Source: Alkalicoccus chagannorensis DSM 18086
Lineage (GTDB): Bacteria; Bacillota; Bacilli; Bacillales; Salisediminibacteriaceae
Direction: 5' to 3'
Assembly: GCF_000429725.1 (NCBI RefSeq)
Contig: NZ_AUCK01000029.1
Location: forward strand, 1-49,428
DNA length: 49,428 bases
Shown here: positions 1 through 49,428 of the stretch, piece by piece
Numbering within the stretch: the first letter of the stretch is position 1
Layout of the letters: every line of letters starts with the position of its first letter
The notes under the pieces: generated by a model
Databases searched by the model: none
Seen by the model: the letters and a program-made list of their open reading frames with translations, nothing else
What the model was told of the DNA's origin: nothing
Position numbers and translations under genes: made by a program

Positions 1-2
1 CT

Positions 3-83
3 TTAGAATGGAAAAGCGCCCTGGCCACCTGGTTGTATGAACGGAGAACCAAGGGCTATTTATCAAACCTAAATTTTGGTTAA
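3..83 (+). other. Possible C-terminal end of an upstream gene
   Basis: One frame is open from the left edge of the window and stops at TAA 81-83, giving 26 codons that end in the residues GYLSNLNFG. I do not recognise the tail. In Bacillaceae leuA usually follows ilvC in an ilv-leu operon, so an upstream coding end would be expected, but this tail does not look like the IlvC C-terminus I know. The stretch also holds an imperfect inverted repeat (GCCCT/AGGGC with TGGTT/AACCA), so it could instead be non-coding spacer. Confidence 0.25.
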
Positions 84-137
84 TCAACAGACGTGCATTC
101 GTCAAGCAATCCCAAAAGAAAAAGGATGTGGTCAACA

Positions 138-1682
138 ATGGCTCACGTTAAGATTTTCGATACTACCCTGCGCGACGGCGAACAGTCGCCCGGCGTCAAC
201 CTGAACCTGCCGGAAAAGCTGGAGATCGCCAAGCAGCTGGAACGACTCGGTGTAGATGTCATGGAGGCAGGTTTCCCTGCCTCCTCCCAGGGTGATTTTG
301 AGAGCGTCAGGGAAATTGCCAATACGATTCGAAGCTGCTCTGTTACCGGGCTCGCTCGTGCGGTAAAGTCGGATATCGACACCGCCTATGAAGCGTTGAA
401 AGACGGAGCAGACCCGAGAATTCACGTCTTCATTGCCACCTCCCCGATCCACATGGAGTACAAACTGTTAAAAACACAGGTTCAGGTAATAGAGAAAGCA
501 GTGGAAATGGTCACGTACGCGAAAACCAAGTTTGATAAGATCGAATGGTCCGCTGAAGATGCGTCCCGCTCCGACTGGGATTTTCTTACCCAGATTATTG
601 AAAAGGTGATCGATGCCGGTGCCACTGTCATCAACCTGCCGGATACGGTCGGGTACACGACGCCGCAGGAATACGGCCGCATGTTCAAGTATATTAAGGA
701 AAATGTTCCGAATATTGAAAAAGCGGATCTTTCTGCTCACTGCCATGACGACCTGGGCATGGCTCTTGCAAACTCGATTGCAGCAGTGGAAAACGGCGCG
801 ACCCAAATCGAAGGAACAATCAACGGCATCGGAGAAAGAGCAGGCAACGCGGCCCTCGAAGAACTCGCCGTCGCGCTGAAAATCCGGGAAGATGTCTATG
901 AAGGTCGCACCGGCCTCGTGCTGAAAGAAATTAAACGTACCAGCGATCTTGTCAGTAAGCTGACCGGCATGCACGTTCCAAGGAACAAAGCCGTTGTCGG
1001 CCAGAACGCCTTCGCTCATGAATCCGGCATCCATCAGGACGGCGTACTGAAAAACGCCCAGACGTATGAAATCATTACGCCTGAAATGGTCGGCGTCCAG
1101 TCGAATAACCTGGTGATGGGGAAACATTCCGGAAAACATGCCTTTAAAGATAAGCTGCAGAACCTCGGTTATGAACTGAGCGAAGAAAAGCTGCTCGAAG
1201 CGTTCACGGAATTCAAAAAACTGACGGATCGAAAAAAGGAAGTCACAGACGATGACCTCTTTACAATTCTGACAGAAATTCAGACACAGACCGTAGACGT
1301 GAAAAAATACGAACTCAGTGGATTCCAAGTAGAATACGGTTCCGCCCAGGTTCCGACAGCCACTGTACAGCTGACGAAACCGGACGGCACGGAAATCGAA
1401 GAATCTGCCGAAGGCCAAGGGGCTGTTGAAGCACTGTTCAATACGCTGGATTCCATGATTGAGGAAGATGTGCATATTACGGACTTTCAGCTGAACTCCA
1501 TCGGAAGCGGCCGGGATGCCCTTGCACAATCCCACGTGAAGCTGACCGTAGATGGAACGGAATTCAATGGACGCGGCTCTTCTCAGGACGTCCTGGAAGC
1601 TGCCGTCAAAGCATTTTTAAACGCTGTAAACCGAGGTTTTTATTATCAGGCACCGGTACAGGCACAGGGAGTTTCATCCTGA
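138..1682 (+). CDS. leuA: 2-isopropylmalate synthase
   Basis: LeuA condenses 2-oxoisovalerate with acetyl-CoA to 2-isopropylmalate, the first committed step of leucine synthesis, in the cytosol. The protein begins [19 protein letters not shown], the DRE-TIM family signature, with the metal-ligand Asp at residue 8 and the HCHDDLG metal-binding motif further in. The last ~130 residues form the LeuA regulatory domain that binds leucine for feedback control. An ATG at 93 is in frame, but ATG 138 is preferred: it has AAAGGATG about 10 bases upstream and gives 514 aa, close to the ~518 aa usual in Bacillus. It is the first of four collinear leu genes. The control region lies mostly outside the window. 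Confidence 0.97.
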
Positions 1683-1742
1683 TCCTCACAAGCTGAGGGT
1701 CCTCCCCCCGCCGCCGGTGCATATCACGAAGGAGGAAATCGT

Positions 1743-2849
1743 ATGAAAAAACATATTGTGATGATGCCTGGTGACGGTATCGGACCTGAAGTTACTGCAT
1801 CGGCACAGCAGGTACTGGAAGCCGTAGCAGAAGAATTTTCCCATCGTTTTACGTTCGAAGAACAACCCATCGGCGGCACCGCTGTCGATAATCATGGAAG
1901 TCCGCTTCCAGCGTCTACTACGGAAGCCTGCAAAGCAGCAGATGCTGTCTTTCTCGGAGCGGTCGGCGGTCCAAAATGGGACCAGAATCCAGCCCATCTC
2001 CGACCGGAGCGCGGCCTGCTTGATATCCGCAAAAATCTGGAGCTGTTTGCAAATCTCCGTCCGGTCAAAGGGTTCTCCAGCCTTCTACATGCTTCCCCGC
2101 TCAAAGAGGAAGTCGTACAGAACAGTGATTTCATGATCATCCGCGAACTGACCGGTGGACTGTATTTCGGAGAACCGAAAGAACGGCGTAACAACGGGAA
2201 TTCTGTCGTCGATACGCTTGCGTACGACCGGCATGAAATCGAGCGGATTGTCCGCCGCGGTTTTGAAGCCGCCCGCCTGCGCCGGGGTCATCTCACTTCT
2301 GTGGATAAAGCGAACGTGCTGGAGTCCAGCCGCCTCTGGCGCGAAATTGTAGAGGAGATGAAGTCGGAGTATCCGGATGTCACTGTTGAGCATGAACTGG
2401 TGGATGCAGCGGCGATGAAGCTCATCACCAACCCATCGCATTTTGATGTCATCGTAACGGAAAACATGTTCGGAGATATTCTCTCGGACGAAGCATCCGT
2501 CATCACTGGCTCACTCGGCATGCTCCCTTCCGCGAGCCTCAACGAGGAAGCATTCGGACTGTATGAGCCGGTACACGGGTCTGCACCCGATATCGCGGGA
2601 CAGGGGAAAGCAAATCCGATTGCTTCTATCCTGTCCACAGCGCTGATGCTGCGCCACTCCTTCGGTATGGACCAGGAGGCCCAGCGGATCGAATCTGCTG
2701 TTTCGCAGGCTGTCGAACAAGGCTATCACACCGCTGATGTCAATATACCTGACGGTCAGGTAGTCAATACGAAAGAATTAACGGAACGCATCATTGATTT
2801 AATGAAAGCCGACAGTACAACGACCAACATCATGAATTGTTACGTGTAA
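1743..2849 (+). CDS. leuB: 3-isopropylmalate dehydrogenase
   Basis: LeuB oxidises and decarboxylates 3-isopropylmalate with NAD+ to 2-oxoisocaproate, the keto acid precursor of leucine. It has 368 aa and starts [17 protein letters not shown], the N-terminal signature of the isocitrate/isopropylmalate dehydrogenase fold. The GAVGGPKWD segment and the C-terminal [19 protein letters not shown] signature, which contains the Mg-binding Asp residues, are intact. AAGGAGGA lies about 8 bases before the ATG. It begins 60 bases after leuA, and leuC starts 13 bases after its stop, so the genes form one transcription unit. Family-level identification is secure. Confidence 0.97.
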
Positions 2850-2862
2850 GGAGGAATCAGAC

Positions 2863-4278
2863 GTGGGCAGACCGCAGACAATCGTAGAGAAAATATGGGA
2901 CACGCACGTGATCCATCAGGAAGAAAACAAGCCGGACCTGTTGTATATCGATCTGCACCTGGTCCACGAAGTGACTTCGCCGCAGGCTTTTGAAGGCCTG
3001 CGTATGAAGAACAGAAAGGTGCGCCGTCCGGATCGCACGTTTGCCACGATGGATCATAACGTACCGACCATTGCCAGACATTTTATCAGTGATCCGGTAT
3101 CACGCAAGCAGATGGAGACGCTTTATGACAACTGTCAGGAGTTCGACATTCCACTTGCGGATATCAACCACCCGGACCAGGGCATCGTCCACGTCATCGG
3201 CCCGCAGCTCGGGCTGACGCAGCCTGGTAAAACCATCGTATGTGGAGACAGTCATACGTCCACGCACGGTGCGTTCGGTGCTCTTGCCTTTGGTATCGGC
3301 ACGAGTGAAGTGGAACATGTGCTGGCAGCTCAGTCGATCTGGCAGGCACGACCGAAAACCATGAATGTCAAAGTAAACGGACGCCTCTCCCCTTCCGTAA
3401 CAGCGAAAGACCTGATTCTTGCCATCATCGGTAAATTCGGTGTCCGCTTCGGCACCGGTTATGTGCTGGAATTCACCGGAGAAGCGATCGAAAACCTGAC
3501 CATGGAAGAACGGATGACGATCTGCAACATGTCCATTGAAGCAGGCGCACGGGCAGGACTCATCAGCCCGGACGATACAACCGTCGAATTTCTGAGAGGA
3601 CGCCGCCATGCTCCAGAAGGAGCGGCCTTTGAGGAAGCGGCCGCCTCCTGGAAGGCCCTGGCCACAGATGACGGTGCTGCTTACGATGCCGTGGTGTCCA
3701 TTGACGCTGAAGAAGTGGAGCCTCAGGTGACATGGGGGATCAACCCCGGCATGTGCCTTCCTGTCAGCGGAACCGTCCCTTCCCCCGCCCAGGCAGAAAC
3801 CGATGCCGAACGGGAAGAGATTGAGCGCGCACTCGACTACATGGGGCTCGAAGCAGGTCAGGCGATTACCTCGGTGCCGATCCAGCATGTGTTTATCGGC
3901 TCCTGTACAAACTCACGTCTGAGTGACCTTGAACGTGCCGCAGAAGTAATCAGAGGGCAGCAGGTCCACGAAGACGTCAGGGCTCTAGTTGTACCTGGTT
4001 CACAGACAGTGAAACAGCAGGCGGAAGAAAAAGGCATCGATAAAATTTTCACGGACGCAGGATTTGAATGGCGGGAAGCCGGCTGCAGCATGTGTCTCGC
4101 CATGAACGATGATGTGGTGCCGCCCGGAGAACGATGTGCATCCACATCGAACCGCAATTTCGAGGGACGCCAGGGAAATGGCGCACGCACTCACCTCGTA
4201 GCACCGGAAATGGCTGCAGCCGCAGCCGTGGAGGGGCGATTCACCGATGTTCGTAAATTTCAACAGACGCCGGTATAA
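2863..4278 (+). CDS. leuC: 3-isopropylmalate dehydratase, large subunit
   Basis: LeuC is the [4Fe-4S] aconitase-type large subunit that, with LeuD, isomerises 2- to 3-isopropylmalate. It has 471 aa, the normal length. Cluster ligands are visible as Cys348 in IGSCTNSR and Cys408 and Cys411 in EAGCSMC. The [20 protein letters not shown] segment, which contributes to substrate binding, is present around residues 127-146. The start is GTG at 2863, set by AAGGAGGA overlapping the leuB stop codon; no ATG fits the N-terminal sequence better. It is translated next to leuD, whose start follows 20 bases after its stop. Confidence 0.97.
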
Positions 4279-4298
4279 GAACAGGAGGATGGACACGC

Positions 4299-4883
4299 AT
4301 GGAACCAATTCAACAGCATGAAGGCCTGGTATACCCGATAAACAGATCCAATATTGATACCGATCAGATCATTCCTAAGCAGTTTCTGAAACGTATCGAA
4401 CGCCAGGGCTTCGGTCAATTTCTCTTTTACAACTGGCGTTTTCACGATGACGGCACGCCGAGAGAAGACTTTTCGCTGAACAATCCTGTCTACGAAGCGG
4501 CTTCTATTCTTGTAGCAGGTGAGAATTTCGGCTGCGGCTCTTCGCGTGAGCATGCCCCGTGGGCCCTGCAGGATTTCGGCTTCCGCGTCATCATTGCTCC
4601 AAGCTTCGCCGATATCTTTTACAACAACTGTTCCAAAAACGGCATTCTCCCGATTGCCCTGAAGCAGGAAGAAGTAGAAGCCATTATGACAGCAGCCGAG
4701 AGCAGTTCCTATCACCTGACTGCGGATCTTGAAGCACAGCGTGTATACGATAACCAAGGATTTGAAGCGTCCTTCGATATCACTTCGTATATGAGAGAGA
4801 TGCTGCTGAACGGATGGGATGAGATATCCGTGACGCTGACGCATGAAGATAAAATAAGCCAATTCGAAGCAGCCCGCGGCTGA
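4299..4883 (+). CDS. leuD: 3-isopropylmalate dehydratase, small subunit
   Basis: LeuD is the small, swivelling-domain subunit of isopropylmalate isomerase and works as a heterodimer with LeuC. It has 194 aa and carries NIDTDQIIPKQFL near residues 18-30 and the family signature NFGCGSSREHAPWAL at 76-90, where the SSRE loop contacts substrate. CAGGAGGA sits about 10 bases before the ATG. It is the last gene of the leu unit; a rho-independent terminator follows within about 100 bases. Confidence 0.97.
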   Translation: MEPIQQHEGLVYPINRSNIDTDQIIPKQFLKRIERQGFGQFLFYNWRFHDDGTPREDFSLNNPVYEAASILVAGENFGCGSSREHAPWALQDFGFRVIIAPSFADIFYNNCSKNGILPIALKQEEVEAIMTAAESSSYHLTADLEAQRVYDNQGFEASFDITSYMREMLLNGWDEISVTLTHEDKISQFEAARG

Positions 4884-4976
4884 TCGAGTCTTGACTCACT
4901 GAGTGAACCTCGTTTCACTTCCGCAGCGCTGCCGGTATCTCTATTCCTTGGACGGAGATTCTTATCACAAGAGGAA

Positions 4977-5010
4977 AGAGGCCCTCCCCACTATTGGGTG
5001 AGGGCCTTTC
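4977..5010 (+). terminator. Terminator of the leu operon
   Basis: A stem of about ten pairs around GGCCCTC/GAGGGCC, plus an inner CCCA/TGGG stem, is followed by TTTC. It lies 94 bases after the leuD stop. The core resembles the terminator at 28600-28644. Confidence 0.85.
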
Positions 5011-5109
5011 GTATTCAGTGCTGATTGCTTCCCGAGACAAGCGTCAGCCAAAGGTATCGGGTTCTAAAATACATGTTGGTGTTAAGGTGCATTTCCGTAG
5101 CATCTTTTC

Positions 5110-5235
5110 TTCCGTTTCAGGCGGACGCTTGCTAAGGGGCGCTGCCCTCCACTCTCCTCGCGTTGCGAGGAGGATGTTCGGACGGCGCTTGATCCCTCTG
5201 GCGTCGCCGCCCTTCCCTACTGAAAAGGTTTCGTT
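5110..5235. repeat. Palindromic intergenic element, copy 1
   Basis: It starts near CAGGCGGACGCTTGC and ends near GTCGCCGCCCTTCCCTACTG, with GGCGG/CCGCC ends and an internal perfect hairpin CTCCTCGC-GTT-GCGAGGAG at 5154-5172. The layout matches a repetitive structured element I recall from many Bacillaceae genomes. That assignment is from memory and was not searched. Confidence 0.55.
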
Positions 5236-5272
5236 TTGTTTTTCTTTTTGGCTTTGTTAAAGCCTAGTGTTG

Positions 5273-5395
5273 TTATAACAAAAGTACGCCTGCGGCTCTT
5301 TTTTCTTCGCTTGCCGCGGAGACATCCTTCCGCTCTCCCTCCCTTACGTCCGGAAGGATCTTCACGCTTTCTTTATCCGCAGGCGTCTCGAAAAA
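5273..5395. repeat. Palindromic intergenic element, copy 2
   Basis: The ends are a perfect 10-base inverted repeat, ACGCCTGCGG (5286-5295) and CCGCAGGCGT (5377-5386). Inside is a second perfect arm pair, ATCCTTCCG (5324-5332) and CGGAAGGAT (5351-5359). The order of motifs resembles copy 1. No coding frame fits. Confidence 0.6.
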
Positions 5396-5417
5396 TAGCC
5401 TGGGCTTGCTCCGTTTA

Positions 5418-5575
5418 ATAAAAGTTTCTTTCAGAAGGACGCAGCGAAGACCGGCGGACACCTGTGGAAGAAGGAGATCGGAAGATCCCGCAGGGCGTAA
5501 GACCGAGGAAGCTGGAGATTTCCTCCACGGCAAGCCTGCCGAGTTGCAGCGGCGTTTTCTGTCATTATCAACAAT
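5418..5575. repeat. Palindromic intergenic element, copy 3, opposite orientation
   Basis: The segment runs from about AAAGTTTCTTTCAG to AACGATAACAAAGCC. Arms CTGTGGA (5462-5468) and TCCACGG (5524-5530) pair, with a CCCGCAGGG hairpin between them. Read on the minus strand it follows the same motif order as copy 2, including a CTTTGTTA...TTGTT lead-in similar to the sequence just before copy 2 at 5252-5280. Confidence 0.55.
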
Positions 5576-6076
5576 AAACGATAACAAAGCCTTCTTTTTA
5601 AAGAGAATCCTAAGTGCGCCCTTTGAAAAACGTCTGAGCATTCCTGAGCCTGTTCAACATGTGAATGAGAACCAGGTATCGTTGCCGCAGGTGCCCGCTG
5701 AAGATCCTTCTTCTGGGCGGCAGGCTAATGAGAAACAGCAGAGAAGCACCATCTACAGCTTGTTCTTCGTCCATCGAACACTTTCGTCCTTGTTCTCCGG
5801 TTCTGCTCTGCAGCGACGGCTGCTCCGGAACAGACTCTAACGCCCGGCACGCCTGTGCAGCCACACATTCACATGTTACCCTTTCCTCTCCTGCAAAAAA
5901 GAACACCTTCAGGTTCAGCTGGAGCAATCAGGGACTGACCCTCATTTCATGGAGCACAGCAGGAATCGTCTCGTTATGCCAATCCGATGATTGGACCGCC
6001 TACCTGCAGTGATGCTGATCTATATGGAAAGTTCCTCAGCAGCTGAACCGCTCTGCATCCATCCACTTCCGCCCTC

Positions 6077-6105
6077 TTTTCACTCCCTCCTCTATCTAGT
6101 ATAAT
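6077..6105 (+). promoter_or_regulatory. Probable SigA promoter of prfC
   Basis: A perfect -10 box TATAAT lies at 6100-6105, with TTTTCA (four of six consensus bases) 17 bases upstream. It is 45 bases before the prfC start. Confidence 0.6.
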
Positions 6106-6149
6106 GAGGTGTTGAACAAAAACGGACTGAATAGAAAGAAGGATGCAGG

Positions 6150-7694
6150 ATGGAGAACCTCCCACGTAAGACTTTTGCGATCATTTCCCACCCGGACGCA
6201 GGTAAGACAACCCTGACGGAGAAAGTGCTGCTGCTCGGCGGCGGCATCCGCAGCGCAGGAACGGTAAAGGGAAAGAAGTCCGGCAAGTATGCCACATCCG
6301 ACTGGATGGAAATTGAGAAACAGCGCGGCATCTCTGTAACCTCGAGTGTGATGCAGCTTCATTATGATGAGACACAGATCAATATTCTTGATACACCCGG
6401 ACACCAGGACTTCAGTGAGGATACGTACCGTACGTTAACCGCAGTGGACACGGCGGTGATGGTCATCGATTCCGTAAAAGGAATTGAGGCGCAGACGATG
6501 AAACTGTTTAAGGTCTGCCGGATGCGCGGCATTCCCATTTTGACCTTCATCAATAAACTGGACCGCGAAGGCCGGGAGCCGCTGGATCTGCTGGAAGAAA
6601 TAGAAGAAACCCTGGAGATGGAAACAGTGCCGATGAACTGGCCTGTCGGCACCGGAAAACGACTCAAAGGTATATACAGCCTTCAGGATCAAACGCTGGA
6701 AGAATTCAACGAAGAGGCGGATACCCGCACCGTCGTACCAATCGACCAGGCAGTTTCGCTGGAGGATTATGAAAGAGAGACGCTGGACGAGGAAGTGATG
6801 CTCCTATCCGAAGCAGGCAATACATTCTCCCGTGACAAAGTTCATCGTGGTGAACAAACCCCTGTCTTTTTCGGAAGTGCTCTCGCCAACTTCGGCGTGC
6901 AGTCCTTTCTGGATCATTTCGTTAACCTGGCTGCAGATCCACAGCCGCGCCGTGCTTCCGGAGAATTCATTGAACCGGGATCCGACAAATTCACTGGCTT
7001 TATCTTTAAAATCCAGGCAAACATGAACCCGAACCACCGCGACCGTATCGCTTTTCTGCGGGTATGCTCCGGGCAGTTCGACCGCGGGATGGAAGTGAAG
7101 CTGAGCCGAACCGGCAAAAAATTAAAGCTGAATCAGTCCTCCTCCTTCTTTGCCTCGGACCGGGAGACTGTTGAATCAGCAAAACCAGGTGATATCGTCG
7201 GTCTGTATGATTCCGGAAGCTTCCAAGTCGGTGATACACTCTGTACGGGAAGCGAACTCGTGCAGTATGAAGAAATGCCGCAGTTCCCACCAGAGAAATT
7301 CGCAAAAGTGACAGCCAAGAATGCGCTGAAGCACAAGCAGTACCATAAAGGGATGGATCAGCTCGTACAGGAAGGTACCATTCAACTGTATAAAACCCCT
7401 TACTTCGAAGACTATATTGTCGGGGCGGTTGGAGAACTCCAGTTCCAAGTGTTTGAACACCGGATGAAAAACGAATATCATGTTGACCTTGAATTCCAGC
7501 ATATGACCCATGAATTGGCCCGATGGGTTGTAGAAGGAAACGTCGGAGACAACATGACCGACAGCAGAAAAATGCTTGTCCATGACCAGCAGAAGCGGCC
7601 GGTCATTCTCTTTGAAAACGACTTTGCTCTGCGCTGGTTCCAGGATAAACATCCGGACGTCAAGCTGGCTACAGGATGGGACATTATCGAATAA
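6150..7694 (+). CDS. prfC: Peptide chain release factor 3 (GTPase)
   Basis: RF3 is a translational GTPase that recycles release factors RF1 and RF2 from the ribosome after peptide release. The 514 aa protein has the G1 loop HPDAGKTT at residues 14-21, G3 DTPGH at 81-85 and G4 NKLD at 135-138, followed by the EF-Tu-like domain 2 and the RF3 C-terminal domain with its VGALQF-type segment ([17 protein letters not shown]). AAGAAGGATG precedes the ATG. It stands alone with its own promoter and a strong terminator downstream. Its length is slightly under the ~525 aa typical of the family. Confidence 0.96.
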
Positions 7695-7860
7695 GCATCC
7701 GCCTGCATCCGGCTCGATCCCGCCAACCCGCAGCCACGGAGGACCTTATGGCCGGAACGGCGTTGGACATCCGGGTCCTCAAGGAAAGCGCAGATGCTGT
7801 TTTCGTTCCTTTCAGCAGAGGAAGCCGTCCCCTCTCTCAATGAGAACGGAAACATCTTTA

Positions 7861-7910
7861 TCTATGCAAAAAACACGCCGGACTTCGTTCCGGCGTGTTT
7901 TTTGCATAGA
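7861..7910. terminator. Perfect 22-bp palindrome, bidirectional terminator
   Basis: Two perfectly complementary 22-base arms flank the loop CTTCGT. The GC core ACGCCGGA/TCCGGCGT is enclosed by six A-T pairs, so either strand gives a hairpin followed by six U. It separates prfC from the convergent small gene at 8001-8150. Confidence 0.85.
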
Positions 7911-8000
7911 GAGATCTCATGCTATCGGATAAGGACGCAGACGCTGCGTACATGACAGGTCATCAGAGGCGGAAAACGGCTGTACTGACGACAGGACCTT

Positions 8001-8150
8001 CTACGATACTGGTTTGACGGTCAACGGCGGGTGCTTCTTTTTTCCTGTTCCATCACATGACCGGCATTTTACCGACCAGCCTTTCACTAACCCGCTGCGC
8101 TTCCGCCTCCCTCTTCCCTGGCAGTCTCTGCACACGTATAATATGGCCAT
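8001..8150 (-). CDS. Small CxxCxGxG zinc-ribbon-like protein, YuiA-like
   Basis: A 49-codon frame starts at ATG 8150 with AAAGGAGG five bases upstream and ends at TAG 8001-8003. The product has two CxxC motifs, CRDCQGRG at residues 7-14 and CRSCDGTG at 29-36, the pattern of the DnaJ zinc-binding region and of small Bacillus proteins such as YuiA. Four Cys in this spacing suggest one zinc site. The rest is rich in Lys and Arg, which would fit nucleic acid contact, but that is inference. It is divergent from the DUF1538 operon, and the shared gap holds TTGTACAA (8180-8187). A TACAAT -10 box lies at 8179-8184 on this strand. Confidence 0.7.
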   Translation of the reverse strand: MAILYVCRDCQGRGRRKRSGLVKGWSVKCRSCDGTGKKKHPPLTVKPVS

Positions 8151-8314
8151 GTGATCCTCCTTTCAAGCTGTTTTCTCTATTGTACAAAATATTCAGATAT
8201 TTTAAAAGCATTTCAGCCTATATTTTCTGAGAGATTTTCTACGGATGGTGGTTTTCAGCAGGAAAAAGGAAGGAATAGGAGAAGGTAGTACGAAGAAATA
8301 AAGGAGGGATTCGG

Positions 8315-9007
8315 TTGCGCGATGTGATAGAACAATTGAAAGAAGTGGTCATGGCGATCCTTCCTCTTGCAGTGGTGATCATCATTCTTCAATATACGCT
8401 GATTGGACTGCCGCCGGACATCTTTCTCCGCTTTATTATCGGCGTCATCATGGTTGGATTCGGCCTTTTTCTCTTTCTCGTCGGGGTACATATCGGCCTG
8501 CTCCCTATTGGAGAGATGATCGGATCCGCCCTGCCGAAAACGAAAAAAGTGTGGCTGATTCTAGGAACCGGTTTTGTGCTCGGTGTCGTCGTGACCATTG
8601 CAGAACCGGATGTCAGGGTGCTCGCCTCTCAGATTGACGATGTTTCCGGAGGAGATATTTCCAATCTCGTGCTGATTTACTCCGTAGCTCTCGGTGTTGG
8701 ATTTTTCGTGTTGACCGCCATGGCAAGGACGGTGTTTAATATACCGTTGAAGTACCTGCTTGTCGGCGGCTATTCGCTCGTCTTTCTGATGGCACTGGTG
8801 ACACCGGCTAACTATGTTCCCATCTCGTTTGACGCCGGCGGTGTAACCACCGGTCCGATGACGGTGCCGTTTATTCTCGCTCTCGGCGTAGGCGTAGCCT
8901 CTGTCCTCCGGGGGAAATCCTCTACGAGTGATGGATTCGGGCTCGTTGCCCTTGCCTCCATTGGTCCGATTCTGGCCGTGATGGTGCTGGGGGTGATTTA
9001 CGGATGA
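8315..9007 (+). CDS. DUF1538 membrane protein, first of a pair
   Basis: The product is 230 aa and almost wholly hydrophobic, with about six or seven membrane segments. I recognise the DUF1538 family from the AEPDVRVLA motif (97-105) and the conserved FDAGGVTTGPMTV segment (172-184), which is followed by a small-residue helix, VGVASV. The start is TTG at 8315, fixed by AAGGAGGG eight bases upstream. Its stop overlaps the next gene as ATGA. The biochemical function is unknown to me. Conserved charged and glycine-rich motifs in membrane helices and pairing with a P-II-like gene suggest a regulated transporter or channel; this is inference. Confidence 0.85.
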   Translation: MRDVIEQLKEVVMAILPLAVVIIILQYTLIGLPPDIFLRFIIGVIMVGFGLFLFLVGVHIGLLPIGEMIGSALPKTKKVWLILGTGFVLGVVVTIAEPDVRVLASQIDDVSGGDISNLVLIYSVALGVGFFVLTAMARTVFNIPLKYLLVGGYSLVFLMALVTPANYVPISFDAGGVTTGPMTVPFILALGVGVASVLRGKSSTSDGFGLVALASIGPILAVMVLGVIYG

Positions 9008-9735
9008 TTGGGATCATGACAGAAGATATTGGTCATGTCATTTATGAAGTGGCTATGGCCGTCATTCCGCTGCTCTTGTTTTTTCTCGTATTTCAGTTCT
9101 TTTTTCTAAAACTGGAAAAAGAGAAGCTGCTCAACATTTTTGTCGGCCTGCTTTTCACTTTTGCGGGGCTGGTCCTTTTTCTCCAGGGAGTGGAAGTCGG
9201 TTTCTTCCCGGCAGGCGAAGCCATCGGAGAAATACTTGGTGAAAGGGAAAACACGATGATCATGCTGCCCGCCCTCGGTTTTTTATTCGGACTCGTAGCA
9301 ACCTTTGCTGAGCCCGCAATCCGCATCCTCAATCACGAGGTCGAAAAAGTGACGGCCGGCTCGATCTCCAAAAACGTCATGCTCATTACGCTTTCTCTCG
9401 GTGTCGGAGGGGCTATTGCCCTGTCTTTATTCCGGATCACGGCAGGTTTTCCTCTTTGGTACCTGATTCTTCCAGGATATATTCTCGCTTTTGCGCTTGT
9501 CTTCATCTCCAGCGACCGGTTTATTTCCATCGCTTTTGATGCCGGGGGTGTAGCTACAGGTCCAATGACCGTCACCTTCATTATGGCTATCAATGTCGGT
9601 GTCGCTTCCGTCACTGAAGGCAGAGATCCGCTGCTCGATGGGTTCGGGATGATCGCTCTTGTCGCATTGACGCCCATACTGGCAGTACTCATACTCGGCT
9701 TGATTTTTCAGAGAAAGGAGCGGATGGACGCGTGA
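9004..9735 (+). CDS. DUF1538 membrane protein, second of a pair
   Basis: This 243 aa protein is a paralogue of the gene just upstream. It repeats the same landmarks, AEPAIRIL at 102-109 and FDAGGVATGPMTV at 178-190, in the same order, and has a similar number of membrane segments. The ATG overlaps the upstream stop as ATGA, so translation is probably coupled. The C-terminus RKERMDA is short and charged. Two related half-size subunits suggest a heterodimer or pseudo-twofold assembly. Its stop overlaps the start of the P-II-like gene as GTGA. Confidence 0.85.
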   Translation: MIGIMTEDIGHVIYEVAMAVIPLLLFFLVFQFFFLKLEKEKLLNIFVGLLFTFAGLVLFLQGVEVGFFPAGEAIGEILGERENTMIMLPALGFLFGLVATFAEPAIRILNHEVEKVTAGSISKNVMLITLSLGVGGAIALSLFRITAGFPLWYLILPGYILAFALVFISSDRFISIAFDAGGVATGPMTVTFIMAINVGVASVTEGRDPLLDGFGMIALVALTPILAVLILGLIFQRKERMDA

Positions 9736-10436
9736 AACAGCTTCGCAGGGATCATAAACTGGTTGTGACGATTGTAAAAAAAGGCCGCGCTAAAAAAGTG
9801 ATGAAAGCGGCAAAAGACGCCGGGTCAGAAGGTGGTACAATTCTGCTCGGATCCGGTGTCGGGATTCATGAGAAGAAAAAAATATTCGGGATCGACGCCC
9901 TTCACGAGAAAGAACTCGTTCTGAATCTCGTTCCGGAGGACATTCTCCCCGGACTTCTTGTACAAGTACAGAATCGAGCCCGACTGCACGAACCCGGCAT
10001 GGGCATCGGTTTCATCATCGATATCAAAAAGACCATCGGCATAGCTCATATGACGTATGAAGAAAATGAGGAGGTGCTGGAAGACATGACAGATAACCTG
10101 TCCCACCGAGGATTCGATTTAATCATTACGATTGTGAACAAAGGAGACGCAGGCAAGGTCATCGATGCTTCGAATAGAGGCGGTGCAGAAGGCGGCACGG
10201 TCATGAACGGGCGCGGCTCCGGTATTCATGAAAAAGCGAAATTATTCTCTATTCAAATCGAACCGGAAAAAGATGTCGTTTTAACGTTGATCAAGCGGGA
10301 GAAAACGCGGGATGTATTAAAAGCGATTGAAGAAGACGCCCACATTAATGAACCCGGACGCGGCATCTCGTTTGTGCTGCCGGTAGAGGAAACCGTCGGG
10401 ATTCACCACCTGCTGGAAGAAGAGAAGCAGGAATAG
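9732..10436 (+). CDS. Tandem P-II-like (GlnB-like) signalling protein
   Basis: The 234 aa product contains two P-II-like domains, at about residues 9-107 and 128-228. Both have the same order: a strand (VVTIV / IITIV), a GxEGGT nucleotide-loop motif, GIHEK, and an EPGxGI C-loop motif. Classical P-II proteins are ~112 aa trimers that bind ATP or ADP and 2-oxoglutarate and control transporters by docking on them. Here the T-loop region looks shortened, and no uridylylated Tyr is evident. GTG 9732 overlaps the stop of the DUF1538 gene, so the three genes are translationally coupled. I infer that it gates the DUF1538 pair. The ligand is unknown. Confidence 0.85.
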   Translation: MKQLRRDHKLVVTIVKKGRAKKVMKAAKDAGSEGGTILLGSGVGIHEKKKIFGIDALHEKELVLNLVPEDILPGLLVQVQNRARLHEPGMGIGFIIDIKKTIGIAHMTYEENEEVLEDMTDNLSHRGFDLIITIVNKGDAGKVIDASNRGGAEGGTVMNGRGSGIHEKAKLFSIQIEPEKDVVLTLIKREKTRDVLKAIEEDAHINEPGRGISFVLPVEETVGIHHLLEEEKQE

Positions 10437-10470
10437 CACCCACCAGCCTTGCGAACACGCAGCATACAAC

Positions 10471-10508
10471 AAGGGCCGTCTCGGATGATCGAGACGGCCC
10501 TTCTCTAT
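10471..10508 (+). terminator. Terminator after the P-II-like gene
   Basis: A perfect 13-base stem (AAGGGCCGTCTCG/CGAGACGGCCCTT) with loop GATGAT is followed by CTCTAT. The T-run is weak, but the stem is strong. Confidence 0.75.
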
Positions 10509-10618
10509 CGTGTGACAGCTGCTGCCCTCTTTGGGTGATACGTACCTCCCCCTGCACAATCAGCACTCTCCGCTGGGATAGCTGCAGATGGATGACGGAT
10601 GGCAGCGCCGGCTGCCAA

Positions 10619-10798
10619 TCAGCTCATGACCTTCCCACTCTGCTTCCGCTTCCGGCGGTAGTCTACATTCATCAGCTGATCCAGCTCCTGAGAGAGGCGG
10701 ACCGCTTCGTTTGAAGTAAAGCCATACTTCTGCGCATACTCCATCATCTTTCTGCGCTTGGATTCCAATTCTTCTGATATATGATTGGTCCGCCTCAT
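10619..10798 (-). CDS. Spo0E-like aspartyl-phosphate phosphatase
   Basis: A 59-codon frame starts at ATG 10798 (AGGTGAGG upstream) and stops at 10619-10621. The product contains LSQELDQLMN, matching the SQELD signature of the Spo0E/YnzD family, with Ser36 and Asp40 in the conserved positions. These small helical-hairpin proteins remove phosphate from the response regulator Spo0A and so delay sporulation. The basic C-terminus (RRKRKQ) is unusual but not alarming. It lies alone between two terminators. This gene supports a spore-forming host. Confidence 0.85.
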   Translation of the reverse strand: MRRTNHISEELESKRRKMMEYAQKYGFTSNEAVRLSQELDQLMNVDYRRKRKQSGKVMS

Positions 10799-10894
10799 GA
10801 TTCCTCACCTTTTCCCTCACCAGGATCGTACTGTAATAAGCGTATCATACCATATTTCTTTTCATAATTACCAGGTAATGGAGACATCAAAATA

Positions 10895-10909
10895 ATGACA
10901 ATTTGTCAT
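10895..10909. promoter_or_regulatory. Short palindrome upstream of the spo0E-like gene
   Basis: ATGACAATTTGTCAT has perfect 6-base arms (ATGACA/TGTCAT) around a 3-base centre. It lies 97 bases upstream of the Spo0E-like start and could be an operator. No regulator can be named. Confidence 0.3.
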
Positions 10910-10948
10910 ACGAGGTGCATGCCGGTCAATGACAGAACCTGAGATAGA

Positions 10949-10985
10949 CGAGGAGCCCGCCTCGGACTGATGAGACGGGCTCCAG
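10949..10985 (-). terminator. Probable terminator of pgcA
   Basis: GAGCCCGTCTC/GAGGCGGGCTC form an 11-position stem with one mismatch on the minus strand, about 25 bases after the pgcA stop. The following sequence CTCGTCTATCTC has only a poor T-run. Confidence 0.5.
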
Positions 10986-11008
10986 CAGCTCTGCTGCGGG
11001 CTGTACCT

Positions 11009-12742
11009 CTATAATTGATTGACGCGTTCGATTACCTGCTCTTTGACGAGTTTCAGCTTTTCAGCCGCTTTGTCAGCAGTTTGATCCTGCACGCCGAAGT
11101 ATATTTTAATCTTTGGTTCCGTGCCGGAAGGGCGCAGGCAGTACCAGGAGCCATCCCGCAGAAACATTTTGAGGACATTCGATGGAGGAAGCGCTATTGC
11201 TTCATCCGCTCTCCCGTCCATGAATGTTCTTGTTCGACGCTGATAGTCTTCGACAAAAGCGACATCCCCCGGAAGTTCCCCTTGAAGCACGTTGTCGCGG
11301 AACACATTCATCATGCGCTGGATCTTCTCAGCTCCCTCTTTCCCTTTGAACGTATAAGATGCGAGATCTTCATAGTACCATCCGTACGTATCGTAAAGCT
11401 CCAGCAGTCCTTCGTACAAGGTCTGTCCCCGGGAACGGTAATAAGCTGCCATCTCTGCAGCAAGCAGCCCGGGCTGAATAGCATCCTTATCTCGTGCGAA
11501 TGGCTCAATCAAATACCCGTAGCTCTCTTCATAACCAAACAAAAAGGTGTGAGACCCGTCTTCTTCAAACTGACGTATTTTTTCACCAATGAATTTAAAT
11601 CCGGTCAATACATCCATAGACGTGATACCGAACGATTCCGCAATGGTTCTTCCGAGCTCGGATGTCACGATTGTTTTGATCGAAATCCCATTGTCCGGCA
11701 GGATACCTGCTTCTTTTTTCTTCATAAGAAGATAGTGGAGCAGCAGGGCTCCGGTCTGGTTCCCGGACAGCACGGTGTAGGAACCATGATTATCTTTCAC
11801 AACGAGTCCGATTCGGTCGGCGTCTGGATCGGTTGCGATCAGCAGATCGGCATCTTTCTCTCTGCCAAGTTCCATGGCAAGTTCGAAAGCAGCTGGTTCT
11901 TCCGGGTTCGGCGAGGCGACCGTCGGAAATTCACTGTCTTCCTCTGCCTGCTCCGGTACGGTGAAGACCTGTTCAAAGCCGGCTTCGCGAAGTCCTCGTT
12001 CCATCGGATCTTTCGCTGTTCCATGCAGTGGTGTAAAAACAATCGGCATGGACGCGCCGTATTCTTTGATCAGCGACCGGTCGGTGATCACTTTTTGCAG
12101 CTGTTTGGCATACGCATCGTCAATGTCTTCCAGCACCCAGTGCAGCAGTCCTTCCGCTTCCAGTTTTGCTGCCTCTGCGGTCTCGACCGTCAGTTCATCT
12201 TCGACCGCATCCACCATGCTGATCAGGCGGTCGGCGTCTTCCGGTATCATCTGGGCTCCATCGTCCCCATACGCTTTAAATCCATTGTACTCCGGCGGGT
12301 TGTGACTGGCCGTGATCATCACGCCGGCTGCTGTGTTTAGTTCACGTACGGCAAAGGAGAGAACCGGAGTCGGCCGCAGCTTTTTGAATACATAGCTTTT
12401 GACGCCGCAGGCTCCGAGCGTACAGGCTGCTTCCAGCGCAAACGCTTTGGACATGCGACGGTTATCGTAGGAAATGACAACACCAGCTTCTGCTGCTCCA
12501 TGTCCCTGGGCAATAACATAGTCAGCAAGTCCCTTCGCTGCCTTACGGATCGTGTAGATGTTCATGCGGTTAGTACCGGGACCGATTTCTCCGCGCATGC
12601 CCCCTGTACCGAATTCGAGCGTTTTGTAAAAACTGTCCTCCATCAGTACGGGCTGATTCTGCAGAAGGGTCAGCTCCTCACGGATGTTTTCCTCCAGCTG
12701 ATCATACTGCTCCCATCTTTTTGCTTCCTTTTCCCACGCCAT
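11009..12742 (-). CDS. pgcA: Alpha-phosphoglucomutase/phosphomannomutase family
   Basis: PgcA interconverts glucose 1-phosphate and glucose 6-phosphate, feeding UDP-glucose for cell wall polymers and glycolipids. The 577 aa protein has the catalytic TASHNP loop with phosphoserine Ser146, the Mg-binding DPDADR at 305-310, and the sugar-binding GYEESYGY and C-terminal RPSGTEPKIK phosphate-binding segments. It lies directly after glpD; B. subtilis has the same order (glpD-yhxB/pgcA). A promoter TTTACG-17-TATAAC (12786-12814) lies just downstream of the glpD stop, so it can be transcribed on its own. Confidence 0.93.
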   Translation of the reverse strand: MAWEKEAKRWEQYDQLEENIREELTLLQNQPVLMEDSFYKTLEFGTGGMRGEIGPGTNRMNIYTIRKAAKGLADYVIAQGHGAAEAGVVISYDNRRMSKAFALEAACTLGACGVKSYVFKKLRPTPVLSFAVRELNTAAGVMITASHNPPEYNGFKAYGDDGAQMIPEDADRLISMVDAVEDELTVETAEAAKLEAEGLLHWVLEDIDDAYAKQLQKVITDRSLIKEYGASMPIVFTPLHGTAKDPMERGLREAGFEQVFTVPEQAEEDSEFPTVASPNPEEPAAFELAMELGREKDADLLIATDPDADRIGLVVKDNHGSYTVLSGNQTGALLLHYLLMKKKEAGILPDNGISIKTIVTSELGRTIAESFGITSMDVLTGFKFIGEKIRQFEEDGSHTFLFGYEESYGYLIEPFARDKDAIQPGLLAAEMAAYYRSRGQTLYEGLLELYDTYGWYYEDLASYTFKGKEGAEKIQRMMNVFRDNVLQGELPGDVAFVEDYQRRTRTFMDGRADEAIALPPSNVLKMFLRDGSWYCLRPSGTEPKIKIYFGVQDQTADKAAEKLKLVKEQVIERVNQL

Positions 12743-12785
12743 ATGCAGAACCCCTTCCAGTAAACTTTTTTCCTTTCTACTTTAA

Positions 12786-12814
12786 GTTATACGGAAACAC
12801 GGCTCTTTCGTAAA
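12786..12814 (-). promoter_or_regulatory. Promoter of pgcA
   Basis: On the minus strand TTTACG, a 17-base spacer and TATAAC lie between glpD and pgcA, 44 bases before the pgcA ATG. Confidence 0.55.
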
Positions 12815-12823
12815 GGAATTCTG

Positions 12824-14485
12824 TTAATTTTTTTCTTTCGTTTCCACCGGATGGCTGGAGTAGTACAGCTCCTCTTCGAGTACGCTGATATGCTCATCCA
12901 GTTCCTGCTGCGTCCAGCCGAAACGATGCTTCATATATTTCAGGACGCCGTCTTTGTTCTGCTGCACGCCGTGGATGTCGAAGAACAGCATGCTCGAGCG
13001 TCTGTTAAAGAAATCAATCGGAGCATACACCATTTCTTCTTCGATACCATACACGAGAGCGGCATAAAGTCCGGCCGGCAGTCCATAGTTTTTGGCCTCT
13101 TCCCCCTGGGTCTCCAGAATCTCAAAAATACGGTATACGTTGGATCCGTAGTGGTTGGCAAGGCGCTCGGACTGCTCTACGGTCAGTCCGAGACGGACGC
13201 CGTATTCAGAAGCCCGCTGCACGAAGGAAGGCAGTGCGTCTGATCCACCGACATCGCCGCCGGAGAGGACGATTTTGTTGGTCGTGCACTTCTTCTTGAT
13301 GCCCTCCTCTTTCACGATGCGGTCGACGATACGTTCTGCCATTTTTCGGTAACCTGTCAGCTTTCCTCCTGCAATGGAAATCAGACCGGAATCGGACACG
13401 AACGTTTCGTCTTTACGGGAGATTTCCGAAGCGCTTTTGCCCTCTTCATGGATCAGCGGACGCAGCCCAGTCCAACTCGATTCGACGTCTTCACGCTTGA
13501 TCTTCATAGTCGGGAACATATGATTGGAAGCCCGCACCAGATAATCGAGGTCTGCTTCTGTCATTCTCGGCGTCGAAATCTCGCCCATGTAATGAGTGTC
13601 TGTTGTGCCGACGTACGTTTTATTGTCCCGAGGAATCGCAAATACCATGCGGCCGTCATCGGTATCAAAGTAAACAGCCTGCTTCAACGGGAATTTCGCC
13701 TGATCAAAGACGATGTGAACCCCTTTGGTCAAGTAAAGGTACTTCCCCTGCTTCGACTTATCTTTTTCCCGCAGGTCATCGACCCATGGTCCAGCTGCGT
13801 TGACGACGTGCTTCGCTCGGATATCGTGCATTTCCCCGGTACGGCGGTCCTGGATACGAGCCCCGATTACTTTCCCGTCTTCGTAAAGCAGGTTTTCCGC
13901 TTTCGCATAGTTGACGGCCTGCACATCTCTATTTACTGCCTCTTTTAAAATTTCCAGCGTCAGGCGGGCATCATCCGTTTTGTACTCGACGTAATAGCCG
14001 CCACCCTTCAAGCCATCTTCCCGGAGAAGCGGTTCCTTTTCCATGGTCTCCTGCTTGTTCAGCATTTTACGCTTTTCGCTTCGTCTCACTCCAGCCAGCG
14101 TATCGTACGTTTTCAGACCGACAGACGTTGCGAGCTTGCCGTACGTTCCGCCTTTGACAATCGGCAGAAGCATCCATTCCGGCTTCGTTACGTGCGGTGC
14201 GTTCTCATAAACAATCGCACGTTCCTGCCCTGTTTCTTTCACGATTTTAAATTCCAGCTGCTTCAGGTACCGCAGTCCCCCGTGTACAAGCTTCGTGGAT
14301 CGGCTGGACGTGCCTGCAGCGTAGTCCTGCATTTCCACCAGTCCGGTCTTCAATCCTCTGGAAGCAGCATCAAGTGCAATGCCTGCGCCGGTGATACCTC
14401 CTCCAATGACGAGGACATCCAGTTCCTGTTGACTCATGTTCTTCAAATAAACTTCTCGCTGTAATCCGGAAAATGGTTTTGCCAT
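12824..14485 (-). CDS. glpD: Aerobic glycerol-3-phosphate dehydrogenase
   Basis: GlpD is a membrane-associated flavoenzyme that oxidises glycerol 3-phosphate to dihydroxyacetone phosphate and passes electrons to quinone. The 553 aa protein carries the FAD-binding VIGGGITGAGIALDAASRG near residues 26-44, the STKLVHGGLRYL substrate/FAD loop and the late GGKLTGYR motif typical of GlpD. It follows glpK. Its leader holds a terminator with the expected GlpP-antitermination layout, so expression should need glycerol 3-phosphate bound to GlpP. Confidence 0.96.
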   Translation of the reverse strand: MAKPFSGLQREVYLKNMSQQELDVLVIGGGITGAGIALDAASRGLKTGLVEMQDYAAGTSSRSTKLVHGGLRYLKQLEFKIVKETGQERAIVYENAPHVTKPEWMLLPIVKGGTYGKLATSVGLKTYDTLAGVRRSEKRKMLNKQETMEKEPLLREDGLKGGGYYVEYKTDDARLTLEILKEAVNRDVQAVNYAKAENLLYEDGKVIGARIQDRRTGEMHDIRAKHVVNAAGPWVDDLREKDKSKQGKYLYLTKGVHIVFDQAKFPLKQAVYFDTDDGRMVFAIPRDNKTYVGTTDTHYMGEISTPRMTEADLDYLVRASNHMFPTMKIKREDVESSWTGLRPLIHEEGKSASEISRKDETFVSDSGLISIAGGKLTGYRKMAERIVDRIVKEEGIKKKCTTNKIVLSGGDVGGSDALPSFVQRASEYGVRLGLTVEQSERLANHYGSNVYRIFEILETQGEEAKNYGLPAGLYAALVYGIEEEMVYAPIDFFNRRSSMLFFDIHGVQQNKDGVLKYMKHRFGWTQQELDEHISVLEEELYYSSHPVETKEKN

Positions 14486-14591
14486 GCTCCAACATCCTTT
14501 CTCTGCATAATGACGTTGCTCTTCCTCTTATTTCTCTACCCTTTCTCCTGATACGTTATGCATAAAGAGAAGGGATGACCTTCAGCCGGAT

Positions 14592-14650
14592 AAAAAAAGA
14601 GACCGCAGCTGAAGGCACACGAATGGCGTGCTCTTTGAGCTGCGGTCTCT
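14592..14650 (-). promoter_or_regulatory. glpD leader terminator, GlpP antitermination target
   Basis: On the minus strand AGAGACCGCAGCT and AGCTGCGGTCTCT form a perfect 13-base stem followed by seven T, placed between the promoter and glpD. In B. subtilis GlpP suppresses such terminators in the glpFK and glpD leaders. The role is inferred from position and from the second copy before glpF. Confidence 0.8.
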
Positions 14651-14683
14651 CATCATCTCCAGACCGATCATTAATTTAATACC

Positions 14684-14711
14684 ATTGTAACACAATTCAG
14701 TCTGAAGACAA
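14684..14711 (-). promoter_or_regulatory. Promoter of glpD
   Basis: TTGTCT, 16 bases and TACAAT on the minus strand lie immediately upstream of the glpD leader terminator and overlap the tail of the glpK terminator. Confidence 0.55.
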
Positions 14712-14731
14712 AGGCGCCCGAGCGCCTTTTT
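14705..14731 (-). terminator. Terminator of glpFK
   Basis: On the minus strand AAGGCGC-TCGG-GCGCCTT, then TGTCTT, lies a few bases after the glpK stop. The stem is short but GC-rich. Confidence 0.65.
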
Positions 14732-14733
14732 TC

Positions 14734-16287
<1,554 letters not shown>

Positions 16288-16310
16288 TTACCCTGCTGCA
16301 TCCGGACAGC

Positions 16311-16331
16311 GGGAGCGCATGAAGCGCTCCC
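16311..16331 (-). other. Intercistronic hairpin between glpF and glpK
   Basis: Perfect 8-base arms GGGAGCGC/GCGCTCCC with a 5-base loop and no T-run. It is more likely an mRNA stability or processing element than a terminator, because glpK lacks a promoter I can see. Confidence 0.45.
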
Positions 16332-16338
16332 ACAGCCG

Positions 16339-17187
16339 TCACGCTTTTTTACCCTGTGGAGGGTTCTGGTAAACAAAACGCTTTTCCTGGGTTTCCAGAT
16401 GTTTCTTTTCAATCATGAACGCCAATACCATAAGTCCTGCAAACAGTGCGGCGAACACGTAAAGGAAGGGGCTGATAACGCCTTCAAAGACAGCGCCGTA
16501 GAAAAGCGCGCCGAGGCCGCCGCCGATAATCGGTCCGGCAATAGGAATCCAGGAATATCCCCATTCCGAGGACCCTTTCCCTTTGATCGGAAGCAGCGCA
16601 TGCATCAATCTTGGACCGAAGTCACGGGCAGGATTGATGGCGTACCCTGTAGTGCCGCCGAGCGAGAGACCAATCGCCACGATGAGCAGACCGACGATCA
16701 TCGGGTTCAGGCCTTCCGTGAACTGATTCGCGCCGATGAAGAGAATCCCGAGTACGAGGACGAATGTTCCCAGTACTTCGCTGAACACGTTCGACGGGGT
16801 ATGGCGGATCGCCGGTCCTGTCGCAAAAACGCCCAGCTTGGCTCCAGGGTCTTCTGTCGCGTTGAAATGCGCCGAATACTGGAAAAAGATAAGTGCGGCA
16901 CCAATCATCGCTCCAACAACCTGACCGATAATGTAGACCGGTACCTGTGACCAGGCAAAGTCACCATAAAGGGCAAGTCCAACGGTTACGGCCGGATTAA
17001 TGTGTGCGCCGCTGATGTTACCAACTGCATAAATCGCCATGGCTACCCCAAGACCCCACCCGACTGTGATAACAATCCACCCACCAGCATTTGCCTTTGA
17101 TTCACGAAGGACAACCCCAGCGACGACACCTGCACCAAAAATAATCAGAATCATGGTACCAATGACTTCTCCCCAGAACGGCGACAT
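16339..17187 (-). CDS. glpF: Glycerol uptake facilitator (aquaglyceroporin)
   Basis: GlpF is a six-helix membrane channel for glycerol. The two NPA half-helices are present, NPAVT at residues 64-68 and NPARD at 185-189; the Arg after the second NPA is the selectivity-filter Arg. An Asp follows, as in glycerol facilitators. The frame extends upstream to 17232, but ATG 17187 is correct because AGGAGGAGATGGG lies just before it; this gives 282 aa. The upstream leader contains a GlpP-type terminator and a cre-covered promoter, so the gene is under glycerol induction and glucose repression. Confidence 0.95.
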   Translation of the reverse strand: MSPFWGEVIGTMILIIFGAGVVAGVVLRESKANAGGWIVITVGWGLGVAMAIYAVGNISGAHINPAVTVGLALYGDFAWSQVPVYIIGQVVGAMIGAALIFFQYSAHFNATEDPGAKLGVFATGPAIRHTPSNVFSEVLGTFVLVLGILFIGANQFTEGLNPMIVGLLIVAIGLSLGGTTGYAINPARDFGPRLMHALLPIKGKGSSEWGYSWIPIAGPIIGGGLGALFYGAVFEGVISPFLYVFAALFAGLMVLAFMIEKKHLETQEKRFVYQNPPQGKKA

Positions 17188-17218
17188 TTCCCATCTCCTC
17201 CTTGATTGAATTTGGATA

Positions 17219-17285
17219 CAAAAAAAGCCCAATGAAATTAACCCATACCAGTATCGTAATCGGATGAGTAAATATTCATTGGGCT
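17219..17285 (-). promoter_or_regulatory. glpF leader terminator, GlpP antitermination target
   Basis: On the minus strand AGCCCAATGAA and TTCATTGGGCT form a perfect 11-base stem with a long loop, followed by seven T. It lies between the glpF promoter and the gene, as in the B. subtilis glpFK leader. Confidence 0.82.
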
Positions 17286-17320
17286 CCTTGTCTCCATGAA
17301 TAAATTATTAACTTGTCTTT

Positions 17321-17349
17321 ATTAAACCACCATATGAAAGCGTTGTCAA
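17321..17349 (-). promoter_or_regulatory. Promoter of glpFK
   Basis: A consensus -35 TTGACA (17344-17349) and -10 TTTAAT (17321-17326) are separated by 17 bases on the minus strand. Confidence 0.85.
17335..17348. promoter_or_regulatory. cre site (CcpA operator) of glpFK
   Basis: TGAAAGCGTTGTCA matches the cre consensus TGWAANCGNTNWCA at every position. It overlaps the -35 box and spacer of the glpFK promoter, so CcpA binding would block RNA polymerase. Confidence 0.85.
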
Positions 17350-17356
17350 CGATTTT

Positions 17357-17908
17357 TTATAATTCGTTATTTTCCCACAATTCTTTTCTGGACGTTGTGA
17401 CTGCGGCAGCACCGCAGGCAAGCGCCCGGCGGACTTCTTCCGGATCGCGGATCAATCCACCGGCAATCACCGGCGTATTCGACTGTTCAATCACTTCCTC
17501 AATAATGTGGGGAATGATCCCGGGAAGGACTTCTATACAATCCGGCTGAATCTGTTTCATCATCTGGTAGCTCGACTCAAGCGCCTGCGAATCGAGGATA
17601 AACAGCCGCTGGATCGTGATAAGATCATGTTTTTTTGCCGTCAACAGCACGTTGCGTCTCGTAGAAATCAACCCATGCGGTTTAATATCCTGCGAGAGGA
17701 ACTGGGCGCCGAATTCGTCGCTTTTCAATCCCTGCACGAGATCTGCGTGCAGCAGCACTTTTTTGTTTTCTTTTTTCAGCATTCGGACAAGGCTTTTCAA
17801 CTGGCCGATATGTGTGTTCAGCAGAACGACAAATTCACTGTTATTTTTCACGGCCTTATCGATATCTTTTAAGTCTCTTACGGCCGGTAGAATACTCGTG
17901 TTGAACAT
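17357..17908 (-). CDS. glpP: Glycerol uptake operon antiterminator
   Basis: GlpP binds glycerol 3-phosphate and then the glp leader RNAs, preventing termination. The 183 aa protein has the compact TIM-barrel-like GlpP fold: a FVVLLNTHIGQLKSLV segment near 26-41, LLHADLVQGL near 52-61, DCIEVLPGI near 122-130 and PVIAGGLI, the last likely phosphate-binding. AGGGGGAACCGGG precedes the ATG. Two targets are visible in this window (17219-17285 and 14592-14650). galM ends 12 bases upstream, so glpP is probably transcribed with galM. Confidence 0.93.
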   Translation of the reverse strand: MFNTSILPAVRDLKDIDKAVKNNSEFVVLLNTHIGQLKSLVRMLKKENKKVLLHADLVQGLKSDEFGAQFLSQDIKPHGLISTRRNVLLTAKKHDLITIQRLFILDSQALESSYQMMKQIQPDCIEVLPGIIPHIIEEVIEQSNTPVIAGGLIRDPEEVRRALACGAAAVTTSRKELWENNEL

Positions 17909-17920
17909 CCCGGTTCCCCC

Positions 17921-18907
17921 TTAGGATTGATGAAAGGCATAGGCAGTCATACTCCGCCACTTTTCATCAGGATGAAGCAGAATCTGCTCCGTTTCATTCG
18001 GCACGTGCTGGGTTTCCAGACACACCGCTGCATATGGGCGGGGCTCCCGGCCGTTAACAGTAACGCCGTCTCCCCCTCCCATCTGATTCGCCGTATACAC
18101 GACGACTGCAGGCTGGTCCGTCCGGACGCTCATCGACACCTGATTCTCCGGATTATAGAGAACAGCCGCAGGGTTCCCATCCTGGAGTACGAACGGGTGA
18201 TCGATACCGCCGCCGGCCATCTGCACCTGCGCATGCGTTTGATCAAATGCATCGCCCATCTTTTTCTTCTCGCGGAAATCAAACAATGGATCCTCGTCGA
18301 GATGCTCATAGTAAGCAGGAATCGATCCTTCTTTCAACACCCCGTACGAATGCGCATGAAGCTGGAACTGCATGTTTTCTACTGAAGTGGATCCAAGACA
18401 GAAGTAGGCGTGGTTGGTCAAATTCAGCGGCGTCACGGAATCGGTTTCGGCATCATAAAAGATCTGCAGTTCATTATCCGCAGTTAGGTGGTAGGTCACC
18501 GTCACGTCCACATTCCCTGGATACCCGTCTTCTCCATCTGGACTGTGCAGACGGCAGATAACCGAGCTGCCCTCGGTTTCGATATCGAAAAAGGAATGGG
18601 CAAACCCTTTTTCTCCGCCATGCAGGTGGTTTTTCCCGTCATTTGCAGCAAGCTCGTATGTCTTTTCATCCAGTTCAAAAGCGGCGCCTTCCGTCCGTCC
18701 TGCTGTCCGCCCGATGACAGCACCGAGGTAGCCGGGATTTTCTACGTACGTGTGCAGGTCGTCAAAGCGGAGCACCATGTTCTCTTCCACTCCCGGCAGG
18801 TAAACACCTGTTACCACGGCGCCGAAGTTCAGCACCGTCAGCGTCATACCGGCGTCATTCTTCACAGTAAACTCTTCTAATTCGGATACTTGGATTTGCT
18901 TCGTCAA
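17921..18907 (-). CDS. galM: Aldose 1-epimerase (mutarotase)
   Basis: GalM interconverts alpha and beta anomers of glucose or galactose. The 328 aa protein has the conserved NHLHGG (His94, His96), the catalytic His166 in LNLTNHAYF and the catalytic Glu298 in CLETQH. Length is normal for the family. GalM next to glpP is not the usual B. subtilis neighbour. The 12-base gap suggests one transcript, although no sugar-specific regulator is nearby. Confidence 0.93.
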   Translation of the reverse strand: MTKQIQVSELEEFTVKNDAGMTLTVLNFGAVVTGVYLPGVEENMVLRFDDLHTYVENPGYLGAVIGRTAGRTEGAAFELDEKTYELAANDGKNHLHGGEKGFAHSFFDIETEGSSVICRLHSPDGEDGYPGNVDVTVTYHLTADNELQIFYDAETDSVTPLNLTNHAYFCLGSTSVENMQFQLHAHSYGVLKEGSIPAYYEHLDEDPLFDFREKKKMGDAFDQTHAQVQMAGGGIDHPFVLQDGNPAAVLYNPENQVSMSVRTDQPAVVVYTANQMGGGDGVTVNGREPRPYAAVCLETQHVPNETEQILLHPDEKWRSMTAYAFHQS

Positions 18908-19038
18908 TGGTAGGCTCCTCTCCTGAATAATAGGTTATCAACAGCTGTCCTCCGGTGTCTGCAAGGCCCTCTGCCCAGCTTTTCGGCCGCCGGAAGACAC
19001 AGACATTCCAGCGGCCGAAAGAACGGGACTTCAAGATT

Positions 19039-19063
19039 GATAAACCGCTCTCTGCGGTTTATC
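19039..19063 (-). terminator. Hairpin overlapping the stop of the nitrilase-fusion gene
   Basis: GATAAACCGC-AGAGA-GCGGTTTATC forms a perfect 10-base stem that overlaps the TGA stop codon at 19062-19064. The following AATCTTG is T-poor, so termination may be partial. Confidence 0.5.
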
Positions 19064-20597
19064 AGCAGTCGTACTGCACTTCGTACAAGTCCGGTCGCCG
19101 GTCGCGCCACTGGGTGACGTTGCCGGATTTCCGCGATCGGCGAAGCAGCTCGAGATCCACATCGCCGACAACCACCGTTTCAATATTCGGATTACATTCC
19201 CCGACGATGCCGTCACGCGGAAAAGCAAAGTCAGAAGGAGTGAAAATACCGGACTGGGCATACTGGATGTCCATATTTTCCACGTGGGTCATGTTGCCGA
19301 CCGTTCCGGCAATCATCGTGTATACCTGGTTCTCAATGGCGCGGGCCTGGGCACAGTAGCGCACGCGCAGGTATCCCTGGCGGTCGTCGGTACAGAACGG
19401 CGTGAAAATGATGTTTGCTCCTTTTTCTGTAGCTATCCGTCCAAGTTCAGGGAATTCCATGTCGTAGCAGATCTGTATCGCAATTCGTCCACAGTCCGTG
19501 TCGAACACCTCAACACGGTCCCCTCCCTGGATGCCCCAGAATTTTTTCTCGTTCGGCGTAATGTGAATTTTGTACTGACGTTCAATGGTTCCATCGCGAC
19601 GGAAAAGATAAGCGATATTATAAATATCTCCTTCTTCTTCAACAAAATGGGAGCCGCCGATAATATTCACATTGTACTTGATTGCCAGGTCAGTGAATAG
19701 ACTGATGTAGTCATCGGTAAAATCAGTCAGCCTTCTAATCGCTCTCGATGGACTTTTTTCATCGATAAAAGAAAGAAGCTGCGTGGTGAAAATCTCCGGA
19801 AAAACAACGAAATCAGACTGATAGCTCGCACCGACATTGGCATAATATTCACACTGCTGCGCGAATTCATCGAACGAGTCGATTTTTTTCATCATATACT
19901 GAATCGCACAGATCCGGACAGGAAACGCTGTTTTGAAATGCCGCTTTGTCGTCGGACGATAATCTACGTTATTCCATTCCATCAGCGTAGCGTATTTCAT
20001 GGAGGCGGTGTCATCCGATAGATAATTACGGTTAATCCGCTTCAGCGTAAAACCGTTCATGATCTGAAAAGTGAGAACGGGATCAAAAATATTATGGTTG
20101 GTCACTTCTTCTACATACTGGCGTGGGGCCATCTCTTCTGAATAACGCCGGTAGTTCGGTATACGGCCGCCGATGATGATCGATTTTAGATTCCGCTCCC
20201 GCGCGAGTTCTTTCCTCGCTTCGTACAAACGTCTGCCGATCTTCATCCGGCGGTAGTCCGGATGAACAGCAACCTCAATGCCGTACAGGTTATACCCTTC
20301 CGGATCATGGTTGGTGATGTATCCTTCATCGGTAATTTCGTCCCACGTATGCTGATCATCATACTCATCAAAATTGATCATCAGGCTGGAACACGAACCG
20401 ACGATTTCTCCGTCGAGTTCCACGCAGAACTGTCCTTCCGGGAAAATCTCCAGGTGACTGATCAAATGCTGCTTCGTCCAGGGTTCCATATTGGGGAAAC
20501 TGCGCATGGAGAGCGCAATAATATCGTCTATATCCCTGTATTCAATGTTTCGAACAATAATTTTCTTTTCGTATTTCGACATATCCGATGATGTCAT
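19062..20597 (-). CDS. GNAT acetyltransferase-nitrilase fusion, YhcX-like
   Basis: The 511 aa protein joins two enzymes: a GNAT N-acetyltransferase domain (about 14-190, with the acetyl-CoA loop region PDYRRMKIGRRLYEARK at 113-129) and a carbon-nitrogen hydrolase domain (about 225-500). The nitrilase triad is visible as Glu268 (VVFPEIF), Lys343 (QYKIHITPNEK) and Cys377 (QICYDMEFPE). B. subtilis YhcX has the same two-domain plan. An in-frame GTG at 20606 is too close to the ribosome binding site; ATG 20597 lies eight bases after GGAGAGGAG. The amide substrate is unknown. It seems monocistronic. Confidence 0.9.
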   Translation of the reverse strand: MTSSDMSKYEKKIIVRNIEYRDIDDIIALSMRSFPNMEPWTKQHLISHLEIFPEGQFCVELDGEIVGSCSSLMINFDEYDDQHTWDEITDEGYITNHDPEGYNLYGIEVAVHPDYRRMKIGRRLYEARKELARERNLKSIIIGGRIPNYRRYSEEMAPRQYVEEVTNHNIFDPVLTFQIMNGFTLKRINRNYLSDDTASMKYATLMEWNNVDYRPTTKRHFKTAFPVRICAIQYMMKKIDSFDEFAQQCEYYANVGASYQSDFVVFPEIFTTQLLSFIDEKSPSRAIRRLTDFTDDYISLFTDLAIKYNVNIIGGSHFVEEEGDIYNIAYLFRRDGTIERQYKIHITPNEKKFWGIQGGDRVEVFDTDCGRIAIQICYDMEFPELGRIATEKGANIIFTPFCTDDRQGYLRVRYCAQARAIENQVYTMIAGTVGNMTHVENMDIQYAQSGIFTPSDFAFPRDGIVGECNPNIETVVVGDVDLELLRRSRKSGNVTQWRDRRPDLYEVQYDC

Positions 20598-20846
20598 GTA
20601 GGTCACTCCTCTCCTGACTGCTTCATTCTATCATAACGCTCAGGAGCAGCAAACGCACGACCATTCTGCGGCCGGGCCCAACCGGCATGGAACCGCTCGT
20701 CAGCTGAACGTGACGTAGCTGCAGGCAGAGGAGATGAAGTAGTTCTCCTGCAGGGAGCTCCAGAAGGAGAACCAGGGGCGCCTCGTTCCTCCGTAAAGCA
20801 GGCAGTGCGGCACCTTGACATGACGGGTGCCACCATCTGTTCTATC

Positions 20847-20975
20847 AACCAAAAGCGTGGGGCGCCTTTTTTGGTCGGAACGGCGGATGCCGCATGCTTG
20901 GTGAGGGAAGAAAGGTATTTTCGCACTTCCCAGGCAGCGCGCAACCCGATCTTCCCCGCTGAGCACCTATACGTT
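20847..20975. repeat. GCGCC-hairpin interspersed repeat, divergent copy A
   Basis: It starts ACCAAAAGCG, continues GCGCCTTTTTTGGTCGGAACGGCG and has a later CTATACGTTCTTAA tail. The order resembles copies B (32957-33092) and C (44531-44668), but the middle has diverged. Confidence 0.4.
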
Positions 20976-20980
20976 CTTAA

Positions 20981-21025
20981 CAGCTGAAAAATCCTCTCTT
21001 TCGCGGATTCAGCTGAAGAGAGGAT
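20981..21025. repeat. Interleaved inverted repeats
   Basis: CAGCTGAA (20981-20988) pairs with TTCAGCTG (21008-21015), and ATCCTCTCTT (20991-21000) pairs perfectly with AAGAGAGGAT (21016-21025). The two stems are interleaved and leave no linker between the last two arms, so they are better read as mutually exclusive hairpins than as a pseudoknot. Confidence 0.5.
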
Positions 21026-21243
21026 GACGATCTGGTATGCGGTGCGGCGAAAGGGCTTTTCTGCTGGTAACAGTCAAAACGTGCATGTCCTGTCTCTGCC
21101 GAAGCGAAACGAAGCCTCTGCCTGTTCCTGGAGACGAGGTATGCAGCAGGTCTGCTGTGCGGAGAACAATAGCAGCCGTCTTCCGGCCCGCATATTAAAG
21201 CGGACAGGAGCCGTTTTCCCCTTCTTTTACCGGAATGGGTGTC

Positions 21244-21708
21244 TTACGATGTAGCGCTCTCCAGCGAAATGTGCACATCGAGACTGCCGATCGATGATTT
21301 CATCGGAACGGTGATGAAGGTTTTAGAGGAATGAAAGCGGGAGCTTCCTTCGTTTACGACAGGCGGCGTTACGTCGATGATACAGGATTCTTTCGACAAT
21401 TCGGTTGCCGTAGACCCGGCCACCCAGTTTCCGAACTCCTGTATCGCGCTCCAGCCCATATCGTCCATCTCCTTCACTTCCATCCCGCCCATCATGGTTC
21501 CTACGATGTTTTTCGCCGTTCCATTATTTACAGAACAGATAATCTGGCCGGTCAGTTCGCCACTGACACCGAGGACGACCGACACATCATTGGAAGGCAC
21601 AGCTGATTTCCCAGTATAGGGCTTGTCCGGTTCTACATCGACTTTAAAATGATCTACCATGATGTTTCTCGCTGCTCTGCATACTGCATTGATGTGTGCT
21701 GCTTTCAT
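21244..21708 (-). CDS. CheX-like chemotaxis phosphatase
   Basis: The 154 aa protein matches the CheX/CheC/FliY fold: an alpha/beta protein with one signature helix containing ExxN. Here Glu91 and Asn94 lie in AIQEFGNWVAG, the residues that attack phospho-Asp on CheY in this family. A single ExxN motif and the length fit CheX rather than CheC, which has two. It would dephosphorylate CheY-type receivers in the cytosol. No other chemotaxis gene adjoins it; a stand-alone CheY-like gene lies 6.5 kb away at 28167. AGAAGG precedes the ATG. DUF2225 lies 18 bases upstream, so the two may share a transcript. Confidence 0.8.
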   Translation of the reverse strand: MKAAHINAVCRAARNIMVDHFKVDVEPDKPYTGKSAVPSNDVSVVLGVSGELTGQIICSVNNGTAKNIVGTMMGGMEVKEMDDMGWSAIQEFGNWVAGSTATELSKESCIIDVTPPVVNEGSSRFHSSKTFITVPMKSSIGSLDVHISLESATS

Positions 21709-21726
21709 GACCTTCTCACTCCTGCT

Positions 21727-22416
21727 CTACTTAGTCGTCTGATGACGCATGTCGTACCACTGCTCTCTGGCCATGGCTTCAATCTGTGGTTCCAGTGCCT
21801 TCTGTTTATGCTGAATGACCGCAGAGAAGTGTCTGCCGGCCTCTTCCTTGTCACCTTCCTGTCGGTACAGTTCTCCCAGCAGATAGCGCAGCGTCATTTC
21901 CGACATCTCTCTGTCTTGGAAATCGCCATTATACAGGGACTGCTCGTACATGCGGCATGCGCGCCTGCGGAAGCGATCCTGATCGTTCTCTTTCTCCATT
22001 GTCCGGTACAGCCAGGATAATTTTAACGCGAGGCCTGCCTGGACAACGTATTTTTGTTCTGTTAATTCTGCGGTAAGCAGAGCTAGTTTCAAGGCCGATG
22101 CTGCCTGATCATAGCTGCGCTTCCCGCCTAAAGACCTGGGGTTCCAGGCGGCTGTGACTTTTTCGGCAAATCGTTCCCGGTGATCTGCATGAAATCCAAG
22201 ATGAAAACTGTCCATATAGGCACACCCGCATGCATCACACACGTTCACCTCATAAAGCAGCGGATTGTGAGCAGGATCTTTATACGTTTTATAAAAATCA
22301 TTCGCACTCGATTCCACTCGAATAAAACGGCTTCTCAGTTTCAGCGTCGTGTATACATTGCTGCACATAGGACATGTGATGGTTTTTTCATACAAAGGAG
22401 GGATATCTTTTGACAT
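21727..22416 (-). CDS. DUF2225 protein with zinc-binding cysteines
   Basis: The 229 aa protein starts with two CxxC pairs, CPMC at about residues 15-18 and CDACGC at about 60-65, that could bind zinc. They are followed by a helical, TPR-like region with ALKLALLTAEL and YLLGELYRQEGDKEEAGRHFS. This is the DUF2225 family, common in Bacilli and clostridia, with no established role. The CheX-like gene follows after 18 bases. GAAAGGGG precedes the ATG. Confidence 0.8.
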   Translation of the reverse strand: MSKDIPPLYEKTITCPMCSNVYTTLKLRSRFIRVESSANDFYKTYKDPAHNPLLYEVNVCDACGCAYMDSFHLGFHADHRERFAEKVTAAWNPRSLGGKRSYDQAASALKLALLTAELTEQKYVVQAGLALKLSWLYRTMEKENDQDRFRRRACRMYEQSLYNGDFQDREMSEMTLRYLLGELYRQEGDKEEAGRHFSAVIQHKQKALEPQIEAMAREQWYDMRHQTTK

Positions 22417-22467
22417 GGTTTACCCCTTTCTATGTACAGATTCATAACTATACCTAGTATAAAGGAC

Positions 22468-22690
22468 TTAACTGAGGAAGAAAAGCTTTTCTTCTCTTTC
22501 TGCTTCTTTTTTCAGTGTCGGAAGCTGCGAAGAACTGGTGCTATACGTTCATCCTTTGCCAGTCGTCGTGTAGGCGTCATTCCATTTCGCAAGAAAATGA
22601 TTGAACACAAAACTAGAACAACCGAGGCTTTTGTGGATTAGTGTTCGCTGGGTTCGATTCGGGTAGATACGGAATTTGTCGGCTTTGTGA
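22468..22690 (-). pseudogene. Truncated TnpB (IS200/IS605 OrfB) remnant
   Basis: Read on the minus strand, the sequence encodes KFRIYPNRTQRTLIHKSLG, then FVFNHFLAKWN, then an in-frame TGA at 22549-22551, then SSQLPTLKKE before a TAA at 22468-22470. The first part is the conserved TnpB N-terminus (KFRIYPN...Q...L...G), and QLP.LKKE is the next conserved block. Only about 70 codons remain; the RuvC and zinc-finger parts are gone, and no ATG fits. It is a dead fragment of a transposon-encoded RNA-guided nuclease gene. No TnpA or clear ends were found. Confidence 0.8.
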
Positions 22691-22709
22691 ACGACCCGCC
22701 TAAACATCA

Positions 22710-22752
22710 TAAAAACAGCGCGCCAGAAGAAGGTTCTTCTGACGCGCTGGGA
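22710..22752 (-). terminator. Terminator of the nup operon
   Basis: On the minus strand CAGCGCG.CAGAAGA and TCTTCTG.CGCGCTG form a 14-pair stem with one mismatch, followed by TTTTTATG. It lies 20 bases after the nupQ stop. Confidence 0.85.
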
Positions 22753-22771
22753 GCTGCAAAAGCTTGATTTA

Positions 22772-23737
22772 TTAACGGCTGCCCTTCGTATAAGGCTGGT
22801 TGAGAGCCTTTGGAGGCTCTGCTTTACCAACAAATCCGGCAAGGGCCAGAATGGTAAGCACATACGGCAGAATCAGGAAGAATACCTGCGGAATATTCTG
22901 CAGACCCGGCAGCTGCTGTGCCGAGGTGCTTAATGCCATCGCGAAACCGAAGAATATCGCTGCCCCCATTGCACCGAACGGGGTCCATTTCCCGAATATC
23001 AAGGCAGCAAGTGCCATGAATCCCTGTCCGACAATCGTACCGGAAGCAAAGTTACCGGCAATCGTAACAGCATAGACGGAGCCGCCGGCACCAGCGAAGG
23101 CACCACTGAGCATCACGCCGATATAGCGCATACGCTGCACCTTGATCCCCATCGTGTCTGCAGCCATAGGATGCTCCCCGACGGCACGCAGCCGGAGACC
23201 GAATGGTGTTTTGAACACGACGTACCAAACTACTGCAATGATAAATAAAGCAATATAGGAGGTGACGTAAATCCGGGAAAAGAACAAGTCTCCAATTACC
23301 GGTATATCACTCAACAATGGAACATTCGTACGGAAAATACGTGTATTGATGGTATCGGTCTGGCCTCTGTCAAAAATCTCTCTGACAATAAAGACGGTCA
23401 ACCCGAGGGCCAGGAAGTTCAGCGCAACACCACTGACAATCTGGTCCGCACGGAAAGAGATCGAGGCGACCGCATGGAATAACGCGAAAATCGCGGAAAT
23501 GAGAACGGCAAAGAGTATGCCCATCCATGGGGACAAGGCACCGAATCCGAACGATTCGAACATAAGCGTGCCGACAATCCCGCCGAACGCCCCCATCACC
23601 ATCAAACCTTCAAGCCCGATGTTAACGACACCCGAACGTTCACTGAACAAACCACCCATGGCTGTCAGCATTAAAGGAGTAGCGGCGATCAGTCCTGCCG
23701 GGACAATGATATATAGTATCTGCAGAACAACATCCAT
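22772..23737 (-). CDS. nupQ: Nucleoside ABC transporter permease NupQ-like
   Basis: This 321 aa permease has about eight to ten membrane segments and the branched-chain/sugar permease-2 fold, with GLFSERSGVVNIGLEGLM near the N-terminus and GVALNFLALGL in the middle. It matches B. subtilis NupQ (YufQ) in length and position. With NupP, NupO and NupN it would import guanosine and other nucleosides. Its ATG directly follows the nupP stop. It is the last gene before the operon terminator. Confidence 0.87.
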   Translation of the reverse strand: MDVVLQILYIIVPAGLIAATPLMLTAMGGLFSERSGVVNIGLEGLMVMGAFGGIVGTLMFESFGFGALSPWMGILFAVLISAIFALFHAVASISFRADQIVSGVALNFLALGLTVFIVREIFDRGQTDTINTRIFRTNVPLLSDIPVIGDLFFSRIYVTSYIALFIIAVVWYVVFKTPFGLRLRAVGEHPMAADTMGIKVQRMRYIGVMLSGAFAGAGGSVYAVTIAGNFASGTIVGQGFMALAALIFGKWTPFGAMGAAIFFGFAMALSTSAQQLPGLQNIPQVFFLILPYVLTILALAGFVGKAEPPKALNQPYTKGSR

Positions 23738-24799
23738 TTACTTCTCCTCCTTTTTGCTGAACATACGGCCAAGAGCCCAGCGGATAATATAGCCGGAGGC
23801 AACGAAGAAGATAATCAGCGCAATGATAATTTCTACAAGCTCAGGTGCTACTCCTGCACCTGCCTGCATCATGTTGGCCCCCTGCTGCAGACCACCAAAG
23901 AGGAAGGCAGCCAGGAAAATACCAAGAGACGTACTTGCTCCAAGCAGGGCAACGGCAATACCGTCGAAGCCGATGTTCGTAAAGGACGGAAGAATATTCG
24001 CGTACTGGTATGTACCGAGACCAACCATCGCACCACCAACGCCGGCGAATGCACCGGAAATCGACATACTTGCAACGATATTTCCTTTGACGTTCATGCC
24101 TGCATACAAAGAAGCATTTTTGTTATAACCTACCGAACGGAGCTCAAATCCCCGCTTCGTCTTCCATAAAATGAACCACATGACAATACAGGCACCGATA
24201 GCAATGAAGAATCCCCAGTGCAGGCGCGAGAACTGCGTCAGCTCTGACAGGAACTGCGATTCCAGGGACGCACTTGGATTGATGAATCCTGTACGCTGTC
24301 CGGACTCTAACAGCTGCCCGCGGATGATGGAGTTAACGACATGCATCGCAATATAGTTCATCATGATCGTGACGATAACTTCGTGTACTTCAAACTTGGC
24401 TTTCAGGATACCCGGTACGAATCCCCACAGCGCTCCGGCCAGAGCACCGGCAGCAATCGCCAGCGGGAGGTGGATAATCATCGGTACATCAATAATGAGG
24501 CCGACAAACACCGATGTGAACCAGCCGACAATCAGCTGTCCCTCCACCCCGATATTCAATAGGCCTGTCCGGAATGCAAAAGCAACCGCCAGTCCGGAGA
24601 AAATGAGTGGAGTCATCCGCATTAATGTTTCACCGAAGTCATATGGTTCTCCGACAACTCCGGAAATCAGAGCTGCATACCCCTGTATAGGATCGTTTCC
24701 GCTGAAGAGCATGATAACCGCTCCGGCAAGAAACGCAAGAAAAATCGCAATTAACGGAATCAGGATGTTCATTAAACGTCCTCTGATCATATCACTCAT
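23738..24799 (-). CDS. nupP: Nucleoside ABC transporter permease NupP-like
   Basis: The 353 aa permease has the same family signature in the first third (FRTGLLNIGVEGQLIVG) and a VTIMMNYIAMHVVNSI segment typical of BMP-type nucleoside permeases. The N-terminus is one long hydrophobic segment, and about ten helices follow. Its start overlaps the nupO stop (ATGA), implying coupled translation. It partners with NupQ as a heterodimer in the membrane. Confidence 0.87.
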   Translation of the reverse strand: MSDMIRGRLMNILIPLIAIFLAFLAGAVIMLFSGNDPIQGYAALISGVVGEPYDFGETLMRMTPLIFSGLAVAFAFRTGLLNIGVEGQLIVGWFTSVFVGLIIDVPMIIHLPLAIAAGALAGALWGFVPGILKAKFEVHEVIVTIMMNYIAMHVVNSIIRGQLLESGQRTGFINPSASLESQFLSELTQFSRLHWGFFIAIGACIVMWFILWKTKRGFELRSVGYNKNASLYAGMNVKGNIVASMSISGAFAGVGGAMVGLGTYQYANILPSFTNIGFDGIAVALLGASTSLGIFLAAFLFGGLQQGANMMQAGAGVAPELVEIIIALIIFFVASGYIIRWALGRMFSKKEEK

Positions 24800-26334
24800 G
24801 TCGCTGGTTCACCTTCTTCCTTTTTACCGCCGGCCATGAGAAGACCGAGCTCCTGCTCGTTCGTTTCGGAAGCTTCTACAATATCTACGATTTCTCCTTC
24901 GTAGATCACGGCAATGCGGTCACTGACGTTCAGTACCTCTTCCAACTCGAGCGAAACGAGGAGAATCCCCCGTCCTTTATCCCGCTCTTCAATCAGCTTT
25001 TTGTGGATGAATTCGATAGCCCCTACGTCCAGCCCTCTTGTCGGCTGTGCCGCAATCAGGAGTTTCGGGGACCGGTCCACTTCCCGGGCGATGATCGCTT
25101 TCTGCTGATTTCCGCCGGAAAGCGCACGCGCCATCGTCTTCTCATGCGGCGTCCGGACGTCAAACTCCTCGATCAGTTCTTTCGCCTTCTCGTATATCGT
25201 GTTATAGTTCAAGATTCCATTTTTCGTGAAAGGATGCTCATAGTACGTCTGTAGGAGCATGTTCTCTCCTATCGTAAAATCAAGGACCAGGCCATGCTTA
25301 TGTCGGTCCTGCGGAATATGGCCGACACCCGTTTGTGTGACGCGGCGAGGCTTAAAGGAAGTAGTATTTTCCCCACTGATATGGATCGTTCCCTTTTTCG
25401 CCTGGCGCAGACCGGTAAGAGCCTCTACCAGCTCTGTCTGACCGTTTCCGTCCACCCCGGCTACCCCGACAATTTCCCCTTCGCGCACGTCGAGATTCAA
25501 CCCCTCGACGGCATCGACGCCACGGGAATCCTCTACGTATAGATCTTTAATGGAGAGCACCGTTTCTTTCGGCTGGTACGGCTCTTTCTCTACTTCAAAA
25601 CTGACTTCCCGACCGACCATCATTTCAGCCAGGCTCGTTTCCGTGGAGTCAGCCACATCCACAGTACCGATACCAACACCCCGGCGGATGACCGTACAGC
25701 GGTCACAAACTTCCAGAATTTCCTTCAGCTTATGTGTAATAAGAATGATGGACTTCCCTTCTCCAATCAAGTTGTTCATGATCTGGATCAGCTCTTTGAT
25801 TTCCGGAGGCGTTAACGCCCCTGTCGGCTCGTCAAAAATCAGAATGTCTGCACCACGGTAGAGTGTTTTTAAAATTTCGGCACGCTGCTGCATGCCTACT
25901 GAAATATCTTCAATTTTCGCTTTCGGATCCACTCGCAGGCCATATCGGTCGGAAATCTCTTTGACGTCTTTTTCTGCCTTCTTTAAATTAATCGTGCCTG
26001 CACCCGCGGTTGGTTCACTTCCGAGAATGATGTTCTCCGTTACTGTGAAGTTCTGCACCAGCATAAAATGCTGATGGACCATGCCGATCCCGAGGCGGTT
26101 TGCTACGTTCGGATCGGTGATGCTGACATCTTCTCCTCGGACCCGGATCTGTCCGGCTTCCGGCTGATACAGACCGAACAAGACGTTCATTAATGTAGAT
26201 TTACCGGCACCGTTCTCACCCAGCAGTGCATGAATTTCGCCTTGTTTAACCTGCAGCGTGATATTATCATTCGCAACGATGCCCGGGAACTCTTTGCGGA
26301 TATTATTCATCTCAATTACGTACTCATGATCCAC
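24796..26334 (-). CDS. nupO: Nucleoside ABC transporter ATP-binding protein NupO-like
   Basis: The 512 aa protein has two ABC domains in tandem. The first has Walker A GENGAGKST (39-47) and signature VGMQQRAEIL. The second has the degenerate loop GVDGNGQTEL instead of a classic Walker A and the signature SGGNQQKAI, as is usual in this family (RbsA/NupO type). The frame extends to 26448, but the upstream part is not family-like; GTG 26334 lies nine bases after GAGGAG and gives the normal length (B. subtilis NupO is 510 aa). Confidence 0.9.
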   Translation of the reverse strand: MDHEYVIEMNNIRKEFPGIVANDNITLQVKQGEIHALLGENGAGKSTLMNVLFGLYQPEAGQIRVRGEDVSITDPNVANRLGIGMVHQHFMLVQNFTVTENIILGSEPTAGAGTINLKKAEKDVKEISDRYGLRVDPKAKIEDISVGMQQRAEILKTLYRGADILIFDEPTGALTPPEIKELIQIMNNLIGEGKSIILITHKLKEILEVCDRCTVIRRGVGIGTVDVADSTETSLAEMMVGREVSFEVEKEPYQPKETVLSIKDLYVEDSRGVDAVEGLNLDVREGEIVGVAGVDGNGQTELVEALTGLRQAKKGTIHISGENTTSFKPRRVTQTGVGHIPQDRHKHGLVLDFTIGENMLLQTYYEHPFTKNGILNYNTIYEKAKELIEEFDVRTPHEKTMARALSGGNQQKAIIAREVDRSPKLLIAAQPTRGLDVGAIEFIHKKLIEERDKGRGILLVSLELEEVLNVSDRIAVIYEGEIVDIVEASETNEQELGLLMAGGKKEEGEPAT

Positions 26335-26440
26335 AATTAACAACTCCTCTTTAATGTCCCATTTCTGCACTAACCTACACATATCAAACAAATTAGTGTC
26401 GATTGATGTTGTAATATGTCGAACAGAAGGGCATAGAGAT

Positions 26441-26477
26441 ACAAACAAAGGCTAGTTCAAGACTAGCCTTTGTTTGT
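26441..26477 (-). terminator. Hairpin between nupN and nupO
   Basis: A perfect 16-base stem (ACAAACAAAGGCTAGT and its complement, loop of 5) sits between the lipoprotein and ATPase genes, with T-rich flanks. Its place fits a partial terminator that keeps the binding protein more abundant than the transporter core. Confidence 0.75.
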
Positions 26478-26494
26478 TCTATCTCAAATCCGGC

Positions 26495-27748
26495 TTACTC
26501 CATCGTTTCGTCGAACTGCTCGTATTCATCTTCAGTTTCTGGTACGTCGATTTCACCGTCCAGAATCATCTGCTCGAGCTCTTCAACTAGATCCAGCGCT
26601 TCGTCAGTTACGTTCTCGTCTGATTCAGCAATGCCGACACCATCGTCTTCAAGACCCAATTCTACCGTTTCCCCGCCTGGGAATTCACCGTTCATTGTTT
26701 CTTCAGAAATGTTGTATACTGCTGAGTCCACCCGCTTGACCATGGATGTCAGAATGACGTTGCCTTCAGACCATTCACCTTCTGTGAGTGCCTGATCCTG
26801 GTCGACACCGATCGCCCAGACTTCTTCTCCGCTTTCGTTTCGGTCAATCGCTTCTGTGAACAGGCCGTTACCCGTTCCGCCCGCAGCGTGATAAATGATA
26901 TCCGCTCCGCCGGAATACATCGTATCCGCGATGTTCTGCCCGGTTGAAGCGTCGTTGAAGTCCTGCGCGTACTGGGATACGATTTCTACATCCGGATCTA
27001 CGAACTCGACTCCGGCTTTAAATCCATATTCGAACTTTTGGATCAGCGGGCTTTCCACACCGCCAAGGAAGCCAACTTCGCCGGATTCACTCTGCAGTGC
27101 TGCAATCGCACCGACGAGGAAAGAGCCTTCGTGTTCACCGAATGTGATCGAAGCCAGGTTATCAATCGGGTTGCCGTCGTCGTCTGTTACGACTTCGTCT
27201 ACGATTGCGAAGTTTTGATCTGGATTCTGCTGCGCCACATCGCGGATATCATCTGCCATCAGGAAGCCGATAGCAAAAGTAAGGTCCGTGCCTTCACGTG
27301 CAAGCTGCTGCAGGTTCGGAAGATAGTCTGCCGCGTCTCCGGACTGGATGTAGTCTACGTCTGCTTCCGGATAGTCTTCACCGAATTCTGTCAGTCCTGC
27401 CCATGCGGATTCGTTGAAGGAACGGTCGTCAACGCCGCCGACGTCCGTAACCATTTTAGAAGAAAATCCTTCGCCGTCGCCGGAAGCTTCCCCGCCGTCG
27501 TTGTTATCGTCGTTGTTGTCATTATTGTTGTTCATGTTGTTGTCGTCGTTGTTCATGTCATTGTTCATGTCGTCGTCATTGTCCATGTTGTCGTTGTTGT
27601 CAACATTGTCAGCAGCGTTGTTATTGCCGTTGTTGTCTGCACCGTTGTTGTTGATGTTGGTGGTGTTGTCATTGTTGTCTCCACACGCAGCCAGCATCAC
27701 CCCTGCTGTAATTACCGATGACAAAAGAACTTTTTGACTTCTTTTCAT
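26495..27748 (-). CDS. nupN: Nucleoside-binding lipoprotein, BMP family, NupN-like
   Basis: The 417 aa protein has a lipoprotein signal (MKRSQKVLLS, hydrophobic core, LAAC with Cys22) and a BMP/PnrA-like binding domain from about residue 97 (MVTDVGGVDDRSFNESAWAG, the usual start, and later AIGVDQDQ). Between them lies an exceptional linker of about 70 residues made almost only of Asn and Asp, with a few Gly, Ala and Met. The acidic, disordered linker would hold the domain away from the membrane through the wall. It is encoded by AAC/GAC-type triplet runs that may vary in length between strains. Confidence 0.92.
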   Translation of the reverse strand: MKRSQKVLLSSVITAGVMLAACGDNNDNTTNINNNGADNNGNNNAADNVDNNDNMDNDDDMNNDMNNDDNNMNNNNDNNDDNNDGGEASGDGEGFSSKMVTDVGGVDDRSFNESAWAGLTEFGEDYPEADVDYIQSGDAADYLPNLQQLAREGTDLTFAIGFLMADDIRDVAQQNPDQNFAIVDEVVTDDDGNPIDNLASITFGEHEGSFLVGAIAALQSESGEVGFLGGVESPLIQKFEYGFKAGVEFVDPDVEIVSQYAQDFNDASTGQNIADTMYSGGADIIYHAAGGTGNGLFTEAIDRNESGEEVWAIGVDQDQALTEGEWSEGNVILTSMVKRVDSAVYNISEETMNGEFPGGETVELGLEDDGVGIAESDENVTDEALDLVEELEQMILDGEIDVPETEDEYEQFDETME

Positions 27749-27784
27749 GTGAACATCCCCCTAGTAAATTAAAATTATCCGGCT

Positions 27785-27814
27785 CTTATGTATACATAGG
27801 TATGCGGACATAAG
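27785..27814. promoter_or_regulatory. Inverted repeats in the nupN 5' untranslated region
   Basis: CTTATGT (27785-27791) and ACATAAG (27808-27814) flank a second perfect palindrome, TATGTATACATA (27787-27798). They lie between the promoter and the nupN start. This could be an operator or an RNA hairpin. I could not match it to PurR, CodY or a purine riboswitch. Confidence 0.4.
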
Positions 27815-27848
27815 AACTCTGACACCATTATGCCATACAACGAATAAA

Positions 27849-27877
27849 ATTATAATCTTAAAAACGCCTTCAAACAA
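27849..27877 (-). promoter_or_regulatory. Promoter of nupNOPQ
   Basis: -35 TTGTTT (27872-27877), a 17-base spacer and a perfect -10 TATAAT (27849-27854) lie on the minus strand, about 100 bases before nupN. Confidence 0.7.
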
Positions 27878-27924
27878 TAACTATTTCACTCGTTTGATGT
27901 CTGACCTCTTTTAAGATGTCATTT

Positions 27925-27938
27925 TGACAGCGTTTTCT
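27925..27938. promoter_or_regulatory. Possible cre site upstream of nupN
   Basis: TGACAGCGTTTTCT agrees with the cre consensus at 12 of 14 positions. It lies about 48 bases upstream of the nup -35 box, so any CcpA effect is uncertain. Confidence 0.3.
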
Positions 27939-28166
27939 TGACTTGCCTTCAATATACCATGTCCTTATCAAAGAATAAATAGCTTTTTGGACTTTTTTTC
28001 ACACGGCATTGAAAATAAGTCCTCGCAAACCGGGTCTGGCAGCTTTTTATGTTCACATAGGACCCACGCACCAATTTCTGAATATTTCGTGAAGAGGCTT
28101 TTTGGCGTTCCTCTGCATGTTAAAATAATGAATTATAGTAACCGTGTTTATTAGGAGGGAGTCTGG

Positions 28167-28550
28167 ATGAAACGAACCGCAATGATATGCGATGATTCTC
28201 CATTATTCCGTAAAGATATGAGGCACTTCCTGCACGAAGCCGGCTTCCAGCGTGTGCTGGAAGCTTCCGACGGGTACGAGGCTGCCGCGCTGTTTAAGCA
28301 GGAACATCCTGATGTCGTGTTTATGGACATTATTATGCCAAAGCTGGACGGCATCTCCGCCCTGAAAAAAATTGCCCCGCATAAGGGAAGCGCATATATT
28401 ATTATGACCTCTTCCTGTTCAGAAAAATCGCATCTCCGCAGAGCTCTCCACCTCGGGGCAGATACGTTTATCCAAAAACCCCTGCAGCAAGAAAAAACAA
28501 CGGAGGTGCTCCATCAGGCACCGTGCTTCCAGTCTGTCCAGCTGCAGTAA
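28167..28550 (+). CDS. Stand-alone CheY-like response regulator receiver
   Basis: The 127 aa protein is a single receiver domain without an output domain. The phosphorylation site is complete: Asp9-Asp10 acidic pair, phospho-acceptor Asp54 in FMDIIMPKLDG, Thr81 in IIMTSS and Lys104 in IQKPL. TTAGGAGGGAG precedes the ATG. Such proteins act as CheY-type motors or phosphorelay carriers. No kinase is next to it. The CheX-like phosphatase at 21244-21708 could be its partner, but that is inference. Confidence 0.88.
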   Translation: MKRTAMICDDSPLFRKDMRHFLHEAGFQRVLEASDGYEAAALFKQEHPDVVFMDIIMPKLDGISALKKIAPHKGSAYIIMTSSCSEKSHLRRALHLGADTFIQKPLQQEKTTEVLHQAPCFQSVQLQ

Positions 28551-28599
28551 ACGACCGAACGCACAGAGCTGATTACTAAAAAAGCTGCGATAAAAGTTC

Positions 28600-28644
28600 G
28601 ATACAGAAGACCCTCCCCTTTTTTGGGTGAGGGTCTTCTGTATC
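28600..28644. terminator. Long bidirectional terminator between convergent genes
   Basis: A perfect 16-base stem (GATACAGAAGACCCTC and its complement) is extended by CCC/GGG around a TTTTTT loop. It lies between the CheY-like gene and the convergent eutH. The inner core CCCTCCCC...GGGTGAGGG is shared with the leu terminator. Confidence 0.75.
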
Positions 28645-28789
28645 CAGCGGGGGAATTGGTTGAGATCCATCGCCTGAGGTCAGCCAGAGGCGGGGCCGCC
28701 GGCTCGATGCTCGCGTCCAGTCGTTCCGTGCGGCAGAGACGGAGGCTTCCCGCCTTTCTGTGATTCCTTCGCTCTGCACGAATCGTGGG

Positions 28790-29866
28790 TCATTCTGATA
28801 CGCCGGCCGGCACTTCTTTCTCCAGGAAAAAGACAAGCAGGACAGCCGCTGCACCGGCAGTGATTTTCGCTGTCATCATGGGAACAGCCATGCCGGGTTC
28901 CAACGCAGCGGTAAAACCGAGGTGACCTCCGAGAACAAACGCACCGCTCACTGCGAAAGCAGCGTTCATTACCTTCCCCTTCCGGCTCAATTCAGAGAAC
29001 CGTTTAAATACCGGAATGCAGTGGGCCAGCTGCGTACTGAGGCCGATCCACGTTTCGGGCTCTTTTCCTCCCAACCGGTTAATCAAAGGCACGGCAAGCC
29101 GCTTCAAGAGAGAGACCGCTGGAAATGCTCCCGCAAGCACAAGAACGATCGATCCGACAATCGCCATCACCTCCGGAAAAGGTGTGAAGGCGTCAGACAG
29201 CTGCAGTGGAGTGATCTCCTGCAGCGCCGTTGCAGCCAGCAGCAGCATCGTCAACATCAAAATGCCGGCTCCTGCGGCCTGAAAAAGCTTCACCCCCACC
29301 CGCGGGAAAAACAGCAGCAGCAGTACAACTACCGCCGTCAGTACCAGCACCGGAATCAGCTGTCTGATTACAAACGCAAGCGGCATCCCTGCCATTACTC
29401 CTCCAAGCAGCGCTCCGGCAGGCACAGGAACCAGGCCGTACAGAACACCTTTGTTAAACAGCAGCAGATCCTTACCGTGAATAAACCCGAGCGCCACCGG
29501 AACAGTGAATACAAACAAGGGACCGAGCATCGTAGCAAGGATGATACCGGAGAAAAGAGCAGCCTCCTCCGTTTCAGCAAGCTCGGCAGCAAGTGGATAA
29601 CCACCCATGTCGACGGCTAAAAACATTCCAGGAAAAACGGAAGGATCCGCTCCCAGAAGCGTAAAAAGTGGAACGAGAAAAGGCCGCATCAGTTCTGCAA
29701 GAACAGGAGCAGCGGAAATCATGCCGATCATGACAAAAGCGAGCGGTCCCATTGTCTGAAACCCCTCGTCGACAGCACTTCCCAGTCCGAAACGGTCTCC
29801 TGCCGCTTTGTCGACGAGACCGAGAATGAAACAGCCTGTTAATATGTAAATAATGACATCAGCCAA
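28790..29866 (-). CDS. eutH: EutH-like ethanolamine permease
   Basis: The 358 aa protein has about ten membrane segments and matches the EutH family: LADVIIYILTGCFILGLVDKA at the N-terminus, a conserved DMGGYPLA segment, and NAAFAVSGAFVLGGHLGF near the C-terminus. EutH moves ethanolamine across the membrane. The frame extends to 29902, but TTG 29866 lies six bases after AAGGAGG and begins the family sequence. No other eut gene is adjacent, so it stands as an orphan. An alternative substrate is possible. Confidence 0.85.
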   Translation of the reverse strand: MADVIIYILTGCFILGLVDKAAGDRFGLGSAVDEGFQTMGPLAFVMIGMISAAPVLAELMRPFLVPLFTLLGADPSVFPGMFLAVDMGGYPLAAELAETEEAALFSGIILATMLGPLFVFTVPVALGFIHGKDLLLFNKGVLYGLVPVPAGALLGGVMAGMPLAFVIRQLIPVLVLTAVVVLLLLFFPRVGVKLFQAAGAGILMLTMLLLAATALQEITPLQLSDAFTPFPEVMAIVGSIVLVLAGAFPAVSLLKRLAVPLINRLGGKEPETWIGLSTQLAHCIPVFKRFSELSRKGKVMNAAFAVSGAFVLGGHLGFTAALEPGMAVPMMTAKITAGAAAVLLVFFLEKEVPAGVSE

Positions 29867-30034
29867 CCTGCTCCTCCTTCCTGCACGTGAGCTTAGCTGC
29901 ACCAGCAGTGGATGATGCTTTCCCGCTGCGCCCCTTCTGGTTAAAAGAAGACGCCGAAAAAACGGCTCACGTTAATGACAGAGAGCCTTCCATCCACGAG
30001 CGTATGCAGCCGGCATGAAGATAGATCATTCCTA

Positions 30035-30454
30035 TTACTCCAGTTCTTCCAATCCAATAAACAGAAGGGCTTCCAGTTCTTCGTCGCTCAACCGCTCTTT
30101 CGCCTTCGCTTCCAGTTCCTTCTGCTCCTCCGCCGTGATGCCGCGTGACAATTGACCGGCTGCTTCCGCAATTTCGCCGGCGGAGAATTTCGAGAGGACG
30201 AGCTTGGCCGCCTCGTCTCTCGTCTGTACAGGCAGCTCTTCTTTTACGGGGTGATTTTCCTCTCCCCATGCTTCCATCAGCCTGCCGAATTCAGGGTGGT
30301 TTCTCAGTTCGGCTGCCCCCTGTTCCAGCTCTGCGCCGAACGTTCCTTCCATCAGCCTGTCAGCTGCGTATGATGTTCCGTATTGATAGGCTGCCCATCC
30401 TCCTCCAGCGAGGAGAACGGAGGAGACCACTAGTATCATCAACCATTTTTTCAC
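30035..30454 (-). CDS. Membrane-anchored hypothetical protein
   Basis: I do not recognise this 139 aa protein. It starts with Lys-Lys and a hydrophobic stretch (residues 4-20) that could be an uncleaved anchor or signal peptide, followed by an acidic, helical region ending in LSDEELEALLFIGLEELE. This would place a small negatively charged domain outside the cell. The Glu-Glu-rich helices with ITAEEQKELEAKAKERL suggest a coiled coil or helical hairpin. A candidate structured RNA with its own promoter lies upstream on the same strand (30604-30749). Confidence 0.65.
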   Translation of the reverse strand: MKKWLMILVVSSVLLAGGGWAAYQYGTSYAADRLMEGTFGAELEQGAAELRNHPEFGRLMEAWGEENHPVKEELPVQTRDEAAKLVLSKFSAGEIAEAAGQLSRGITAEEQKELEAKAKERLSDEELEALLFIGLEELE

Positions 30455-30603
30455 TATGCTTTCCGCCTTTACTTTTTCTTATAGATTCCTTGTAATTAAA
30501 ATTCCGTTCATATTTCTTACGGACGCCGCTGCAGCCCGGCAGTTTTTCGCACGGAATGCTTTCTGGCAGAACAGCTGCCGTTGCGTTTTCCGGAGCGACT
30601 GTG

Positions 30604-30715
30604 AAAAAAAAAAGCAGGGAAACTATCGTGGACGTCCGCTCGGGCTTCCGCCTGCTTTCTCCACAGCAGGCGGAAGCCAAAGGCCTTTCATCGCAACACG
30701 CAATCAGAGCCTTTC
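30604..30715 (-). ncRNA. Candidate structured leader RNA or small RNA
   Basis: Downstream of a promoter at 30722-30749, the minus-strand transcript would contain a perfect 14-base hairpin (30643-30656 with 30665-30678). A second, competing stem, AAAGCAGG/CCTGCTTT (30651-30658 with 30611-30618), is followed by ten T. The two stems share the segment AGCAGG, so only one can form. This antiterminator/terminator layout is typical of riboswitches and attenuators. A separate AAAGGC/GCCTTT stem may form near the 5' end. It fits none of the classes I know. It could instead be a free small RNA. Confidence 0.45.
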
Positions 30716-30721
30716 TTTTTT

Positions 30722-30749
30722 ATTATACGACGGCTGGAAAAAAACGCAA
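30722..30749 (-). promoter_or_regulatory. Promoter of the candidate RNA
   Basis: On the minus strand TTGCGT (30744-30749), 16 bases and a perfect TATAAT (30722-30727) lie just after the stop of the DUF1028 gene. Confidence 0.6.
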
Positions 30750-30760
30750 GTTGTTTTCAG

Positions 30761-31639
30761 TCACTTATTATTGATATCTGCTCTCATATACGTGAGAACC
30801 GCTGGATCGATTTTACGCTCATGCCAGCGTTCTTCAAAGTTCTCTCTCATGAAATACATACGGAGAGCTTCCTGCGTTTCCCTATTCCACGTATCCTGCT
30901 TCACTTTTAGAAGTCCGTCCTTCATCAGAAGCAGTTCGACTTCATCGAGGACTTCTCCTTTCAATTCAAGAAGAGAAGAAGGATCCGGTTTGCTGAAATA
31001 TAGCTTGTGGAGCTCATATAACCGCTTCAGTTCCTCAATCGGCTCTTTATGATCATCGACCCGGAGATCGTACTTCCTATCGTTGTATCCACCGTAGCCT
31101 CCGCTCTCCTGGACAACAAACAGAGCAGCAGACTGCTTCCCTCTTGCATCACCACCGGCCTCTTGTGCCGCCTGCAGTGCTGCAGTCAATCTCTCTGCGA
31201 GCGGAGCACGGCTGCCTTCGAAGGTTTCCACCATAGCATCAACTGTGTCTCCGCCGGTCAGAATGTTCCCCTGCGCCGTACAGAAACGTCCTTCCCGGTG
31301 ACCGGCCCACTCATAGCATTCTTCCCCGGTGTACACAGCCGTTTTCCCCTGGCTGTTCATCACGGCAAACTGCCGGAGCGCCGCATCCGGATCGTCCGCA
31401 ATCAGCTCCTCTATTACTGCTTGCGGCTCACTGCCCTCTTTGAGCATCTGCAGCCCTCTTGGACCAAACGAGGTCTCGGCGTAGGATTGCGTTGCTACGG
31501 CGCCGGCTCCTGCTTCTGCCCAGGGGACTACTGCCCCCGCTCCCAGAAATTTGGACTGGACGGCGATTCCCGTTTCTCCTGTGGCCGGGTCGTGCCCGAT
31601 GATGGAGAACGTCGCTACTTTCGGCTGCTGCATTTTCAT
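30761..31639 (-). CDS. DUF1028 family protein (Ntn-hydrolase-like)
   Basis: The 292 aa protein has the DUF1028 layout: ATFSIIGHDPATGETGIAVQSKFLGAGAVVPWAEAG at the start, a GRFCTAQGNILTGG segment in the middle, and a C-terminal part after about residue 200 that is often called a putative peptidoglycan-binding region. DUF1028 proteins resemble Ntn hydrolases; the substrate is not established to my knowledge. The frame reaches 31660, but AAGGAGGTAGATCAC points to ATG 31639. It is divergent from the NAD(P)-binding gene. Confidence 0.82.
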   Translation of the reverse strand: MKMQQPKVATFSIIGHDPATGETGIAVQSKFLGAGAVVPWAEAGAGAVATQSYAETSFGPRGLQMLKEGSEPQAVIEELIADDPDAALRQFAVMNSQGKTAVYTGEECYEWAGHREGRFCTAQGNILTGGDTVDAMVETFEGSRAPLAERLTAALQAAQEAGGDARGKQSAALFVVQESGGYGGYNDRKYDLRVDDHKEPIEELKRLYELHKLYFSKPDPSSLLELKGEVLDEVELLLMKDGLLKVKQDTWNRETQEALRMYFMRENFEERWHERKIDPAVLTYMRADINNK

Positions 31640-31663
31640 GTGATCTACCTCCTTCTGCATTCC

Positions 31664-31692
31664 ATCTTAATCTTCTGACAATAAAGCGTCAA
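31664..31692 (-). promoter_or_regulatory. Promoter of the DUF1028 gene
   Basis: TTGACG, 17 bases and TAAGAT on the minus strand lie 25 bases before the ATG. AGCGTCAACGCT forms a palindrome over the -35 box. Confidence 0.65.
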
Positions 31693-31757
31693 CGCTCATG
31701 TTTACACGCGCTTCATAAGGGAACGAGACAGATATCACAAACAGAAGGAGTGAGACC

Positions 31758-32405
31758 ATGAAAGTACTCGTGATCGGCGCCAACGGTCAGATTGGCAGCC
31801 ATATGGTAACGATGCTCGGCCTGAGCCGGGATCACCAAGTGAGAGCCATGGTGAGGAAAGAAGAGCAAAAAGATAAAATGAACGACCTGCATGCCGAAGA
31901 AGTCGTGCTTGGTGATCTGGAGCAGGATTTCTCGCATGCACTGGAAGGAGTCGATGCGGTGATCTTCACAGCCGGTTCCGGTGGCCATACAGGAAAGGAG
32001 CAGACGGAGATCATCGATAGAAATGCTGCCATTCGTGCTGTAGAACAGGCAGAGAAAGCTGGAGTGCAGCGCTTTATCATGATCAGCACCATGATGGCTG
32101 ACAAACCGAACGAAGCTCCAGAGAAGGCCCAGCATTATTTCCAGGCAAAACACGATGCGGATGAAGCACTCATCAACAGCAGTCTCAACTACACCATTTT
32201 TCGTCCCGGCCCCCTCTCTAATGACGAGGCGCAGGGAACGGTGACCATTCAAAAGAAGATGGACAGCTTCGACGGTTCTATTGCCCGGGAAGATGTGGCC
32301 AATGCAGCAGTCAATGCACTCGTGCTGGAAGAAACCTATCATCAGATCCTGGAAATCCATCACGGTTCTACTCCCGTTGGTGAAGCATTGAAGACATTTA
32401 GCTGA
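31758..32405 (+). CDS. NAD(P)-binding oxidoreductase-like protein, YhfK-like
   Basis: The 215 aa protein is a short atypical SDR with the dinucleotide motif VIGANGQIGS at residues 5-14, a second-strand Arg (AMVRKEEQ) that favours NADP, and VIFTAGSGG. It resembles B. subtilis YhfK and other NAD(P)H-binding sugar epimerase-like proteins. No catalytic YxxxK is obvious, so it may bind rather than reduce a substrate. GAAGGAGTGAG precedes the ATG. It is monocistronic. Confidence 0.82.
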   Translation: MKVLVIGANGQIGSHMVTMLGLSRDHQVRAMVRKEEQKDKMNDLHAEEVVLGDLEQDFSHALEGVDAVIFTAGSGGHTGKEQTEIIDRNAAIRAVEQAEKAGVQRFIMISTMMADKPNEAPEKAQHYFQAKHDADEALINSSLNYTIFRPGPLSNDEAQGTVTIQKKMDSFDGSIAREDVANAAVNALVLEETYHQILEIHHGSTPVGEALKTFS

Positions 32406-32460
32406 TAAAGTGAACACTGGTTCACGTTAATGAAAGCAAGAACGCATAATAGACAGGCAG

Positions 32461-32493
32461 AACAGCGTACGGATCCAGTCCGATGCGCTGTTT
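32461..32493 (+). terminator. Probable terminator of the YhfK-like gene
   Basis: AACAGCG/CGCTGTT plus CGGA/TCCG form a stem with small internal loops, followed by TTTCTCC. Confidence 0.5.
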
Positions 32494-32607
32494 CTCCATT
32501 TCTGCTGTGAAAGACTTCGCCGACGAACCGACGAAGGGGGATGTATTTCTTTTTTCGCCTGTTTTTTATATAATGAAGAAAAGGCATTTTGAAGGAGGAA
32601 ATAACGG

Positions 32608-32859
32608 ATGTCTATGTTAAAAGATATGACCAGCGAACAGCGGCGCGATTCAATTATCACGTTTGTGCTGATTGGTATTGCTGTTGTAATCGGCATTGTC
32701 GTCGGCAGAAACGAAGAATGGTTCTCTCCTGCCAACTTTAGTGCTGGTTATATGGCTGGTTCACTCCTTTCTGTTATTCTGCTGTTTGCGGTATACCGCT
32801 CGATTGCGTTTGTTGTAAATCTGTTACGCGGCGGGCAGACCAAATCAGACCAGCGCTGA
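32608..32859 (+). CDS. Small two-helix membrane protein
   Basis: This 83 aa product has two hydrophobic segments (about 17-34 and 47-65), a charged N-terminus and a basic C-terminus (RGGQTKSDQR). GAAGGAGGAAATAACGG gives a strong ribosome binding site, and TATAAT lies about 35 bases upstream. I do not recognise the family. With both ends probably cytoplasmic and no catalytic motif, a structural or regulatory membrane role is possible. Confidence 0.75.
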   Translation: MSMLKDMTSEQRRDSIITFVLIGIAVVIGIVVGRNEEWFSPANFSAGYMAGSLLSVILLFAVYRSIAFVVNLLRGGQTKSDQR

Positions 32860-32956
32860 ACGTAAGCGGCTCTCTTCCTCGTGCAGAAAGTCCCCCGCTG
32901 CTGAATTAGATACGGCAGCCAGTTAATTTAGAGCAAGCTGGAACAACAAATAAGGA

Positions 32957-33092
32957 GAACAAAAGCAAAAAGCGCCTGTTGATCGGAACGGCGTGCCTCG
33001 TCGCTGCAGGCTTTCCAGCGAAGAACAGGTTCTTCGTTTTCCCGCGCAGCGGACGATGCCGCCGTCTCCTTGTATGAAAACGCATACATCCC
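32957..33092. repeat. GCGCC-hairpin interspersed repeat, copy B
   Basis: It reads GAACAAAAGC...AGCGCCTGTTGATCGGAACGGCGTGC, then TCGCTGCAGG, GGTTCTT and CCTTGTATGAAAACGCATACAT, in the same order as copy C at 44531-44668. Both copies are followed directly by a terminator. Confidence 0.7.
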
Positions 33093-33105
33093 TTGCCTCT
33101 AAGAA

Positions 33106-33152
33106 AAAACGCTTCCGATAATCCTTAATGGATCGTCGGAAGCGTTTTATTT
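33106..33152. terminator. Bidirectional terminator
   Basis: A perfect 13-base stem AAAACGCTTCCGA/TCGGAAGCGTTTT has T-runs on both sides. It can end the small membrane gene (+) and the amidase (-). Confidence 0.8.
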
Positions 33153-33405
33153 GCAGATCCTCTTTCCTTTTTTACCGGCATGCTGGTGAAACGCAAATGT
33201 GCATTCAGAAACTGAAATCCCTGTACTGCTTCAATCGTCCCCCGCGTCCGTTTCTTCTTCCTGCGGATTCCCCCGGTTTTATATTGGCCTGGTCGTTCCG
33301 GCTGAAGGGATTTTTTCATACTCATCAAGAACGTACGCCCGCTGAAGTGGGTGGATCGGTCCACGAGACAGCGCCTGCCGTGGAGAACTTTGACGGAGAA
33401 AGACA

Positions 33406-34074
33406 TTAAAAGCGGATCGACGCCCGGATCAACAGTGGCCAGGTTTCTTTCCCGACCACTCCGTCGACTGCCGCTGAAGCCTGTTGCTGAAAGCTCCGGA
33501 CGGCCTGTTCGGTTTCTTTTCCGAACACGCCGTCGGCTCCATACAACGGCAAAACGCTTCCTGCATGCAGCAGCCGCTCCTGGAGGGCGCGCACTCGAAG
33601 ATTGGATCCACCCTTCCGAAGTGTTGGAAAGAGTTCTCGTCTCCAGCTGCGTGCATGCACGCCTGGACAGGCCGTCTGCTGACCTGGGTGATCCCTGTGT
33701 CCTTGAAACGCCTGCTCAGAAAGACGGTGCACGGCACACTTTTCAGCAGCCAGGTCGAGGGCTGACGCTTTTTGGGAGACCGTGAAGCTGCCGCTTCCGA
33801 CAAGACAGATGCCGATGTTTCCGGTATTCCGGTTTTTCGTGTGATAACTGATCGTCCAGTCGTCCCAGCATACTTCCACGGTCCCGTCCCGGCGAATGAC
33901 GTAATGATAGCCGATGCCCGGCCAGCCGAGGTGGTCCACATGGTAAGCTGCAAATGCGGCAGCATTTCCTCTTTTCGTTGCACTGTGGTGGAGCGTCACC
34001 ATCCGTACGTTCGTTGTTTTGCGGTACAATCGTTTTCCGACCGGCAGACGTCCGATCATGTTATTGATTTTCAT
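33406..34074 (-). CDS. N-acetylmuramoyl-L-alanine amidase with PG-binding domain
   Basis: The 222 aa protein has an amidase_2/PGRP domain (about 23-145) that cleaves the bond between muramic acid and the stem peptide, and a C-terminal peptidoglycan-binding repeat (about 157-218, LRVRALQERL...GADGVFGKETEQAVRSFQ). Candidate zinc ligands and active-site residues are His29/His30 (TLHHSA), His126 (QGHRDH) and the conserved Cys136 region (TACPG). No signal peptide is visible, as in phage-type or mother-cell lysins. ATG 34074 is chosen from the GGGGAGGTG just upstream. That ribosome binding site is buried in a hairpin (34081-34126). Confidence 0.87.
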   Translation of the reverse strand: MKINNMIGRLPVGKRLYRKTTNVRMVTLHHSATKRGNAAAFAAYHVDHLGWPGIGYHYVIRRDGTVEVCWDDWTISYHTKNRNTGNIGICLVGSGSFTVSQKASALDLAAEKCAVHRLSEQAFQGHRDHPGQQTACPGVHARSWRRELFPTLRKGGSNLRVRALQERLLHAGSVLPLYGADGVFGKETEQAVRSFQQQASAAVDGVVGKETWPLLIRASIRF

Positions 34075-34080
34075 GAATAA

Positions 34081-34126
34081 CACCTCCCCTGTGATGTACA
34101 GCCGTGCCGCTGTAAGAGGGGAGGTG
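34081..34126 (-). promoter_or_regulatory. Hairpin sequestering the amidase ribosome binding site
   Basis: On the minus strand CACCTCCCCT (34117-34126) pairs perfectly with AGGGGAGGTG (34081-34090), which is the Shine-Dalgarno sequence itself; ATG follows six bases later. An inner TACAGC/GCTGTA stem extends the hairpin. Translation should be blocked unless it opens. It could also act as a weak terminator after malP, 77 bases upstream. Confidence 0.7.
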
Positions 34127-34202
34127 TGTTCTTCTTTCAAACAGAAGTCATGCTTTCTGCGCAGTGCAGACAGCCCTCGACGGGGAACGCAGTCTGAACT
34201 CT

Positions 34203-35786
34203 TTAATCCTCCCGTTCGCCGATCAAATCGTTGATTTCGTTTTTATACAAGTCAGATTTCCCACCGAACACCGCCTGGATATTTTTATTGTACTTCATGA
34301 CACCTGCTGCTCCGAGCGCTTTGAGCTGTGGCTCGTCAATATCTTCAGGCTCTTTCACGGTTACCCGCAGGCGTGTAAAGCACGCATCTACGTATTCGAT
34401 GTTTTCTTCTCCTCCGAGGGCGTGAAGAATATAGCCAGCTGTTTCCTGGTAGCTGCCTTTCGCAGCTGCCGGCTTTTCTTTTCCATCTTCCTCTCCCTCT
34501 TCTGCTTTCTTTTCATTATAATCTGCCCGGGTAAAGAGCTTGGCTTCCTGTCCTCCCCGGCCCGGCGTGGCAATGTCCCATTTTTTAATGACAAACGAGA
34601 ACAAGTAGTAATAGATCACGAAGAACACGGCGCCCATGACCAGGTTCATCCACCAATTGTTGGTGCCTGGAAGAGCATTGACGAGGATGAAGTCAATGAA
34701 ACCGGAGCCGCCGGCCCATCCTAAATTAACATCGAGCATGAACGCGACAGCAAAGCTGACCCCTGCCAGGAGCGAGTGAATCACAAACAACAGCGGCGCA
34801 ACAAACAAGAATGTGAATTCAATCGGTTCTGTAATCCCGGTAAGAAACGCAGTACCCGCTGCTGCAATGAGCATCCCCTTAACTACTGGTCGATTTTTCT
34901 TATCAGCTGCACGGTACATCGCCAGTGCTGCGCCGAGAAGACCAAACATAATGACAGGAAATTTCCCGGCCATGAAGCGGCCGGCCGTGACATCTACGCC
35001 TTCGGCAACTTGAGCGAGAAAGATATACTGATCCCCCTGGACGAGCTGTCCGCCGACTTCCTGCGTCCCGCCGAGGCCGGACCAGAGAAATGGAGCATAC
35101 CAGATATGATGAAGTCCAGTCGGAATTAGAACACGCTCCAGAAAACCGTAAAGACCAATGTACAACGGGTTCGTTGCATCGGAGGCAATTACCTGTGCGG
35201 TTGCATCAATCCCGGTTTGAATCGGAGGCCAGACAAACATGACCAAAAAGGCCAGGCCGATAGAGACAAAGACCATCACGATACCGACAGACCGGTCTCC
35301 GGCGAAGAAACCTAGTACCTCCGGTGGCTGAAACCGCTTGAATTTTTTATGAACCCAGACAGCGACCAGACCGACCACAATACCACCGAGCACGCCGGTC
35401 TCCAGCGTCGGTATGCCGACTGCCATTCCATATTCACCGGATTCCTCTGCCATTTCAGGCGTGATTCCGAGAGCAAGAGAAATCGTGTTGTTCATGATAA
35501 TGTACCCGAGAAGCGCGGCAAGCGCGGCAATACCCGACCCACCGGATAAGCCGATGGCAACTCCGAGGGCGAAAATGATAGGCAGGTTGTCAAAAATACT
35601 TAATCCGATCGTACTCATGCTGGAACCGACTGCCTGAAAAAAGTCGGTCTGCAGAAACGCGATGTAGTCGGCAAGCGGTCCGGTCAGTGCTGCTCCGATC
35701 CCGAGCAGAATCCCGGCCGCTGGCAGCAGCGCCACAGGCACCATCAGCGATTTACCAAACTTCTGCAGACTGGCAAAACTAAACAT
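34203..35786 (-). CDS. malP: PTS IICB component, maltose/glucose family (MalP-like)
   Basis: The 527 aa protein has an IIC domain of about ten membrane segments (residues 1-420, with GITEPIEFTFLFVAP, the conserved substrate-site motif) and a C-terminal IIB domain with phosphorylated Cys469 in YVDACFTRLRV. It imports and phosphorylates a sugar using PEP-derived phosphate. The neighbouring 6-phospho-alpha-glucosidase points to maltose or a related alpha-glucoside. No IIA domain is present, so it must borrow one, as B. subtilis MalP does. It is read from malA, with a 147-base gap that holds a cre-like sequence. Confidence 0.9.
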   Translation of the reverse strand: MFSFASLQKFGKSLMVPVALLPAAGILLGIGAALTGPLADYIAFLQTDFFQAVGSSMSTIGLSIFDNLPIIFALGVAIGLSGGSGIAALAALLGYIIMNNTISLALGITPEMAEESGEYGMAVGIPTLETGVLGGIVVGLVAVWVHKKFKRFQPPEVLGFFAGDRSVGIVMVFVSIGLAFLVMFVWPPIQTGIDATAQVIASDATNPLYIGLYGFLERVLIPTGLHHIWYAPFLWSGLGGTQEVGGQLVQGDQYIFLAQVAEGVDVTAGRFMAGKFPVIMFGLLGAALAMYRAADKKNRPVVKGMLIAAAGTAFLTGITEPIEFTFLFVAPLLFVIHSLLAGVSFAVAFMLDVNLGWAGGSGFIDFILVNALPGTNNWWMNLVMGAVFFVIYYYLFSFVIKKWDIATPGRGGQEAKLFTRADYNEKKAEEGEEDGKEKPAAAKGSYQETAGYILHALGGEENIEYVDACFTRLRVTVKEPEDIDEPQLKALGAAGVMKYNKNIQAVFGGKSDLYKNEINDLIGERED

Positions 35787-35810
35787 GGATGTTCCTCCTT
35801 CGTGTTGTTA

Positions 35811-35824
35811 ATAAAGCGTTTTCC
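35811..35824. promoter_or_regulatory. Possible cre site between malA and malP
   Basis: ATAAAGCGTTTTCC matches the cre consensus at 11 of 14 positions, including the whole central core. It lies 25 bases upstream of the malP start. Confidence 0.35.
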
Positions 35825-35933
35825 TTAAAAAGGATAAAAGAGTGTCCATGGCCGCCGCTGTCGAACAGCGTAACGACCTGGACAAACGCTAACGGGACGT
35901 GCTCTCAGCAGCTGTACATGCTCGTGCAGGAAA

Positions 35934-37259
35934 TCAGCGTAGCTCCGGCCAGTAGCCTTCGTTCGCTTCAATGAGATCATCCAGAACGGCACGCGCTGTC
36001 GGCGCATCGACAACTGTCCTGTTCAGCGTCAGGGCCTGCAGCAGTTTGTTGTAGCTGTTCTCGTAATAACCATCGACGACCAATTGCTCGAACGCGAGCT
36101 GCCCTTCCATCAGTCCTTTGTTGAACCGGGGAATCTCCCCTACAGCAAATGGCTTCGGGCCGTCACTCGACAGAGCCGCAGGGACTTCGACCATCGCATC
36201 GGACGGCATATTCGAAATAATGCCGTTGTTTTCGACAATAACGATGAAAGTGTCGCGGGTATTGTAGGCAAGGGACGCAGCCACACGAATCATGTAGCAT
36301 CCGTGGATATCTACTTCCAGATCCGCGCCTTCCGTCGTCTGGTTGGCCGTAAGGGTGTCACTCAGCTCGTGTACCCGCTTCTCCCGGCCGTTGATGACTT
36401 GTCTGGCACGTGTATTGCTGATATCTTCTTTCGCGGTCATATCCCCTGGATAAAGATAGTACTGCAGGTACGTGTTCGGTAGATAATCAGGGAAATCATG
36501 CAGCATTGTCTCCACTTGTTTGAATGTCTTGATCCAGGAAGGATCGTTGACGATTTCTGAATCTTCCGGAAGGAACCCTTCCTTTGTAATCGCATTCTTG
36601 ATGTCATCGGTCAGGCGGTTTCCTTCTTTATCAAAAATATCCGTAAACCAGCCGAAGTGGTTCAGCCCGAAATACTCCGGAACGAGATCCCAGATTTCTT
36701 TGCCTAAAATCTTGGCATAGCTCACCATGATCGCTGCCGGCATGTCGCAGATATTCAGGATTTTTGTATCCTCCGGAAATTCTCTCCTCAGCGCCTCCGC
36801 CACAATCGCTGCTGGATTCGTATAATTCAAAATCCAGGCGTCCGGAGCATAGTGGCGGATGTCATTGACGACCTCAATCATGTCTCCGATGGAACGAAGT
36901 CCATAGGCCATGCCGCCGGGTCCGCAGGTTTCCTGTCCTACAACCCCGTGCCGGAGCGGAATCTGTTCATCCTTCTCCCTCATCGCAAGCCCGCCTGTCC
37001 GGATCTGGACGAAGGCGAAATCCATATTTGTGAACGCCTCCTCTTTATCCGTGGTGTAGTGGAAAGATTCCAGCTCCGGGTATTTGTCTTTAAGGATGAC
37101 TTCTGCCGCTTTCGCGATCTTTTCCTGACGTTCAGCACTCGTATCGTAAAACGTGATCGATTTCAGTGGAAAATGTGCTTTTTCTTCAATCAGACTCATG
37201 ATCATCCCGATGGTATAGGTGCTGCCGCCACCGACAACAACCAGACGCTGTTTTTTCAT
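35934..37259 (-). CDS. malA: 6-phospho-alpha-glucosidase, GH4
   Basis: MalA hydrolyses maltose 6'-phosphate to glucose and glucose 6-phosphate in the cytosol, using NAD+ and a divalent metal. The 441 aa protein starts with the NAD-binding VVVGGGSTYT (7-16). The metal/substrate motif CDMP (Cys171, Asp172) marks the alpha-glucosidase branch of GH4 rather than the beta branch, and NHFGW holds His201. CAGGAGGTCC precedes the ATG. It is divergent from the GntR regulator and is followed by malP. Confidence 0.93.
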   Translation of the reverse strand: MKKQRLVVVGGGSTYTIGMIMSLIEEKAHFPLKSITFYDTSAERQEKIAKAAEVILKDKYPELESFHYTTDKEEAFTNMDFAFVQIRTGGLAMREKDEQIPLRHGVVGQETCGPGGMAYGLRSIGDMIEVVNDIRHYAPDAWILNYTNPAAIVAEALRREFPEDTKILNICDMPAAIMVSYAKILGKEIWDLVPEYFGLNHFGWFTDIFDKEGNRLTDDIKNAITKEGFLPEDSEIVNDPSWIKTFKQVETMLHDFPDYLPNTYLQYYLYPGDMTAKEDISNTRARQVINGREKRVHELSDTLTANQTTEGADLEVDIHGCYMIRVAASLAYNTRDTFIVIVENNGIISNMPSDAMVEVPAALSSDGPKPFAVGEIPRFNKGLMEGQLAFEQLVVDGYYENSYNKLLQALTLNRTVVDAPTARAVLDDLIEANEGYWPELR

Positions 37260-37274
37260 GGTGGACCTCCTGTA

Positions 37275-37323
37275 ATTTGTATTTCATTTGTATTTAATAA
37301 GACGATACAAATATAATACAAAT
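37275..37323. promoter_or_regulatory. Four-box operator of the maltose genes
   Basis: Two direct ATTTGTATT boxes (37275-37283, 37286-37294) face two ATACAAAT boxes in the opposite sense (37305-37312, 37316-37323). The right pair covers the -10 and spacer of the malA promoter, the left pair the early transcript. The adjacent GntR/HutC regulator is the obvious candidate to bind it. Confidence 0.7.
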
Positions 37324-37338
37324 AAATCGCCTAGTCAA
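37310..37338 (-). promoter_or_regulatory. Promoter of malA-malP
   Basis: TTGACT (37333-37338), 17 bases and TATATT (37310-37315) on the minus strand, overlapped by two operator boxes. Confidence 0.75.
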
Positions 37339-37384
37339 CCGTCCATTTCTTCAGTAAAATAAAATTGAAAGGAGGGTCCTTGTC

Positions 37385-38116
37385 ATGATGCCTGACCCGG
37401 CTGCACCAAGGTACCGGCAGATTGCCGCGGAAATGAAAGAGGAAATAAATAAAGGAATCTGGAAAGAAGGGGAAGCCGTCCCGACCGAAGCCCAGCTCTC
37501 CAAACGGTTCGGCGCGAGCCGGGTAACGATCCGGCAGGCGATCAAGCTGCTTGTCCAGGAAGAGCTGCTCTATAAAATTCAGGGAAGCGGTACATATGTA
37601 AAGGAAAACAAATTTGAACACGATATTTTCGCCCTGCAGGGATTTACAGAAGAGATGGAAGCGTTAAATAAGGAAACCACCAACAAAGTACTCGATTTTC
37701 AACTTCTGGTGCCTGATGAAAGAATCCGGCAGATCCTCGGTCTGGAAGAGCACTCGAGGGCCTTCTTTATCCGCCGGCAGCGCCTCGTGGACAAGCAGCC
37801 CCTCGTTGTGGAAGAAACGTATCTTCCCCTCGATCTTTTTCCAGAGCTGACGTATGACATCATGGAGGGATCGAAATACGCCTATATTGAACAGGTACGC
37901 CGAATGAAGATTAAAGAAAGTTTTCAGGAAGTGATCCCAATTCTTCCCGAACCGGAGATGCAGGAGTTGTTGGGGATGAAGGAGCAGAAGCCGATTCTTA
38001 CCGTCCATCTGTTCTCCAGGCTGCACGATGATACGGTTTTTGAATATACAGAAGCTTATTTCAAAAGCGAGGAATACAAGTTTACGATTCTCGCAGGCAG
38101 GCATCAGCGTCAGTAA
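37385..38116 (+). CDS. GntR/HutC family regulator of maltose genes
   Basis: The 243 aa protein has a winged helix-turn-helix (about 8-73, with VPTEAQLSKRFGASRVTIRQA as the recognition region) and a UTRA ligand-binding domain (about 95-235, ending FEYTEAYFKSEEYKF). Family members bind a phosphorylated sugar through UTRA and then release DNA. It is divergent from malA across the four-box operator, so it most likely represses malA-malP and responds to maltose 6'-phosphate or glucose 6-phosphate. AAAGGAGGG precedes the tandem ATG codons. B. subtilis MalR is of another family (RpiR), so the control logic differs. Confidence 0.87.
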   Translation: MMPDPAAPRYRQIAAEMKEEINKGIWKEGEAVPTEAQLSKRFGASRVTIRQAIKLLVQEELLYKIQGSGTYVKENKFEHDIFALQGFTEEMEALNKETTNKVLDFQLLVPDERIRQILGLEEHSRAFFIRRQRLVDKQPLVVEETYLPLDLFPELTYDIMEGSKYAYIEQVRRMKIKESFQEVIPILPEPEMQELLGMKEQKPILTVHLFSRLHDDTVFEYTEAYFKSEEYKFTILAGRHQRQ

Positions 38117-38142
38117 TTTCCCAAACTAATCCCTCCCCTCCC

Positions 38143-38171
38143 TTGAGATACCTGTTTGAGTATAGTATAGT
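38143..38171 (+). promoter_or_regulatory. Promoter of the BCCT transporter
   Basis: TTGAGA, 17 bases and TATAGT, about 70 bases before the start codon. Confidence 0.65.
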
Positions 38172-38243
38172 TGGTTACTGGTTCGTTCAAGACAATAATC
38201 ATACTTAAAACAAATTCAATGGACTTTAGGAGAGGTGACCCTG

Positions 38244-39752
38244 TTGAAAAAACTAACGATAGTCTTCTGGACAGCCCTTGGCATCCTGCTTTTCTTCATT
38301 TTATTCGGCGGGATTTTCCCCGAAACATTTGAAGCTTGGACTGGAGCTGCTACTGGCTTTATCTCCAGTACCATGGGTTGGTACTACCTGCTCGTCGTTA
38401 CCGGTTTCGTTATTGTCAGCGGCTATATTGTCGTTAGCCCCTACGGTAAAATTAAGCTCGGTAAACCTGACGACAAACCGGAGTACAGCTACCTGACATG
38501 GTTTGCCATGCTCTTTAGCGCCGGTATGGGAATTGGCCTTGTATTCTGGGGTGCAGCAGAACCGACGCAGCACTACATGGTGGATTCTCCTACGGCGGAT
38601 GTAGGATCGGACGACGCCATCATGGAAGCCATGCGTTTTTCCTTTTTCCACTGGGGAATTCATGCATGGGCCATTTACGCTGTCGTAGCAATGTCCCTTG
38701 CGTACTTTAAGTTCCGTAAGAATGCGCCGGGGCTGATCTCCGGAACACTTCAGCCGGTACTCGGAAAGTATTCGAAAGGAACCGGTGCCAATGTGGTGGA
38801 TATTATTGCCGTCACCGCAACGGTTGTCGGTGTTGCAGGTACACTCGGGTTCGGTGCCGTTCAAATTAACGGCGGCCTGGATTTCATGCTCGGGATCGGC
38901 AACAATTTTTTCAATCAATTTCTCATTATTGTTGGTGTCACGATTCTCTTTATGATTTCTGCCTACACCGGACTGAACCGCGGCATTAAAATCTTGTCTA
39001 ATGTCAACATGGTCCTTGCCGCTGCTCTGTTGTTTTTCATTTTCGTATTCGGTCCGACCTTGTTCAACTTGAACTTGTTCACCAATACGATTGGTGCCTA
39101 CATTCAGCAGCTGCCGAGCATGAGCTTCCGTATCGCTCCGTTCGATGAAGATGAACGCGCGTGGATTGACGGATGGACGATTTTCTACTGGGCATGGTGG
39201 ATGTCCTGGGCACCGTTTGTCGGGTCCTTTATTGCCCGCGTGTCGAAAGGAAGAACCCTACGGGAATTCGTTCTCGGCGTCACGCTTGTTCCTTCCGTCG
39301 TTGGCTTTCTCTGGTTCTCTATGTTCGGTGGTTCTGCGATGTTCCTCGAACAGCAGGGGACAGCCTCGATATCTGAGCTGGCTCCAGAAGAAGCCTTGTT
39401 CGCCGTATTCGCAAACTATCCGCTCGGTTCCGTCATGAGCGTGATCGCGATTACGCTGATTTGTACGTTCTTTATCACATCAGCTGACTCTGGTACCTAC
39501 ATTCTCGGTATGCAGACGACGAATGGCTCGCTGACACCGCCGAACTCAGTGAAGCTGATTTGGGGGGCAATGCTATCCTCCACTTCCGCCATCCTTCTAT
39601 TTACCGGCGGACTGCAGGGGCTGGAAAACGCCATGATTATGGCAGCCTTGCCATTCTCGATGATCATGATACTCATGACCGTATCCTTGTTAAAAGAATT
39701 ACGCGTCGAGAAACGAATCTTGGATTACGAAGCAAATAAGAAGAAAAAGTAA
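38244..39752 (+). CDS. BCCT family transporter, OpuD-like
   Basis: The 502 aa protein has twelve membrane segments and the betaine/choline/carnitine signature: GMGIGLVFWGAAEP in the unwound helix near residues 92-105 and the Trp-rich WTIFYWAWWMSWAPFVGSF that lines the substrate site. The conserved GMGIG sequence is that of Na+-coupled members such as BetP and OpuD, which take up glycine betaine during osmotic stress. An in-frame GTG at 38235 overlaps the ribosome binding site; TTG 38244 is better placed after AGGAGAGGTG. The C-terminus is short and basic. The gene has its own promoter and terminator. Confidence 0.9.
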   Translation: MKKLTIVFWTALGILLFFILFGGIFPETFEAWTGAATGFISSTMGWYYLLVVTGFVIVSGYIVVSPYGKIKLGKPDDKPEYSYLTWFAMLFSAGMGIGLVFWGAAEPTQHYMVDSPTADVGSDDAIMEAMRFSFFHWGIHAWAIYAVVAMSLAYFKFRKNAPGLISGTLQPVLGKYSKGTGANVVDIIAVTATVVGVAGTLGFGAVQINGGLDFMLGIGNNFFNQFLIIVGVTILFMISAYTGLNRGIKILSNVNMVLAAALLFFIFVFGPTLFNLNLFTNTIGAYIQQLPSMSFRIAPFDEDERAWIDGWTIFYWAWWMSWAPFVGSFIARVSKGRTLREFVLGVTLVPSVVGFLWFSMFGGSAMFLEQQGTASISELAPEEALFAVFANYPLGSVMSVIAITLICTFFITSADSGTYILGMQTTNGSLTPPNSVKLIWGAMLSSTSAILLFTGGLQGLENAMIMAALPFSMIMILMTVSLLKELRVEKRILDYEANKKKK

Positions 39753-39792
39753 TCCGAAGAAAATGACGATCGAATCACACTTCCGTCAACAG

Positions 39793-39833
39793 GAAAAGGC
39801 GTGGCCCTCTAACGAGAGCCACGCCTTTTCTTA
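39793..39833 (+). terminator. Terminator of the BCCT gene
   Basis: GAAAAGGCGTGG/CCACGCCTTTTC with an inner CTCT/AGAG stem, followed by TTAT. Confidence 0.82.
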
Positions 39834-39837
39834 TGAT

Positions 39838-40079
39838 CAGCCAAACGAAACGACATCAGCGAAGCAAGCAGGAGCCGGGGAAAACGCCTCTCCTGTAAGG
39901 TTCTAAAATAAACTTACTAACGTCTCCGGCGAACCCTTCCCTTCTGAAAAGATATCGTTTTTGTTTTTTCTATTCAAATAGAATCATAGGAGCCATTTGA
40001 AAAGTGTCGGACACAATATAAGCCGACCCGCTCTATCGAGTCGACTCCCTTAAAAAAACCTCTGTAAATCCTGCTTCGT
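39838..40079. repeat. Degenerate intergenic element, deletion derivative
   Basis: The sequence GTTCTAAAATA (39899-39909) and CCCTTCCCTTCTGAAAAGATATCGTTTT (39933 onward) match both flanks of copy 1 at 5061-5240, but the ~130-base palindromic middle is reduced to about 25 bases. No gene is visible in the rest. Confidence 0.45.
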
Positions 40080-40667
40080 TTATTTGATGAAGCGGATATT
40101 CTGTGGAGGCCAGAAGGTCAAGTTCGCCCGGCCGACGATCTCCTCCTGCTGTACAAATCCGATCTGTCTGCTGTCGATGCTGTTCTGACGATTGTCCCCC
40201 AGAACAAAGACGTGATCTTCCGGCACCGTCTGTTCATCCGTCAGATCCTGCAGGGTGAAATCATCGGTGAAACCATCGGCACTAGCTTCCGATCTCGGCT
40301 CCTCCAGAAACTCCTCCTCTACTTCTGTTCCGTTGACATACAGCGTATCCGACTCATAGTAAAGCTCATCTCCCGGCAGTCCAATGATTCGTTTGATGTA
40401 ATCCGACTCTTCGTCCGCATGAAAGATGATGAGGTCAAAACGTTCAGGTTCTGCAATCTCATAGCCGATTTTATCTACAATAATCCGCTCTCCATCCTGA
40501 ATCGTCGGCATCATCGACTGACCGTATACAATGTAGTTTGTGAACATAAATTCTCGGATCACAAACGATAAAATCAGCACAACAGAAGCCGTTTTCGTGA
40601 CTTTCCACAAAGCCCGCAGCCAGAACGGGCGCCTGTTCTGCTCTTGATTGTCGTAGTCCAGCATCAT
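40080..40667 (-). CDS. Type I signal peptidase, SipS/SipT-like
   Basis: The enzyme removes signal peptides from exported proteins at the outer membrane face. The 195 aa protein has one N-terminal membrane segment (about 25-45), catalytic Ser51 in GQSMMPT and Lys92 in YIKRIIGLPGD, and the late box VLGDNRQNSIDSRQIG. It carries an acidic insertion after residue 110 (EEEFLEEPRSEASADGF), in line with a halophilic host. GGAGGAGGGGC precedes the ATG. It is divergent from the penicillin-binding protein gene. Confidence 0.93.
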   Translation of the reverse strand: MMLDYDNQEQNRRPFWLRALWKVTKTASVVLILSFVIREFMFTNYIVYGQSMMPTIQDGERIIVDKIGYEIAEPERFDLIIFHADEESDYIKRIIGLPGDELYYESDTLYVNGTEVEEEFLEEPRSEASADGFTDDFTLQDLTDEQTVPEDHVFVLGDNRQNSIDSRQIGFVQQEEIVGRANLTFWPPQNIRFIK

Positions 40668-40799
40668 GCCCCTCCTCCCGCAAACCTCTTCCTATTATTT
40701 ACCCTGACTGCCAGAGGCTAAACTGGTATTATCAGGCTTTCGCTTCCTTCATTTACAAGGTACAATAAATACAATGCTAACGAGAAAGAAGGATGCTCT

Positions 40800-42671
40800 G
40801 TGCGGTTATTTACCGGATTTACAGCAGTACTTATATTTATCCTTATTTTTGCAGCGATGTACCAGCAGCTCTCGCGTGAAGTGATCCAGGCGGAGCCGAT
40901 TGACCGGGTACTGTCTGAACGCATCGAGTTTGACGATGTCCTGCTTGCTGCCAATAGTAGAATTCTCGACCGCAGCGGTACCGTCGTATCGGATGTGTAC
41001 TCCGCTGAGAACCGTATTTTTCTTCCATACGCAGAAATACCGGGGATTGTAAAAGACATGTTCCTTGCCGTGGAGGACCGGAAATTTTATGCACATCAAG
41101 GCTTTGATGCCAACGGGATTGCACGCGCACTTATGGTCAACCTTCAGGCGGGTGATATCGATGAGGGCGGCAGTACCATCACACAACAGGTAGCACGCAA
41201 CTTGTACCTGTCGCATGAACAGACATACGAAAGAAAATTATCGGAGCTCCTTCATGCCTACCAAATGGAGCAGGAAATGACGAAAGAAGAGATTTTTGAG
41301 CTGTATCTGAATTCCATCTATTTTGCCAACGGTGTTTATGGGATCGAAGCGGCAGCCAGCTTTTATTTTGATAAAACGACGAGCGAGCTGTCTCTCGGAG
41401 AGCTCAGCTATATTGGAGGCATCCCGAACAGCCCATCACGGTACAACCCGCTCGAACACCCTGAAGCTCTAAAAGAAAGACAGCAGACGATGCTGCAGCG
41501 GATGCTCGCAGAAGGACATATTTCCGAGGAGGAAGCAGCGGCGGCTGAAGCGGAAAGCATTGAACTGAACCTGCGGGAACGAACAGATAACGCTCCGGAT
41601 TATGTTACTTATGTGTATCACGAACTGGAAGAGCTGATCGCGGAAGAAGAGGGGTTCAACCGTCGGCTGGAATCTGCTGAAGAAGCAGAACGCAGTGTGA
41701 TACGGGAAGCTCTGGCAGATAGGATTGAGCAGGTGCTTCAGAGCGGTGTGACTATCGAGACTGCCATGCATCCGCAGCAGCAGGACCATGTCGTCCAGCA
41801 GATCAACAGCAGGCTCGGGAACACAGGAGTGCAGGCAGCAGCTGCTGTCGTTGATCACAGTGCGGCAGAGATTACCGCGATTACCGGAGGCGTCGGCTAT
41901 GATAAATTCGACTTTCACCGGGGATTTCAAAGTTTCCGTCAGCCAGGGTCCGCACTAAAGCCGCTCCTTTCCTTTGGGCCTTACCTGGAGGAACAGCCAA
42001 ATATTCATGCCGGGTCTGTGATTAATGCTGGTCCATTTTCTTACAATGGATACACGCCCCGCAACTTCGGAGGAGGCGTTTACGGTCACGTCACCGTCCA
42101 GGAAGCATTGAAAAATTCATACAACACCGCGGCGGTACGTATGCTTCATGATATCGGTATAAGCACCGGCTTCAGCTATTTGAACCGTCTGGAATTCTCC
42201 CGGATCCAAGAGGGGGATGAACATCTCCCTGCTGCTCTGGGCGGACTGAGTGAGGGCGTCAGCGTCCGTGAGCTGACCCAGGCTTATTCCATCTTCGCTG
42301 CAGACGGCGTCTATCGCTTCCCGAGAGCGATACGCGGGGTGTTTGATCAGCATGGAGAACTTCTCTATGAATGGGAAGACCGGTCCCGTCGCATTTTCGA
42401 AACCGAAACAAATCAATCCCTCCGCGCCATGCTGAGACGGGTAGTTGAAGATGGAACGGGTACCGAGGCATTCTATGCCCACGAAGGATACCTCGGCGGG
42501 AAAACAGGGACGACAAATGATTACCACGACCTTTGGTTTGTCGGCAGCAGCAGCACCTATACGACCGGCCTCTGGATGGGGCGAGATCAAAGGGAAAGCA
42601 TCGTTTCTATGAGCGAAGCAAATGCGCATACAGGATTATGGCGCTCGATCATGGAACAGCTTCCTCAATAG
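40800..42671 (+). CDS. Class A penicillin-binding protein
   Basis: This bifunctional enzyme polymerises glycan strands and cross-links peptides outside the membrane. The 623 aa protein has an N-terminal anchor (4-22), a GT51 domain with catalytic Glu92 (VEDRKFYAHQG) and GGSTITQQVARN at 123-134, and a transpeptidase domain with S384-A-L-K387, SYN at 440-442 and KTGTT at 568-572. It is shorter than PBP1 and lacks added C-terminal domains, like B. subtilis PbpG or PbpF. The start is GTG 40800 after AAAGAAGGA. Confidence 0.92.
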   Translation: MRLFTGFTAVLIFILIFAAMYQQLSREVIQAEPIDRVLSERIEFDDVLLAANSRILDRSGTVVSDVYSAENRIFLPYAEIPGIVKDMFLAVEDRKFYAHQGFDANGIARALMVNLQAGDIDEGGSTITQQVARNLYLSHEQTYERKLSELLHAYQMEQEMTKEEIFELYLNSIYFANGVYGIEAAASFYFDKTTSELSLGELSYIGGIPNSPSRYNPLEHPEALKERQQTMLQRMLAEGHISEEEAAAAEAESIELNLRERTDNAPDYVTYVYHELEELIAEEEGFNRRLESAEEAERSVIREALADRIEQVLQSGVTIETAMHPQQQDHVVQQINSRLGNTGVQAAAAVVDHSAAEITAITGGVGYDKFDFHRGFQSFRQPGSALKPLLSFGPYLEEQPNIHAGSVINAGPFSYNGYTPRNFGGGVYGHVTVQEALKNSYNTAAVRMLHDIGISTGFSYLNRLEFSRIQEGDEHLPAALGGLSEGVSVRELTQAYSIFAADGVYRFPRAIRGVFDQHGELLYEWEDRSRRIFETETNQSLRAMLRRVVEDGTGTEAFYAHEGYLGGKTGTTNDYHDLWFVGSSSTYTTGLWMGRDQRESIVSMSEANAHTGLWRSIMEQLPQ

Positions 42672-42844
42672 CGGCGCTGTTCAAAGACAGCAGCCCGAGG
42701 TTCGACTCCTTTTGGGCGTCAGCGTTCCGCCGCAGCTTTTATTCAGGCACGCCGTACTGTAGAAACGAACAAACAAGATGGTGTCTTGCGGCAGCCATCG
42801 CTGCTTCCCTCGACATTACTTCTATCATGTTATCACGCGAACAA

Positions 42845-42880
42845 AACCCCCGCGGCTCCTTCTGCCGCGGGGGTTATCAA
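42845..42880. terminator. Bidirectional terminator between PBP and YufK-like genes
   Basis: A perfect 12-base stem AACCCCCGCGGC/GCCGCGGGGGTT with TTTT following on the minus strand. Confidence 0.8.
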
Positions 42881-42977
42881 GTTCATGCAGGTGTCGGGAC
42901 ATAAACAGAGCTGTTCCTCGTAAAACCGAGGCTTCCTCTGGAGTCTTCGCTGACAGCAGCGGTGTTCTGGATTTTCA

Positions 42978-43535
42978 CTAGATTGGCAGACTCGCAACCA
43001 CACTGGTGTAGAGGCGTAGTAGAATATATCCGACAACGCTGAAGAACGCAGACCAGAAAAACAGATGGAAGAAAATCAACCCCATCAATCGGAATGGTCC
43101 CATCGTCATGCTTACTCGATATACGAAATAGATGAAATACACCGTACACGAGAGAAGAAAGGCGCCAGCGGCAAGCTGTATTTCAAAGCTGAGCAGAAGC
43201 GATGCGATCGAGCCTGCGAGGAAAATCCAGGATCCTTTTTTTACGATCCGGTAATCCACCCCTTCCTCTTCTTTAGAGAAAAAGAGCAGCGAAAGCTCAT
43301 TGACCGTGTCTGCAATAAGCTTCAGCGCTGCAAACAGCATAAAGAAAAAGAGCCAGATCGTGATCACAATAGTGATCGTAATCCCCTGTTCGGAGAAAAA
43401 TTCGACCATCCCGCTGTACAATCCTAGTTCCCGTAAATAGGACATGATCAGGGACTCCAGATAGACTGCTGCGGCGAGACTGAAGAAAACGATTGATATT
43501 AGTGGAAAATGACTTGTTAAGTACGCATTTCTCAT
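42978..43535 (-). CDS. Multi-pass membrane protein, YufK/DUF5366-like
   Basis: The 185 aa protein has about five membrane segments and a cytoplasmic loop with FFSKEEEGVDYRIVKKGSW. The segment FFMLFAALKLIADTVNELSLLFFSK and the end RLYTSVVASLPI recall B. subtilis YufK (DUF5366), a family without known function; this is from memory. The frame is open to 43640, but ATG 43535 has AGGAG nine bases upstream and begins the family-like sequence. TATAAT lies at 43573-43578 on this strand. Confidence 0.7.
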   Translation of the reverse strand: MRNAYLTSHFPLISIVFFSLAAAVYLESLIMSYLRELGLYSGMVEFFSEQGITITIVITIWLFFFMLFAALKLIADTVNELSLLFFSKEEEGVDYRIVKKGSWIFLAGSIASLLLSFEIQLAAGAFLLSCTVYFIYFVYRVSMTMGPFRLMGLIFFHLFFWSAFFSVVGYILLRLYTSVVASLPI

Positions 43536-43744
43536 CCGGCACGGCTCCTGTGTTTCAAGACTTATCTTCCTTATTATATCAGATATGGCGCACTCCAGGG
43601 GAACTTGAATAAGAAGGAATACGCCCGTGTCTATAGACACCGACAGACAGCCGCCATCTGGCTTTTATGAAAGCGTATCTACACTTGGTAAGAACAACAG
43701 CGCAAAGCCGCCTTCATTCTGCTGTGCCATTTCCTGCGCAGTAA

Positions 43745-43800
43745 AAAGCCGTCAGCACCCTCTCCGTATGGATAATGGAGAACGGGTGGCTGACGGGATG
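43745..43800 (-). terminator. Terminator of the HmoA-like gene
   Basis: On the minus strand CCGTCAGC/GCTGACGG, ACCC/GGGT and TCTCC/GGAGA form one long stem, followed by CTTTTTAC. Confidence 0.8.
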
Positions 43801-43823
43801 CATCTGTTTCCGCGTGCCTGCTG

Positions 43824-44129
43824 CTACAAATGATGTTTTGCTTCGTACTCAAAGATCTTATTGCTCTGTGTCGGGCTTGTATCCAGATTTTCTCTTCTCG
43901 GCTTGTGCGCCTTCTTGAAAGCATCGCTGTGAATCCAGTTTTCGTAATCTTCTCTGCTTTCCCATTTCGTTAAAACGACCGGATGATTTTCTTCTTCTTC
44001 AGGATGAAGAAACATGAAATCGAGGCATCCGGGTACCTCTCTCATCTTTTCAGCACTCTCGGAGAAACGAGAAGCTACATTCTCTCTGCCTTCAGGTGGA
44101 ACGTGAAGCCGGTTCATGACAACGTACAT
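43824..44129 (-). CDS. Antibiotic biosynthesis monooxygenase domain, HmoA-like
   Basis: The 101 aa protein has the ABM ferredoxin-like fold: VVMNRLHVPPEGRENVASRF, PGCLDFMFLHPEE, VVLTKWESREDYENWIHSDAFKKAH. This pattern matches B. subtilis HmoA (YetG), a heme-degrading or heme-binding monooxygenase that helps recover iron. The frame extends to 44174, but ATG 44129 follows GGAGGGG by seven bases. Residues after about 85 (LDTSPTQSNKIFEYEAKHHL) fit the C-terminal strand. Heme activity cannot be shown from sequence. Confidence 0.78.
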   Translation of the reverse strand: MYVVMNRLHVPPEGRENVASRFSESAEKMREVPGCLDFMFLHPEEEENHPVVLTKWESREDYENWIHSDAFKKAHKPRRENLDTSPTQSNKIFEYEAKHHL

Positions 44130-44289
44130 TAAGACCCCTCCATCATCCTTAACAGGACGCAGTATTCGTTTCACTCGCCTTCATTATATCCCTTCGCAAT
44201 ATCGTCAACAAGGATCCAGCATCGATACTTTTCTTCCTACCTCGTTCATGGTATATTACAAGTAGACAGCTGATAAGGAGGCGGATGAG

Positions 44290-44379
44290 ATGGACTTGAT
44301 CCTCATTCTGGGTGTATGTCTCGTATTTCTCGTGTCGATCTTGACGGCAGGATACGATGCAAAAGCGAATAAAAACTAA
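44290..44379 (+). CDS. 29-residue membrane peptide
   Basis: A short frame starts at ATG 44290 with AAGGAGG nine bases upstream and ends at TAA 44377-44379. The product has one hydrophobic span (LILILGVCLVFLVSILTAG) and a short basic tail (DAKANKN). A TATATT -10 box lies at 44252-44257, and a clean terminator (44393-44416) follows 14 bases after the stop. The complete promoter-RBS-frame-terminator unit argues that it is real. I do not recognise it. Confidence 0.65.
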   Translation: MDLILILGVCLVFLVSILTAGYDAKANKN

Positions 44380-44392
44380 ACAATCCCCAGTC

Positions 44393-44416
44393 AAAGGCGC
44401 AGTGCGCCTTTTGTTG
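44393..44416 (+). terminator. Terminator of the membrane peptide gene
   Basis: AAAGGCGC-AGT-GCGCCTTTT followed by GTTGTTT. Confidence 0.75.
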
Positions 44417-44530
44417 TTTGTAAAGAGTGCAGCTGCTGCAGGAACTTCAGTGGAGAACGAAACTCCGGCTATCCTCGAGAAGCGGGAGGACCAACGACCT
44501 CTTTTTAATACAAACAGAGACAAGCTTACT

Positions 44531-44668
44531 CGAACAAAAGCGCAGAGCGCCTTTTGTTCGGAACGGTGTGCGGCATCGCTGCAGGTTCTTAGAGGGATGC
44601 ATGGGTTCTTCATGCTTCCCGAGCAGCCGGCTGCGCCGTTCCCCTGTATGAAAACTTATACATGCTTA
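44531..44668. repeat. GCGCC-hairpin interspersed repeat, copy C
   Basis: It begins with a stem CGAACAAAAGCGC/GCGC.TTTTGTTCG (one bulged base), then GGAACGGTGTGC, ATCGCTGCAGG, GGTTCTT and CTGTATGAAAACTTATACAT. Order and spacing match copy B (32957-33092). Confidence 0.7.
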
Positions 44669-44676
44669 TACTTTTA

Positions 44677-44716
44677 AAAAACGCTTAGATCCTTCCGGGA
44701 TCTAAGCGTTTTTCTT
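44677..44716. terminator. Bidirectional terminator after trmL
   Basis: A perfect 16-base stem AAAAACGCTTAGATCC and its complement, with T-runs on both strands. Confidence 0.85.
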
Positions 44717-44743
44717 TGATAAGCGGACTACCATAATGGGCCG

Positions 44744-45238
44744 CTAAGGCTGCTGCGGCTCCTTGAGATCAAGAGGGTGAAAGTGCTGCTGCCGCATCGC
44801 CTCATAGACGAGAACCGCTGCCGCATTCGACAGATTGAGCGATCGTACATGGCTTGTCTGAGGAAGGTACAAACAAGGATACGAATATGCCTGCAGCAGT
44901 TCTTCCGGGAGTCCCGTCGTTTCCTTTCCGAATACAAAAAAATATGCTTCCTCCGTGTCGGAAAAGTCCCATTCCGTGTAAGAAGAGCCTCCTGTTGTTT
45001 CAACAAAATAAAACCGGGCCTCCGGCCATGCCGCAGCAAGGGAAGCAAAATTGTCATGATAATGCACGTTTACTTTCGGCCAGTAATCACATCCGGCTCT
45101 TTTTAACATGCGGTCCTCTGTCGAAAAGCCGAGAGGATGAATAAGGTGCAGATGACTGTTGGTTCCCGCACACGTCCGCGCAATATTTCCTGTATTCGCG
45201 GGTATTTCCGGTTCATGTAATACGATATGTACAGACAT
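44744..45238 (-). CDS. trmL: tRNA (cytidine/uridine(34)-2'-O)-methyltransferase
   Basis: TrmL methylates the 2'-OH of the wobble base of tRNA-Leu species. The 164 aa protein is a minimal SPOUT methyltransferase: LHEPEIPANTGNIARTCAGT at the start, FGKETTGLP and the knot-forming PQTSHVRSLNLSNAAAVLVYEA near the end. Two tRNA-Leu genes with CAA and TAA anticodons, the expected substrates, lie in the same window. GAAAGGACG precedes the ATG. It is the last gene of the queG unit. Confidence 0.93.
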   Translation of the reverse strand: MSVHIVLHEPEIPANTGNIARTCAGTNSHLHLIHPLGFSTEDRMLKRAGCDYWPKVNVHYHDNFASLAAAWPEARFYFVETTGGSSYTEWDFSDTEEAYFFVFGKETTGLPEELLQAYSYPCLYLPQTSHVRSLNLSNAAAVLVYEAMRQQHFHPLDLKEPQQP

Positions 45239-45253
45239 CAGCTCGTCCTTTCT

Positions 45254-45763
45254 TCAGCTGGAGATGGTGCCCAGCTGTTTGATGAAATGTTTGATTTCCT
45301 CTTCCTCAATATCACTGCCGATGATTTGATACCGGGGCATCTGTTTCGGCGTGTATTCATAAAGGTCATTCAGCCTGACAAACGTGAACTGCGTGGTTTC
45401 CGTATCAAGCATACTCCAGACACCGACAAAATCATCAATACGCATAATGTCTTCATTTTCCGGCAGAGCAGATGGATAGAGCTGTTCTGCACCGGTCAGA
45501 TAACGACGGAGCAGATCATCATCCAGGCCTTGAATATATGGATCCTGTATGAGCTCCAGATGCCCTCTGCTCTCCAGACTGAATTCTGCAATAACGAGAC
45601 TTTCTTCTTCGATAAATTCATTAAGTTTCCACTCTCCCGGCAGTTCTTCCGGGGCTATTACACGAAAGGGAGTCGCACGATCCGCTTCTGCAAAAGAAGC
45701 TTCACTGGCAGCGCAGCCGCCGAGCAGAAGCAGGATGCCTACAATTAAGTACTTCATCATCAT
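45254..45763 (-). CDS. Hypothetical lipoprotein
   Basis: The 169 aa protein has a lipoprotein signal (hydrophobic residues 5-15, then LLGGC with the modified Cys17). The mature part is acidic. The segment TPFRVIAPEELPGEWKL recalls the motif of DUF4367-type extracellular domains, but I would not assign it firmly. It ends 15 bases before trmL and starts 45 bases after ogt. Confidence 0.7.
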   Translation of the reverse strand: MMMKYLIVGILLLLGGCAASEASFAEADRATPFRVIAPEELPGEWKLNEFIEEESLVIAEFSLESRGHLELIQDPYIQGLDDDLLRRYLTGAEQLYPSALPENEDIMRIDDFVGVWSMLDTETTQFTFVRLNDLYEYTPKQMPRYQIIGSDIEEEEIKHFIKQLGTISS

Positions 45764-45808
45764 TTACACAGCCTTTCCGCTGTTCTTCCCCCTCTCGTTT
45801 TCCTGCTT

Positions 45809-46321
45809 TTACATGGAAACGCTCGACACATGCTCTGCCTCGAGACGAATGAGCCTCTCTTTTATATCAAGTCCGCCGGCATAACCGACCAGCGAGCCAT
45901 TTGCTCCGACGACACGATGACACGGGACGAGAATCGGTACTGGGTTTTTGTTATTGGCACCTCCGACAGCTCGGACGGCTTTCGGCACCCCCATGGCAGC
46001 GGCAATCTCTTTATAAGATCGGAGCTCACCATATGGGATTAATTGAAGCTGGTTCCAGACGAGCTTTTGAAACGTCGTCCCCTTCAGAGGCAGAGGAGTC
46101 TCAAAGGACCTTCTCGTTCCACGGAAGTATTCCTGCAGCTCTTGTTCCGCCTGCGTTAAATAAGGATGGGATTCTTCCAGCACCTCGTATTTTTCGTAAC
46201 GAAGAGACTGCTTCCACGAGGCAATATCGCTATAGGCCGCGCGGACGATTCCTTGATCAGTGGCAGCGATAGTGATCGGTCCCGTCTCCATGTCCAGTTC
46301 ACGGGCGAAGAGGTGTATCAT
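45809..46321 (-). CDS. ogt: Methylated-DNA-protein cysteine methyltransferase
   Basis: This suicide repair protein moves a methyl group from O6-methylguanine to its own cysteine. The 170 aa protein has the active-site motif PCHRV with Cys134, the DNA-recognition helix region with the Arg finger (VPKAVRAVGGANNKNP), and YGELRSYKEIA. GGAGG precedes the ATG. Its first 23 bases overlap the 3' end of queG, so translation is likely coupled. Confidence 0.94.
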   Translation of the reverse strand: MIHLFARELDMETGPITIAATDQGIVRAAYSDIASWKQSLRYEKYEVLEESHPYLTQAEQELQEYFRGTRRSFETPLPLKGTTFQKLVWNQLQLIPYGELRSYKEIAAAMGVPKAVRAVGGANNKNPVPILVPCHRVVGANGSLVGYAGGLDIKERLIRLEAEHVSSVSM

Positions 46322-47468
46322 GATTATTTTCCTCCAGGCGTATATTTAATCTCTCACAGGCTGCTGTTATTTCTTCGGAGGTTTCAGGATCCGTTTCTTC
46401 CGTCAGCGCCCGCGGCAGAGCAGCGCCGGAGGCTTCTGTATACTCCAGCATGCTGAGTGACCATGCCGCGGCCCCCCGAAGGACCGGCCGGGGATCATCA
46501 TGAAGCACCTTGATCAGGGAAGGAACAGCAGACTGTTCTTTCAGCGTGCCCAAGGCCATGACCGCGTTCCGTTGAATCGGTTTTTTCCCTCTCCAAGAGC
46601 CTGCCATAGTGCCATAAAGCCGTTTAAATTCTCTATTGGAAAGGAACAGCAGCGGTTCAAGCAGGGGCTTCACTTTCTCTGGGTCCGGCTCCAACTCTTC
46701 GTGACGATGTTCGTCGATACCTTTATTCTCCGGACATACCGTCTGGCACGTATCACAGCCGTACACCCGGTTTCCAATCTTCTTCCGAAACCGTTCCGGC
46801 ACGGAAGTTTTTGTCTGCGTTAAAAAGGCGATACAGCTTCCAGCGTCCAGCTGTCCCCCCTGCACCAGTGCTCCTGTAGGACAGGCATCGATGCATTTGG
46901 TACACGTTCCACACTGTTCTTCCAGCGGGACATCCGGTTCGAGGGAGATAGATGTAATCATTTCCCCTAAATATACATAGGATCCAAACTCGGGAGTGAT
47001 GATTGCACAGTTTTTAGCAGACCACCCGATGCCGGCACGTTCAGCTACGGCGCGGTCCGCCAGCTCCCCGGTATCCACCATCGATCTCGTTCGGACTCCC
47101 GGAATCTTTTCCGCAAGAAACGTTTCCAGCGCTGCAAGCTTCCTGCGGAGCACATCATGGTAATCTTCCCCCCAGGAGGCACGGCAGAAAACACCGCGTC
47201 TCGCACCCTTTTTGGAAGGCGGGGATTCCTTCAGCTTCGATGGGTACGCAATCGCAATGGAGATAATCGTCTTTGCCTCTCCGAGCAGTAGAGCAGGTTC
47301 TGTTCTCTCCTCAATCGACCCTTTTTCAAACCCGGACTCATATTCGTTTTCCTGCTGCGTCTGCAGCCGGTCTTTTAATGTCAAAAACGGATCCGCACTG
47401 GCGAAACCGATTTTATCAATGCCAATGTCTTCCGCAAATTGCTTGATTTCTTCTTTTAAGTGTTCCAC
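46299..47468 (-). CDS. queG: Epoxyqueuosine reductase
   Basis: QueG reduces epoxyqueuosine to queuosine at the wobble base of tRNAs for His, Asn, Asp and Tyr, using cobalamin and two [4Fe-4S] clusters. The 389 aa protein has the cluster motifs CGTCTKCIDACPTGAL and CDTCQTVCPENKG in the middle and HEAT-like repeats at the C-terminus (SAVPSLIKVLHDDPRPVLRGAAAWSL). The frame is open to 47561, but GTG 47468 follows GGGAGGATATC. tRNA-His, -Asn and -Tyr genes lie within 1.6 kb. Confidence 0.94.
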   Translation of the reverse strand: MEHLKEEIKQFAEDIGIDKIGFASADPFLTLKDRLQTQQENEYESGFEKGSIEERTEPALLLGEAKTIISIAIAYPSKLKESPPSKKGARRGVFCRASWGEDYHDVLRRKLAALETFLAEKIPGVRTRSMVDTGELADRAVAERAGIGWSAKNCAIITPEFGSYVYLGEMITSISLEPDVPLEEQCGTCTKCIDACPTGALVQGGQLDAGSCIAFLTQTKTSVPERFRKKIGNRVYGCDTCQTVCPENKGIDEHRHEELEPDPEKVKPLLEPLLFLSNREFKRLYGTMAGSWRGKKPIQRNAVMALGTLKEQSAVPSLIKVLHDDPRPVLRGAAAWSLSMLEYTEASGAALPRALTEETDPETSEEITAACERLNIRLEENNHDTPLRP

Positions 47469-47582
47469 GATATCCTCCCAAAAAAAGCAGTAATCTTCCC
47501 TTCGGAAATCACTGCAGGCACGGACAACAATGTACATGGAGAAGTCTACACCCGCCGTCAATGGATGTCAAATCCGTCGATA

Positions 47583-47612
47583 AAATAAAAAAAGCACCGG
47601 AAACCGGTGTTT
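47583..47612 (-). terminator. Terminator of the rRNA/tRNA operon
   Basis: CACCGG-TTT-CCGGTG followed by seven T and ATTTTA on the minus strand, 12 bases after the last tRNA. Confidence 0.88.
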
Positions 47613-47621
47613 AGACACTAT

Positions 47622-47706
47622 TGGTAGCGAAGGTGGGATTCGAACCCACAAGCCCGAAGGCACGGCATTTTGAGTGCCGCGTGTATGCCAGTTCCACCAC
47701 TTCGCC
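47622..47706 (-). tRNA. tRNA-Leu(CAA)
   Basis: An 85-base class II tRNA with a long variable arm, anticodon loop CTCAAAA, encoded CCA end and a G-T pair at 1:72. Confidence 0.95.
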
Positions 47707-47720
47707 CTGTTTTATAAAGT

Positions 47721-47810
47721 TGGTGCCGAGGGCCGGACTCGAACCGGCACGGTAGTATACCTACCGCAGGATTTTAAGTCCTGTGTGTCTGCCAATTCCA
47801 CCACCCCGGC
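47721..47810 (-). tRNA. tRNA-Leu(TAA)
   Basis: A 90-base class II tRNA with anticodon loop CTTAAAA, a long variable arm and an encoded CCA. Confidence 0.96.
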
Positions 47811-47843
47811 AGGGACTCTCCCATGTAACGCATCAAATATGTA

Positions 47844-47917
<74 letters not shown>

Positions 47918-47923
47918 TCAACA

Positions 47924-47998
47924 TGGAGCGGGAAACGGGATTCGAACCCGCGACCCCCACCTTGGCAAGGTGGTGCTCTACCACTGAGCTATTCCCGC
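47924..47998 (-). tRNA. tRNA-Gly(GCC)
   Basis: Anticodon loop TTGCCAA, seven-pair acceptor GCGGGAA/TTCCCGC, encoded CCA. Confidence 0.96.
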
Positions 47999-48003
47999 AG
48001 GAA

Positions 48004-48078
48004 TGGCAGGGCTAGCAGGATTCGAACCTGCGAGTCACGGAATCAAAATCCGATGCCTTACCGCTTGGCTATAGCCCT
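48004..48078 (-). tRNA. tRNA-Gln(TTG)
   Basis: Anticodon loop TTTTGAT, weak A-T first acceptor pair as in other Gln tRNAs, encoded CCA. Positions 27 and 43 are T-T, a mismatch at the top of the anticodon stem. Confidence 0.93.
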
Positions 48079-48089
48079 ATTATATAAGA

Positions 48090-48166
48090 TGGGGCGGCTG
48101 ATGGGAATCGAACCCACGAATGCCGGAATCACAATCCGGTGCGTTAACCACTTCGCCACAACCGCC
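48090..48166 (-). tRNA. tRNA-His(GTG)
   Basis: Anticodon loop TTGTGAT. The 5' end carries the extra G(-1) opposite C73, the histidine identity feature, giving eight acceptor pairs. CCA is encoded. Confidence 0.96.
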
Positions 48167-48179
48167 AGGATGAGTGGAA

Positions 48180-48264
48180 TGGTGGAGGGGGAGAGATTCG
48201 AACTCCCGAACCCGAAGGAGCGGATTTACAGTCCGCCGCGTTTGGCCAACTTCGCTACCCCTCC
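48180..48264 (-). tRNA. tRNA-Tyr(GTA)
   Basis: Class II tRNA with anticodon loop CTGTAAA, a long variable arm and an encoded CCA. Confidence 0.96.
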
Positions 48265-48320
48265 ACGCGTCTAATCCGTTATTTTACCTTTGTACTGCTT
48301 GTATGGAGCAAAAGATAAAA

Positions 48321-48396
<76 letters not shown>

Positions 48397-48400
48397 ATAG

Positions 48401-48476
<76 letters not shown>

Positions 48477-48486
48477 GTTATGTAAT

Positions 48487-48563
<77 letters not shown>

Positions 48564-48573
48564 GCGGTATGAA

Positions 48574-48649
48574 TGGTGGAGGATGACAGGCTCGAACTGC
48601 CGACCCCCTGCTTGTAAGGCAGGTGCTCTCCCAACTGAGCTAATCCTCC
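48574..48649 (-). tRNA. tRNA-Val(TAC)
   Basis: Anticodon loop CTTACAA, acceptor GGAGGAT, encoded CCA. It is the first tRNA after the 5S gene. Confidence 0.96.
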
Positions 48650-48658
48650 ATATAGAAA

Positions 48659-48774
<116 letters not shown>

Positions 48775-48780
48775 TATTGT

Positions 48781-48855
48781 TGGTGACCCGTACGGGATTC
48801 GAACCCGTGTTACCGCCGTGAAAGGGCGGTGTCTTAACCACTTGACCAACGGGCC
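48781..48855 (-). tRNA. tRNA-Glu(TTC)
   Basis: Anticodon loop CTTTCAC, encoded CCA, located between 23S and 5S. Confidence 0.96.
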
Positions 48856-48860
48856 TTATC

Positions 48861-48953
48861 TGGCGGAGAGCGAGGGATTCGAACCCTCGGTACGGGATAA
48901 AACCGCACACACGATTTCCAATCGTGCTCCTTAAGCCACTCGGACAGCTCTCC
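48861..48953 (-). tRNA. tRNA-Ser(GGA)
   Basis: Class II tRNA of 93 bases, anticodon loop TTGGAAA, long variable arm, encoded CCA. Confidence 0.96.
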
Positions 48954-48960
48954 AGATTGA

Positions 48961-49035
48961 TGGCTCCACCGGTAGGATTCGAACCTACGACCCATCGGTT
49001 AACAGCCGATTGCTCTACCACTGAGCTACGGTGGA
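48961..49035 (-). tRNA. tRNA-Asn(GTT)
   Basis: Anticodon loop CTGTTAA, acceptor TCCACCG/CGGTGGA, encoded CCA. It is the first tRNA after the 23S gene. Confidence 0.96.
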
Positions 49036-49150
49036 ACGGGAAAAGTAAAGAGGTTATGTTCCTTCTAAGTAAAATCTATCCTCTCAAAACTGGATAACGC
49101 GCTGCGAATCGTGCATGATCGGTGTCTTAGTCTTCCGCGTCCAAAATCAC

Positions 49151-49428
<278 letters not shown>

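Follow-up and report, generated by a model that had tools for sequence, protein, structure and literature searches.

What is the role of two homologous membrane proteins that are encoded together with a protein carrying two P-II-like domains, and what does the P-II part contribute? This question is raised by a locus of Alkalicoccus chagannorensis in a window of 49,428 nucleotides, by which we mean the whole stretch of DNA that was analyzed. Three ORFs on one strand were confirmed at 8315-10436, two DUF1538 genes and the two-domain P-II gene, and these have the following features:

8300..8307, forward strand: Shine-Dalgarno sequence AAAGGAGG, 7 bases 5' of the TTG start of A (direct reading)
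8315..9007, forward strand: subunit A, the first DUF1538 protein, in the UmpA position; 230 aa, TTG start, 7 predicted transmembrane (TM) segments
9004..9735, forward strand: subunit B, the second DUF1538 protein, in the UmpB position; 243 aa, ATG start, 7 predicted TM segments
9732..10436, forward strand: two-domain P-II-like protein, the proposed regulator; 234 aa, GTG start
10471..10502, forward strand: perfect 13-bp hairpin just 3' of the operon, terminator-like with a T-poor tail (direct reading, absent from the scan listing)

The A/B junction is an ATGA overlap (9004-9007) and the B/P-II junction a GTGA overlap (9732-9735), so that the coupled DUF1538-DUF1538-tandem P-II operon described in an earlier sequence-only reading is indeed present. 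The operon occurs as a single copy in the Alkalicoccus chagannorensis genome. Elsewhere in the window, 14 tRNA genes are densely packed on the minus strand, along with 5S rRNA and the 3' end of 23S rRNA (47625-49428).

Both membrane proteins matched Pfam DUF1538 (PF07556) over nearly their full length, with E = 1.6e-76 and 256.8 bits for A and E = 2.5e-74 and 249.6 bits for B, against a curated cut-off of 22.6. They share 40% identity over 229 residues, and the AEP and FDAGGVxTGPMTV motifs are common to both. The third protein matched Pfam P-II (PF00543) in two stretches (E = 2.5e-13, 50.7 bits vs a cut-off of 25).

According to excerpts of a 2017 report, the DUF1538 pair UmpAB of Halomonas zhaodongensis has been characterized and is a heterodimeric Na+(Li+,K+)/H+ antiporter (PMC5484666), so the earlier designation 'undescribed transport system' fails for the membrane pair. 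In the excerpted experiments, UmpA and UmpB expressed together, and neither singly, restored growth of the antiporter-less E. coli strain KNabc at 0.2 M NaCl, UmpB by itself bettered growth at lower NaCl, Na+, Li+ and K+ were exchanged for H+ in vesicles, and co-immunoprecipitation revealed a UmpA/UmpB heterodimer in the membrane (PMC5484666). The Alkalicoccus pair resembles UmpAB in its adjacent homologous DUF1538 genes, their stop/start overlap and the seven predicted TM segments of each protein. However, A reached 130.3 bits with the NCBIfam UmpA model (cut-off 490) and B 112.6 bits with the UmpB model (cut-off 500); judged by these sequence models, A and B are members of the DUF1538/UmpAB family and not equivalogs. 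As a further difference, the 4.2-kb Halomonas clone contained, as far as the excerpts describe it, one cut and three intact ORFs with no P-II gene among them (PMC5484666).

A text search of the UmpAB paper (PMC5484666) for 'P-II' and 'PII' gave no match, and 'P-II' was not found among the matches listed for papers that name UmpA. DUF1538 and PII have one occurrence each in a single paper, PMC7221264, PF07556 is named in one paper, within a table, and the family is cited as a salt or pH marker in excerpts of PMC10030654, PMC12093952 and PMC13255231. No description of a DUF1538/P-II link was found in the literature searched, the scope of which lay outside subscription papers and preprints. The membrane pair belongs to a known family, and its partnership with P-II would be a new form of transporter control by P-II proteins.

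How regular is this partnership? A search of public genomes gave 220 relatives of A, the closest of which (87% identity) come from records of Alkalicoccus and from a MAG assigned to Bacillus sp. For the best 80 of the 220, a P-II gene was located directly downstream in 80/80 loci, which argues against a chance arrangement; these 80 loci, like the sets of 29 and 30 mentioned below, are best-scoring matches and not a random sample. Genomes were also drawn from several groups, with phylum labels of our own assignment. For the window's phylum, 398 genomes were drawn and 139 of them contain DUF1538; here 28 of the 29 best-match loci had P-II and the remaining one stops at a contig edge. A draw around a Pseudomonadota MAG gave DUF1538 in 126/398 genomes, with P-II in all 30 best loci, and a draw around a Desulfurivibrio genome gave DUF1538 in 11/247, ten with P-II and one on a contig that stops 180 bp past the gene. 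P-II likewise accompanied DUF1538 in 7/7 plasmid loci examined (of 9 plasmid matches), including those of Methylocystis and Chelativorans. On the Chelativorans plasmid (L115, 4540-4812) the DUF1538 match is limited to the C-terminal part of A, and B and P-II are apparently complete.

Overall, a DUF1538 ORF was present in 209 loci and P-II in 197 of these; some operons enter this count twice, and the P-II sequences of the 197 loci comprise 174 distinct ones. Nine of the 12 loci without P-II have less than 300 bp of room downstream; of the other three, one has a DUF1538 gene broken by stops, one is a 35-residue DUF1538 match at a contig edge followed by 1.4 kb without P-II, and one carries the P-II gene 1.4 kb further along. 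The special P-II gene was present in every intact DUF1538 locus with enough downstream sequence. At the level of whole genomes, both genes were found in 83, one apart from the other in 2 and neither in 164 of 249 genomes of the window's phylum (taken to be the first 249 of the 398-genome draw; 111 matchless ones are unlisted and every listed one fits). The reverse search with a profile of the linked P-II type gave strong hits in 84 of these 249 genomes (E < 1e-15, with a gap in E-values from 8.7e-19 to 1.2e-11), 83 of them with DUF1538. One exception was a broken DUF1538 in a genome without linked-type P-II, the other a 50-residue P-II fragment in a genome without DUF1538. DUF1538 and P-II constitute a conserved, probably functional unit that recurs in many unrelated bacteria, and the transporter plus P-II unit postulated in the sequence-only reading is borne out by the neighbor check that it had proposed (80/80 and 197/209 loci, 83 genomes with both vs 2 apart).

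The P-II protein itself is composed of two domains:

9756..10043, forward strand: P-II domain D1, the less conserved paralogue
10119..10403, forward strand: P-II domain D2, the more conserved paralogue

Its predicted structure (pLDDT 78.5, pTM 0.70) has two ferredoxin-like domains, and this model matches GlnK structures, including GlnK of the AmtB complex, with a TM-score of ~0.7 by target length. For a comparison of single residues, 266 linked P-II domains were aligned with 26 canonical P-II from the same genomes. Residues such as Tyr51, Asp88, Lys90 and Arg101 of canonical P-II proteins have roles in nucleotide binding and uridylylation. Lys90 was found in 0/266 linked domains vs 26/26 canonical ones, Asp88 in 1/266 vs 26/26 and Arg103 in 51/266 vs 23/26, while the T-loop residue Tyr51 (3/266) and Arg101 (4/266) are weak marks because each is present in merely 19/26 of the canonical set. 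Gly35 (259/266), Lys58 (225/266) and Thr29 (219/266) were retained in the linked domains. Both Alkalicoccus domains are without Tyr51, Asp88, Lys90, Arg101 and Arg103; D1/D2 have Met/Arg at position 88, Ile/Ile at 90 and Ala/Ile at 51. The loss of Asp88 and Lys90 in the alignment makes classical nucleotide sensing by the linked P-II doubtful. The sequence-only reading had described the P-II pair plainly as nucleotide-sensing and had named, as one half of a refutation test, the loss of nucleotide-binding residues in both domains; for Asp88 and Lys90 this loss is what we observed, in the linked P-II in general and in both Alkalicoccus domains.

In a P-II tree of 116 rows and 119 columns, which has many unresolved forks and some long branches, the linked domains were all separated from the 26 canonical ones (SH-aLRT 99). 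D1 clustered with the first gene of species having two separate P-II genes (SH-aLRT 98) in a group of 41 rows (22 D1, 9 first genes and 10 singles), and D2 and the second genes fell outside this group. From this branching D1 and D2 look like old paralogues, occurring fused or as separate genes. An unusual stoichiometry had been expected earlier for a P-II pair fused in one chain. The puzzle is real, but it becomes softer because D1 and D2 also exist as separate genes, so that the fused chain could tie two trimers together.

The data do not support membrane and P-II domains that are matched strictly two to two, as first proposed, since many species combine the same membrane subunits with one P-II domain. 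In these single-P-II lineages the next gene often encodes a CBS-pair protein of ~135 aa. Of 21 wide regions from draws of Pseudomonadota and Desulfobacterota, 17 contain this gene as the fourth of the operon, and in 15 it overlaps the stop codon of P-II:

L250, 4079-4489, reverse strand: CBS-pair gene
L251, 3835-4257, forward strand: CBS-pair gene
15 more CBS-pair genes among L245 and L249-L268

Pfam revealed two CBS stretches in 6/6 proteins tested. A CBS gene followed P-II in 37/64 single-P-II operons vs 0/95 operons with two P-II domains. Each operon was counted once, provided that its sequence extends 300 bp or more beyond P-II; many are visible for 300-360 bp only, and some of the 'single' operons have a second gene with weak similarity to P-II. 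Adenine nucleotides are common ligands of CBS pairs, so the nucleotide input may sit in the CBS protein in single-P-II lineages.

Mrp antiporter genes were observed upstream of the operon, on the same strand, in six Planococcus loci (L024-L028 and L043; upstream of ~5250). In examples from three of these six loci, taken together, Pfam identified MnhB, Oxidored_q2 (MnhC-like), Proton_antipo_M (MnhD-like) and MNHE, and in one locus the MNHE gene ends ~750 bp before A.

For the membrane pair, hydropathy of 149 A and 149 B sequences and the helices modeled for a naturally fused A-B protein gave, in our reading, seven TM segments per subunit, when the broken TM3 and the broken TM6 are taken as one segment each. 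Lys+Arg residues favored the N-terminal/2-3/4-5/6-7 side in 149/149 A sequences and the opposite side in 148/149 B sequences, with one tie; when inner loops alone were counted, the bias was seen in 146/149 A (3 ties) and 145/149 B (3 ties, 1 opposite). Under the positive-inside rule, on which such a reading of orientation is based, A is probably N-in/C-out and B N-out/C-in, and the opposite charge bias thus points to opposite membrane orientations and to one inverted-repeat transporter as the probable arrangement. Opposite orientations agree with seven TM segments in each subunit and with the natural A-B fusions. Conserved residues are found in two motifs of each half:

8603..8608, forward strand: Glu97-Pro98 of A ('AEP'); E in 98% and P in 99% of 149 A; adjoins a helix break in the model of the relative
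8828..8866, forward strand: FDAGGVTTGPMTV of A; Asp173 in 99% of 149 A; helix break right behind in the model
9310..9315, forward strand: Glu103-Pro104 of B ('AEP'); E in 99% and P in 100% of 149 B
9535..9573, forward strand: FDAGGVATGPMTV of B; Asp179 in 100% of 149 B (rounded down)

Glu-Pro in TM3 and Asp-x-Gly-Gly before TM6 were kept in at least 94% in both halves (298 rows). In the predicted structure of the fusion relative (497 aa, pLDDT 90.9, pTM 0.90), the modeled helices are interrupted at or beside both motifs in each half. Ion exchangers use charged, broken helices within an inverted repeat. When the fusion model was compared with solved structures, including NCX, EAAT, DASS and other inverted-repeat folds, no match stood out. 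The pseudo-symmetry of the membrane subunits that the sequence-only reading had assumed is supported by the 40% A/B identity, the opposite charge bias and the fusion model.

The interpretation we favor, and regard as reasonably probable in its full mechanism, is that the operon specifies an antiporter of the UmpAB type, which exchanges monovalent cations for protons, along with a dedicated, divergent P-II regulator. A and B would be homologous 7-TM halves of opposite orientation that jointly form one inverted-repeat transport unit. In each half, the Glu of AEP and the Asp of FDAGG, conserved membrane residues located where helices break, are the likely ion or proton sites. The two-domain P-II would sit on the cytoplasmic face, where its loops would switch or brake exchange like GlnK on AmtB and SbtB on SbtA, and its ligand or input would be other than the classical ATP/ADP/2-oxoglutarate set. 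For Alkalicoccus, we infer cation exchange, binding of P-II to A/B, the direction of control and the ligand. According to excerpts of a 2023 review, P-II control is so far apparently confined to transporters able to act as trimers (PMC10710835), and a trimer of A-B heterodimers is therefore predicted, in which three fused P-II chains would make a D1 trimer and a D2 trimer.

The proposed system resembles AmtB-GlnK in combining a membrane transporter with an operon-linked protein of P-II fold. It differs in its unrelated membrane protein, in having more than the one P-II domain per chain of that system, and in its residues, since canonical P-II retains Asp88, Lys90 and mostly Tyr51 and Arg101. 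With SbtA-SbtB it has in common an ion-coupled transporter and a dedicated, divergent P-II-like protein; to our knowledge, SbtA-SbtB has no second P-II domain and no CBS partner. SbtB acts in the AMP-bound state, as stated in excerpts of the review (PMC10710835). The likely physiological role is that of the multisubunit Na+/H+ antiporter Mrp/Mnh, the neighbor in the six Planococcus loci, which consists of other protein families and is without P-II.

Could the exchange activity itself be misleading? The transporter might mainly carry something else, such as an osmolyte or an anion, whether organic or inorganic, and the exchange of cations for protons by UmpAB would then be a side activity brought out by overexpression. 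The function of UmpAB rests on a single study of a distant pair, rumen and gut clostridia are among the DUF1538 carriers, and for the P-II-bound transporters in excerpts of the 2023 review the substrates are ammonium, nitrate, urea and bicarbonate (PMC10710835). However, exchange of Na+, Li+ and K+ was measured for UmpAB in vesicles, according to the excerpts (PMC5484666), the membrane Glu and Asp are conserved in both halves, and Mrp antiporter genes are close by in Planococcus; we thus consider a different main substrate unlikely. The P-II protein might also serve in the structure or assembly of the antiporter, as a subunit without any small ligand, as the loss of Asp88 and Lys90 throughout and the obligatory linkage with DUF1538 would suit. 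This seems quite improbable to us, as Gly35 (259/266) and Lys58 (225/266) remain conserved and the CBS-pair gene overlapping P-II in many single-P-II operons hints at small-molecule input.

A PF00543 search of the Alkalicoccus genome (E up to 0.001) gave no P-II domain beyond D1 and D2, and the genome has an ammonium transporter, both of which would fit a P-II gene that serves as the cell's nitrogen regulator in the GlnB/GlnK role, its position beside DUF1538 being secondary. Yet the ammonium transporter (G000:C1:268326-269525) is on a different contig than the operon, and the linked P-II branch is separate from canonical P-II, with Lys90 in 0/266, Asp88 in 1/266 and Tyr51 in 3/266 domains. 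Moreover, strong canonical P-II matches were additionally present in 14/18 genomes tested, and in just one of 249 genomes was the linked type, there a fragment, unaccompanied by DUF1538. In our view a role as the general nitrogen regulator is very improbable.

Textbooks present P-II proteins as sensors of nitrogen and carbon. If P-II controls the exchanger, as in the interpretation favored here, transporters of this P-II-controlled kind would be very common, P-II signaling would be tied to Na+/K+/pH balance, and the genes for which the plasmid records examined give no more than the label 'P-II family nitrogen regulator' would acquire a role. Opposite insertion of A and B would account for the need of UmpA and UmpB to be together for full function. 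More tentatively, and less likely than not, the operons might represent a widespread, so far undescribed class of regulation. Cation/proton antiporters made of two homologous halves in opposite orientation would be gated by P-II proteins whose branch has lost classical nucleotide sensing; the control module would be either two P-II paralogues or a single P-II plus a CBS-pair protein, and P-II would read ions, pH or some other metabolite.

Some further DUF1538 loci were recorded. Unannotated records of a phage collection (MT835770.1, MT839021.1, MT837261.1, MT835548.1 and OR847559.1) encode DUF1538 and are possibly bacterial DNA. In two Desulfobacterota loci, L130 and L131, a fused DUF1538 protein of ~700 aa, with longer matches than usual, is followed by a protein of 369-381 aa that shows one to three P-II-like stretches with our own profile and, in L131, none by Pfam. 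A potassium-channel-like gene adjoins divergent DUF1538-P-II operons in L187 (2547-3669), L180 (1-1080) and L185 (2590-3669); for the gene in L187, Pfam identified Ion_trans and a weak cNMP domain.
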